Part shown: positions 1-36,878 of the stretch, piece by piece | Numbering within the stretch: the stretch's first letter is position 1 | Layout of the letters: every line of letters starts with the position of its first letter | DNA from: Nitrososphaerota archaeon | Lineage (GTDB): Archaea > Thermoproteota > Nitrososphaeria > Nitrososphaerales > Nitrosopumilaceae | Length of the DNA stretch: 36,878 nt | Direction of reading: 5' to 3' | Assembly (NCBI GenBank): GCA_028867595.1 | Contig: JAGWGB010000014.1 | Location: 1-36,878, forward strand | The notes under the pieces: model-generated | Databases searched by the model: none | The model's input: the letters and a program-made list of their open reading frames with translations, nothing else | What the model was told of the DNA's origin: nothing | Program-made: the position numbers and the translations under genes

Positions 1-504
1 TTGACTGCACACGAGACTGTCAGGCTCATACGCACCGAACTTGGTCAATACATTAATTCAAGAATCCAGTCTATAACGTTACCATCAATTCCAGATACAT
101 TCAAGGCACGTGTTCAAGACTTGGTTTCTCTGGCAAGTAAATTTTCAGATGCAATTGTGGTATCCTCTGACTATCCTCCGTGCGTAAAGCATGCAATCGA
201 GGTGCTGGAAAAGGGAGAGAACTTGCCGCACTCTGGGAGGTTTTTGCTTGCGACATATCTTCTTGCAAGGGGGCAGACAACCGACCAGATAGCTCCACTT
301 TTTAAAAATGCACCAGACTATAACGAACGCATAACTCGATACCAATTGGAACACATCTCAGGCTCTTCAGGCAAGGGGACAAAATACCAATGCCCGTCTT
401 GTGACAAGCTGCGCAGTGAGAACTTGTGCTTTGCAATTCCTGACTGCGACGGAATAATAAATCCAATTCAATTTGGCAAAAAAAGAGGGAAAAAAAATGC
501 TTGA
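1..504 (+). CDS. priL: DNA primase large subunit PriL, C-terminal part (cut by window edge)
   Basis: This is the Fe-S domain end of the archaeal/eukaryotic primase large subunit, which works with PriS in RNA primer synthesis. The visible 167 residues hold Cys61 in a YPPC context, then a CPSC pair (131, 134), Cys143 and Cys149, the usual kind of spread cysteines that bind a 4Fe-4S cluster in this family. Archaeal PriL proteins are about twice this length, so the TTG at base 1 is probably an internal codon and the gene begins upstream of the window. Its stop overlaps the ATG of priS by 8 bp, so the two subunits are encoded as one translational unit. Family assignment is from recognition of the C-terminal pattern and the priS neighbour. 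Confidence 0.85.
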   Translation: MTAHETVRLIRTELGQYINSRIQSITLPSIPDTFKARVQDLVSLASKFSDAIVVSSDYPPCVKHAIEVLEKGENLPHSGRFLLATYLLARGQTTDQIAPLFKNAPDYNERITRYQLEHISGSSGKGTKYQCPSCDKLRSENLCFAIPDCDGIINPIQFGKKRGKKNA

Positions 505-1618
505 GAAAGACTTGGCTCTAGTAGAGGGCGCAATCAAGGAATATTATTTCAATCACTTTGACCTAGTCCACATACCGCAAAACATAACGCAAAGAGAGTT
601 TGGCTACCAGAAAATTAACGGGGGAATGATAAGGCATATTGCAATAAAGGACAGCAAGGAGCTTCACCTGCTTTTGATGAAGGAGACTCCATCTGATGTA
701 TATTGCTCAAACGCATACTATTCTTTTCCAAGTATGCCCATGTCAGAAAAAGACTGGCAGGGCGCAGACCTCATATTTGATATCGATGCAAAAGACTTGG
801 CGCTGCCGTGCAGAAATGATCATTCAATATCAATATGCACAGAGTGCCACAATGCCAACCCGGGAAAACAAGTTGCGTGCACAAAGTGCGGCTCTGCAAA
901 ATCTGAAGTTGTATCAGTTACATGCAAAAACTGCATAGACGAATCTAAAAAAGAGGTCAAAAAACTTGTGCGCATACTTGGTGAAGACTTTGGAATAAAA
1001 GATGCAGTAGAGGTTTATTTTTCAGGAAATGAGGGGTTTCACATACGGGTGACAAACAAAAGTTATGAGATGTTAGGCTCGCAGGAAAGAGCTGACCTTG
1101 TGGACTATATCATGTTCAACGGTGTCATACCTGAAACATTTGGTATACGAAAACAAAACAACTCCAAGTCCACACTTCCGGAGATGGGGGAGCTTGGATG
1201 GCGAGGTAGAGTCGCAGCTAACCTGTTTGGCTCAAAGACAAAGATGCCAAAAATATCGAGGCAAATAATTTTGGATGGATATTCTGCGTTTCAGGTAAAG
1301 CTTGACGGCATGCGACAAACAATAGGTGCAAGAGTAGACCCCAAGGTAACTATGGATATACACAGAATCTTTCGTCTTGAGGGCTCGATTAACAGCAAGA
1401 GCGGTCTTGTCAAGCTCAAGTGTGAAAACATTGATGAGTTTGATCCCTTTTTGGATGCATGCTTGATTGGTGAGGAGACAGTAGATGTGATTGCCAACTG
1501 CCCAGTCCAAATCAAACTAAAGAACAAAAAATATGGTCCATATGCAAATGAGAGAAAATCTGTGCCGAAATACGCAGCTGTATACATGATATGCAAAGGA
1601 CTAGCTAGTACAGTCTGA
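497..1618 (+). CDS. priS: DNA primase catalytic subunit PriS
   Basis: Catalytic small subunit of archaeal primase (AEP superfamily). Counting from the ATG at 497, residues 94-100 read FDIDAKD, giving the metal-binding Asp95 and Asp97. A cysteine/histidine-rich insert follows (Cys105, His109, Cys114, Cys117, Cys128, Cys131, Cys143, Cys146) that should bind zinc. Near the C-terminus VTMDIHR...LEGSINSKSGL matches the conserved segment of archaeal PriS. A TTG at 473 is in frame, but the ATG at 497 has a GAGGG about 7 nt upstream and gives a normal N-terminus, so I chose it. Length is 373 aa, typical for the family. It overlaps priL by 8 bp, consistent with stoichiometric expression of the heterodimer. 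Confidence 0.93.
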   Translation: MLEKDLALVEGAIKEYYFNHFDLVHIPQNITQREFGYQKINGGMIRHIAIKDSKELHLLLMKETPSDVYCSNAYYSFPSMPMSEKDWQGADLIFDIDAKDLALPCRNDHSISICTECHNANPGKQVACTKCGSAKSEVVSVTCKNCIDESKKEVKKLVRILGEDFGIKDAVEVYFSGNEGFHIRVTNKSYEMLGSQERADLVDYIMFNGVIPETFGIRKQNNSKSTLPEMGELGWRGRVAANLFGSKTKMPKISRQIILDGYSAFQVKLDGMRQTIGARVDPKVTMDIHRIFRLEGSINSKSGLVKLKCENIDEFDPFLDACLIGEETVDVIANCPVQIKLKNKKYGPYANERKSVPKYAAVYMICKGLASTV

Positions 1619-1698
1619 GAAAAACTCCCTTGACTTATTAATAGTTGCCAAGGAACTGAAAAGTAGGTAGACATTAATTTGACAAATAGGAAGGTAGC

Positions 1699-4539
1699 GT
1701 GATTTTGTACAGCTCATCGACACAAGCCAATCCACCGCCGCGTGACGCAAGCAAATATGTCAAGATAGGAATAGCGGCCATAATTGCAATTGTGATCTTT
1801 GTGATGGGCAGCAACCAAGCCGTTGTCTTGTACATGAACTTCCAAGAATTTGGAACTCTCTTTACAAAGCCTCTGTACTTTTCGTTGATATCCGCACTTG
1901 TCTTGTCATCTATAGCACTAATCAGAGTAAACATCAAGAACAGGTCATCTATTTCTTGGTACTCGTTACACGTTGTACTATCATTTCTCAAAAAAGGAAG
2001 TTATGGTGCCGCAGAAGGAATTCCTAACTTTAAAGATTACAAACTAAGCATTCCAAACTTTGTTATCTGGCAGATAACAAAGGTCTTGCTCTTTGGTGCA
2101 TTCTTTACCAATCTTATTTTTGGATTTGCGGTAACATACCTCTTACAAGGAAATGACTTGGGAATAAACAGCATATGGAATATCTTTTCACTTCCGTTTG
2201 TCACACCGCCATCTGATCCTGCATATGCAGTAAACCATGTTGTTCCAATGATTCCTTCGCTGACAATTCTTGTACCTCCGTTACTAGCTGTTATCGGACT
2301 GCGACTTGTACTGTACGTTGGATTGCATAACATGGTGAGAATAATTGTAAGCTATATCCAAGACGCATCAGGCGGCAAACCAAAGTTTCTTGATTATGTA
2401 TCTACAATTGAGGGAATAATCGGAGTAGGAGTGATATGGGCCGCATTCAACATGTTTTTCACAGAGCAGATAGACTACAATACCAAATACCAGATTGCGG
2501 GAACTTTTGCAGCAGGCTTTGCACTGATTGCATTTTATTTCATTGACAAGTTCAAGGCCAAAGTAATCATTCATCCGTCAAAGCGAGACATCTACATACG
2601 CATAGTTACACTAATCGTCATAGCAATAATAGCAGGCTCGATAATGGTTGTAAACAACAGCATAGCTGACGCAAGAAAGATAGAGTATCTTGGGCCATAC
2701 AAGGCACAGCAGATTGGAATAAACAGGTATCTGGGACAGCTGGATCAGATATCTGTCGTACCGCATAACGTAAAGATCTCACCTGTCTCGCCTGACCAGA
2801 TCTCAAATTATGTTGCTGCAAACAATGACGTGCTTGATAAAGTAAGGGTATGGGACTGGGATGCTGCATTTGCAAAACTCAAGCCGGAAATTGGATTGAT
2901 ACCCTATGTAGACTTTGAAGACAATGACATCCTTAGATTTAACGACACGCTATACTGGACTGCATCGATGAAACCAATTCTTCCGTCATCAGTCAGTGCA
3001 GAAAACGTGTGGTACAACCAACACTTTGTATACACACACGTTGACAATGGATTTCTTACACTTGATGCACACAATGGAACCATAGTTGACAGCAGTCAAC
3101 TGTTCAAACAAAGGGTGATCTACTACGGAGAGGGAGGGCTATTTTCTGATACTTGGTCTGCATATCCTGTGGGAAGGACAAGCACGGCTGAGCTCAATAA
3201 TGCTACTTATTCGGGAACAGGAGGCCTTGATGTCAGTCCACCGGCAAGCCAACTCTTTGAGCCAAACTTTTTCTTGTCGTATCCTACCGAACCGATACAC
3301 ATCATGCGTTACAGGGACATACATGACAGAATGCAGTTGCTATATCCGTATTTTCAGTATAATTTGTTTGGAACGCAGGTAAGCTCGCTGCCAGTAACTG
3401 ACGGACACAAAACTTACTGGCTCATGCCACTCATAGCTGGGTTTGATACAAAAAATGTACCGTGGTCTGTCAGTAATCCGTATCTGAGACTGGTAGGATA
3501 TGCATTGATTGATACATACAATGGAAATGTCACCATGATAAAGACTGGCGATGATTTCTTTACAAACATGTTCTACAGTCAGTACAAAGACAAGTTCATA
3601 GATACACCCGCATGGCTTGACAAGCAACTTAGGTATCCCGAAGAGCTCTTCAACTGGAAAGTGGACATGTTCAACATTTACCATGTAACTGACACATCGA
3701 CGTTTATCCAGGCAAATGACTTTTACGAGGTTCCAGACGGCGTTGGAACATACTATGTAGAGGCCAAGCCTCCTGGATTTGACAAGCCGACATATCTTGG
3801 ACTGCTCTCGCTAGAACTTAGGGGATCTGCCGGAAGGAACCTAGCAGGATTTATGACAGTTCAAAATGATGTGCCAAACCTTGGAAAGATGCAATTTTAC
3901 GAAGTTCCACTAAACTCTAGTACAAAACTACTAGGCCCGTCTTCTGTTAGCGAAGCATTAGACAAGGACTCTGATTTTAGGCAGCTAAAGACACTACTGC
4001 AGAGTCCAAGATATGGTGATAACATCTTGTACCGAATAGGAAACCAAGACGTTTACTTTATTCCTGTATACACTTCGGGTACTGGTGGAGTTGTAACGCA
4101 ACTTGGAACAATTGCAGCAGTCGGTGCTGCATTTGATGGTGAGTACTTTGTAGGGCTGGGAAACACTCCGCAGCAGGCATTTGCTGCTTATCTTGCAAAG
4201 CTCAGTGGAGTAGAGCCAGAAAATGTAACTGCCGCGCTCACACTAGACGAGTCCTCAAGAATATCTGCAATTAAATCAGTACTGCAGGATGAAAAGCTTA
4301 CAGTTGTTACTCCGACAACAATACAGCTGCCACTTACTTTTGCAGAAGGCAAGATGTTGTTCCAGCAACCGTCTGATCTTAACAACACAAAGGCACTAAT
4401 TGAAAACTTTGTCAAGGACTTTGTACAGCCAAATAACAGGATAATACTGTGGCAGGAAAACAATACCGTAAACTTGGGTGCTATCATCGTTAACAACAAC
4501 ATACCGGAACTGCACTACATCTCGATAGGGGTAGGATAG
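1699..4539 (+). CDS. UPF0182 family large membrane protein
   Basis: A 946-aa protein with about seven hydrophobic segments in the first 320 residues (for example near 20-40, 60-80, 125-150, 190-215, 235-255, 265-285, 300-325) and a large hydrophilic, probably extracytoplasmic, C-terminal region. The arrangement and blocks such as the LYWTASMKP segment and the DAHNGTIVD segment match the UPF0182 (COG1615) family, known mainly from bacteria and of unknown function. The GTG start at 1699 lies close behind an AGGAAGG (1688-1694); a TTG at 1705 is an alternative. A possible TATA (ATTAATTT, 1673-1680) precedes it. The stop codon abuts the start of the downstream amidotransferase, so the two are probably cotranscribed. 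No function can be assigned from sequence. Confidence 0.85.
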   Translation: MILYSSSTQANPPPRDASKYVKIGIAAIIAIVIFVMGSNQAVVLYMNFQEFGTLFTKPLYFSLISALVLSSIALIRVNIKNRSSISWYSLHVVLSFLKKGSYGAAEGIPNFKDYKLSIPNFVIWQITKVLLFGAFFTNLIFGFAVTYLLQGNDLGINSIWNIFSLPFVTPPSDPAYAVNHVVPMIPSLTILVPPLLAVIGLRLVLYVGLHNMVRIIVSYIQDASGGKPKFLDYVSTIEGIIGVGVIWAAFNMFFTEQIDYNTKYQIAGTFAAGFALIAFYFIDKFKAKVIIHPSKRDIYIRIVTLIVIAIIAGSIMVVNNSIADARKIEYLGPYKAQQIGINRYLGQLDQISVVPHNVKISPVSPDQISNYVAANNDVLDKVRVWDWDAAFAKLKPEIGLIPYVDFEDNDILRFNDTLYWTASMKPILPSSVSAENVWYNQHFVYTHVDNGFLTLDAHNGTIVDSSQLFKQRVIYYGEGGLFSDTWSAYPVGRTSTAELNNATYSGTGGLDVSPPASQLFEPNFFLSYPTEPIHIMRYRDIHDRMQLLYPYFQYNLFGTQVSSLPVTDGHKTYWLMPLIAGFDTKNVPWSVSNPYLRLVGYALIDTYNGNVTMIKTGDDFFTNMFYSQYKDKFIDTPAWLDKQLRYPEELFNWKVDMFNIYHVTDTSTFIQANDFYEVPDGVGTYYVEAKPPGFDKPTYLGLLSLELRGSAGRNLAGFMTVQNDVPNLGKMQFYEVPLNSSTKLLGPSSVSEALDKDSDFRQLKTLLQSPRYGDNILYRIGNQDVYFIPVYTSGTGGVVTQLGTIAAVGAAFDGEYFVGLGNTPQQAFAAYLAKLSGVEPENVTAALTLDESSRISAIKSVLQDEKLTVVTPTTIQLPLTFAEGKMLFQQPSDLNNTKALIENFVKDFVQPNNRIILWQENNTVNLGAIIVNNNIPELHYISIGVG

Positions 4540-5088
4540 TTGCTGCTGGTTGTAGACAACGGCTCTGTCTACACAGGTTCCATCATAGAATGTCTAAAAG
4601 AGATAAAGGCTGACCACAAGCGTGTTGCATTTGACAAGATAACTGAACAAGACATTGAAAACTCGCGCTATATCGTTCTATCTGGAAGAACACGAAATGA
4701 TCCGTTGATGAATATGACAAATTCTAAATTGATACGCTATGCGCTTGCAGAGAAAAAGCCCCTCCTTGGAATATGCTATGGGGCAGAGATCCTTGCAATA
4801 ACACTTGGGGGGACAATAAGAAAGATGGAGCAACCGCGGCACGGCATACACGAGGCAACTGTTCTCAAGGAAAATTTTTTGTGCAGCGGAAAGCTAAAAG
4901 TGTTTGAGAGTCATTCGTACAAGGTTTCTGCACTGGATTCATGCTTTGATACAATAGCAAGCTCAGATGCGTGCAAGTTTGAAATGTTTCAGTACAGGGA
5001 CCAAAACATTTTTGGAACGCAGTTTCATCCTGAGATGAGCGAAGACGGAAAACGCTTGCTAAAAAATTTCACGTCAGCCAAGAATTAA
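4540..5088 (+). CDS. Class I glutamine amidotransferase (GuaA glutaminase-subunit-like)
   Basis: A stand-alone 182-aa GATase1 domain. The nucleophile is Cys79 in GICYG, and His163/Glu165 in the FHPE motif complete the triad. The length and the opening VVDNG resemble the separate glutaminase subunit of archaeal GMP synthase. However, the usual SGGP oxyanion motif near residue 48 reads SGRT here, and no synthetase subunit is nearby, so the acceptor is uncertain. The TTG start follows the UPF0182 stop with no gap (TAG-TTG), implying translational coupling. It may be GuaA subunit A or another ammonia-transferring glutaminase; I am sure of the fold and the catalytic residues, not of the pathway. 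Confidence 0.8.
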   Translation: MLLVVDNGSVYTGSIIECLKEIKADHKRVAFDKITEQDIENSRYIVLSGRTRNDPLMNMTNSKLIRYALAEKKPLLGICYGAEILAITLGGTIRKMEQPRHGIHEATVLKENFLCSGKLKVFESHSYKVSALDSCFDTIASSDACKFEMFQYRDQNIFGTQFHPEMSEDGKRLLKNFTSAKN

Positions 5089-5113
5089 TAACGCTGGGAT
5101 AGCGCTTTACCTC

Positions 5114-6061
5114 ATGGAATCTGGCCACTCACTTGATGTACCAATAGTGCAGGAAGAAAACATCTGCTTACCACTAGTAATAAGCGCCGTCTCAAAATAT
5201 TGGGGAGTAGACTTGCCCTTGGCAGAAGCAAAAGAGATTGCCAAGAGATATCCTGGAGTAAAGGGAACAATACTGATTGAAGGAGTGGAGCTTGCTGAAA
5301 GACACGGTCTTGCAAGCACAATCTTGAATTCATCGATGAAGGAACTGCGTAGGTTCATCGACATGGGGATTCCTCCAATTGTGATCTTGCCTGGAATCAA
5401 GGACGTTGTGCAGCATGCATCTCTAGTTGTTGGCTATGACGAGACAGAAAAAACTGTTTTTCACTACATTCCAGAGCCTGACAAGATTGGTGCGATACCA
5501 GAGGAAACATTTGACAAGCAGTGGCAGGAAGACGACAGGCTGATGCTCTTGCTTGCTCCGCCTGACATAATGGCTGATGCAAAGATTGCAAATGACAACA
5601 AGACAAGATCTAACAGGCTTTGCTTTGATGCAGAAAAACTGCGGCTGCAGGGAAAGACCAATGAGGCAGTATCATTGTTAAAAAATGCACTTGAGGTAAA
5701 CCACTCCAACTCTACTGCATCCTGTCTTTATGCTGGCATACTAAACGACATGAACCTCCAAGACGCAGTACAGTATTACAAAAAAAGCATAGACCTCAAC
5801 CAAAGGTGCTACCTTGCTTACCGAGGCCTTGGCAACTATTATCTCAAGGCAAAAGACTATGCAAACGCCGAGAAATACTATACAGATGCAATAGAGATCA
5901 ATCCATACAGGTTTGTGCCAATCTACAAGAATAGGGGGATTGCAAGGTTAGAGCAAGGCAAAACAGCACAAGGAAAAGGCGACCTTGAAAAATATCTGGA
6001 ACAGATGCCAGACGCGCAAGACAAAATAGCAATCTCTCAGGCAATAGCAGAGCTACACTAA
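5114..6061 (+). CDS. C39-like papain-fold domain fused to TPR repeats
   Basis: A 315-aa protein in two parts. Residues 7-150 resemble a C39-like cysteine peptidase: a VPIVQEENIC segment with Cys18, a helix ending SKYWG, then QHASLVVGYD with His101, and an Asp in a PEPD segment (Asp123) as a possible third residue. Residues about 160-305 are tetratricopeptide-like helices (motifs such as YRGLGNYYLKAKDYANAEKYY). There is no signal peptide or membrane segment, so it should be cytosolic, unlike C39 domains of bacteriocin exporters. The residue after Cys18 is Leu, where many peptidases have Gly, so activity is uncertain. It lies 25 bp after the amidotransferase, possibly in the same operon. Confidence 0.7.
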   Translation: MESGHSLDVPIVQEENICLPLVISAVSKYWGVDLPLAEAKEIAKRYPGVKGTILIEGVELAERHGLASTILNSSMKELRRFIDMGIPPIVILPGIKDVVQHASLVVGYDETEKTVFHYIPEPDKIGAIPEETFDKQWQEDDRLMLLLAPPDIMADAKIANDNKTRSNRLCFDAEKLRLQGKTNEAVSLLKNALEVNHSNSTASCLYAGILNDMNLQDAVQYYKKSIDLNQRCYLAYRGLGNYYLKAKDYANAEKYYTDAIEINPYRFVPIYKNRGIARLEQGKTAQGKGDLEKYLEQMPDAQDKIAISQAIAELH

Positions 6062-6095
6062 AAAGATTTAACGGCCTTGCCCGAAGAAATTGTAA

Positions 6096-6503
6096 TTGAG
6101 CTGCATATTTTGCAATATAGTATCTGGAAGCATTCCATCAAGAAAGGTCTACGAGACTCCAAACTCACTTGCGTTTCTAGATGCGTTTCCGTTGGTGCGA
6201 GGACACGTTCTTGTAATACCAACAGCGCACCATGTCAAGATTCAGGAAATGACACGGCAAGAAAATGCAGACCTCTTTGAAGCTGTAAAAGTTGTAACAG
6301 AAAAAGTTGAGCGTTTGGCACCCTCCTCACTTGTTGCAATCCATAACGGAAAAGAAAGCGGACAAGAAGTACCACATGTCCATGTGCATATAATTCCAAG
6401 AAAGCAGGAAGACGGTGCAGGGCCTGTCCACAGCATGTTTGCAAAAAGGCCAAAGCTTGGCGAAGATGAATTTGCAGAAATCTTGGAGATCTTGAAAAAA
6501 TAA
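6096..6503 (+). CDS. HIT family nucleotide hydrolase/transferase
   Basis: A 135-aa HIT-domain protein. The N-terminus CIFCNI (Cys3, Cys6) is the zinc-binding pair found in the Hint/HinT branch. The catalytic histidine triad reads HVHVHII (His94, His96, His98). FLDAFPLVRGHVLVIP is the typical core strand segment. Members hydrolyse nucleotide phosphoramidates or dinucleotides. The start is TTG at 6096, the only one placing the CxxC near the N-terminus. The stop codon is one base from the 3' end of the tRNA-Gly gene on the other strand, so the two transcripts converge tightly. Confidence 0.92.
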   Translation: MSCIFCNIVSGSIPSRKVYETPNSLAFLDAFPLVRGHVLVIPTAHHVKIQEMTRQENADLFEAVKVVTEKVERLAPSSLVAIHNGKESGQEVPHVHVHIIPRKQEDGAGPVHSMFAKRPKLGEDEFAEILEILKK

Positions 6504-6504
6504 A

Positions 6505-6578
6505 TGCGGAGTGCGGGATTTGAACCCGCGGCCTTCAGCTTGGGAAGCTGACGTCATACCGGTCTAGACTAACTCCGC
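6505..6578 (-). tRNA. tRNA-Gly (anticodon CCC)
   Basis: Read on the minus strand this folds as a standard cloverleaf of 74 nt. The acceptor stem is GCGGAGT paired with ACTCCGC, the anticodon stem TCAGC/GCTGA encloses loop TTCCCAA (anticodon CCC), and the T stem GCGGG/CCCGC encloses TTCAAAT. The discriminator is A and no CCA is encoded. No intron is seen. A TATATA centred 28 bp upstream of the 5' end is the likely promoter and is shared with the divergent zinc-ribbon gene. Confidence 0.95.
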
Positions 6579-6602
6579 TTGGTGAAATTTTGTTCCTTAA
6601 CA

Positions 6603-6610
6603 TTATATAG
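6603..6610. promoter_or_regulatory. Shared palindromic TATA box between tRNA-Gly and a zinc-ribbon gene
   Basis: TATATA at 6604-6609 is self-complementary. Its centre is about 28 bp from the tRNA-Gly 5' end (6578, minus strand) and about 25 bp from the ATG at 6632 (plus strand). Both distances fit an archaeal TATA box for a leaderless or near-leaderless transcript, and no other TATA-like element lies in the 53-bp gap. Confidence 0.55.
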
Positions 6611-6631
6611 TTTAGCGACCAATGCAATTAC

Positions 6632-6805
6632 ATGGACGCAAAATGTGCAGAATGCGACAAGGTTGCAATACTTGATGATGACGTAACTGTCGTAAAATGT
6701 CCGCACTGTGGATTTGAGGCAAAGTATGAAGACTATCTAAATCTCATGAAACAAAGAGTCGGAGCTATGGTAGATAACTTTCAATTTGACAGGCCTGGAT
6801 TTTAG
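6632..6805 (+). CDS. 57-aa zinc-ribbon protein
   Basis: Small ORF from ATG to TAG with two zinc-knuckle pairs, Cys5-x2-Cys8 and CPHC (Cys23, Cys26), 14 residues apart, followed by an acidic/amphipathic tail. It follows a TATA box at leaderless distance. Zinc ribbons of this size are common in archaea as transcription- or ribosome-associated adaptors, but nothing here identifies the partner. Its stop codon directly abuts the stop codon of the opposite-strand 40-aa zinc protein. Function unknown; the cysteine spacing and promoter placement are the support for it being a real gene. Confidence 0.75.
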   Translation: MDAKCAECDKVAILDDDVTVVKCPHCGFEAKYEDYLNLMKQRVGAMVDNFQFDRPGF

Positions 6806-6928
6806 CTACCAGAACGAGCCCTTGTCAGAACAATCAAGGTGTGCGCCGCAGTTTGTGCATATCAAGTGACATGCCTGCATCGATACCATTGTCTTTTCAC
6901 ATCTGGGACACTTGACCTGCTCTTTCAA
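6806..6928 (-). CDS. 40-aa cysteine-rich zinc-ribbon protein
   Basis: A very short minus-strand ORF with TTG start (6928) and TAG stop. It encodes six cysteines (7, 10, 20, 24, 27, 33) in the pattern CPRC...C...CTNCG...C, enough for at least one zinc site. A palindromic TTTTAAAA at 6951-6958 is centred 26 bp upstream of the TTG, as expected for a leaderless archaeal mRNA, which is the main reason for choosing this start. The last codons abut the stop of the convergent 57-aa zinc-ribbon gene. Function unknown. Confidence 0.65.
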   Translation of the reverse strand: MKEQVKCPRCEKTMVSMQACHLICTNCGAHLDCSDKGSFW

Positions 6929-7005
6929 TACAGTAGAGCAGAGTTGCAAATTTTAAAAGATTTTAGGTAAACGTTAATTAATAGTCAAAAAACTTTTTTC
7001 ACTAC

Positions 7006-7389
7006 TTGGCTACATTCAAGCTAAACATATCGGACAAGAAAGGAAGGACAATCTCCAAAGAGGTTAAGGAAAAGGAGGCAAGTCCATTTCTAGGGCTTCA
7101 AGTAGGCTCGGAGCTTGATGCTGCACTTGTGGGCGAAGCAGGAAAACTAAAGATCACAGGAGGCAGCGACAAGTCTGGTGTTCCGATGCGTCCTGACATA
7201 CACGGCGGTGCACGCAAGTACATACTTTTGTCACAAGGTGTAGGATTGCAAAATGCAGAGATTGGCCAAAGAATACGCAAGTTGATACGCGGAAGTACAA
7301 TAACAGAAGAAGTGTATCAGATAAACTGCTCAATTGACACTGAGCTTAAGATAGAAGAAAAACCAAAAGAAGAAGCCGAGAAAAAATAA
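7006..7389 (+). CDS. rps6e: 30S ribosomal protein S6e
   Basis: A 127-aa protein with the archaeal/eukaryotic S6e signature: FKLNISDKKGRT at the start, then GKLKITGGSDKSGVPMRPDI and the GGARKYILL segment. Its role is in the small ribosomal subunit. The start is TTG at 7006. TTAATTAA at 6974-6981 is centred 28 bp upstream and is probably the TATA box of a leaderless transcript. The C-terminus is a charged Glu/Lys tail. aIF2-gamma follows on the same strand after 45 bp, a common archaeal arrangement, so the two may be co-expressed. Confidence 0.96.
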   Translation: MATFKLNISDKKGRTISKEVKEKEASPFLGLQVGSELDAALVGEAGKLKITGGSDKSGVPMRPDIHGGARKYILLSQGVGLQNAEIGQRIRKLIRGSTITEEVYQINCSIDTELKIEEKPKEEAEKK

Positions 7390-7434
7390 CGCGCTGAAAC
7401 ATAGGTTAACATAGGTCACATTTTTAGCTTCATT

Positions 7435-8703
7435 GTGCACTGGAAAGAAACTCTTCCTGATTGGTATGTAAAAAAATATGGATACCAACCATGTGTCAAC
7501 ATTGGTACATCTGGTCATGTTGATCATGGAAAGACAACTTTGATTCAGGCATTGACTGGGGTCTGGACAAGCGCTCACAGCGAGGAACTCAAACGAGGAA
7601 TTACTATACGAGTTGGATATGCTGATGCTGCATTTTACAAATGCAAGAGCTGCGAGGAGCCATTGGGATATTCTGTGACGCCAAAATGCAATAACTGTGG
7701 AAAGGAAAGCGAACTTAGCCGTGTTGTAAGTTTTGTTGACAGTCCAGGACACGAAAGCCTGATGGCAAACATGCTGTCTGGCTCTGCATTGATAGACGGT
7801 GCAATGCTTGTAGTGGCTGCAAACGAAAAAGTCCCGCAGCCACAGACAAAAGAACACCTGCTTGCTCTACAAACACTTGGAATAAAGCAAATAGTCATAG
7901 TGCAAAACAAGGTTGACCTTGTATCATACGAAGATTCAATGGCAAACTATTCTGATATCGTAAAATTTGTTAAAGGAACCACTGCTGCAAAGGCTCCAAT
8001 CATTCCTATTTCTGCCCAGTCAAAGCTAAACATTGATGCATTGATAGGCGCAATAGAGTCTACCATACAAACTCCAGAAAGAGAAGAGTCTGGAACTTCG
8101 GTCATGCATGTATTACGATCATTTGATGTAAACAAACCGGGAGCCAAGATAAAAGACATGAAGGGGGGTGTTATAGGGGGAAGCCTCACACAGGGTACGT
8201 TTAATGTCGGAGATGAAATTGAGATAAAGCCTGGACTTGCAAATGAAAAATCTGGAAAATATGAACCAATCATGACAACAATATCTTCGCTTGGAACGGG
8301 AGCAGGAATTGTCGATGAAGTAAAGCCAGGCGGTCTTGTTGCAATAGGAACAAAACTTGATCCATCCATGACAAGAAGCGACTCGTTGATAGGTTCCATC
8401 ATTGGCAAGCCCGGAACCTTGCCTGAAAACTCTTACAGCGCAAAAATGGAAGTAAGTCTTTTTGATACTGCTGTCGGCACTGATGATGAAATAAAGGTGT
8501 CTTCAATTCAGACAGGAGAGTCTCTTAGGTTGAGCATAGGAACAGCACCGCTGTTATCCAAGGTGACAAGCGTGAGAGGCAAGACTGTTGAGATGCAATT
8601 CAAAAGGCCTGTCTGTTTATTTAAAAACAGCAAGGTCGCAATAAGCAGAAGACTTGCCGAAAGGTGGAGATTGATAGGAGCAGGTGTAGTAGCAGTTGGT
8701 TAA
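7435..8703 (+). CDS. aif2g: Translation initiation factor aIF2 subunit gamma
   Basis: GTP-binding subunit of aIF2, which carries initiator Met-tRNA to the ribosome. The G1 motif GHVDHGKTT starts at residue 27, DSPGH is at 102-106 and NKVD at 158-161. The zinc knuckle Cys70, Cys73, Cys85, Cys88 sits between G2 and G3 as in this subunit. Length is 422 aa. The GTG at 7435 gives MHWKETLPDWY, matching the family's short N-terminal extension. The gene overlaps by 8 bp the PIN-domain gene downstream. The alpha subunit lies about 4 kb away on the minus strand. Confidence 0.96.
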   Translation: MHWKETLPDWYVKKYGYQPCVNIGTSGHVDHGKTTLIQALTGVWTSAHSEELKRGITIRVGYADAAFYKCKSCEEPLGYSVTPKCNNCGKESELSRVVSFVDSPGHESLMANMLSGSALIDGAMLVVAANEKVPQPQTKEHLLALQTLGIKQIVIVQNKVDLVSYEDSMANYSDIVKFVKGTTAAKAPIIPISAQSKLNIDALIGAIESTIQTPEREESGTSVMHVLRSFDVNKPGAKIKDMKGGVIGGSLTQGTFNVGDEIEIKPGLANEKSGKYEPIMTTISSLGTGAGIVDEVKPGGLVAIGTKLDPSMTRSDSLIGSIIGKPGTLPENSYSAKMEVSLFDTAVGTDDEIKVSSIQTGESLRLSIGTAPLLSKVTSVRGKTVEMQFKRPVCLFKNSKVAISRRLAERWRLIGAGVVAVG

Positions 8704-9075
8704 GGTAATCTGTGACACTAGTTTTCTAATGGCCATTGCCTCAAAAGAGACAAAAAACATATCAAGCCTTGATACAGAGATTGGAAACTTGGAGTTTCTA
8801 GTGCCAGATATGGTATCTGGAGAGCTCAAAAGAATCTCAAAAGGGACCAGTAAAAAAAAAGTTCAGCACTAGGCGCACTGAAAATTTCTGAAAAGTTTGG
8901 AAAAATAAAAATTTCTGGCACTAATGTTGATGATGCACTAGTCATGTATGTAAAGGAAAATGGCGGCATAATAGCTACAATTGACGCTGAGCTGAAAAAG
9001 AGGATAAAGGAAAATGGTGGATCAGTTGTATCGCTTGCAAGCAATAGAATAGTTTTAGAGTCAAGTAAGACTTAA
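8696..9075 (+). pseudogene. PIN-domain (Fcf1/VapC9-like) protein split by a frameshift in an A9 run
   Basis: The frame opening at TTG 8696 gives KVICDTSFLMAIAS, a PIN-domain start with Asp7, then Glu43 in SGELK, and stops at 8870-8872. The rest of the domain continues in the -1 frame from about 8863 to TAA 9075: ALGALKISEKFGKIKIS, then NVDDALVMYVKENGG, TIDAELKKRI, which supply the further acidic residues of a PIN active site. The switch falls at nine A (8852-8860). One more A would join the halves into one protein of about 126 aa. PIN proteins of this kind are often next to the aIF2-gamma gene and are thought to be RNases in rRNA processing. The break may be a sequencing indel, a true mutation, or slippage at an A-AAA-AAA site. 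Confidence 0.75.
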
Positions 9076-9099
9076 CTTGGCAGAGATGATATTAGAAAC

Positions 9100-9759
9100 A
9101 TGTTACAGTACAAAAACATCAAGATAACGTGGCTTGGCCATGACGGCTTTGTGATTGAAAAAAATATCAAGATAGTGATTGACCCGTACAAAATTTCAAA
9201 ACCAATCAAAGCAGATATGGTTCTCTTATCTCACAATCACTTTGATCACATGAGCCCAGATGATCTTGAAAAGGTTTCATCAAAAAACACGACAATTGTT
9301 GCAGCCAAGGAATGCATGGACAAGCTTGGCAATATTCAATACAAGGAAAAGACAAGCCTCATGCCGGGCGAAGAAAAAACCATTAACGGCATCAAGATAA
9401 AGGCAGTCCGGGCCTATAACGTAGACAAGATAAATCCTGACACAAAAAAGCCCTTTCATCCAAAAGAAGACAACAAGATTGGATTTCTAATCAATATTGG
9501 TGGAACTACAATATATCATACTGGGGACTCTGACCTCATACCTGAGATGAATAATTTGCAACCAGATGTGTTGCTGATCCCTGTTAGTGGCACATATGTC
9601 ATGACTGTAAGCGAAGCTGTACAGGCAGTAAATGCAATAAAACCAAAAGTTGCGGTACCCATGCATTATGGTACAATTGTGGGAAGCATCGAGGATGCTC
9701 AAGAGTTCAAGAGTGCTGTAACAGGATGCGAAGTACAGATAATTGAAAAAGAGCCGTAG
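9100..9759 (+). CDS. Metal-dependent hydrolase, UPF0173 / UlaG-like beta-lactamase fold
   Basis: A 219-aa metallo-beta-lactamase-fold protein. WLGHDGF near the start, SHNHFDH (HxHxDH) for metal binding at about 44-50, HTGDSD near 145-150 and a late MHYG histidine follow the UPF0173/UlaG-like pattern. Substrate unknown. It has no signal peptide. The ATG at 9100 follows the PIN gene by 24 bp, so it may belong to the rps6e-aif2g-PIN transcription unit. Confidence 0.85.
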   Translation: MLQYKNIKITWLGHDGFVIEKNIKIVIDPYKISKPIKADMVLLSHNHFDHMSPDDLEKVSSKNTTIVAAKECMDKLGNIQYKEKTSLMPGEEKTINGIKIKAVRAYNVDKINPDTKKPFHPKEDNKIGFLINIGGTTIYHTGDSDLIPEMNNLQPDVLLIPVSGTYVMTVSEAVQAVNAIKPKVAVPMHYGTIVGSIEDAQEFKSAVTGCEVQIIEKEP

Positions 9760-9801
9760 GCACAAAAGAGTAATAAACAGAGTGAATTTCATCAAGCTAG
9801 G

Positions 9802-12567
9802 TTGATTCAGGATAGAAAACTGTTCACGGTAGGAAACCGTGCTTTTAACTTACGACACTTGCTTGTAATTGGAATACTTGCAGTATCCTTTTCCATCTCT
9901 GCCATGGTAAGATCACAGGCAGCAGACTATGGATTTGCACTAAACGAGTTTGATCCTTACTTTAACTTTAGGGCAACTGAATATCTTCTGGATAACGGTG
10001 TCAATGCATATGTTCATTGGCATGATACCATGAGTTGGTATCCTCAGGGAAGAGATGTATTTGCAACTGCTCAGGTTCCGCTCCACTTTACAGATGCCAT
10101 ACTTTACAAAATCTTTGGCGGTGGGATGAGCCTTTATGATTTCACAATAATATTTCCTGTAGTTTTCGGTTCCATGACTGCAGTAATTGTATTTGCGCTT
10201 GTACGGGTAATTGGCGGCACAACAGCAGGACTTTTTGCATCCCTTTTCTTTGCAATCTCGCCTCCAATAATTGTGAGAGGAACAATAGGGTGGTTCAAGT
10301 CAGAACCGCTGGGCCTCTTTTACGGTCTGCTTGGCGTATACCTGTTTCTTAGCGGAATCAAATCTGAAAATCGTAAAGTAGCAATAGCCAAACTCTTCGG
10401 AGGGGCATCATTTTTGAGCATTGGGTTTGCATCGTGGGGAGGCGTAGAGTTTTTCATAATTCCGCTTGCAATATTTATAATTGCACTGCCGTTTATTCGA
10501 AAAGATCACAAGTTCTTGCTCTGGGCAATCCCGTTTTTTGTAGCAGTAACAATGGCTGTATCAGGCGGCGCATTTGCAAGACCTGGCCCAGGCTTTGTGT
10601 TCGGTGAGAGGGGCTTTGCACTCATTGGGCCTACCATACTTATGGTTGTAATAATTTTTGTCCAAAAATTCAGCAAGGACAACGTAAAGACACGCAACGG
10701 GCTTCTTGTTCTTGCTGCATGTGTTATTGCAGGCGGAGCAATATTTGCGTCTGGTGCTCTCCACTCACCAAGCTTCCGTTACATGAATGCAGTAGATCCA
10801 TTTCTGACCTCAGAAGATCCATTGGTTGACTCTGTTGCAGAACATGCCACACCAACTCTGGCACAAAACTTTACCTACTTTTCAGTCCTGATGCTGTTTG
10901 CAGGCTTTGGAATATGGTTGATGATTAGGAAAAATAACGGCAACAACTTTTTGCCGTTTAACATTAAAAATGACATGACAATTTTTGCTCTGATTCTTGG
11001 CATAGTAGGTGCATATGCAGGCTCGACATTTTCAAGGTTGGAGCTGCTAACTGCAAGCTCTGTAATTGTACTTGCATCAATTGGGCTTGCAGGAATAACC
11101 TCAGAAATTTTGAAAAAAGACACCCGACCTATGGTGCCAGAGCCAACAAAAGACTCGAAAAAGAAGACCGTAACAAAAAAGAATGTTGCCTTCCTTGGGA
11201 GATTTCCAAAAATAGCTTTTGTTGCTGTAGTTGTAGCTTTGTTGCTTGTACCAACAGTGTTTCCTGTCGGTGCAAGCTGGATATCGATAGTAAAATCGCC
11301 TCCTACCATACTCAACGGAGGCTCTAATTTTGCAATTGCAACAAGCGACTGGCCTGATGCCATGAACTGGCTGAAGAACAACACTCCACCAAACTCTATT
11401 GTGGCGTCATGGTGGGATTATGGATACTGGATACAGACTCTGGGAGGCAGAATCACTTTTGTTGATAATGCAACCCTTGATACCAGCAAGATAGCTGGAA
11501 TTGCAAAGATGTTCCTAAGCTCACCTAATGATGCATGGAAGATGCTCCAAGACATGCATGCAAACTATGTTCTTGTGTATGTAGTAGGGCAAAAGTTTGT
11601 CTCACAAGGACAAAATCTGTATGTTCTTGGGGGGGGAGGAGATGAGAGCAAGAAGCAGTGGTTCATTAGGATTGCAGGCGAGGACGAATCAAAGTTCCTC
11701 CAAGCAGATGAGTTTACTCCAACAGATTACTTTTGGCAAAATACTCTCCTTGGACAGATGTTTCCATTTACACCTGTAGCATACTATGATCCAACTACCC
11801 ATGCCGAGTCCCAGACCTATCAGAATGGATATACTGCAATCTATGCAGCAAACATGAAATATCCACAAAATGGAACAGGCGCACTGCAACTTGCATACGA
11901 GTCATCGAGCCTTCAGAGATCTGACTCGGGTGTATTCTCTGGAGTGTTAATCTACAAAGTAAATCCAAACTATAATCCGCAGGCACCAAGCAACCAACCT
12001 GTAACCACCGTCAAGGCACCTGCACAACCCCAGATAACACTAACAAACAGCTCCTCTACTGCATCTGGAGACACTGCAGTAATTGCTACCAAGTTTGGTG
12101 ACATTACGATGAAACTATTCAACGATGTGGCGCCAAAGACAGTCGCCAACTTTGAAAAACTTGCCAACTCTGGATTTTATGATGGAACTGTATTCCATAG
12201 AATAGTTCCGGGATTTGTCATACAGGGCGGAGATCCAAACAGCAAGAACGGCTCAAGGGATACGTGGGGAATGGGTGATGCTGGATACACAATACCGCCA
12301 GAGTTTAGCGACATGAACTTTAGTGAGTATACTGTAGGCATGGCACGAGGACAAGACGTAAACAGCGGCAGCTCGCAGTTCTTCATTACTGTCGGTGATG
12401 CCAGCTTCCTTAATGGGAAATATACTTTGTTTGGGCAAGTAACTGCAGGTCAGGATGTGGTAGATAAGATAGCTGCACTACAGGTAAACTCTGACAGCCA
12501 GCCTGTAAATCCAGACGATGCTCGCATAATATCAATAAAAGTTTCTTCTTCAAATATGACCAAGTAG
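9802..12567 (+). CDS. stt3: STT3/AglB oligosaccharyltransferase fused to a C-terminal cyclophilin domain
   Basis: A 921-aa fusion. Residues 1 to about 490 are a multi-span GT-C membrane domain with Asp51 in EFDPYFNFRATE, the first acidic catalytic motif of STT3. A soluble part follows, with the acceptor-sequon-binding WWDYG at 537-541 and a DTSKIAGIAKM (DK-type) segment. This is the catalytic subunit that transfers lipid-linked glycan to Asn on secreted proteins. After a Pro/Thr/Gln-rich linker (about 730-757), residues 758-915 form a cyclophilin-type prolyl isomerase: VFHRIVPGF with Arg800 and Phe805, QGGDP at 808-812, and SQFFIT at 858-863. The usual active-site Trp is replaced in FLNGKYTLFG, as in many bacterial cyclophilins. 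Topology places both activities outside the cytoplasm. TTG start at 9802; no frameshift is seen at the junction. Confidence 0.93.
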   Translation: MIQDRKLFTVGNRAFNLRHLLVIGILAVSFSISAMVRSQAADYGFALNEFDPYFNFRATEYLLDNGVNAYVHWHDTMSWYPQGRDVFATAQVPLHFTDAILYKIFGGGMSLYDFTIIFPVVFGSMTAVIVFALVRVIGGTTAGLFASLFFAISPPIIVRGTIGWFKSEPLGLFYGLLGVYLFLSGIKSENRKVAIAKLFGGASFLSIGFASWGGVEFFIIPLAIFIIALPFIRKDHKFLLWAIPFFVAVTMAVSGGAFARPGPGFVFGERGFALIGPTILMVVIIFVQKFSKDNVKTRNGLLVLAACVIAGGAIFASGALHSPSFRYMNAVDPFLTSEDPLVDSVAEHATPTLAQNFTYFSVLMLFAGFGIWLMIRKNNGNNFLPFNIKNDMTIFALILGIVGAYAGSTFSRLELLTASSVIVLASIGLAGITSEILKKDTRPMVPEPTKDSKKKTVTKKNVAFLGRFPKIAFVAVVVALLLVPTVFPVGASWISIVKSPPTILNGGSNFAIATSDWPDAMNWLKNNTPPNSIVASWWDYGYWIQTLGGRITFVDNATLDTSKIAGIAKMFLSSPNDAWKMLQDMHANYVLVYVVGQKFVSQGQNLYVLGGGGDESKKQWFIRIAGEDESKFLQADEFTPTDYFWQNTLLGQMFPFTPVAYYDPTTHAESQTYQNGYTAIYAANMKYPQNGTGALQLAYESSSLQRSDSGVFSGVLIYKVNPNYNPQAPSNQPVTTVKAPAQPQITLTNSSSTASGDTAVIATKFGDITMKLFNDVAPKTVANFEKLANSGFYDGTVFHRIVPGFVIQGGDPNSKNGSRDTWGMGDAGYTIPPEFSDMNFSEYTVGMARGQDVNSGSSQFFITVGDASFLNGKYTLFGQVTAGQDVVDKIAALQVNSDSQPVNPDDARIISIKVSSSNMTK

Positions 12568-12569
12568 GT

Positions 12570-12725
12570 TTACTTGTATCTGTCAGATATGCGATATCTT
12601 GCATACTTGTCGTCTGGGGAGTATTTTCCTGGATGGACACTTGATGTGTTGCTGCCGCACTTGGGGCACTTGTCTTTGAGTGTATATCGCTTGCAGTTGT
12701 CGCACTTGCGCATCTGAAACTTCAT
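12570..12725 (-). CDS. nop10: H/ACA snoRNP protein Nop10
   Basis: A 51-aa protein with the complete archaeal Nop10 pattern: RKCDNCKRYTLKDKCPKCG (zinc-binding Cys8, Cys11, Cys20, Cys23) and then HPGKYSPDDKYARYR. Nop10 is a core part of the H/ACA guide complex for rRNA pseudouridylation with Cbf5, Gar1 and L7Ae. The ATG lies 2 bp after the aIF2-alpha stop, the conserved archaeal aIF2-alpha/nop10 operon order. Its stop lies 2 bp from the stop of the convergent STT3 gene. Confidence 0.95.
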   Translation of the reverse strand: MKFQMRKCDNCKRYTLKDKCPKCGSNTSSVHPGKYSPDDKYARYRISDRYK

Positions 12726-12727
12726 GT

Positions 12728-13528
12728 CTAGCCTTCTCGTGTTTTCTTTGATTCTTCCCTTGTAAACTTGAACGTGCCGCCGCTTTTGACTATAGTCTGC
12801 TCAATTGATGCAAGAATTGGCTTGAGCTCTTTTTCAGCATCCTTAAAGTTTTGTGCTGTAATTGCAAGGCGGTACTTGGGGGCTCCGATGTATGTTATGG
12901 AGACATTTACTTTTTTGTTATCCATTACTGAGGTCAGGGAACGCTTGATAATGTCCATGCCGTCAGGCTTGGTGCTTGTAATATCTAATACTCCTCTTAT
13001 CTCAACATAGGGAATCTGCATTTTTGAGCTAAGCTCGCTGATTGCCGAAACTGCCTTGCTTGGTATGTCAAGGCCATCAAGAACTGAAACGCCCTTTGCA
13101 GCAACCTCACTGAAAGCATCATAGATTGAATCAAACTTGTCTACAAGAATATTTTCAATCTTGTCAGACTCGGTCTTGGAGAGGGAAGCCTTTGCCTTTA
13201 GGTTTTCAATGAGCCCGCTCTCCTTTTCCTTGCGCTTGAGTTCCAGTAGTTTTTTCTTCTTCTGGTCCGACGAGATCTGTTTTAAGGAAAGGTCGATTTC
13301 GGATCTTCTAGTGTCTACACGTTTTACGAGAAGTACCTTTTTTTCTCCCGGCTTGAGAAACTTTTCTACATTTCTAATCCAGCCAGTGGCAATCTCGGAA
13401 ATGTGCAGAAATCCTTGAATGTTGTTGTATTCATCAAGAGTTACGTAAGCTCCTTGATCCATAATTCTAGTTACTGTTGCAACTACTATTTCTCCAACCT
13501 CTGGAAATTCCTGCATTGCAGTAGACAT
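12728..13528 (-). CDS. aif2a: Translation initiation factor aIF2 subunit alpha
   Basis: A 266-aa protein with an N-terminal S1/OB fold (EVGEIVVATVTRIMDQGAYV; FLHISEI), a helical middle and a C-terminal alpha/beta domain ending in KFTREES, the three-domain plan of aIF2-alpha. It binds the gamma subunit and helps hold initiator tRNA. A TTG nine bases further out is in frame, but the ATG at 13528 has a TATA-like ATTAAATTA about 27 bp upstream (13551-13559) and gives the normal N-terminus. It is cotranscribed with nop10. The S27e and L44e genes that often precede aIF2-alpha in archaea are absent here. Confidence 0.95.
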   Translation of the reverse strand: MSTAMQEFPEVGEIVVATVTRIMDQGAYVTLDEYNNIQGFLHISEIATGWIRNVEKFLKPGEKKVLLVKRVDTRRSEIDLSLKQISSDQKKKKLLELKRKEKESGLIENLKAKASLSKTESDKIENILVDKFDSIYDAFSEVAAKGVSVLDGLDIPSKAVSAISELSSKMQIPYVEIRGVLDITSTKPDGMDIIKRSLTSVMDNKKVNVSITYIGAPKYRLAITAQNFKDAEKELKPILASIEQTIVKSGGTFKFTREESKKTREG

Positions 13529-13615
13529 GTTTTTCAAGCTTTTAGTACGTAATTTAATGTTGCTGATTTGAAAATAATTTGCCAGTCAAGTTTACAACAG
13601 AACTTGTGTTATTGG

Positions 13616-14149
13616 TTAGAAATCAATTCCTTTCTTTGCTCTTATGCCAGACTTGAATGGATGTTTTATCTCTCGCATTTCTGTAACCAAGTCTGCTACC
13701 TCTACTATTTCGTCCTTGACGTGGTTTCCTGTCAGCACCAAGTTTACATTTGCAGGCTTGGCATGTATCAATTTTAAAACATCACCAAGCTCAACTAGCC
13801 CCAAGTTTACTGCATAGTTGATCTCATCTAAAATTACAATGTTGTATTTTTGCGAAGCAATCTTTTCCTTTGCAATGGCAAGGGCCTCGGCTGCAATTTT
13901 TTTATGGTCTTCGATAGGACTCTTGTCGTCCATGATGCCAACAAATCCCTTTCCTACTGCAGTAAGCTCAAACTCTGGCTCTAGTCTTTTTGATGAGGTC
14001 ATCTCTCCATAGTGCCACGAGCCCTTGATGAACTGAACCATGCAAACTTTGTAATCATAACCCAATGCGCGAAGCGCCATCCCAAGTGCTGCTGTTGTCT
14101 TTCCCTTTCCCTTGCCTGTGTAAACAATAACCAGTCCGTCTTTTTCCAT
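13616..14149 (-). CDS. cobO: Corrinoid adenosyltransferase (CobO/BtuR family)
   Basis: ATP:cob(I)alamin adenosyltransferase of 177 aa that adds the 5'-deoxyadenosyl ligand. The modified P-loop YTGKGKGKTTAALG lies near residues 10-23, with VQFIKG and ILDEINYA following as in CobO/CobA/BtuR. The ATG at 14149 is preceded in frame by a TTG; either is possible. It stands divergently from a flavoprotein gene and close to cbiA, consistent with a role in de novo synthesis rather than salvage only. Confidence 0.93.
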   Translation of the reverse strand: MEKDGLVIVYTGKGKGKTTAALGMALRALGYDYKVCMVQFIKGSWHYGEMTSSKRLEPEFELTAVGKGFVGIMDDKSPIEDHKKIAAEALAIAKEKIASQKYNIVILDEINYAVNLGLVELGDVLKLIHAKPANVNLVLTGNHVKDEIVEVADLVTEMREIKHPFKSGIRAKKGIDF

Positions 14150-14225
14150 CAAAGATTGTTTTATTGCGGCAAGTAAAAATCTGACGCTTTGAAATGATTT
14201 GGCATAATCAGAAAAAAGGGTTATT

Positions 14226-15482
14226 ATGCTAAACCCGGGCCCATATAGATTGCCAATGACAAAAAACTACAATTATGATATTGTCATAGTTGGGGGAGGG
14301 CCTGCAGGACTTTCTGCTGGGTGGAGCGCTGCAAAAAAAGGAGCCAAGGTGGCAGTGCTTGAAAGAGATGAGGCAATAGGGCAAAGCGTAAGGACAAGCG
14401 GTGTAACATGGATAAAAGAGGCCAAGTCATTTGGGATTCCGTCACAATATTACAATCCGATTCAAAACTATGCGTTTTACTCTCCAAATAATGTCATAAT
14501 GAAAAAAAGCAAAGAGCCTGAGGTTGCAGTGCTTGATGTAAGAAAGACATACCAGTTTCTTGCATATGAGGCTGCAGGAGCTGGCGCAGAAATATTTTTG
14601 CGTACAAATGTTACTGATGTCATAACCGAAGATGGAAAACTACAGGGAGTCAAGGCAACTTCACTAAAAGAAGACTTGGTGTTTAATTCTAAAATAATCA
14701 TTGACGCAAGTGGGTTTTATTCTGTAATTGGAAAAGCAACAGGTCTTGCATCGCAGTGGAAGAGGTTTGGTGCAGGAGCTGAATATGAGGCCTATGTGGA
14801 AAAAATAGACCCAAAGACGTGGTATCTGATGGTGGGACAGAACTATTCTCCTGCTGGATATGCATGGGTCTTTCCGCTCGGGCAAAACAAGGCAAGAATT
14901 GGAGTTGGCGTGGGCAAGCCGGAATCGCAGGCAGATGCAACACAGAGGCTGCTAGAACTGCTTGAGAAAAGACCCAAGCCATTAGATGAGATGGGCAAGA
15001 TAGTTCCTGTCGAGTTTCATTATGGACTAATTCCAAACGAGGGACTGCGCCCTGTTACCGTTGATGACAACCTCATACTGGTGGGAGACTCTGCAGGCCA
15101 GGCAAACCCCCTAGTTCTTGAGGGAATTAGGTATGCAATTGAGTTTGGCAGAAAGGCAGGCGAGGTTGCTGCAAACGCTGTCAAGTCTGGTGATACATCA
15201 AAAAAATCTCTCAAGCCGTACGAAGAGTCTATGAGAAAGGCAATAGGCTCAAAAATTGCGTCTGCAATAAAGGTTCAGTATAGATGGCTTGGCCTCTCTG
15301 ACGAGGAATGGGACAAGGAGATTGGAATAATCGATGATCTATCTGCCGAAGAATTTTTGGATTTTGTAAAAGCGGAATTTGGGCTGGCAAACATGATAAA
15401 ACTTGCAGCAGGCCATCCAAAACTTGCAATACGACAACTTTTTGGATTGATAAAAGACTCTGTTCCGCAGAAAGAAAATTGA
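14226..15482 (+). CDS. Geranylgeranyl-reductase family FAD oxidoreductase
   Basis: A 418-aa FAD-dependent oxidoreductase. The dinucleotide-binding VIVGGGPAGL is near residues 19-29, VLERD closes the first Rossmann unit, and the second FAD motif LVGDSAGQANPL...GIRYAIEFG is near 286-307. This matches the GGR family, which includes archaeal lipid-saturating digeranylgeranylglycerophospholipid reductases. The ATG at 14226 may be used, but the ATG at 14256 gives a more usual N-terminus. The gene sits between divergent cobO and codirectional cbiA (37 bp gap), so a role in corrin reduction is possible as well as lipid reduction. The substrate cannot be read from sequence. Confidence 0.82.
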   Translation: MLNPGPYRLPMTKNYNYDIVIVGGGPAGLSAGWSAAKKGAKVAVLERDEAIGQSVRTSGVTWIKEAKSFGIPSQYYNPIQNYAFYSPNNVIMKKSKEPEVAVLDVRKTYQFLAYEAAGAGAEIFLRTNVTDVITEDGKLQGVKATSLKEDLVFNSKIIIDASGFYSVIGKATGLASQWKRFGAGAEYEAYVEKIDPKTWYLMVGQNYSPAGYAWVFPLGQNKARIGVGVGKPESQADATQRLLELLEKRPKPLDEMGKIVPVEFHYGLIPNEGLRPVTVDDNLILVGDSAGQANPLVLEGIRYAIEFGRKAGEVAANAVKSGDTSKKSLKPYEESMRKAIGSKIASAIKVQYRWLGLSDEEWDKEIGIIDDLSAEEFLDFVKAEFGLANMIKLAAGHPKLAIRQLFGLIKDSVPQKEN

Positions 15483-15519
15483 ATACTAGCTTACATGTGG
15501 TTGCATCTGGAGATACAAC

Positions 15520-16875
15520 TTGAAGATACCGCGCATAGTGCTATCGGGAACAAGCAGCGGAGTGGGAAAGACATCGATAACTGCTGCAATAATACATGGA
15601 ATCAAAAAACGTGGATACTCGGTACAGCCCTTCAAGGTTGGGCCTGACTTTATAGACCCGACATATCTTTCTGCAGTGGCGCAAAGGCCTGCGCGAAACC
15701 TTGATGCATGGCTGATGGGAAGACGCGGCGTACTCAAAGACTTTGTTTGCAACTCGTGCAGCGACATATCAGTAATAGAAGGCGTCATGGGATACTACGA
15801 TGGGTTTGCTGGAGGCTCTAACTTTGCAAGCACACACCACGTATCAAACATTGTTCAAGCGCCTGTCATACTGGTACTTGATGCAAGCAAAGCGGCACGC
15901 TCTATTGCCGCAACTGCATTGGGTTTTGTAAAATTTCATAAAAACTCAAGAATTTCTGGATTGATTTTAAATAAACTTGGAAGCAAAAAGCATGAAGACC
16001 TTTGCAGGCAAGCACTCTCAAAACTTGGAATTCCAATAGTCGGGGCAATTCCGCGCGACGCCAGCCTAAACTTGGAATCAAGACACCTCGGATTGATTCC
16101 AGTGGGCGAGATAAAATCGCTTGAGAAAAAAATACGCTCTATTGCAAAAGCATATTCTGATTATATCGATATTGAAAAAATAATTGAAATAGGTACCAAG
16201 ACCTCAAGCCTGCCCAAGATGCCTCAGAATGCCAATATGCCACAAAGAGCAAAGATTGCAGTAGCAGTAGACGAGTCATTCAATTTTTACTATCGCGAAA
16301 ATCTTGACTCGCTTCGCAGAGCAGGTGCATCGCTTGTCTTTTTTAGCCCAATTCATGACAAAAAGGTTCCATCATGTGACGGGCTCTATATCGGAGGTGG
16401 ATTTCCCGAAGTTAAAGGGGAGATGCTTGAAAGAAACAACTCCATGAAAAAAGAGATCAAGAAAAAAGCAGAGGAAGGAATGCCAATATATGCAGAGTGT
16501 GGCGGGCTGATGTACCTTACAAGGTCAATTAGGTACAAGGAGAAAAAGTTCAAAATGATTGGACTCTATGACGCTGATACCGTAATGCAGAAAAAACTCA
16601 AGCTAAACTATACCAAGGCACGAGTCTCAAGGCCATGTGTCGTATCAAGGGCAAACTCTAGTCTGCAAGGCCACGAGTTTCATTTTTCCGAGCTTGAATC
16701 AATATCAAAAGACTCTACATTTGCATACGAGATGGAGATTGGTGTAGGCATAAACAAAAAAAGAGATGGCATGTTACAATACAATACACTTGCATCATAC
16801 ATGCACATGCACTTTGCACAGCCAAACGTTGCAAAGACATTTGTTGACAACTGCATCAGAAAATCAAGAAGCTAG
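15520..16875 (+). CDS. cbiA: Cobyrinate a,c-diamide synthase CbiA
   Basis: ATP- and glutamine-dependent enzyme that amidates the a and c side chains of cobyrinate. The N-terminal synthetase domain has the P-loop GTSSGVGKTS (residues 9-18) and VGPDFIDPTYL. The C-terminal class I glutaminase domain has Cys327 in YAECGGLMYLT and a late HMHFAQP histidine. Length is 451 aa, normal for CbiA. The start is TTG at 15520. It ends 18 bp from the convergent cbiC stop. Confidence 0.95.
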   Translation: MKIPRIVLSGTSSGVGKTSITAAIIHGIKKRGYSVQPFKVGPDFIDPTYLSAVAQRPARNLDAWLMGRRGVLKDFVCNSCSDISVIEGVMGYYDGFAGGSNFASTHHVSNIVQAPVILVLDASKAARSIAATALGFVKFHKNSRISGLILNKLGSKKHEDLCRQALSKLGIPIVGAIPRDASLNLESRHLGLIPVGEIKSLEKKIRSIAKAYSDYIDIEKIIEIGTKTSSLPKMPQNANMPQRAKIAVAVDESFNFYYRENLDSLRRAGASLVFFSPIHDKKVPSCDGLYIGGGFPEVKGEMLERNNSMKKEIKKKAEEGMPIYAECGGLMYLTRSIRYKEKKFKMIGLYDADTVMQKKLKLNYTKARVSRPCVVSRANSSLQGHEFHFSELESISKDSTFAYEMEIGVGINKKRDGMLQYNTLASYMHMHFAQPNVAKTFVDNCIRKSRS

Positions 16876-16893
16876 TTTTTGTTTTAAAATTAT

Positions 16894-17502
16894 TTAGAGC
16901 GCGTTTAATATTGCAGACGCACAGGGGCTTCCTCCCTTGCGCCCGACATTCGTGATGTGCGGAATCTGAGTCAAGGCAAGCTCTTCTTTTGATTCTGCGG
17001 CGCAGACAAAGCCGACTGGTATCCCAACTACGAGGGCAGGCCTGACTATGCCTTCCTTTGCCATCTGTACAATCTCCTGGAGTGCAGTAGGCGCGTTTCC
17101 TATTGCAACAATTCCACCGTCAATGTCCTTGGCACCAAGCCGCATCGCAGTCTGGGCCCGAGTCTTGTTTAGCCTCTTTGCTTCTTCTACAACTGCGGGG
17201 TCTGAGATGCTGCAAATCACCTTGTTTCCAAACTTGGAAAGGTTATCCTTGTTTAACAAGCCAACAACGCCGTTGACATCTACAACTATGTTGCATCCGT
17301 TTTTCAGTGCGTCAATTCCGCTCTCTATTGCTTGCTTGTGAAAAATTATCTTGTTTGCCTTGGCAAAGTCAAAGTCTGCAGTAGAATGTATCACGCGTTT
17401 TACTATGGTCCACTCATCTTGGCTGTAAGGATGTGGCCCAAGTTCTTTTTCTATTATTTCCATGCTCTTGTCTTCAATTGACTGGCCCTTTTGCGTAATC
17501 AT
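16894..17502 (-). CDS. cbiC: Cobalt-precorrin-8 methylmutase CbiC
   Basis: A 202-aa precorrin-8X methylmutase, which moves the C-11 methyl to C-12 to give cobyrinate. The catalytic His39 stands in VKRVIHSTADFDF, and the C-terminal VGIPVGFVCAAESKE and GRKGGSP segments match the family. Its ATG overlaps the cbiX stop by 4 bp (ATGA), showing translational coupling at the end of the cbiD-G-X-C operon. Confidence 0.95.
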   Translation of the reverse strand: MITQKGQSIEDKSMEIIEKELGPHPYSQDEWTIVKRVIHSTADFDFAKANKIIFHKQAIESGIDALKNGCNIVVDVNGVVGLLNKDNLSKFGNKVICSISDPAVVEEAKRLNKTRAQTAMRLGAKDIDGGIVAIGNAPTALQEIVQMAKEGIVRPALVVGIPVGFVCAAESKEELALTQIPHITNVGRKGGSPCASAILNAL

Positions 17503-18245
17503 TTTTCTGCCTCCACGGCTCTCTCAAGCACTAGATCGATCATTTTTTCGTCAGTTCCAAGATGCTCTGAGAGAAATATTTGTTTAATGTTAGATTGGGC
17601 AATAGCTGGAGTCAGATCTTCGTAAATGTCTCGCTTTACGTGAGCGCCCCTGTGCAAAAAATATGGTACCACAACAAGGCATTCTGGGTTGTTTTTTGAG
17701 CACGCTTCAATTCCTTGCTTTATGTTTGGCTCTTCTATCTCCAAAAAACAATAGTTGACATTTCTGTATGTCTTGCCAAGCCCGTCTGCAACATACTTGA
17801 GAGCTGACCTTGCCTCTGGGTCTTTGCTGCCGTGACCTATTACTAGTACGTCTACATTTTTTTTCTGTGCAGTAGATTTGTTCCTGTCAAGTATTTTTTC
17901 TATCTTTTCGTCTACAAGTGTTATCAGAGATTGGTGCATGTTCATCGGTTTTGATATTGAGATCCTAGCCTTGGTGCTTGATTGAAACTTTGTTGCTGTA
18001 TCTACTGCTGCCTTGACTTTTCTTCCTGGGTACAAAAAATATGGCACAATAGTAAGCGCGTCAATATCTGACAAGAGACATGTCTTGATGCCTTCTTCGA
18101 TATATGGGGGAATTACCTCAAGAAAGCAATAGTTTGTCATGTGATAGCCTCCCTTTTGCTTTACCTTATCACATATGTGCTGCAGCTCTTGCTTTACATC
18201 ATCCTCGTGGCTGCCCCTGTCTATTATCAATAATCCTCGCTTCAT
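17499..18245 (-). CDS. cbiX: Sirohydrochlorin cobaltochelatase CbiX, two-domain form with a degenerate N-terminal repeat
   Basis: A 248-aa tandem duplication of the CbiX fold. The C-terminal half keeps the metal-binding histidines: His138 in IGHGSKDPEAR and His202 in YFLHRGAHVKRDI. The N-terminal half aligns well (NYCFLEV against NYCFLEI, IVPYFLYPG against VVPYFLHRG), but the equivalent positions are Arg10 (DRGS) and Lys76 (GRKV). The protein therefore appears to have one cobalt-inserting site, in the second half. Archaeal CbiX is often a single-domain homodimer; this looks like a fused dimer with one subunit inactivated. It overlaps both neighbours by 4 bp. Confidence 0.92.
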   Translation of the reverse strand: MKRGLLIIDRGSHEDDVKQELQHICDKVKQKGGYHMTNYCFLEVIPPYIEEGIKTCLLSDIDALTIVPYFLYPGRKVKAAVDTATKFQSSTKARISISKPMNMHQSLITLVDEKIEKILDRNKSTAQKKNVDVLVIGHGSKDPEARSALKYVADGLGKTYRNVNYCFLEIEEPNIKQGIEACSKNNPECLVVVPYFLHRGAHVKRDIYEDLTPAIAQSNIKQIFLSEHLGTDEKMIDLVLERAVEAEK

Positions 18246-19324
18246 TTTAGAATCCTTGCAACTGCAATGGTAAGATTTGGGGGGAATTTCTGCTTTTCAA
18301 CTACTAGCGTGCCTCCTGAGCTCTTGATGGCAGATGCCTCGGACACGCTTGGGGTGCCCTCAAAGTTTTGTACAACCTCCGATGGGTTTGGTATTGTAAC
18401 TTGGGCAAGCTCCTGCTTTTCGTAATAGTCAACTGGAACACTCATGCTTTCTGCAAGCTCGCGCAAGCCTGCCACCTGGGCCTCTTTTTTGATTGATGAA
18501 AACTTGGCAACTGACTTGGGGCTGAGCTTGAACTTTGAGAGGGAAAACTCTAGACCCTCCTTGATTGTATCGCGACTAGTGTCCCAGTGCAGCCCCACTC
18601 CAACCACTAGGGTTTTTGGTCTGTACACGACTGCACGCTCGAGCACTTTTTTGTCCTCTACTATTTTATCTGTGATTATCAAAAATCCCTTGCAGTCTGA
18701 CCTTGCCATCTCGTCTATGCTTGAATAGACATGGACGTTTTTTGGAAGCTCCTTTTTTGGAAGCCACCAGTTTTTTTCACCGGCGTCTTGGAAGACTCCT
18801 ATTTTTTCTTCATTTACCATAAATGCGCTAATCTTTGTAACAGTCGAGTCGTCATCTATCTTCCATCCAAACTCTTTTCCAACAAGATCTACTGCAATAG
18901 TTTTGTTGACATCTGCTGCTGTTGTAATGACTGGAGTTGCACCAATCAGTCCTGCAATGTCTTCTGCAAGCTTGTTTGCACCTCCGAGATGGCCTGAAAG
19001 CATGCTTATGACAAACTTGGCAGCATCATCAATTACAACTACCGCTGGGTCTGTCTTTTTGTCCTTCATGTATGGTGCAACAAGACGTATTACTGCACCA
19101 AGAGAAAATATGCAGACAAGCGCGCTGTAACTTTGAAAGAGCATTCCTACCTTTGCGGTAGTAGATTCTTCAAACCAGTTTACTTTGGAATCGCCATTTG
19201 AAAACTTGGATGGGGCAAAGACTTGCCAAGAGGGAAACTTGGCCCTCAAATTTTTGGCAATATCTATTCCGTTTTTAGTAATTGCAATTATTGCTACAGT
19301 ATCCACAAAATGTCTTTTTTGCAT
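18242..19324 (-). CDS. cbiG: Cobalt-precorrin-5A hydrolase CbiG
   Basis: A 360-aa CbiG that opens the delta-lactone of cobalt-precorrin-5A. The central IFSLGAVIRLVAPYMKDKK and DPAVVVIDDAAKFVISMLSGHLGGAN segments are diagnostic. The C-terminal domain begins about VVGVGLHWDTS and contains LRELAESMSVPV. The ATG at 19324 lies 13 bp after cbiD, and its stop overlaps cbiX by 4 bp. CbiD acts before or with it in the same part of the anaerobic pathway, which fits the order. Confidence 0.95.
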   Translation of the reverse strand: MQKRHFVDTVAIIAITKNGIDIAKNLRAKFPSWQVFAPSKFSNGDSKVNWFEESTTAKVGMLFQSYSALVCIFSLGAVIRLVAPYMKDKKTDPAVVVIDDAAKFVISMLSGHLGGANKLAEDIAGLIGATPVITTAADVNKTIAVDLVGKEFGWKIDDDSTVTKISAFMVNEEKIGVFQDAGEKNWWLPKKELPKNVHVYSSIDEMARSDCKGFLIITDKIVEDKKVLERAVVYRPKTLVVGVGLHWDTSRDTIKEGLEFSLSKFKLSPKSVAKFSSIKKEAQVAGLRELAESMSVPVDYYEKQELAQVTIPNPSEVVQNFEGTPSVSEASAIKSSGGTLVVEKQKFPPNLTIAVARILK

Positions 19325-19337
19325 GTGAACATATCTG

Positions 19338-20438
19338 TTACTGTCTGGGAAACCTTCCTATGGTGTTGCCGTCAAAATCAAACATGATTACATCGATCTC
19401 AAACTTTTCTTCTGAATGCTTTCTTAGTTGGTTGTAGACCTCAGAGCAGACAAGGTCAAAGTATTTCTTGCCCAAGTTTTTGCCTGAGACAATCTCAAAG
19501 ACATGCCTTGCTGTATTTGCTTTTTTGATCTCCTCAACTGTATCAAGAGGTATGTTGCATCGCACGGCAATTTCTGCCAAAAACTCCATGTCTACCTTTG
19601 AGCCCTTGACATGGGTTTGCTTTACTCCCATCCCCATCTTGGTTAGCTTGCCAATGAACCCTGCAACATAGGCTTTCTTTATTCCCTTTTTTGCGCACTG
19701 CTGAACTGTATACCCGGAAAAGTCTCCCATCTGCACAAAGCAATGGTCTGGAAGGCTGACTATTTTTCTTGCAAAATCCTCGCTTCTTCCACCTGTTGTG
19801 AGAACTACAGTATCATTTCCCATGGCAATTGTAACATCAATGCTCTGCCTAATTGATGCAGCAAACGATGCTGTAGAATACGGCATTACAATTCCGCTTG
19901 TTCCAAGAATTGATATTCCGCCAAGGATTCCAAGTCTTGGATTGTCAGTCTTTGGTGCAAGCTCCCTTCCTTTTGGAACTGATATCAGTACCTTTATTCC
20001 GTTTTTTTTCAAAAGGTCTTGTGCTATCTCTGAAATGTTTTCAGTTATCATTTTTTTTGGAGTGGGATTGATTGCAGCAGAGCCCACCACTAGGCCAAGG
20101 CCGGGCTTTGTCACCCTGCCCACCCCCTCGCCGCCGTCTATCTCTATCTTTCCTATGTCATCTGTTATGGATACTGTAGTGTGTATCTCTGCACCATGAG
20201 TCACGTCTGGATCATCGCCGCCGTCTTTTATGACAAAGCAACTTGCAGAACTTTTGCTAAACTCGCATCTTTCTATCTTTATCTGTATCTTGGATTTTTT
20301 TGGAAGCGTAACGTTAACAGAACTTGTTTTTTCTTGGTTTAAAATGGCAAGCACTCCTGCCTTTGCACCTGCAGTAGCACAAGTTCCTGTAGTAAAGCCA
20401 GTCCTTAGTTTCCCCTTTGGCTTGTCAGACTCCATCAT
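19338..20438 (-). CDS. cbiD: Cobalt-precorrin-5B C1-methyltransferase CbiD
   Basis: A 366-aa CbiD, SAM-dependent C-1 methylation in anaerobic corrin synthesis. The N-terminus LRTGFTTGTCATAGAKAG is the family hallmark, followed by KDGGDDPDVTHG and a glycine-rich GEGVGRVTKPGLG. Two ATGs in a row (20438 and 20435) are possible starts. It is the first gene of a four-gene minus-strand operon (cbiD-cbiG-cbiX-cbiC). A TATA box lies 25 bp upstream, and the left end of a TnpB element begins about 10 bp beyond that box. Confidence 0.95.
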   Translation of the reverse strand: MMESDKPKGKLRTGFTTGTCATAGAKAGVLAILNQEKTSSVNVTLPKKSKIQIKIERCEFSKSSASCFVIKDGGDDPDVTHGAEIHTTVSITDDIGKIEIDGGEGVGRVTKPGLGLVVGSAAINPTPKKMITENISEIAQDLLKKNGIKVLISVPKGRELAPKTDNPRLGILGGISILGTSGIVMPYSTASFAASIRQSIDVTIAMGNDTVVLTTGGRSEDFARKIVSLPDHCFVQMGDFSGYTVQQCAKKGIKKAYVAGFIGKLTKMGMGVKQTHVKGSKVDMEFLAEIAVRCNIPLDTVEEIKKANTARHVFEIVSGKNLGKKYFDLVCSEVYNQLRKHSEEKFEIDVIMFDFDGNTIGRFPRQ

Positions 20439-20459
20439 TTGAGATTATTTTTTCTTGCG

Positions 20460-20467
20460 TATTAAAG
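20460..20467 (-). promoter_or_regulatory. Probable TATA box of the cbiD operon
   Basis: On the minus strand this reads CTTTAATA, centred 25 bp upstream of the cbiD ATG, a typical distance for a leaderless archaeal promoter. The purine-rich GAG just upstream may be part of the BRE. The neighbouring mobile element starts close to this point, so its insertion may have replaced whatever lay upstream of the BRE. Confidence 0.5.
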
Positions 20468-20483
20468 CTCTGTTACATTGCCA

Positions 20484-20501
20484 GGTGATAATGACATTAC
20501 C
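20484..20501 (+). repeat. Left-end hairpin of the TnpB element
   Basis: Imperfect palindrome with stem GGTGAT paired to ATTACC (one G-T wobble) and loop AATGAC. A subterminal hairpin a few bases inside the end is what TnpA-type transposases recognise in IS200/IS605 elements. Confidence 0.45.
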
Positions 20502-20536
20502 AGTACTATAACTTTAACAAGAAAATACATCATCAG

Positions 20537-21760
20537 TTGAAGGCAATCAAGTCTGTCAGGCAATCATACGTTCCAGATCCACGTACTTTTGATTTTCTTG
20601 AAACTTTTCGAGATATGGTAAATCACTGTATCAGAACAGGACTGCAAAATAATGCATGGGCGTTAAAGCGATTATCAAAGTTGTCGTATCGTGAATTGAT
20701 CCAGTATGATATTCCTTCATACTACAAACTATGCGCAATATCAAAGGCTGCAGGTATATTATCAAACAGAAGACAATCCATCAAGCGAGGAATCAATACA
20801 AAAAATCCCCATCTGAAAAAACCAATACTGATATCATGTTATGGATTCAAGCTTGAAGGTGATGTTTTCAAGATACCTCTTGGAGGCAGAAAGTATTTTG
20901 ATATTCCATTGAACCATCACACAAGGGAAGTGATACATGGCAACGGGAATGATGCTACCTTCAAGATAAACTCCTTTGTTCTTACTGCAGGTGCTATATC
21001 AATATCGTATTCAAAAGATGTACCGGAAATACAATGTAACAGTACAGCAGGAATTGACAGAAATCTCAGAAATGTTACTGTAGGAGACTGCAGTCAAGTA
21101 GTGCAGTATGACATATCAAAAGCTGCTAGGATTGCAGAGAATACAAGATCCATAACATCGTCTTTCAAGCGAGATGATCACAGAATCAGAAAACAACTGT
21201 ACTCAAAATATGGCACCAGAAGAAAAAATCGGATAAATCAGTTATTGCACAAGATCTCACAGGATGTTGTATACAATGCTGCGCAAAACAAACACGCCCT
21301 AGTCTTTGAAGACATTAGACACATAAGAAAGATGTATCAGAAAGGCAACTGGCAAGGGAAAAAACATCGCGGTACAATGAACGGCTGGTCATTTTCTGAG
21401 ATCAAACGCCAGATAGAATACAAGTCAAAATGGAGAGGCATTCCAATAATCCAGTTATCAAGACAAGATACCAGAGGAACGTCAAGACTGTGTCCCAGAT
21501 GCGGAAAGAGACTCCAAGACAAAGGGGCATGGAATACACCTGACCATAACAGGGAGCTCTGGTGTGATACATGTCAGAGATGGCAGGATCGTGATGTAAT
21601 AGCAGTCATGAACCAATCTCTGCGAGGGCTGCCAAGGCTTGGCAGTTCTAAAGGTGATGCAGGTGAAGCAATGAGGGGGAATGTGGATAACGCACTGCCG
21701 CTAATCCTTAGAGTCGATGCATCAAAGTTACAGTTGATAGGTCATAACCCGTCAACGTAA
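20537..21760 (+). CDS. tnpB: TnpB RNA-guided nuclease of an IS200/IS605-type element
   Basis: A 407-aa TnpB with a split RuvC nuclease: Asp174 in AGIDRNLRNVTV, Glu258 in LVFEDIRHIRK and Asp353 in RDVIAVMN. A four-cysteine zinc finger (CPRC at 319-322, CDTC at 343-346) lies between the last two, preceded by the QDTRGTSRLCP segment typical of TnpB. The catalytic set is intact, so it could be active with an omega RNA made from its own 3' end. The start is TTG at 20537. The frame remains open for about 50 codons past the last RuvC motif, through the proposed guide-RNA scaffold, and stops only a few bases past the right-end hairpin, which is unusual. The Asn usual after RDV is Ile. Confidence 0.9.
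   Translation: MKAIKSVRQSYVPDPRTFDFLETFRDMVNHCIRTGLQNNAWALKRLSKLSYRELIQYDIPSYYKLCAISKAAGILSNRRQSIKRGINTKNPHLKKPILISCYGFKLEGDVFKIPLGGRKYFDIPLNHHTREVIHGNGNDATFKINSFVLTAGAISISYSKDVPEIQCNSTAGIDRNLRNVTVGDCSQVVQYDISKAARIAENTRSITSSFKRDDHRIRKQLYSKYGTRRKNRINQLLHKISQDVVYNAAQNKHALVFEDIRHIRKMYQKGNWQGKKHRGTMNGWSFSEIKRQIEYKSKWRGIPIIQLSRQDTRGTSRLCPRCGKRLQDKGAWNTPDHNRELWCDTCQRWQDRDVIAVMNQSLRGLPRLGSSKGDAGEAMRGNVDNALPLILRVDASKLQLIGHNPST
21626..21756 (+). ncRNA. Putative omega RNA scaffold at the tnpB 3' end
   Basis: In TnpB systems the guide RNA comes from the 3' end of tnpB and the right end of the element. Here a strong hairpin CTGCCAA-GGC-TTGGCAG (21629-21645, extendable with wobble pairs to 21626-21648) is followed by a 64-nt stretch (21665-21728) that aligns without gaps, 48 of 64 identical, to a decayed copy at 33374-33437. 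The region ends in the right-end hairpin. The guide would be the sequence beyond 21756. Both the exact 5' and 3' limits are inferred. Confidence 0.5.
21733..21756 (+). repeat. Right-end hairpin of the TnpB element
   Basis: Imperfect palindrome with outer stem GTTGA/TCAAC and inner stem GGT/ACC around CATA. It ends in TCAA(C), a cleavage motif of several IS200/IS605 members. Confidence 0.45.
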
Positions 21761-21784
21761 TAGAGCCCGTATTAATCTGTGTGG

Positions 21785-22228
21785 TCATTTTAGAATGCTT
21801 TCAAGTATTATCCAGAGTGCAATAATGCCAAGCCCGCCGTAAAGTATCATGTGCGTGCTCTTAAATGAAGACTCTTTTTCTCTGAAATGATCATAGTTTT
21901 CTTGTGTGCTTGCACCAAATGGATTCTTAAAGCCTGCAAAATTGGGACCAAAGTTAAAGTTGTCATTCATCGTACTTCCGTCATATTTTTTCCAAAATTG
22001 TGTATAGTTGGAAGAGACATCTGTCTCAGATGTCTTGGTCCTTGACTTTTCCTCGCGCCTCAAAAGTTGGTATGCCTCTGTAACCTGCTTGAACTTTTCC
22101 CCGTCCTTGTGGGTGTTGTTTCTGTCTGGGTGATACTTGAGAGAGAGTTGCCTGTATGCGTTCTTTATCTCCTTTTGCGATGCTCCCTTTTGCACTCCTA
22201 GAATCTGATAGCAGTCAGAAGGCTTCAA
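21785..22228 (-). CDS. J-domain protein with C-terminal membrane anchor
   Basis: A 147-aa protein with an N-terminal J-domain (about residues 4-62): [28 protein letters not shown] with the HPD motif that stimulates Hsp70/DnaK, and [12 protein letters not shown] polar linker rich in Asn/Phe/Gly leads to one hydrophobic helix near 126-144, so the J-domain should be tethered to the inner face of the membrane. It lacks the zinc-finger and substrate-binding domains of full DnaJ, so it probably recruits DnaK to membrane sites. TTG start at 22228; divergent from the epimerase-like gene with a possible common promoter. Confidence 0.85.
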
Positions 22229-22252
22229 ACGCTTAGCCTTAGAACAAACACC

Positions 22253-22263
22253 AAAATTAATTT
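22253..22263. promoter_or_regulatory. Possible shared TATA box of the J-domain and epimerase-like genes
   Basis: The palindrome AAATTAATTT (22254-22263) is centred 30 bp from the TTG start at 22228 and 27 bp from the GTG start at 22286 on the other strand. It is the only TATA-like sequence in the 57-bp gap and supports the GTG rather than the TTG at 22262 as the start of the plus-strand gene. Confidence 0.45.
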
Positions 22264-22285
22264 GTCGGATGGCTGTGCCCTGTCT

Positions 22286-23143
22286 GTGAGCAAAAATAAG
22301 ATTGCCATCTCTGGCGCCAGTGGATTTGTGGGAAGAAACGTTGGCAAGTTTCTTGCAGAAAATGGATATGATTTAGTGTTACTTGCAAGAAAAAAAGGGA
22401 AAATTAATTTTGGAAAAACAGTCATATCGCAAGACCTAGCAGAAAAAAATCTTTTAAAAAATATCAGGGGGTCGCAAGCCTTTCTGCACTTTATAGGAAC
22501 AGGAAGGCAGACAACTCAGGAAGACTATGAAGCAGTAAATGTAAACCTGACAAAGAATGCAATCTTGCTTTGCAAACGCGCTGGCATCCGAAAAATAATA
22601 TACTTGAGTGGGCTTGGAGTTGACAAAAAATCTACCTTGGGATACTTTATTTCCAAGTTCAAGGCAGAACAAGAAATTATCCTATCTGGCCTTGACTATA
22701 CGATATTTCGTCCGTCATATATCATGGGAAAAGATGATCCGTTATCACAAATGCTCTTGGGGCAGATTGCAAGAGGCACTGTTCTTGTCCCAGGCTCTGG
22801 GAAATACAGGATGCAGCCAATTTCAGTCTATGATGTTGCCCAAGTCATAATGAAAACAATTAGCGGAAGGAAATTCTCGAGAAAAATAATCGACCTTGTC
22901 GGGCCGCAAGCTGTATCCTACAATCGCGTTGTTTTGGATCTTGTTGGAAACGTCAAGACAAAGCATGTGGATTTTGAGAAAGCATACCATGAAGCACTTG
23001 TATCGCCTGACTCGCAGTTTGGCATCGACGATCTTAGCATCTTGGTAGGTGACTATATTGGAAACCACAGAAAACTTGAAAGAATATCTGGAATTACGTT
23101 CACAAAATACGGTAAAATGCTAGAGGCCTGCCGCCTTTCGTAA
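22286..23143 (+). CDS. NAD(P)-binding epimerase-like protein (NDUFA9/atypical SDR type)
   Basis: A 285-aa atypical short-chain dehydrogenase. [16 protein letters not shown] gives the Rossmann GxxGxxG at the N-terminus, and LLARK follows. The middle has [11 protein letters not shown] and the [11 protein letters not shown] motif seen in NmrA/NDUFA9-like proteins. The usual YxxxK pair is not clear, so it may bind the nucleotide without classic dehydrogenase activity. An in-frame TTG at 22262 lies too close to the TATA box, so the GTG at 22286 is preferred. The 3' end overlaps the metK 3' end by 24 bp tail to tail. Confidence 0.82.
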
Positions 23144-24298
23144 TGTGTCTGCCTTGTCGGTCTTTTCCCAGGTAAATTCTGGCTCGTTTCTTCCAAAGTG
23201 TCCATAAGCTGCAGTCTTTCGGTATATTGGACTCTTCAACTTTAGTTGAGAAATGATTGCAGCTGGTCTCATGTCAAAGTGTTTTCTGACTAGATTTTCA
23301 ATCTGTTCTTCTGGAATCTTGCTTGTCCCAAAAGTGCTTACCATAAGAGATACTGGCTGTGCCACTCCAATTGCATATGCAACCTGGACTTCGCATCTTT
23401 CTGCAAGCCCTGCTGCTACAATGTTTTTTGCAATGTATCTGCACATGTAACATGCAGACCTGTCAACCTTTGACGGGTCCTTTCCTGAAAATGCTCCACC
23501 GCCATGTCTTCCCATGCCGCCATACGTATCAACAATTATCTTTCTACCTGTAAGGCCTGCATCGCCTGGAGGTCCGCCAATTACAAATCGTCCTGTTGGG
23601 TTTACGTGAATCTTTATCTTGTCATTCCACAAGTTGCCGCAGACTGGCTTGATAACTTTTTCAATAATCTCTTTTTGTATCTGGCCGTTGGTAATCTCAG
23701 GCGAGTGCTGAGTTGATACGACAATAGTCTCAATTCTTTTTGGTTTTCCGTCCTCGTACTCTACTGTAACCTGTGACTTGCCGTCTGGTCTTGCCCAGGG
23801 AAGTTCTTTTTTCTTTCTTGCCTCTGCAAGTCTTTGGGTAAGCTTGTGTGCAAGAAGTATTGGCATCGGCATAAATTCTGCAGTCTCATTTGTTGCATAT
23901 CCAAACATCAGGCCTTGGTCTCCTGCCCCCTGCTCCTTGTTGTCATTTGCAGTGACTCCTTGGGAGATGTCTGGGCTCTGAGAATGGAGAGAGACTAGGA
24001 CACTGCACGAGTCTGCATCAAAACCAAACTGTGGATCATTATACCCAATCTCTTTGATTGTTCTTCTGACCACGTCTTGTATGTCAAACCTTGCCTTTGA
24101 CGTGACCTCGCCTGCAACCACAACAATTCCTGTGGTCGTCATAGTTTCAACTGCGACTCTCGAGTCGGGATCTTGTTTTAGGAACTCATCCAAGATTGCA
24201 TCAGATATTTGATCACAAACTTTGTCTGGATGGCCCTCTGTAACAGATTCTGAAGTAAATAGATAATTTCTACCCATGTCGTTCATTATCTGAGTCAT
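23120..24298 (-). CDS. metK: S-adenosylmethionine synthetase, bacterial type
   Basis: A 392-aa MetK that makes SAM from methionine and ATP. Diagnostic motifs are [20 protein letters not shown] near the start, [12 protein letters not shown], and the phosphate-loop [17 protein letters not shown]. These belong to the bacterial/eukaryotic family, whereas most euryarchaea and crenarchaea use the divergent archaeal MAT. Several in-frame Met codons (1, 5, 8) are possible starts; the first overlaps the LSm stop as TAATG. SAM is the methyl donor for CbiD and other Cbi enzymes, though no direct link to that operon is visible. Confidence 0.95.
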
Positions 24299-24540
24299 TA
24301 CAGCTCATTTTCTAGTTTGATAAAAAGTACGTTATTTCCTCTTACTATAACTCGACCATAATTTGCAACTATCTTGCCGTTGTTTATCTCCTCTGCATCT
24401 GTCATGATTAGATTCATGTAAGAATCAACATTGTTCATCTTACCTTTGTATTCTATATCGCTTTTTAGTCGAACTGTAACCTTTTTGTTTACTCCCTTTT
24501 GAAGTGTTGTCAGAGGTCGTTTACCAGCTTGTTGCGACAA
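24298..24540 (-). CDS. LSm/Sm-like RNA-binding protein
   Basis: An 80-aa archaeal LSm protein. Sm1 motif: [28 protein letters not shown]; Sm2 motif: [13 protein letters not shown]. It should form a heptameric ring binding U-rich RNA. The start is TTG. The stop overlaps the metK ATG by 1 bp, so the two genes are translated from one message. Confidence 0.93.
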
Positions 24541-24638
24541 TCAATAATTCACTTGTCACCAGTGCTTGAAGTCGTAAATAAAAGCCTTCCCGATCTTGCT
24601 TGAACCATTTAATTTCCGGTATTTTCTAGTTAAATGAT

Positions 24639-25286
24639 TTGATCTCAACTGGATTGGCAGGACTTGACAAGCTGTTAGGTGGGGGAATAGCTGCGTGTAT
24701 CGTCACTGACATCTTTGGTCCTAGCGGAATAGGAAAGACACAGCTTGCAATGCAAATATGCGCCAACGCAATCACTGAAAAAATAATTTACCAGGACACA
24801 AGCGGCAGCTTTCACCCAGAAAGAATGCTTGAGATAATAAAAGCAAAGAAACTCGGACCAGAACTTTTGGACAACATTATTGTATCAAGAGTGAGAAACA
24901 CGTCAGAACAAATCGAGAATCTCAAAAAAATGTTTGAGATGCGGCCAGGACTTGTTGTGATTGATACTGTCACAGATCTTTTTTCGTTCGAGTATTCAAA
25001 GGAATCAAATGCACTTGAAAAACACATCAAATTCATGCAATACATGCACTCTCTTTCCCTGCTATGCATACAGAACAAGATTCCAGTTGTAGTAACTAAC
25101 GTAGTTCGGGGATCTGAAGAAGGGTATCACGAGAACCTTGAAAAATCAATTGGCATTTTTACCCATAAAAAGATCAGGCTCTCAAAGGAGGGCAACAAGT
25201 TTCTTGCACAGGTGCTGCCTTGCTTTGGCGCAAAAAAAGAGATTGCATATAAGATAACACCTCAGGGACTAGAAGAGACAACTTAA
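24639..25286 (+). CDS. radB: RadB-like RecA-family ATPase
   Basis: A 215-aa RecA-core protein without the N-terminal helix-hairpin-helix domain of RadA, the size and form of RadB. Walker A GPSGIGKTQ lies at about 27-35, Walker B LVVIDT near 110, and VVVTNVVRG follows. RadB is a recombination mediator paralogue of RadA. The start is TTG at 24639, with a TATA-like TTTAATTT centred about 28 bp upstream. It is divergent from the LSm-metK pair. Confidence 0.85.
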   Translation: MISTGLAGLDKLLGGGIAACIVTDIFGPSGIGKTQLAMQICANAITEKIIYQDTSGSFHPERMLEIIKAKKLGPELLDNIIVSRVRNTSEQIENLKKMFEMRPGLVVIDTVTDLFSFEYSKESNALEKHIKFMQYMHSLSLLCIQNKIPVVVTNVVRGSEEGYHENLEKSIGIFTHKKIRLSKEGNKFLAQVLPCFGAKKEIAYKITPQGLEETT

Positions 25287-25317
25287 GCTATTTATCACTG
25301 TGGTTGTAAGGTGACCT

Positions 25318-25452
25318 ATGGCAGGAATTTTTGATCAGATACCGATTATCACAGTTATCTTATTTGGTGCTGGCATAGTTGGTGCAATGGTATACGAGCG
25401 ATCTAGAACAAGACAATCCGCAGAAGAATCATCTACGTCATCTGCCGAATGA
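25318..25452 (+). CDS. 44-aa single-span membrane protein
   Basis: An ATG-to-TGA ORF whose product has a hydrophobic stretch (about residues 8-26: PIITVILFGAGIVGAMVY), then Arg-rich and Ser/Glu-rich residues. CTATTTATC (25288-25296) is centred 26 bp upstream of the ATG, as for a leaderless gene, and a GGTGA sits just before the start. The last 74 bp overlap the start of the Lhr gene in another frame. It may be a real small membrane protein or an upstream ORF in the Lhr leader. Confidence 0.5.
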   Translation: MAGIFDQIPIITVILFGAGIVGAMVYERSRTRQSAEESSTSSAE

Positions 25453-28147
25453 TCTAGAGAGCAAGTTTTTTCATCTTGGTTTTGAACATTTAACTGAGAT
25501 CCAGAAAAAAGCTGTTCCTGTAATATATCAAAAGATTGACTCGCTTGTTATTGCGCCGACTGGCTCTGGCAAGACAGAGACTGCCGTCATACCAATCTTT
25601 GACAGGGTTGCCAAGTCAAAAAAAGAGGGAAAGATCAAGACACTATATGTGACACCACTGCGCGCACTCAACCGCGATGTATTTCGAAGAATTATCAAGT
25701 ATGCAGAAAATGAGGGACTATCAATTCAGATTCGACATGGGGATACATCGCAGACAATTCGAAAAAAAATTGCAGCAGAGCCTCCTGACATCTTGATTAC
25801 AACACCTGAGACCATCATAATTTTATTGACACAGGCAGGCATGCTCAAGGCACTTGATGAACTTGAATGGATTGTGATTGACGAGGTGCATGAGCTTTTG
25901 GGAAATGAGCGGGGGGCTCAGCTATCGCTAAGCCTTGAGCGCCTTCAGGCAAACACAAAATTTCAAGTAACAAGGATTGGACTTTCTGCAACCGTAGGGA
26001 ACACATCTGAGGCTGCCAAGTTCGTTGTAGGAACAAAAAGAAAGTGCAAGATAATCGAGGACCACTCTATTAGAAAATATGATGTCGAGGTCAAGTATAT
26101 TGACGGTACCATAACAGACGTCGTTGATTACATCACAGAATATGTGTCAAAGAACTATCCAAACTCGCCTGTTCTCTTGTTTACAAATACTAGGGGCGAG
26201 TCGGAATATCTTGCATCTTTGCTAAAGGAGAGGTCGGGCCTGCAAATAGAGATGCACCACGGCTCGCTATCGCAGCAGGTGCGCGAAGAGACAGAAGAGA
26301 CGCTGAGGTCAGGCAGGCCTGGAATTGTTGTATGCACGTCATCACTTGAGCTTGGCCTTGACATTGGATCCGTAGAACTTGTGATACACTATGGCTCTCC
26401 AAGGCAAGTCTCAAAACTTGTGCAAAGAATAGGCAGAAGCAAGCACTCTAGAGGCTCATCTGCAAAGGGATTGATTGTTACAAATAATGCAGATGACGAG
26501 TTTGAGGCGCATGCAATACTTGAGAGAGTAAGGGAAAAGTCAATTGAGGACCAAATAGTTCACGACGGCGCGCTAGATGTTTTGGCACACCACTTGGTTG
26601 GCATGACTATGCAGCTTGGTACTGTTCCAGTGGAGTTTGCGCTAAAAATGATAAATCAGGCATATCCATTTCGAAAGACAACACTTGAGGAGCTCTTTGG
26701 TGTACTTGAGATACTGCACAATGGCTCTATAGTTTTTTTCGACAAGGACGAGATGGTATTCAAGAAAAGGGGGCGCTCGTTTAGGTACTATTTTGAAAAC
26801 CTGTCCACAATTCCTGACATCTTAAAGTTCAAGGTAATTGATACTGTATCGAAAAAATTTATTGGAAGTTTGGACCAGAGGTTTGTCGGGGACTATGGAG
26901 ATCCCGGAAATGTCTTTGTATTGAAGGGAAGCCAGTGGCGCATCCTAAATGTGGACGACAGCTCGCTGAAGATCAATGTCGAGCCTGTCCGTTCTGCTGG
27001 AATCAATGTTCCATACTGGGAGGGGGAGAACATTCCTGTAGACTATACCACTGCAAAAAAAGTTGGGCAGTTTAGGACAAGGACCAAGCAGGAAAAACTT
27101 TCAAACACAGTAATTGAAAATCTAAAGACACATGCAGTACCTGATGAGAAGACAATAGTTGTAGAATCACAACGGGTGCGAAATACAATCGTAATGCATG
27201 TGTGCTTTGGAACAAGAATCAATGCCACGCTCTCGACACTGCTTTCTGCAATGCTTTCTGCAAAGAGCGGATATCTTGTTGACTCGAGGTCAGATGCGTA
27301 TCGAATCATGATATCATCAAACGGTAGAGTGGGCAAGGAATCTGTAATATCTGTGCTAAACGACAAGTATGACTTGGAATCGATTGTAAAGGCATCTCTT
27401 TCTGGAACGCACAACGTAAACTGGAGGACGTGGTGTGTTGCAAAAAAGTTTGGCATAGTAGGAAGGGAGGCAGTATACGACAGAAAATCTGCAAGGTTTC
27501 TATACGACAGATATTCTAATACCGCGCTTGCACAGGAAGCCCTTCGAGAACTTTTCCATGACAAGTATGACCTTGACGGCACTGCAGTTATACTTGAAAA
27601 GATTCGGGACGGAACAATATCGCTGCAGTGGTTTGAGGTGGATGGGTTTTCACGGCTTGCCGAGCCAATACTTGACCATACCACAAAATACTATTCGTCT
27701 CCGGCAAATCTGGACAAGGGAGTACTTGATCTAGTAAAGGCGCGCCTTTCAAAGACAAAGCACAGGCTTGTGTGCATGCGCTGTGGCAAGTGGGAAAAAG
27801 TAGTAGAGACCAATGAGGTAAAAGGCACACTTGTATGCCCGCACTGCAAGTCAAGGCAGGTTACTGCCACATTCTATTCTGACTATGATCTGTCAAAGAT
27901 AGTGCAGAAAAAGATTGCAGGGAAAAAAATTACTGCAGACGAGAACCACAAGTTCAACCGCGCATGGAAAGTGTCATCTCTTTTGGAAAACTTTGGTCCA
28001 ACTGCACTAGTTGTTTTGTCTGGGTATGGAGTAGGGGCAGACACTGGTGCAAGAATACTGCGAAACATGGTGGGAGAAGAAGAGATGTATCGGCAGATAT
28101 ACGAGGCAGAAAGGCAGTATGTCACAACCAGAGGATTCTGGGACTAG
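25379..28147 (+). CDS. lhr: Lhr-type large ATP-dependent helicase
   Basis: A 922-aa superfamily 2 helicase. The Q-like FHLGFEHLTEIQKKA precedes Walker A APTGSGKTE (59-67); the DEVH box lies at 168-171 and LSATVG near 202. The second RecA domain has HHGSLSQQVRE, SSLELGLDIG and QRIGRSKHS, which is the Lhr-specific form of motif VI. A WH/beta-barrel region follows, and a zinc ribbon (CMRCGKW...CPHC) lies near residues 799-825. Lhr proteins act in replication-coupled repair. Only TTG 25379 or GTG 25382 can serve as start in this frame before the Q motif, so the overlap with the small ORF is real if both are translated. Confidence 0.9.
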   Translation: MVQWYTSDLEQDNPQKNHLRHLPNDLESKFFHLGFEHLTEIQKKAVPVIYQKIDSLVIAPTGSGKTETAVIPIFDRVAKSKKEGKIKTLYVTPLRALNRDVFRRIIKYAENEGLSIQIRHGDTSQTIRKKIAAEPPDILITTPETIIILLTQAGMLKALDELEWIVIDEVHELLGNERGAQLSLSLERLQANTKFQVTRIGLSATVGNTSEAAKFVVGTKRKCKIIEDHSIRKYDVEVKYIDGTITDVVDYITEYVSKNYPNSPVLLFTNTRGESEYLASLLKERSGLQIEMHHGSLSQQVREETEETLRSGRPGIVVCTSSLELGLDIGSVELVIHYGSPRQVSKLVQRIGRSKHSRGSSAKGLIVTNNADDEFEAHAILERVREKSIEDQIVHDGALDVLAHHLVGMTMQLGTVPVEFALKMINQAYPFRKTTLEELFGVLEILHNGSIVFFDKDEMVFKKRGRSFRYYFENLSTIPDILKFKVIDTVSKKFIGSLDQRFVGDYGDPGNVFVLKGSQWRILNVDDSSLKINVEPVRSAGINVPYWEGENIPVDYTTAKKVGQFRTRTKQEKLSNTVIENLKTHAVPDEKTIVVESQRVRNTIVMHVCFGTRINATLSTLLSAMLSAKSGYLVDSRSDAYRIMISSNGRVGKESVISVLNDKYDLESIVKASLSGTHNVNWRTWCVAKKFGIVGREAVYDRKSARFLYDRYSNTALAQEALRELFHDKYDLDGTAVILEKIRDGTISLQWFEVDGFSRLAEPILDHTTKYYSSPANLDKGVLDLVKARLSKTKHRLVCMRCGKWEKVVETNEVKGTLVCPHCKSRQVTATFYSDYDLSKIVQKKIAGKKITADENHKFNRAWKVSSLLENFGPTALVVLSGYGVGADTGARILRNMVGEEEMYRQIYEAERQYVTTRGFWD

Positions 28148-28233
28148 CGTTATTTTTCTATATCAAGCTGAGTGCCATTTCTATCGATGAGAACGGCCGT
28201 TAGGCAATTAAATACAGTTGCATAACTAAAATC

Positions 28234-28644
28234 ATGAAAAAATCTGTGCAGCAGTTTATCTTGATTGCAACAGTGCTTGTACTTGCAAACAGTGGAATCT
28301 ATTTTGTAACTGCATATTCACAGATGCAAGAGTCAAGTGATACTGGAAGTCAGATTCAAACCATGCTCTTTACAACTGCAGCAATATCATATTTGCCGTT
28401 AGGGGTATGGATGATAAAAAATAAACTTCATAGCAGAGCACCGTATGTAATTGCAAGCCTCATCTCAGTTGCACTGATTGGGCTGTATGTAATCTCAAGA
28501 ACTGTCAGCCTTCCTGTAGTAGGAATACAAGATGACGTAGGTACAATAGACATATTGTGCAAAATCAGCCAGGGCGGTATAGTAGTTGTATCTTTGTTGC
28601 TTTTAAGAAACTGGAATAAAGCAAAGATAGCTGTACCTACATAG
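28234..28644 (+). CDS. Small four-span membrane protein, unknown function
   Basis: A 136-aa hydrophobic protein with helices near 8-28, 45-62, 69-88 and 108-125 and a basic C-terminus. I do not recognise a family. ATTAAATA (28206-28213) is centred about 24 bp upstream of the ATG. It converges on a winged-helix regulator, with stops 2 bp apart. The third loop carries DDVGTIDILCK, which has no known motif. Confidence 0.7.
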   Translation: MKKSVQQFILIATVLVLANSGIYFVTAYSQMQESSDTGSQIQTMLFTTAAISYLPLGVWMIKNKLHSRAPYVIASLISVALIGLYVISRTVSLPVVGIQDDVGTIDILCKISQGGIVVVSLLLLRNWNKAKIAVPT

Positions 28645-28646
28645 AA

Positions 28647-28988
28647 TTATTTTTCTGAAAACTTTTCCCAAAGCCTTTGTATCTTTTTGTCCATTGTGAA
28701 CCTTTCAACCTTGCAAGAGATCTGGCCATCCTTGAACGTTACATCTATTCCTGCTACCAAGCTTTTGTAGTAAGACTCGTCAAGCCCCTCAAGGGTGCGA
28801 ATCACCTTTGTCTTTTTTACGCATTCTAGGGTTTCAAGATTTTTTATCTTCCTGTATGTGGTAGATGTGGGGATGCCAAGAGCATCTGAGATCTGCTGGG
28901 CGTTCATCTCGTTCTTTGACAGGACTGACAGTATCTTTCTGCTGTACTCGTCTGCAAGAACTGCAAGGATCTCATCATCGGTTGCCAT
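28647..28988 (-). CDS. ArsR-like winged-helix transcriptional regulator
   Basis: A 113-aa protein with a winged-helix domain in the first 70 residues: ILAVLADEYSRKILSVLSKNEMNAQQISDALGIPTSTTYRKIKNLE. This is the HTH style used by archaeal ArsR/GntR-like regulators, with recognition helix STTYRKIKNL. The C-terminal part (FKDGQISCKVERFTMDKKIQRLWEKF) may mediate dimerisation. It lies 5 bp downstream of a small membrane protein gene, so it likely reports on or controls that protein. Confidence 0.82.
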   Translation of the reverse strand: MATDDEILAVLADEYSRKILSVLSKNEMNAQQISDALGIPTSTTYRKIKNLETLECVKKTKVIRTLEGLDESYYKSLVAGIDVTFKDGQISCKVERFTMDKKIQRLWEKFSEK

Positions 28989-28993
28989 TTCTT

Positions 28994-29266
28994 TCAGCTT
29001 TTCTTGACAGCGATGATGAGTACGATAAATCCGGCTATCTCAAATCCCTCCTCGATTAGCTTCTGAATACCTTCATTTTCAAGAAAGGCAAAACCATATT
29101 CCACTACAGTCTCGCCTAGAACAAGAAGCGTAAATCCTACGGCTAAAAGTATCATGGGGGGATACTTGGTTTTCTTAAATGCCTTGGCTGCAAAGAACAC
29201 AAGAGTAAAGCCCACTAGGAGATGGGCTGCAAGAAGGACAAAATTAGTGAGAGAAGGCTCTTCCAT
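28994..29266 (-). CDS. Small three-span membrane protein paired with the winged-helix regulator
   Basis: A 90-aa protein with hydrophobic helices near 8-26, 37-54 and 74-87, ending in KKS. Membrane proteins of this size next to an ArsR-like regulator form a recurring pair in archaea. Function unknown. The 5-bp gap to the regulator shows they are one operon, the membrane gene first. Confidence 0.7.
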   Translation of the reverse strand: MEEPSLTNFVLLAAHLLVGFTLVFFAAKAFKKTKYPPMILLAVGFTLLVLGETVVEYGFAFLENEGIQKLIEEGFEIAGFIVLIIAVKKS

Positions 29267-29336
29267 TTTCTAAACCATTGGTGATACATCATGAACTGTT
29301 TTTAACCAATGCGTCCATTATCAGCCGCAAGAATGG

Positions 29337-30731
29337 CTAGTTCTTTCTTGTAACGACGGAATATGCAGTGAGAAATGCCTCGGTTCTTCCCTCAAGGCCT
29401 GGCTTGGCAGTAACCCCTGTAATGCTGATTATCTCGCCTTGAGTGAACTGTTCAAGAAGCCTTGCCTGAGCTCGCCAGCCCTTGAGCCATATCTGGCCTG
29501 TATCATCTTCGATAAATGTTTCTGAAAGAGAGACTGACTCGCCTGTCTTTGTCTGTATCTCGCGCTTTTGTGGAGCCTTGAGTATGATGGCCTCGATGCA
29601 ATAGATCTTGTCAGAAGGCTTGACATCTCTTATCTTTGTTCTGGACTCGGCAAGCGTTGGAATGTTTTGCTTGTCAGTTTTTTGCAGATTGGAATCTTGT
29701 TCAATTGTAATTGAGTTTCCGTACATCTTTGACGGCAAAAATTCTATGACATCACCTGACTTGAGGTCTGCAGTAACAGAAGTGGCATCTGTAATGTTTA
29801 CAATTTTATCTTCAAGTGCCGCAACAAGAAGCCTGCTGCCATAGTCTGTCTTTGTGGCAGACAAAATTCTTGCAACAACTGGAGTGATCTCTTTTCCGCC
29901 CTCTATCTCAAGCACCGTTCCCTCATCTCCGTGCAGCTCAAGACCCATCTGGCCTGTCTTTGTGTTGACACCAATCAGCCTTGCCTTTGCGCCGGGGTTT
30001 ACTACTTTGGGAATGGAATTTTCGTCCTTGTTCCAAAGAACAGCTCGAATTATGTTGCCGTCGCTTCCTTTGAGCCTTAGCTGCAATGCCTTGCTCTGCT
30101 CTCCTTTGAAATTTGTAAACTCTGTAGTGCGAATGTTACCGTCTAAGATTCCTGAGACGACCAAGTTCTGCTGGTTCTCTTTTACATTTGATACATCATC
30201 TGTTATGTCATCAAGGCTTGGTATCTTGCTTTCAGTACGATTTGGTTCTACACTTGAACCCGAGCCGACATTAATTATTGGGTTTCCTTTTAGATCTGAT
30301 TTTACATATGCCTTGATTATCTTTACAAGATCGCCTGGCTTGAGGTTTTCAATGCCTGGCAAGTTTGCCTTTTCGTCCCAGAGCTTTACCTTGGCTCTCT
30401 GGTCTCCGTCATATACAGTCATGTTACGTAGCATGAACTGCGAACCATCCTTTCTTGAGAACTGCCTTGCGGGGTAGACGTTCATAACTCTAGTCTCAAG
30501 CGTGATCTCCTTTGCGCCGACATAGATATCCTTGAGGCTCATCTCTACCTTTAGCGGCTCAGAAAGTGAGACTCCAAGGTCGGATGCAATAAGAAAGAGG
30601 GCTCCTTGGTCTGTTAGATAACCTGCACCAATCTTTTCCTTCTTTTTTTGGATAAGATCCTCGATATCCTTTCTTGAGAGCTCTGGCTTTTGCTCAAGCA
30701 GTTTATTTATCAATGAATCAAATTCGGACAA
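29337..30731 (-). CDS. RPA-like single-stranded DNA-binding protein with multiple OB folds
   Basis: A 464-aa protein like archaeal RPA large subunit. A helical N-terminus (LINKLLEQKPELSRKDIEDLI) is followed by at least three OB-like units: TLETRVMNVYPARQFSRKDGSQFMLRNMTVYDGDQRAKVKLWDE (about 77-120), NLVVSGILDGN...LQLRLKGSDGNIIRAVLWN, and a C-terminal unit IYCIEAIILKAP...FIEDDTGQIWLKGW. It lacks the C-terminal zinc finger of many RPAs. It protects ssDNA in replication and repair. The TTG start at 30731 has a TATA-like CTTAATAAG about 28 bp upstream (30755-30763). Confidence 0.88.
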   Translation of the reverse strand: MSEFDSLINKLLEQKPELSRKDIEDLIQKKKEKIGAGYLTDQGALFLIASDLGVSLSEPLKVEMSLKDIYVGAKEITLETRVMNVYPARQFSRKDGSQFMLRNMTVYDGDQRAKVKLWDEKANLPGIENLKPGDLVKIIKAYVKSDLKGNPIINVGSGSSVEPNRTESKIPSLDDITDDVSNVKENQQNLVVSGILDGNIRTTEFTNFKGEQSKALQLRLKGSDGNIIRAVLWNKDENSIPKVVNPGAKARLIGVNTKTGQMGLELHGDEGTVLEIEGGKEITPVVARILSATKTDYGSRLLVAALEDKIVNITDATSVTADLKSGDVIEFLPSKMYGNSITIEQDSNLQKTDKQNIPTLAESRTKIRDVKPSDKIYCIEAIILKAPQKREIQTKTGESVSLSETFIEDDTGQIWLKGWRAQARLLEQFTQGEIISITGVTAKPGLEGRTEAFLTAYSVVTRKN

Positions 30732-30852
30732 ATCAAAAACAGTTGGAATCGTATCTTAATAAGAATTTTTGAGCAAATGCGATCAAGGAAGATCTGTACT
30801 ATTTCTTCAAGTTTCAGTAGATAGATTAGTAGGACAAGAAAATTATTCGTAG

Positions 30853-31800
30853 ATGTACTGTATCGAGGCCAAATCACTTTCAAAATCATACGGAAATGTT
30901 ACTGCCGTAGATTCAATCGATCTTTCTGTGGAATCGGGAAAAATTTTTGGGTTTTTGGGCCCAAACGGTGCAGGCAAGACAACCACAATAAAGCTGCTGA
31001 CTACGCTTATCCCCACAAGCAGCGGCACGATAAACATACTTGGAATCGATGCATCGCGCGACCCTCTTGGGGTGCGAAAAAAGATTGGCGTTGTACTGCA
31101 GCAGCCAAGCTATGAGCCAAATCTTACTGTGGAAAAGTCGCTTGAGAAATATGGCATGATGTGGGATGTAGACCAAAAGACCCGGCGCAAAAGAGTCGAG
31201 GAGCTGCTCTCTGCATTTGACCTCAAAGATATACGAAAGAAAAAAAACGATGACATATCAATTGGGCAGAGGAGGCGTGTTCAGGTTGCACGTGAGTTCA
31301 TGCATGACATGGACCTCTTGTTTTTGGATGAGCCGACAGTAGGGCTTGATCCGTCTGCACGAAGGGGGCTGCTTGACTACATCAAGGGAAAGGTAAGGGA
31401 TGGCCTTACGATATTTTTTACAACACACATACTTGAAGAGGCAGAATACCTCTGCGATGAGATTGCAATCATAAACCACGGCAAAATAATTGCCATTGAT
31501 ACTCCAGAAGAGCTCAAAAACAAGTTTGGGCGGGAAAAAACTATCAAGATTCACATAGGAAATGTGGAAAACTTGTCATCTATACTACAGGGAGTTGGAA
31601 GCTATGAGATATCACGCGACGAGGGAACTGTAATAACCATACACTCTGCTGACTCGGAGCAAGTGCTAGTCAAGATACTCCAAGTGTTAAACTCTAACAA
31701 CATCCCTGTAGACGACCTAAGCGTTGTACCGACAAGCCTTGAGGAAATATTTCTAACTGTAGTAAAAAACTCGGACACAAACTCTGGGGTGAAAACCTAG
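30853..31800 (+). CDS. ABC transporter ATP-binding protein (DrrA-like)
   Basis: A 315-aa ABC ATPase of the ABC-2 exporter class. Walker A GPNGAGKTTT is near 37-46, the Q-loop VLQQPSYEP follows, the signature is ISIGQRRRVQVAREF (non-canonical for LSGGQ), Walker B reads LLFLDEPTVGLD and the switch His is in FFTTHILEEAE. The C-terminal extension is the DUF4162-like region of DrrA-type ATPases. It ends in a 1-bp overlap with the permease start, so the two are coupled. Substrate unknown. Confidence 0.93.
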   Translation: MYCIEAKSLSKSYGNVTAVDSIDLSVESGKIFGFLGPNGAGKTTTIKLLTTLIPTSSGTINILGIDASRDPLGVRKKIGVVLQQPSYEPNLTVEKSLEKYGMMWDVDQKTRRKRVEELLSAFDLKDIRKKKNDDISIGQRRRVQVAREFMHDMDLLFLDEPTVGLDPSARRGLLDYIKGKVRDGLTIFFTTHILEEAEYLCDEIAIINHGKIIAIDTPEELKNKFGREKTIKIHIGNVENLSSILQGVGSYEISRDEGTVITIHSADSEQVLVKILQVLNSNNIPVDDLSVVPTSLEEIFLTVVKNSDTNSGVKT

Positions 31801-32561
31801 TGCATCCAATATTTCGTCTAGTAAACAGAAATCTTACCATTTCGCTTAACATGGGGTTTGTGATATGGCAGGTTATCTTTCCTGTAATCTACATCTTTGT
31901 TGCGGGGTTTGCATACACTGCCTTGATTCATAACGTTCCGTTTGGGCAAAAGAACCTGGACTATCCTGCGTTTATTGCATCAGGGATGATTGGGTTTAAC
32001 ATCATGAACAGCACGCTAATCTCTGGAATAATAATTTGGAATGACAGGAGGCATGGGATGTTTGAGCAGATACTTGTGGGGCCCTTTACCCGCGCGCAGT
32101 ACATACTGTCAAATGTATATACCATAGGAATCATAGGGCTTTTTTCTGCGGGATTGATAACTGCAATTGGATATCCTTTATTTTTCAAGTCTGTGGAATT
32201 TAATCTGCTGACTGTTCCGCTTGTCGTCTTTGCGTCAATTACCGGTGCGATTCTGTTTGGTTCGATTGCATCAATCATATCAACTAGGCTCAAGTCAAGT
32301 GAAGGGTTTAACGTAATCATAAATACTGTATTCCTGTTTTTTGCCTTTGTAAGCACGGCGTTTTATCCAGCACAAGGAGCCCCGCCAATTCTTGGTACTG
32401 CGTTTTATCTCAACCCATTGACATATCTTGTGGATGTGGTGCGGGCTGGAATATTTGGAAACTTTACTGGTACAGTTGGCTATGAGATGATTGTACTGGT
32501 TGTGGCGGCCGCAGTGCTTTTTGGCATTGCTACAAAGCTGTTGTCAAAGCTTGAGATCTGA
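31800..32561 (+). CDS. ABC-2 type transporter permease
   Basis: A 253-aa permease with about six membrane helices. The stretch NDRRHGMFEQILVGPFTRAQYILSN and the NPLTYLVDVVRAGIFG block near the end are typical of ABC-2 exporters such as DrrB/NodJ. The GTG start overlaps the ATPase stop by one base (TAGTG). It forms one exporter with the upstream ATPase. Confidence 0.92.
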   Translation: MHPIFRLVNRNLTISLNMGFVIWQVIFPVIYIFVAGFAYTALIHNVPFGQKNLDYPAFIASGMIGFNIMNSTLISGIIIWNDRRHGMFEQILVGPFTRAQYILSNVYTIGIIGLFSAGLITAIGYPLFFKSVEFNLLTVPLVVFASITGAILFGSIASIISTRLKSSEGFNVIINTVFLFFAFVSTAFYPAQGAPPILGTAFYLNPLTYLVDVVRAGIFGNFTGTVGYEMIVLVVAAAVLFGIATKLLSKLEI

Positions 32562-32615
32562 GATACTATACAATACCATAATTGTTTTCTAGCTTTATCT
32601 GAAAGTACGACAAAA

Positions 32616-32897
32616 ATGTTAATACGGTACAACCACTCAGCATCTACGGGGTTGTTTGATGTATCAAGGAAGGTATTCCTTTCACAAAACTGCATTTCAG
32701 AGCAAGCTGTAAAAAAATATGTCATGAAACTTTTGGAAGAGCATCACATTCCAAAAGAAAACATACTTGATGACTCCAGGATGGATGCAGTCTTGACAGG
32801 AGATTATCTAATACGATGTATAGGTGGTACCATTGTTGTACACAAAATTGAGCTCTCACATGAGGGCTTTACCACAAAAATTATTGGCCGCATCTAG
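32616..32897 (+). CDS. Conserved-looking hypothetical protein, 93 aa
   Basis: A small soluble protein from ATG to TAG with alternating helix (AVKKYVMKLLEEHHIPKENILDDS) and strand (GDYLIRCIGGTIVVHKIELS) character. No family is recognised and no membrane segment or cysteine pair is seen. Its stop overlaps the stop of the convergent RHH gene by 4 bp. Confidence 0.6.
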   Translation: MLIRYNHSASTGLFDVSRKVFLSQNCISEQAVKKYVMKLLEEHHIPKENILDDSRMDAVLTGDYLIRCIGGTIVVHKIELSHEGFTTKIIGRI

Positions 32898-33079
32898 TTC
32901 CTTGACTTGCGCCTTTCACTTTTGTCATACTTTGCCAAAAAGTCCTTTACTATATCTACAATTATCTGGTTTCTGCTTGTATAGCCCATCTTGTACGAGT
33001 CTTGGGTCTTGAGAAACTCATCGAGCCTTTCTGCTAGGCCAACAGGGATATTTGCACTAACCCAGTCCTTTCTTGCCAT
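32894..33079 (-). CDS. Ribbon-helix-helix DNA-binding protein 1
   Basis: A 61-aa CopG/Arc-like protein: strand WVSANIPVGLAERLDEFL, then GYTSRNQIIVDIVKDFLAKY for the second helix, and a basic tail. Its ATG lies inside a perfect 22-bp palindrome (33077-33098), and a TATA-like TTAAAT sits about 26 bp upstream, so the transcript should be leaderless and the palindrome would block the start site when bound. Autoregulation is likely. No toxin partner is seen next to it. Confidence 0.8.
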   Translation of the reverse strand: MARKDWVSANIPVGLAERLDEFLKTQDSYKMGYTSRNQIIVDIVKDFLAKYDKSERRKSRN

Positions 33080-33098
33080 ACGGTAACTTTACCGTATG
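33077..33098. promoter_or_regulatory. Palindromic operator at the RHH1 start
   Basis: Perfect inverted repeat with half-sites CATACGGTAA and TTACCGTATG separated by CT. It includes the ATG of RHH1 on the minus strand. The half-site differs by one base from those of the operators in front of RHH2 (ATACAGTAA), with the same 2-bp spacer. Confidence 0.75.
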
Positions 33099-33233
33099 TC
33101 TTCATTTAAGCTTACTTTGATTGATTTTATCTAATTGATGTTCAAGCAACCATATGGTCATTACAACATACCCTTGTTCTTTTAAATGCAAAGATTCTAT
33201 ACATTGCCAATGTTTCCACCAACTTTCTTGTCC

Positions 33234-33404
33234 ATGAGGAACGGTTATCGGGAGTGGATGAGAAGCAACAATCTCTATTGGTGTAATATAGCCAGTTGTC
33301 ATGGTGAAGTAAGCTCTATGAACTTGGTAGAGCGGTGTGCAGTAGGTTTTGGCATACTAGAGGGCTCTCAGCTGAAGCAAGGAGGCGGAATATGGATAAC
33401 GTAA
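33234..33404 (+). pseudogene. Decayed tnpB C-terminal remnant
   Basis: The open frame here translates to a piece resembling the end of the TnpB at 20.5-21.8 kb: LYWCNIASCHGEVSSMN against LWCDTCQRWQDRDVIAVMN, with one cysteine pair broken and the last RuvC Asp lost (Glu). The N-terminal 300 or so residues are missing. The reading frame ends at TAA 33404, but DNA similarity to the intact element continues beyond it. The stretch from 33099 to 33233 holds no gene I can support; a 66-aa minus-strand ORF there looks like chance. Confidence 0.65.
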
Positions 33405-33458
33405 GGTCACTAATCCGAGGAGTCGATGAGGGCAAGTCTAATAAACCTGATTTATTAG
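33335..33458 (+). ncRNA. Possible retained omega RNA-like scaffold of the tnpB relic
   Basis: Bases 33374-33437 match 21665-21728 of the intact element at 48 of 64 positions without gaps. A hairpin GTGTGC/GCATAC (33335-33340 with 33352-33357) stands at the same distance upstream as the CTGCCAA/TTGGCAG hairpin of the intact copy, though its sequence differs, which suggests the structure was kept. It ends with a perfect 8-bp stem hairpin. Whether it is transcribed is unknown. Confidence 0.4.
33438..33458 (+). repeat. Hairpin at the presumed right end of the tnpB relic
   Basis: Perfect inverted repeat CTAATAAA-CCTGA-TTTATTAG. It takes the place of the right-end hairpin found at 21733-21756 in the intact element. 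It could also act as a transcription terminator for the short unit. Confidence 0.5.
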
Positions 33459-33479
33459 GCACAACCCTTTGATTAAATG

Positions 33480-33497
33480 TACAGTAAAATTACTGTA
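33480..33497. promoter_or_regulatory. Upstream palindromic operator of RHH2
   Basis: Perfect inverted repeat TACAGTAA-AA-TTACTGTA. It lies just upstream of the TATA-like TTTTATATT (33501-33509), where it would cover the BRE/TFB site. Same half-site and spacer as the operator at 33515-33534; centres are 36 bp apart. Confidence 0.7.
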
Positions 33498-33514
33498 TCT
33501 TTTTATATTTCTGC

Positions 33515-33534
33515 ATACAGTAAACTTACTGTAT
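33515..33534. promoter_or_regulatory. Start-proximal palindromic operator of RHH2
   Basis: Perfect inverted repeat ATACAGTAA-AC-TTACTGTAT ending on the base before the RHH2 ATG. It would overlap the transcription start of a leaderless mRNA, matching the placement at RHH1. Confidence 0.75.
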
Positions 33535-33708
33535 ATGGGTAAGAAAGCCAAGGGGTTTACAACTGCCACACTCAAAGAACATGTCTTTAGGAAACTCAGA
33601 CAGCTGTCTGATCTTGAAAAGAGGACTGTCTCAAACGAGCTTGATATCATAGTTGATTTCTATCTGTCAAAGAACAACCTAAAACTGGAGGCGCCACAAA
33701 TTGTCTAA
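33535..33708 (+). CDS. Ribbon-helix-helix DNA-binding protein 2
   Basis: A 57-aa CopG-like protein: basic N-terminus GKKAKGF, strand TTATLKEHVFRKLRQLSDL and helix TVSNELDIIVDFYLSKN. Its promoter (TATA at 33501-33509, about 29 bp from the ATG) is bracketed by two palindromes matching each other and, with one base change, the one at RHH1. This is the clearest autoregulatory arrangement in the window. It overlaps the following secreted-protein gene by 8 bp, so both are under the same control. Confidence 0.8.
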   Translation: MGKKAKGFTTATLKEHVFRKLRQLSDLEKRTVSNELDIIVDFYLSKNNLKLEAPQIV

Positions 33709-34303
33709 GTGGAATCCTGTAATCTTTTTAGCTGTAACGTGTTTGATATTGGGTGGTGCTATACATGTGCCAAGCTCTGCAAACGCCTTGCAGCAAATAG
33801 TTTGTGTGCTGCAGCCAATAGACCAGTCAGTGCCATCACATGTTGTCAACATGACAATGAAGGTGCTGGGCCAGCACAACCAAACTGCAAAATATATCGG
33901 GTTGGTGCAGGAGCTGACTGACAAGTCAAACACTGGATGTGATTTTGTGATACAGTTTGAGCGTGCAGTAAACTCTAACTACAACTGGGTTGACAAGTCT
34001 GCTCACTATACCATTTCTGGAAATGCGTTAACGCTGTACACTGACAAGACCCCAGTAAACGTACCAGATAGCATATCATTTGGTGGACCTAGTCCGGGCA
34101 AAGCAGGTGGAGACGTATTTGCTCCCGCAATGACAAACTGGAGTTGCTTTACAGAGGCAATAGCTACGTACCACCAGAATCTCGGATTCACTGGATATAT
34201 GACATGTAATCCGTATCCTGTAGCACAGCATACAAGCAATGACATTCCGTTTTATGTAATACACAAGTCGCTTGAGCAGGCACTTGGAAAACTGCATCTC
34301 TAA
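33701..34303 (+). CDS. Secreted protein of unknown function, coupled to RHH2
   Basis: A 200-aa protein with a signal peptide (hydrophobic VIFLAVTCLILGGA, probable cleavage after SANA near residue 29). The mature part has four cysteines (CVLQP, TGCDF, WSCF, TCNPY) that could form two disulphides, and N-glycosylation-type sequons (NMT, NQT). No family recognised. The TTG start overlaps the RHH2 stop by 8 bp, so the regulator probably controls this exported protein. Confidence 0.7.
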   Translation: MSKWNPVIFLAVTCLILGGAIHVPSSANALQQIVCVLQPIDQSVPSHVVNMTMKVLGQHNQTAKYIGLVQELTDKSNTGCDFVIQFERAVNSNYNWVDKSAHYTISGNALTLYTDKTPVNVPDSISFGGPSPGKAGGDVFAPAMTNWSCFTEAIATYHQNLGFTGYMTCNPYPVAQHTSNDIPFYVIHKSLEQALGKLHL

Positions 34304-34348
34304 GACATCAATTTAAATGTGAAAATCGTGTAACAATATCTGGATACC

Positions 34349-34594
34349 ATGCAGGTTCGAAGAAGAAGCACCCTTTGGTTTTTGCTGCCCGTTGCGTTCA
34401 ACGTACTGGGAGGAATAGTTGCATACTTTGCCATACGTGACGACGACCCGAAAAAGGCGAGAAGCTGTCTCTTTCTTGGAATAGTGCTTGCTGCAATTCC
34501 GATACTTCTCTTTGTTGTACCGGTGCTGGTAGGAATTACAATACTGCCTCACTTTATGCCAAAGATACCAATGCAGCACATGAATTACATATAG
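34349..34594 (+). CDS. Small two-span membrane protein
   Basis: An 81-aa protein with two hydrophobic helices (FLLPVAFNVLGGIVAYFAI and LFLGIVLAAIPILLFVVPVLV) joined by a charged RDDDPKKAR loop. The palindromic ATTTAAAT upstream (about 34312-34319) may be its TATA box. Function unknown. Confidence 0.7.
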   Translation: MQVRRRSTLWFLLPVAFNVLGGIVAYFAIRDDDPKKARSCLFLGIVLAAIPILLFVVPVLVGITILPHFMPKIPMQHMNYI

Positions 34595-34629
34595 AATTTT
34601 TTGTTTACCGTTAACAGAATTCAAAAGAG

Positions 34630-34702
34630 TAGCCCGGCCCAGATTCGAACTGGGGTCAAGGGCTCCAAAGGCCCCTATGCTTGACCGCTACACTACCGGG
34701 CT
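34630..34702 (-). tRNA. tRNA-Gln (anticodon TTG)
   Basis: Read on the minus strand this is a 73-nt cloverleaf. The acceptor stem is AGCCCGG with CCGGGCT, the anticodon stem GGGGC/GCCCT (one wobble) encloses loop CTTTGGA (anticodon TTG), and the T stem CCCAG/CTGGG encloses TTCGAAT. Discriminator A, no encoded CCA, no intron. A TTATTAAAG about 30 bp upstream on the minus strand is a possible TATA box. Confidence 0.94.
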
Positions 34703-34824
34703 TCGTTGAAATCTTCATTTGGGTTCCTTTAATAATGTTAGGTGTTCTGCGTGACTTGGCGTTTCCTTGCATCTACTGCAGTTCTTTCCGTGAACTTATT
34801 ATCCTAGAACCCATCTTGAAAAAC

Positions 34825-35274
34825 ATGCGACTCTTCTTTGTATTTGCAATATGCCTTGTTGCTCTTACCGTGTCAACTGGAAGTGCCTTTGCGCAAAGCC
34901 AGATACCGCTGAAGGACAGGGTACTTGGAATTTATGCACAGGTGGCAGTGCACGACTCGTCAGGGAACTTGGTTGCGTACCTTGAGACGCTGCGTGTTAC
35001 TATATTTGATCCAGCCGGCTTCAATAAAATAATTGATGACAACATGAACTTGTTTCAAAGAAGCGTGATAAACGTGCAGGGGCACGACGTTGAGATCCTA
35101 AAAGTAAATGATTCCACTGTACATCCATCTCCAACCATCGTATCTCAGAACCTCATAAACCTCAAGACAGCAGACGGCCCCAAGGTGCTTGTGGCAGCAG
35201 ATCACGATGGGTATCCAGTTACAGACGGGGACAAGGTAACTACGTACTGGACGATAATTCGGGCGCTTTCCTAG
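34825..35274 (+). CDS. Small secreted protein, unknown function
   Basis: A 149-aa protein beginning MRLFFVFAICLVALTVSTGSAFA, a clear signal peptide with cleavage before QSQ. The mature domain is beta-rich (VLGIYAQVAVHDSSGNLVAYLETLRVTIFD) with no recognised family. A longer in-frame ORF starts upstream but would run through the tRNA-Gln gene, so the ATG at 34825 is chosen; CTTATTA (about 34796-34802) is centred 26 bp upstream. Its last 35 bp overlap the 3' end of the membrane glycosyltransferase-like gene on the other strand. Confidence 0.72.
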   Translation: MRLFFVFAICLVALTVSTGSAFAQSQIPLKDRVLGIYAQVAVHDSSGNLVAYLETLRVTIFDPAGFNKIIDDNMNLFQRSVINVQGHDVEILKVNDSTVHPSPTIVSQNLINLKTADGPKVLVAADHDGYPVTDGDKVTTYWTIIRALS

Positions 35275-36526
35275 TTTTTTTGGACAACAAGATTCCTACA
35301 CCTATTGCAAAAAATACCACAAGCGAGACAAACCTGTAGGGCTCGTTTGTCTGCTGTGTAAATCCCGTAAGAAATGGGGGCGTTACCAATACTGTAAAAA
35401 TAAACAACAAGACCGAGTCTGCGTGCAAGATTCCTTTTCGCGATGCAAAAAATAGCATGACTGTAAGGGGCAGAATAAACAGTACTGCGATATAGTCAAA
35501 CCTCATCTGCATTGCCATGGATGCAAAGCCCTGCCAGAACTGCAAGTTGTCATACGGCTTGATTCCGCCTGCAAAGTCTGTGTTGTATGATACTGCCACA
35601 GCTGCGATGGCAATTATAATTGCGCCATATGTGGCAAGTGAGTACATCTTGGTTTTTTTAGGTAACGTGGACCTTGCAATGAAATAAAGAGACATTGGGA
35701 GAAACGACAAAGTCAGAGGTTTTGAAAAAAGCGAGAGGAAGTACGGGGCAACAGACGGCTGCCAAAACTTTTGAATTAGGTATATAGAAAATAGGTAAAG
35801 CAGAATCCAAAAGTTGTCATATGTTGCAGTGGTGCTGTACGAGACAAAGATGTTGCTTTGGAGCACAAGTGCCATGGAAACCAGGCCTGCAAACCTTTTT
35901 TCTGTGATGTTTTTTGTAAAGAAATATGTCAAAAGAAGCAGTGCTGCACTTGCAATCAGCGGAATTACCCTTATGTTTCCAAATAGGTGGAGCGATGTTG
36001 AGAGCAGTAAATATCTTACATGCGGCTCGAAAGTTGTGCCAAACTGTGAAATATCCCAAGAATCAACTCTCTTTTTTACATTGCCATAGTCTGCCCACGT
36101 CTCCTCACTTGACAATGTTCCGCTAACTATAATGCAAAAAATAACAAGTATTGCAACAACTCCAATCAGTGCTTGCTTTTTTGTGAGCTCAAAGTTTGCA
36201 ATGGCACTAAAGCGGGCCTGGCACTTTGATCTCTTGTAATATGCAAAGCCTATCACAAGTACAATTATGTTCACTATGACAAGCGGTGCTGCAAGAACTC
36301 CTGGCTGAAACGGGTTGATTACATTTGGCGAGAAGACGCTGTCCTGAAACGAACTTGATGCTCGCGAGAGCAATGCCGGAAAGACAACAGGTATGAGGTT
36401 GATGAAGACAGTTACTAGAGTAGGGATAAAGATTGCCCAGGAAAGAAGATGCGGCTTGATTGAGTAGCTACGTTTTGGTTCTGGCGCTTTTTTTGGTTGT
36501 GGGTTGTTCCTCTTCTTGTCTGCCAA
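35240..36526 (-). CDS. Polytopic membrane protein, probable GT-C glycosyltransferase-like
   Basis: A 428-aa protein with a basic, proline-rich cytoplasmic N-terminus and about ten membrane helices. After the second helix region a loop ETWADYGNVKKRVDSWDISQFGTTFEPHVRYLLLS carries acidic residues in the first large extracytoplasmic position, and TTATYDNFWILLYLFSIYLI follows, a layout like PMT/ArnT GT-C enzymes that use lipid-linked sugar donors. Exact family and substrate cannot be set. If right, it may build or use glycans in the same surface pathway as the STT3 enzyme. Confidence 0.6.
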   Translation of the reverse strand: MADKKRNNPQPKKAPEPKRSYSIKPHLLSWAIFIPTLVTVFINLIPVVFPALLSRASSSFQDSVFSPNVINPFQPGVLAAPLVIVNIIVLVIGFAYYKRSKCQARFSAIANFELTKKQALIGVVAILVIFCIIVSGTLSSEETWADYGNVKKRVDSWDISQFGTTFEPHVRYLLLSTSLHLFGNIRVIPLIASAALLLLTYFFTKNITEKRFAGLVSMALVLQSNIFVSYSTTATYDNFWILLYLFSIYLIQKFWQPSVAPYFLSLFSKPLTLSFLPMSLYFIARSTLPKKTKMYSLATYGAIIIAIAAVAVSYNTDFAGGIKPYDNLQFWQGFASMAMQMRFDYIAVLFILPLTVMLFFASRKGILHADSVLLFIFTVLVTPPFLTGFTQQTNEPYRFVSLVVFFAIGVGILLSKKTRKAPELSSST

Positions 36527-36689
36527 ACGTTTTTTCTTAAATAATCTGGGTTTAAAAGTTGATGGTCGTAAGAAGAATAGAATATGTCATTATTATTTCA
36601 AGGCAACTGTGGTAATCAGTACAAAAAACAGAGGTTTATCATTTGATAATATTGTTTGGCACTGTTTTAGCTCTGATTTCTATGTGATG

Positions 36690-36701
36690 TACGTATACGT
36701 A
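36690..36701. promoter_or_regulatory. 12-bp palindrome upstream of a TATA box
   Basis: TACGTATACGTA is fully self-complementary and lies about 12 bp upstream of CATATATAG (36713-36720-), the TATA box of the gene at 36744. Position suggests an operator, but a single AT-rich palindrome can arise by chance. The rest of 36527-36689 holds no gene I can support. Confidence 0.3.
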
Positions 36702-36743
36702 TTATAGTACTACATATATAGTTGCAAGCACATCTTAAACTAG

Positions 36744-36878
36744 ATGAGTAAAGCAGTATTGAAAAAAGCAAACAGATCAAGAACATCAAACCCTACGCTT
36801 GACACAATAAAGATGGTAGAGCAAGCACTTTCTAAAGAATTGCAATATACTTCTAAAAATAGACTTTGGAGGACGCTT
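36744..36878 (+). CDS. Start of an unidentified CDS, cut by window end
   Basis: ATG followed by 45 open codons to the window edge. The start MSKAVLKKANRSRTSNP is basic and continues LDTIKMVEQALSKEL...KNRLWRTL, which looks like the first helices of a small DNA-binding (winged-helix-like) protein, but the fold cannot be confirmed. TATATA (36714-36719) is centred 27 bp upstream, typical of a leaderless gene. The rest lies outside the window. Confidence 0.6.
   Translation, partial: MSKAVLKKANRSRTSNPTLDTIKMVEQALSKELQYTSKNRLWRTL

Follow-up and report, generated by a model that had tools for sequence, protein, structure and literature searches.

An archaeal tandem CbiX with an invariant Arg-Glu-Lys first half and a C-terminal His-Glu-His site

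The tandem CbiX of ammonia-oxidizing Nitrososphaeria archaea (AOA) carries its complete set of metal-site residues in the second half. The first half has an arginine and a lysine at the two histidine positions and, judged by its residues, binds no metal, yet it has not decayed and is as strongly conserved as the second. The protein, labelled P0001, is encoded in a window of 36,878 nucleotides, which is the whole stretch of DNA that was analysed. It is most probably a sirohydrochlorin cobaltochelatase of the cobalt-early type, a one-chain class II enzyme with a one-sided, C-terminal metal site and an N-terminal lobe retained by selection. The two domains, the residue states with their invariance, the predicted fold and the operon are what was observed for this reading, while the role of the histidine pair, the cleft between the lobes and the substrate would carry over from the family by analogy. 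A one-sided C-terminal site is a known and already explained theme in the family; the apparent novelty is that an archaeal B12 enzyme carries a dead half fixed as Arg-Glu-Lys, which approximately mirrors the arrangement of bacterial SirB/CbiX-L. For natural waters, Thaumarchaeota have been put forward as important producers of vitamin B12 (PMC4303638).

The gene, its two halves and the metal site

The cbiX reading frame runs on the minus strand from 18245 to 17499, where frame 1 of the plus strand holds many stops, and its CbiX repeat stands far above chance because both halves match PF01903 (55.1 and 86.1 bits). Over the whole protein, PF01903 scores 137.5 bits in two stretches against a gathering cut-off of 22; the Pfam CbiK model exceeds its own cut-off (35.3 against 26.2 bits), and the NCBIfam CfbA model reaches 115.3 bits, below its cut-off of 120. 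A sequence-only reading of this DNA had described a tandem CbiX with homologous halves, which is borne out by the two matches and by 31% identity between the halves over the domain columns; likeness by chance or by misalignment was ruled out by the same matches and an HMM-based domain alignment. The nearest named relatives of P0001 are Thaumarchaeota MAGs at 85% identity or less and Nitrosotalea at 78% (L066), from which the host is taken to be an AOA. The features of the window are:

13616..14152, minus: cobO/btuR, corrinoid adenosyltransferase (PF02572, 215 bits)
15520..16875, plus: cobB/cbiA, cobyrinic acid a,c-diamide synthase (TIGR00379, 482 bits)
16894..17502, minus: cbiC, precorrin-8X methylmutase (PF02570, 244 bits)
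17499..18245, minus: tandem CbiX (class II sirohydrochlorin chelatase), P0001, 248 aa (ORF, Pfam and AlphaFold2 model)
17526..17834, minus: C-terminal CbiX domain, metal site complete (PF01903, 86.1 bits, E 2.7e-24)
17640..17642, minus: His202 codon, metal His 2 of the second half (H in 53/53)
17652..17654, minus: His198 codon, additional invariant His (H in 53/53)
17739..17741, minus: Glu169 codon, metal-site Glu equivalent of the second half (E in 53/53)
17832..17834, minus: His138 codon, metal His 1 of the second half (H in 53/53)
17910..18218, minus: N-terminal CbiX domain, metal histidines replaced (PF01903, 55.1 bits, E 1.1e-14)
18018..18020, minus: Lys76 codon, His position 2 of the first half (K in 53/53)
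18117..18119, minus: Glu43 codon, metal-site Glu equivalent retained in the first half (E in 53/53)
18216..18218, minus: Arg10 codon, His position 1 of the first half (R in 53/53)
18242..19324, minus: cbiG (PF11760/PF11761/PF01890)
19338..20438, minus: cbiD, cobalt-precorrin-5B methyltransferase (PF01888, 313 bits; TIGR00312)

The domain alignment places Arg10, Glu43 and Lys76 at the metal positions of the first half and His138, Glu169 and His202 at those of the second. The contrast of Arg10 and Lys76 with His138 and His202, drawn earlier from the letters, proved exact in residues and numbering, and the codons were confirmed; the third metal-site residue, a glutamate (43/169) retained in both halves, had gone unmentioned. 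An additional histidine, His198, lies four residues ahead of His202, and its counterpart in the first half is the invariant Tyr72. Outside AOA, a histidine at the position of His198 was seen among the typed proteins only in the haloarchaeal L232, which is without metal histidines. Other first-half histidines filling the site, the case that the earlier reading had named against itself, were not found in 53 diverse tandem homologues: among the first-half columns occupied in P0001, none is His in more than 7 of the 53, except position 104 (His in 44/53), which belongs to a later KPxSxH segment outside both metal motifs. Substitute histidines at the first-half metal site are thus ruled out, positions 10 and 76 being R and K in 53/53.

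The AlphaFold2 model of P0001, built on the alignment of these 53 proteins (A1), has a mean pLDDT of 94.6 and a pTM of 0.90, and its best structural match is SirB of B. subtilis (5zt7; Z 26.7, rmsd 2.3 A, 238 residues). It also aligns with FetB (Z 23.6), CbiK 2xvx (Z 23.3), ferrochelatases and Paracoccus CbiX 4ccs (Z 22.2). With SirB, CbiK and HemH the alignment covers residues 1-248, giving two CbiX-fold lobes in one chain, and the His-Glu-His set stands in one lobe only (H138/E169/H202 against R10/E43/K76), by which two-domain class II chelatases are recognized. The metal set of SirB is described as His10/Glu43/His76, with Arg134 and Leu200 at the positions of the second histidine pair of the CfbA homodimer (PMC11301274); by equivalence to Arg134 and Leu200, Arg10 and Lys76 would lie opposite His138-Glu169-His202 across the cleft. 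In docking of SirB, Arg134 contacts the substrate analogue, and the R134H change raises nickel insertion moderately (PMC11301274).

In the proposed mechanism, fusion of two CbiX domains would have given a two-lobed single-chain class II chelatase, whose C-terminal lobe would bind Co(II) through His138, Glu169 and His202 and pass it to sirohydrochlorin seated in the interlobe cleft. Metal binding would have been lost from the N-terminal lobe, which selection would nevertheless maintain. In this lobe, Arg10 and Lys76, at the second His-pair positions beside Glu43, would hold the acidic substrate and fill the would-be second metal pocket. Sirohydrochlorin has eight carboxylates, so the Arg/Lys pair would be well placed to hold it, and, Glu43 being retained, Arg10 and Lys76 could also act as a plug of the second pocket. 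We infer these precise jobs of Arg10 and Lys76, as well as cobalt as the metal and the single chain as the active unit.

The operon and the choice of metal

The gene order is cbiD-cbiG-cbiX-cbiC, all on the minus strand, with cobB and cobO near. Four nucleotides (ATGA) are shared by the cbiC start and the cbiX stop (17499-17502) and again by the cbiG stop and the cbiX start (18242-18245). A contig scan with P0001 as query gave 59 loci, close relatives only, of which 58 are archaeal by title; cbiC follows cbiX immediately downstream in 59/59, and cbiG lies immediately upstream in 54/59, that is, in every locus reaching that far (L066 by a partial match). The remaining title, Chitinophagaceae bacterium (L088), belongs to a contig carrying an AOA cbi operon with a CbiX 60% identical, and this is probably a misbinned contig. 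A TnpB-like ORF with a Cas12f1-like TNB domain (50.5 bits) occupies 20537-21760 of the window on the plus strand; it is divergent to cbiD, with 98 bp between the two starts.

The host genome of 1.68 Mb is 96.5% complete and gave no match to CobN. Since the cbi operon includes CbiG and CbiD and a CobN match is lacking, early cobalt insertion is indicated, and early insertion has been noted for Thaumarchaeota (PMC4303638). Candidate siroheme and heme genes were also found on one contig, with a SirC-like match, two AsnC_trans_reg2 (AhbA/B-type) matches in one frame and, close to that frame, hemA- and hemB-like ORFs assigned by eye; HemH had no match in the genome. Because of the SirC-like and AhbA/B-type matches and the lack of HemH, heme is probably made via siroheme in the host, which would then have to place iron into the same macrocycle.

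It is therefore conceivable, if somewhat doubtful, that the same CbiX is (also) a sirohydrochlorin ferrochelatase, inserting cobalt on the way to B12 and iron on the way to siroheme and the heme derived from it. This would fit the siroheme and heme genes just described, the absent HemH match and the single CbiX gene, there being no other PF01903 match in the genome in a search whose queries left out CbiK (PF06180). However, all 54 loci reaching both neighbours have cbiX flanked by cbiG and cbiC, a Met8-like SirC could itself insert iron, and in two genomes (G065, G087) the iron enzyme could be a second tandem CbiX, beside which no cbi gene was found. These second copies, off the cbi operon, are L239 (G087, about 3957-4700, minus) and L240 (G065, about 4398-5135, plus); they group together in the tree of halves, and an ORF resembling a SufC-type ATPase was seen by eye near one of them. 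They are possibly an iron-specific paralogue, but none of the B12 and heme query genes was found beside them, so that they leave the choice of metal undecided.

Conservation and origin of the first half

A domain HMM was built from the CbiX halves themselves, and the metal positions were read in each distinct domain row; the loci read were better-scoring or hand-picked ones, with no random draw and with L088 among them. Distinct first halves have R,K in 107 of 110, the remaining three being truncated at one column or at both (107/107 informative), and none of the 107 retains one or two histidines; distinct second halves have H,H in 112 of 113, with the last one cut off (112/112 informative). 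The tandem genes examined for the R/K first halves come from families f1, f2, f3 and f5, codes that are arbitrary labels and not taxon names. Single-domain rows have H,H in 51/61. Of the other ten, nine are without a first-column residue (second column H in five, K or R in four) and one is R,H. The ten include contig-end pieces of AOA second halves as well as remote members.

A profile scan found CbiX in 273/400 genomes of the class, and by hand count one match was present in 22 genomes, three in 3, four in 4 and two in the rest. Two matches are the rule in f1, f2, f3 and f5 (a single f5 genome has a match). In f9, one CbiX domain is followed in frame by CbiC in all five genomes, as in L034 of f25 in the same phylum, and other Thermoproteota have small stand-alone CbiX frames. 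Nine single-match genomes were counted by hand in f1 and f3, of which six were inspected (G224, G230 and G306 were left out). A natural one-domain CbiX of AOA was rejected for G118, G172, G286, G373 and G393, whose frames run off contig ends, and for G229, in which both halves are present with unread bases in the second. For the genomes in which three or four matches were counted, inspection covered G065, G087 and G238 and, by their matches only, G219 and G243, with G366 and G371 left out; G238 has two cbi operons, perhaps from a mixed assembly. In f3 genomes (L155, L156, L157, G259) the tandem CbiX lies inside an open frame of 489-594 aa, and in the three examined of four f3 genomes cbiC continues the same frame as a CbiX-CbiX-CbiC fusion.

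In the 53 tandem proteins of alignment A1, R10, E43, Y72, K76 and K78 are invariant in the first half and H138, E169, H198 and H202 in the second, and the two halves have a mean conservation of 0.60 and 0.62, respectively. Such invariance and near-equal conservation mark the Arg/Lys first half as a fixed state, not an intermediate.

The ancestry of this half was approached with a tree of halves of 80 rows and 115 columns, from which the two metal columns were removed and ten divergent rows dropped (both halves of L212, both halves of L216, and L128, L130, L190, L194, L203 and L205). Three sets each fell on one side of a branch: the first halves of AOA (100/99), the second halves of AOA (99/98) and those of bacteria (99/97). 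The deep forks were not resolved. An alternative origin, by which the dead first half of AOA and the dead second half of bacterial SirB/CbiX-L share a dead ancestor and the halves were reordered, appears unlikely. Both dead halves have Arg at position 1, and the likelihood leans slightly to this side, constraint of AOA first with bacterial second halves costing 2.0 lnL (AU p 0.46) and constraint of AOA first with AOA second halves 6.3 lnL (AU p 0.39), neither being rejected; the smaller cost speaks against a separate origin. Mean identities are opposite, AOA first halves being 26.9% identical to AOA second and 21.5% to bacterial second halves; moreover, position 2 is Lys in AOA but Leu in bacteria, the Glu is retained in AOA alone, and AOA first and bacterial second halves stay apart in the free tree. 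An independent, mirror-image inactivation of the AOA first half is thus possible, the trees deciding neither for nor against it. A more elaborate proposal is considered improbable as a whole. In it, Arg10 and Lys76, paired with Glu43, would permanently occupy the place of the second metal ion of the ancestral symmetric chelatase; with His198 added, the result would be a cobalt enzyme with one metal and one active side, of separate origin from SirB/CbiX-L and its mirror image, perhaps serving both the cobalt and the iron branches. The sequence-only reading had taken the protein for a snapshot between homodimeric CbiX-S and the asymmetric long chelatases, which would make it a transitional form with a first half decaying after loss of function; both histidines are indeed lost from one half, but with R10, E43 and K76 invariant, R/K in 107/107, histidines retained in 0/107 and conservation of 0.60 against 0.62, this claim falls and such a transition is scarcely credible.

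Comparison with known chelatases

Single-chain class II chelatases are described as keeping two histidines in either the N- or the C-terminal domain: the pair is N-terminal in CbiX-L and C-terminal in CbiK, SirB and the Paracoccus/Rhodobacter CbiX differ likewise, and the C-terminal domain of HemH carries a His and a Glu (PMC7689651). In Paracoccus CbiX the essential His127 and His187 belong to the C-terminal half (PMC4063343). The claim that the AOA active site lies in the half opposite to the one usually active in long CbiX therefore holds against SirB and bacterial CbiX-L, but in the family at large a C-terminal site is no rarity, CbiK, Paracoccus CbiX and HemH being C-terminal as well. A literature search by titles and abstract beginnings found no publication on the domain make-up of AOA CbiX.

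In a sampled set, residues were typed as triplets of the first His, the Glu and the second His position. In this set AOA proteins have R-E-K in 25/25 first and H-E-H in 25/25 second halves; bacterial tandem CbiX has H-E-H in 6/6 first halves and R-(A/G/T)-L in 5/6 second halves, the last column of the sixth being a gap; and archaeal single domains have H-E-H in 10/21, the remainder being mostly H-x-H. Arg and Lys together were seen in AOA rows only among the rows typed, and R-E-K was found in none of the non-AOA proteins typed, L228, L229 and L234 having been seen outside that typing.

CbiX-S/CfbA, considered the ancestral form in the literature (PMC7689651), has the His-Glu-His set that AOA CbiX retains in its C-terminal half, but is a single domain whose symmetric four-His site is built from two chains, whereas AOA CbiX has one chain and one His pair. 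CbiK of Salmonella and Desulfovibrio shares the C-terminal His pair and a similar fold (Z 22-23) and is described as a cobaltochelatase (PMC7689651), yet it is distant in sequence, at 13-15% identity in structural alignments. Two CbiX-like lobes and a His pair in the C-terminal one are also found in Paracoccus-type CbiX (4ccs; Z 22.2), but this is an alpha-proteobacterial siroheme ferrochelatase that inserts iron; a profile search admitting E values up to 1 did not list it, and the match is one of fold only. A plasmid-borne Azospirillum relative of 4ccs (E 1.5e-14), adjoining nirJ (heme d1), has H-R-L in the first and H-S-H in the second half, without the first-half Arg/Lys pair.

Plasmid searches for R/K first halves outside AOA found 15 and 12 records, of which 11/15 and 8/12 were fetched. 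The tandem CbiX of Natronorubrum (L212) keeps both histidines in its second half (H-D-H), as in AOA, but its first half is H-K-F, with the first His kept and Phe at the second position; motifs of Halorussus L228 and Deinococcus L229 are like those of L212, with GYF in the first half. In the haloarchaeal plasmid proteins L230, L232, L233 and L235, neither half shows a canonical metal histidine when aligned: the two positions hold R or T and D or E in the first half and F and A in the second, so that a metal site, if any, would lie elsewhere; L230, L233 and L235 directly adjoin other B12 genes. Metal histidines are in neither half of the tandem CbiX L216 of Nonomuraea gerenzanensis (Q-E-E, E-S-L), from a record labelled plasmid that at 11.85 Mb is chromosome-sized.

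SirB and bacterial CbiX-L share with AOA CbiX two fused CbiX domains, a single His-Glu-His set and, in the dead half, an Arg where the first His would be. Their live half, however, is N-terminal, whereas that of AOA is C-terminal, and the dead half is R-(A/G/T)-L in 5/6 sampled bacterial proteins, against R-E-K in AOA. CbiX-L of B. megaterium is reported to have a C-terminal extension with an MXCXXC 4Fe-4S motif and a His-rich region (PMC7689651); the 248 residues of P0001 contain no M-x-C-x-x-C and no tail beyond the second domain. How a symmetric homodimeric chelatase became a one-sided monomer has been posed as an open question (PMC11301274), for which AOA CbiX is a natural, well-conserved case. 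Since Arg and Lys have taken the place of its histidines, and in the other half than in SirB, the roles of such dead residues could be tested by point changes in a small protein.

Follow-up and report, generated by a model that had tools for sequence, protein, structure and literature searches.

The window, the whole stretch of 36,878 nt analysed here, contains a short region related to the 3' end of a tnpB gene that lies on the same contig. This raises the question of whether a tnpB gene decayed in place or whether the region is a unit of its own that lost its protein and kept an RNA. The window was taken as a whole. It corresponds to contig C54 in the draft genome (1.68 Mb) of an ammonia-oxidising Nitrososphaerota archaeon; other contigs of this genome are referred to as C80, C90, C103, C106 and C137. 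The genus used for comparison was taken to be Nitrosotalea and comprised 37 genomes.

Extent of the element and its tnpB remnant

The relic was found to be part of a short inverted-repeat element flanked by a target-site duplication (TSD) (Table 1). The preliminary description had placed it at 33234-33458; the feature is real, but this extent was too narrow, the true unit being 33123-33466 between two 8-bp TSD copies. Its observations on the remnant itself were reproduced. The ungapped identity of 48/64 was recovered between 33365-33428 and the intact tnpB at 21656-21719, with a next-best ungapped 64-mer for the relic of 35/64 across the whole window and 33/64 on the reverse strand. BLASTN of the relic against the element gave E = 2e-12. 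The match runs across the stop codon (33402-33404) of the residual ORF 33186-33404, and the nuclease residues are gone: where intact relatives have the RuvC-III DRD (SMDRDVVASMN), the relic reads SCHGEVSSMN.

Neither an intact TnpB, by which an OMEGA nuclease element is recognised, nor an IS6-family transposase was present within 33123-33466, and the tnpB remnant is frameshifted and has lost the RuvC-III motif. The element has the features of a MITE, with a length of 344 nt, no intact ORF, terminal inverted repeats (TIR), a TSD and a second copy on C90 with the same internal junction. A TATA-like box may provide a promoter in the left end. It is located ~25 nt upstream of the block common with the second copy, which starts at 33211.

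Table 1. Features of the mini-element and of the intact tnpB element in the window.
Feature	Position	Strand	Evidence
Mini-element, 344 nt	33123..33466	+	Bounds from TSD and inverted repeats; flank alignment; second copy
Left TSD CTTTGATT	33115..33122		8/8 identical to 33467-33474; single copy in empty sites elsewhere
Right TSD CTTTGATT, equal to nt 1-8 of the predicted guide	33467..33474		8/8 against left copy
TA preceding left TSD, putative TAM	33113-33114
Left terminal inverted repeat GATTTTATCTAATTGAT	33123..33139		Against reverse complement of right end: 11/17 by hand, 10/16 by script
Right end CACAACC (family consensus CAGAACC)	33460..33466	+	End comparison across related elements
TATA-like box TTTTAAAT, possible promoter	33180..33187	+	Direct sequence reading
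Remnant of final ~85 tnpB codons, frameshifted, RuvC-III acidic residues lost	33211..33437	+	82% to second copy; alignment to 3' end of C80 tnpB
Omega-RNA scaffold	33332..33466	+	Covariance-model match, 114.6 bits, E = 8.8e-27
Helix H1, 7/7 pairs	33334-33340 with 33352-33358	+	Covariation alignment
Long-range helix H2, 7/7 pairs	33364-33370 with 33427-33433	+	Covariation alignment
Helix H3, 3/4 pairs (terminal A-C mismatch)	33392-33395 with 33407-33410	+	Covariation alignment
Terminal hairpin H4 GUCUAAUAAA/UUUAUUAGGC, 10 bp, overlapping right inverted repeat	33436..33460	+	-8.6 kcal/mol, z = -5.0
Predicted guide CTTTGATTAAATGTACAGTA (putative role)	33467..33486	+	Identical to the G189 empty site
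Intact tnpB element, 1302 nt, inverted repeats 12/16	20466..21767	+	TSD/TIR search; covariance model
Left TSD CGTATTAA of intact element, preceded by TG	20458..20465		TSD search
Right TSD CGTATTAA of intact element	21768..21775		TSD search
Intact tnpB, 407 aa	20537..21760	+	PF07282 50.5 bits; NF040570 89.8 bits, below cut-off 100
Omega-RNA of intact element	21623-21767	+	116.7 bits

Second copy, insertion site and divergence

A search of the genome with the relic as query recovered a second short copy (G000:C90:2579-2807; element about 2488-2854), the TSD of which was not intact. Identity to the relic was 82% over 33211-33437 and 90% over 33301-33437. Both copies join the left end straight to the last ~85 tnpB codons. 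The same junction in both implies descent from one internally deleted ancestor, and the element therefore moved after protein loss.

Identity between the two ORF-less copies was ~53% in 33123-33210, 66% in 33211-33266 and 88% in 33267-33437, which agrees with the earlier suggestion that the RNA rather than the protein part is constrained. The comparison of 33211-33300 with 33301-33437 gave a Fisher value of 0.007. Changes in the residual frame were distributed 5/7/7 over the codon positions, with pN/pS 0.61, a pattern that does not look like strong protein selection. Outside the RNA part, the copies differed by 34-47%.

When joined with one TSD copy, the flanks of the relic aligned contiguously to six loci, distributed over five further genomes of the Nitrosotalea group. 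The empty site of G189 is exact; it carries TTACTTTGATTAAATGTACAGTAAT and reads ...TTACTTTGATT|AAATGTACAGTAAT. The exact TSD and the continuity of the joined flanks with empty sites elsewhere identify the relic as a clean insertion. It was found in one genome only and was absent from the five genomes having the locus. It is younger than the split from these genomes, which are 82-88% identical at the locus. Given a young insertion and 34-47% divergence outside the RNA part, most of this difference appears to have accumulated with the element already ORF-less and mobile. The ORF-less lineage would thus seem to have been mobile for long while its RNA part stayed alike. The main alternative for the conservation gradient is gene conversion between the two copies, which could be a partial cause.

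Two ribbon-helix-helix (RHH)-like genes flank the element, at 32894-33079 on the minus strand and from 33538 on the plus strand. Each lies behind operator-like palindromes (33081-33096, ACGGTAACTTTACCGT; 33480-33497, TACAGTAAAATTACTGTA; 33519-33536, TACAGTAAACTTACTGTA). Those at 33081-33096 and 33480-33497 are largely kept in the empty-site genomes and are thus conserved without the insertion.

Omega-RNA scaffold

A covariance model was built from 23 aligned right ends, the relic among them. The upstream hairpin reported earlier at the same position with other base pairs (GGUGUGC/GCAUACU in the relic versus CUGCCAAG/CUUGGCAG in the intact element) covaries over the 23 copies, and the covariation analysis proposed with it was clear for helices H1-H3. 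Helices H1-H3, comprising 18 pairs, had 96.6% paired cells and double changes in 12/18 pairs, and 0/500 shuffles were as good; pairing fell to 33-63% when the helices were slid along the 23-copy alignment. The relic kept 17/18 pairs and the second copy 18/18; at several pairs, both bases differ from those of the intact elements. These double changes may predate protein loss. Since the split of the ORF-less copies, only two paired sites changed, with one pair kept and one broken, so that post-loss covariation in this two-copy lineage proves nothing alone. Minimum-energy folds of single omega-RNAs were not significant by themselves (z about -0.4 to -1.1); the case for structure rests on covariation. 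On this basis, a three-helix omega-RNA at the tnpB 3' end is strongly supported, and the relic carries the conserved structured RNA that characterises OMEGA systems at this position. An Rfam scan of the window returned only two tRNAs.

Terminal repeats and the IS6 family

Comparison of the 3' and 5' ends of related tnpB elements revealed TIRs of the type GGTTCTGT...ACAGAACC, a family within which the repeats of the relic are diverged (10/16). The inner part of the TIR varies from one element to the next, yet the two ends of a given element agree in it. At L014-L035, the inner TIR also forms the terminal hairpin of the RNA, with both ends changing together. A perfect 8-bp TSD together with a TIR of at least 10/16 was present in 20/74 omega-RNA loci versus 0/1454 mismatched controls. 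Locus L138 was dropped from the 20 as doubtful, and the remaining 19 tnpB-type elements were used further.

An IS6-family transposase was encoded in the same genome (C103:2043-3182), scoring 64 bits for PF13610 (cut-off 27) and 120.4 bits for NF033587 (cut-off 125). Its element (L074, G000:C103, 1054-3412) has ends GGAACTGTTAGG/GGTTCTGTTAAT of the GGTTCTGT type and the duplication GGATTGAA. In addition to the transposase, L074 contains other small ORFs; 8 bp beyond the element lies another GGTTCTGT end, as would result from two adjacent insertions. Eight IS6-transposase elements in the genus showed GG..CTG ends and exact 8-bp TSDs; several of these boundaries have weak repeats (9-11/16), and two may represent one orthologous insertion. 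The relic matches the IS6 type in its 8-bp TSD (8/8, with empty sites) and, through its tnpB family, in the GGTTCTGT-type repeats. Co-occurrence of IS6 transposase and omega-RNA among the genomes was 12/19 versus 7/18, a trend only. Judging from the ends and the target duplication, an IS6-type transposase is likely to have mobilised the element in trans.

Other affiliations were rejected. The Y1 (HUH) transposase of IS200/IS605 (PF01797) was missing from the relic's genome and present in 3/37 genus genomes, and the relic has an 8-bp TSD and TIRs. Inverted repeats and target duplication also spoke against IS607.

Flank motif, predicted guide and candidate partner nuclease

The left TSD was preceded by T[A/G] in 18/19 tnpB-type elements, with A or G as the final base in 19/19, versus 0/8 IS6-transposase elements (Fisher p = 4e-6). 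The background frequency of TA and TG was 0.13. No position inside the TSD or in the right flank of the 19 elements was comparably conserved. The simplest reading of this rule is that T[A/G] is the TnpB TAM and that the guide starts at the target duplication, which is likely. With TA, the relic has the TAM-like motif on the left flank that is expected for an OMEGA omega-RNA. A comparison of the guide with genomic targets, as recommended in the preliminary description, pointed to the locus itself as the only 0-mismatch match in the genome and to no excess of others: 22 matches were found in total, two of them with 2 mismatches, versus 32 in a reversed-pattern control.

Five tnpB matches were present in the genome, located at 20537-21757 of the window, on C80 and C137, and on C90 and C106, where both are cut by contig ends. 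The TnpB 12 kb away had been suggested as the user of the RNA. It is not the best candidate, as its element has another end type (GGCTCTGTT...) and a TG flank. Elements L105 and L131 have ends like GGCTCTGTT and also a TG flank. The most likely partner in trans is the C80-type TnpB of the TA-flank subfamily, which is closer to the relic. This protein is intact with 390 aa, and solved structures include TnpB and Cas12f chains to which it is similar in sequence. Where family members in other genomes had named matches, these were mostly Candidatus Nitrosotalea or Thaumarchaeota, on which the choice of genus was based.

Proposed mechanism and alternative explanations

The relic is mobile, with IS6-type ends, an 8-bp TSD and a complete omega-RNA scaffold at its right end. 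We read 33123-33466 as a non-autonomous element that arose from a tnpB element by internal deletion and is served in trans jointly by an IS6-type transposase and a TnpB, with a probability of roughly 0.62. Its omega-RNA, presumably expressed, could probably serve a TnpB in trans and target the element's own empty site. An IS6-family DDE transposase would move the mini-element in trans. A transcript from the left end would be trimmed to scaffold and guide, the latter beginning at the target duplication (CTTTGATTAAATG...). The TnpB of another locus, likeliest of the C80 type, would bind this RNA and cut the unoccupied allele beside the TA motif (predicted target TA-CTTTGATTAAATGTACAG), and repair of the cut allele would copy the mini-element back in. 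The occupied locus would escape cutting: at the left junction, the match after TA is limited to the 8-nt duplication, and at the right junction CC stands before CTTTGATT in place of T[A/G]. One broken H3 pair and the diverged end CACAACC in place of CAGAACC are counterpoints to this reading.

The broken pair would also suit a passive mini-element, in which the omega-RNA part was spared by the deletion, the transposase requires the right end and the RNA has no present function. We consider this unlikely, although ends and target duplication would account for the presence of the relic without any RNA function. Deletion derivatives that keep 5' tnpB parts without omega-RNA also exist; more of the 3'-retaining remnants are suggested, with searches for the two kinds that differ in sensitivity. 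A transposase, however, would need the terminal repeats only and not 200 nt, whereas the ORF-less copies remained most alike over ~170 nt of RNA part and kept nearly all pairs. Across 22 TnpB-less omega-RNA loci, 75/106 changed pairs were still paired versus 33 expected, a number inflated by an alignment fitted to the structure and drawn from a set biased by discovery through the retained RNA.

Decay of a tnpB in place with the RNA kept by selection, the view taken at first, shares with the non-autonomous element a real homology to the tnpB 3' end. The exact TSD, the terminal repeats, five genomes with an empty locus and the internal deletion shared by a second copy indicate arrival in short form, which makes it highly improbable. 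Equally little speaks for the regulatory role that had also been proposed, considered here as TldR-like control of the neighbouring RHH gene by a recruited guide or short RNA. The predicted guide does reach the operator-like palindrome at 33480-33497 before the gene RHH2, but guides in this element family always equal whatever flanks the insertion, and the palindromes persist in genomes lacking it. None of the five genomes having the locus shares the insertion, while a TldR-type RNA would be conserved in relatives, and no nuclease-dead TnpB homologue was noted near the locus. A small protein gene of 46-65 aa made from the tnpB remnant is the least probable explanation. Both copies keep an open frame of 46 codons, and its pN/pS is below 1, but not far below, with few synonymous sites and changes spread over all codon positions; in the second copy the 65-codon reading is broken, and no Pfam match was obtained for the remnant.

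Comparison with known systems

Like the OMEGA systems of IS200/IS605 and IS607 (TnpB with omega-RNA, e.g. ISDra2 TnpB), the element has a scaffold that overlaps the tnpB 3' end and extends to the right end, a guide formed by the right flank and a left-flank motif resembling a TAM. Unlike them, it has true inverted repeats and an 8-bp TSD, resides in a genome without Y1 and, in the relic, lacks TnpB. With the IS6 family it has in common the GGTTCTGT-type ends and the 8-bp TSD, both of which also occur in the IS6-transposase elements of this genus; it differs in the absence of a transposase inside, in the tnpB and omega-RNA cargo and in the T[A/G] flank rule. PATEs are short non-autonomous IS200/IS605 derivatives without ORF that may carry omega-RNAs. 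Their ends are palindromic and of the IS605 type, unlike the IS6-type inverted repeats found here. IS1341-type elements consist of tnpB only, and their ends were described as hairpins like those of IS605 (PMC9956272). The present family resembles them in a single tnpB between element ends without a transposase gene but has inverted repeats and a target duplication instead of hairpin ends.

The best parallel is provided by Fanzors on inverted-repeat transposons, with a TnpB relative as cargo and a terminal repeat within the scaffold. Fanzor1 of the ascovirus SfAV resides on an inverted-repeat DNA transposon without its own transposase, and the terminal repeat is part of the guide-RNA scaffold (PMC10711439). 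A Fanzor of Ectocarpus is located on an IS4-type transposon with an 8-bp TSD (PMC3627910). The Nitrosotalea elements differ in being archaeal and in their IS6-type ends. Furthermore, the duplication belongs to the scaffold in Fanzor1 (PMC10711439), whereas the flank motif outside the duplication suggests that here the guide starts at the duplication. A literature search that covered few subscription journals yielded no report of a TnpB from prokaryotes on IS6-type ends.

A wider reading is tentative and stands at a little under even odds: in Nitrosotalea and relatives, TnpB would have left IS605/IS607 for IS6-type DDE transposons, and protein-less guide-RNA elements would home in trans, with a two-base T[A/G] TAM, a guide starting from the 8-bp TSD and the right TIR within the omega-RNA. 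If true, a prokaryotic TnpB can switch its transposon vehicle to a DDE element with target duplications, as eukaryotic Fanzors did, and the guide-RNA half can spread on its own, leaving the nuclease half behind. The elements would then be a clean and testable example of omega-RNAs acting in trans and of selection at the RNA level once the protein is lost, and would suggest a new, small family of compact nucleases whose TAM has two bases.

Distribution of omega-RNA loci

The covariance-model search detected 88 loci in 19/37 genus genomes, and matches were present in 31/250 genomes of the family. Viral contigs scanned with the H1 motif gave no match. The 21-base H1 motif recurred exactly on a contig labelled Bacteroides (L164, JAAVDU010000003.1), by contamination, transfer or chance. 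Two omega-RNA-like loci were located in genomes without any TnpB match in the protein search: L094 (G203:C56:19777-19908) kept 17/18 pairs and L095 (G208:C24:178259-178394) only 7/18. L126, L094 and L124, which are TnpB-less or nearly so, showed a near-perfect H1 hairpin of other sequence (GGGUUGCA/UGCAACCC type).
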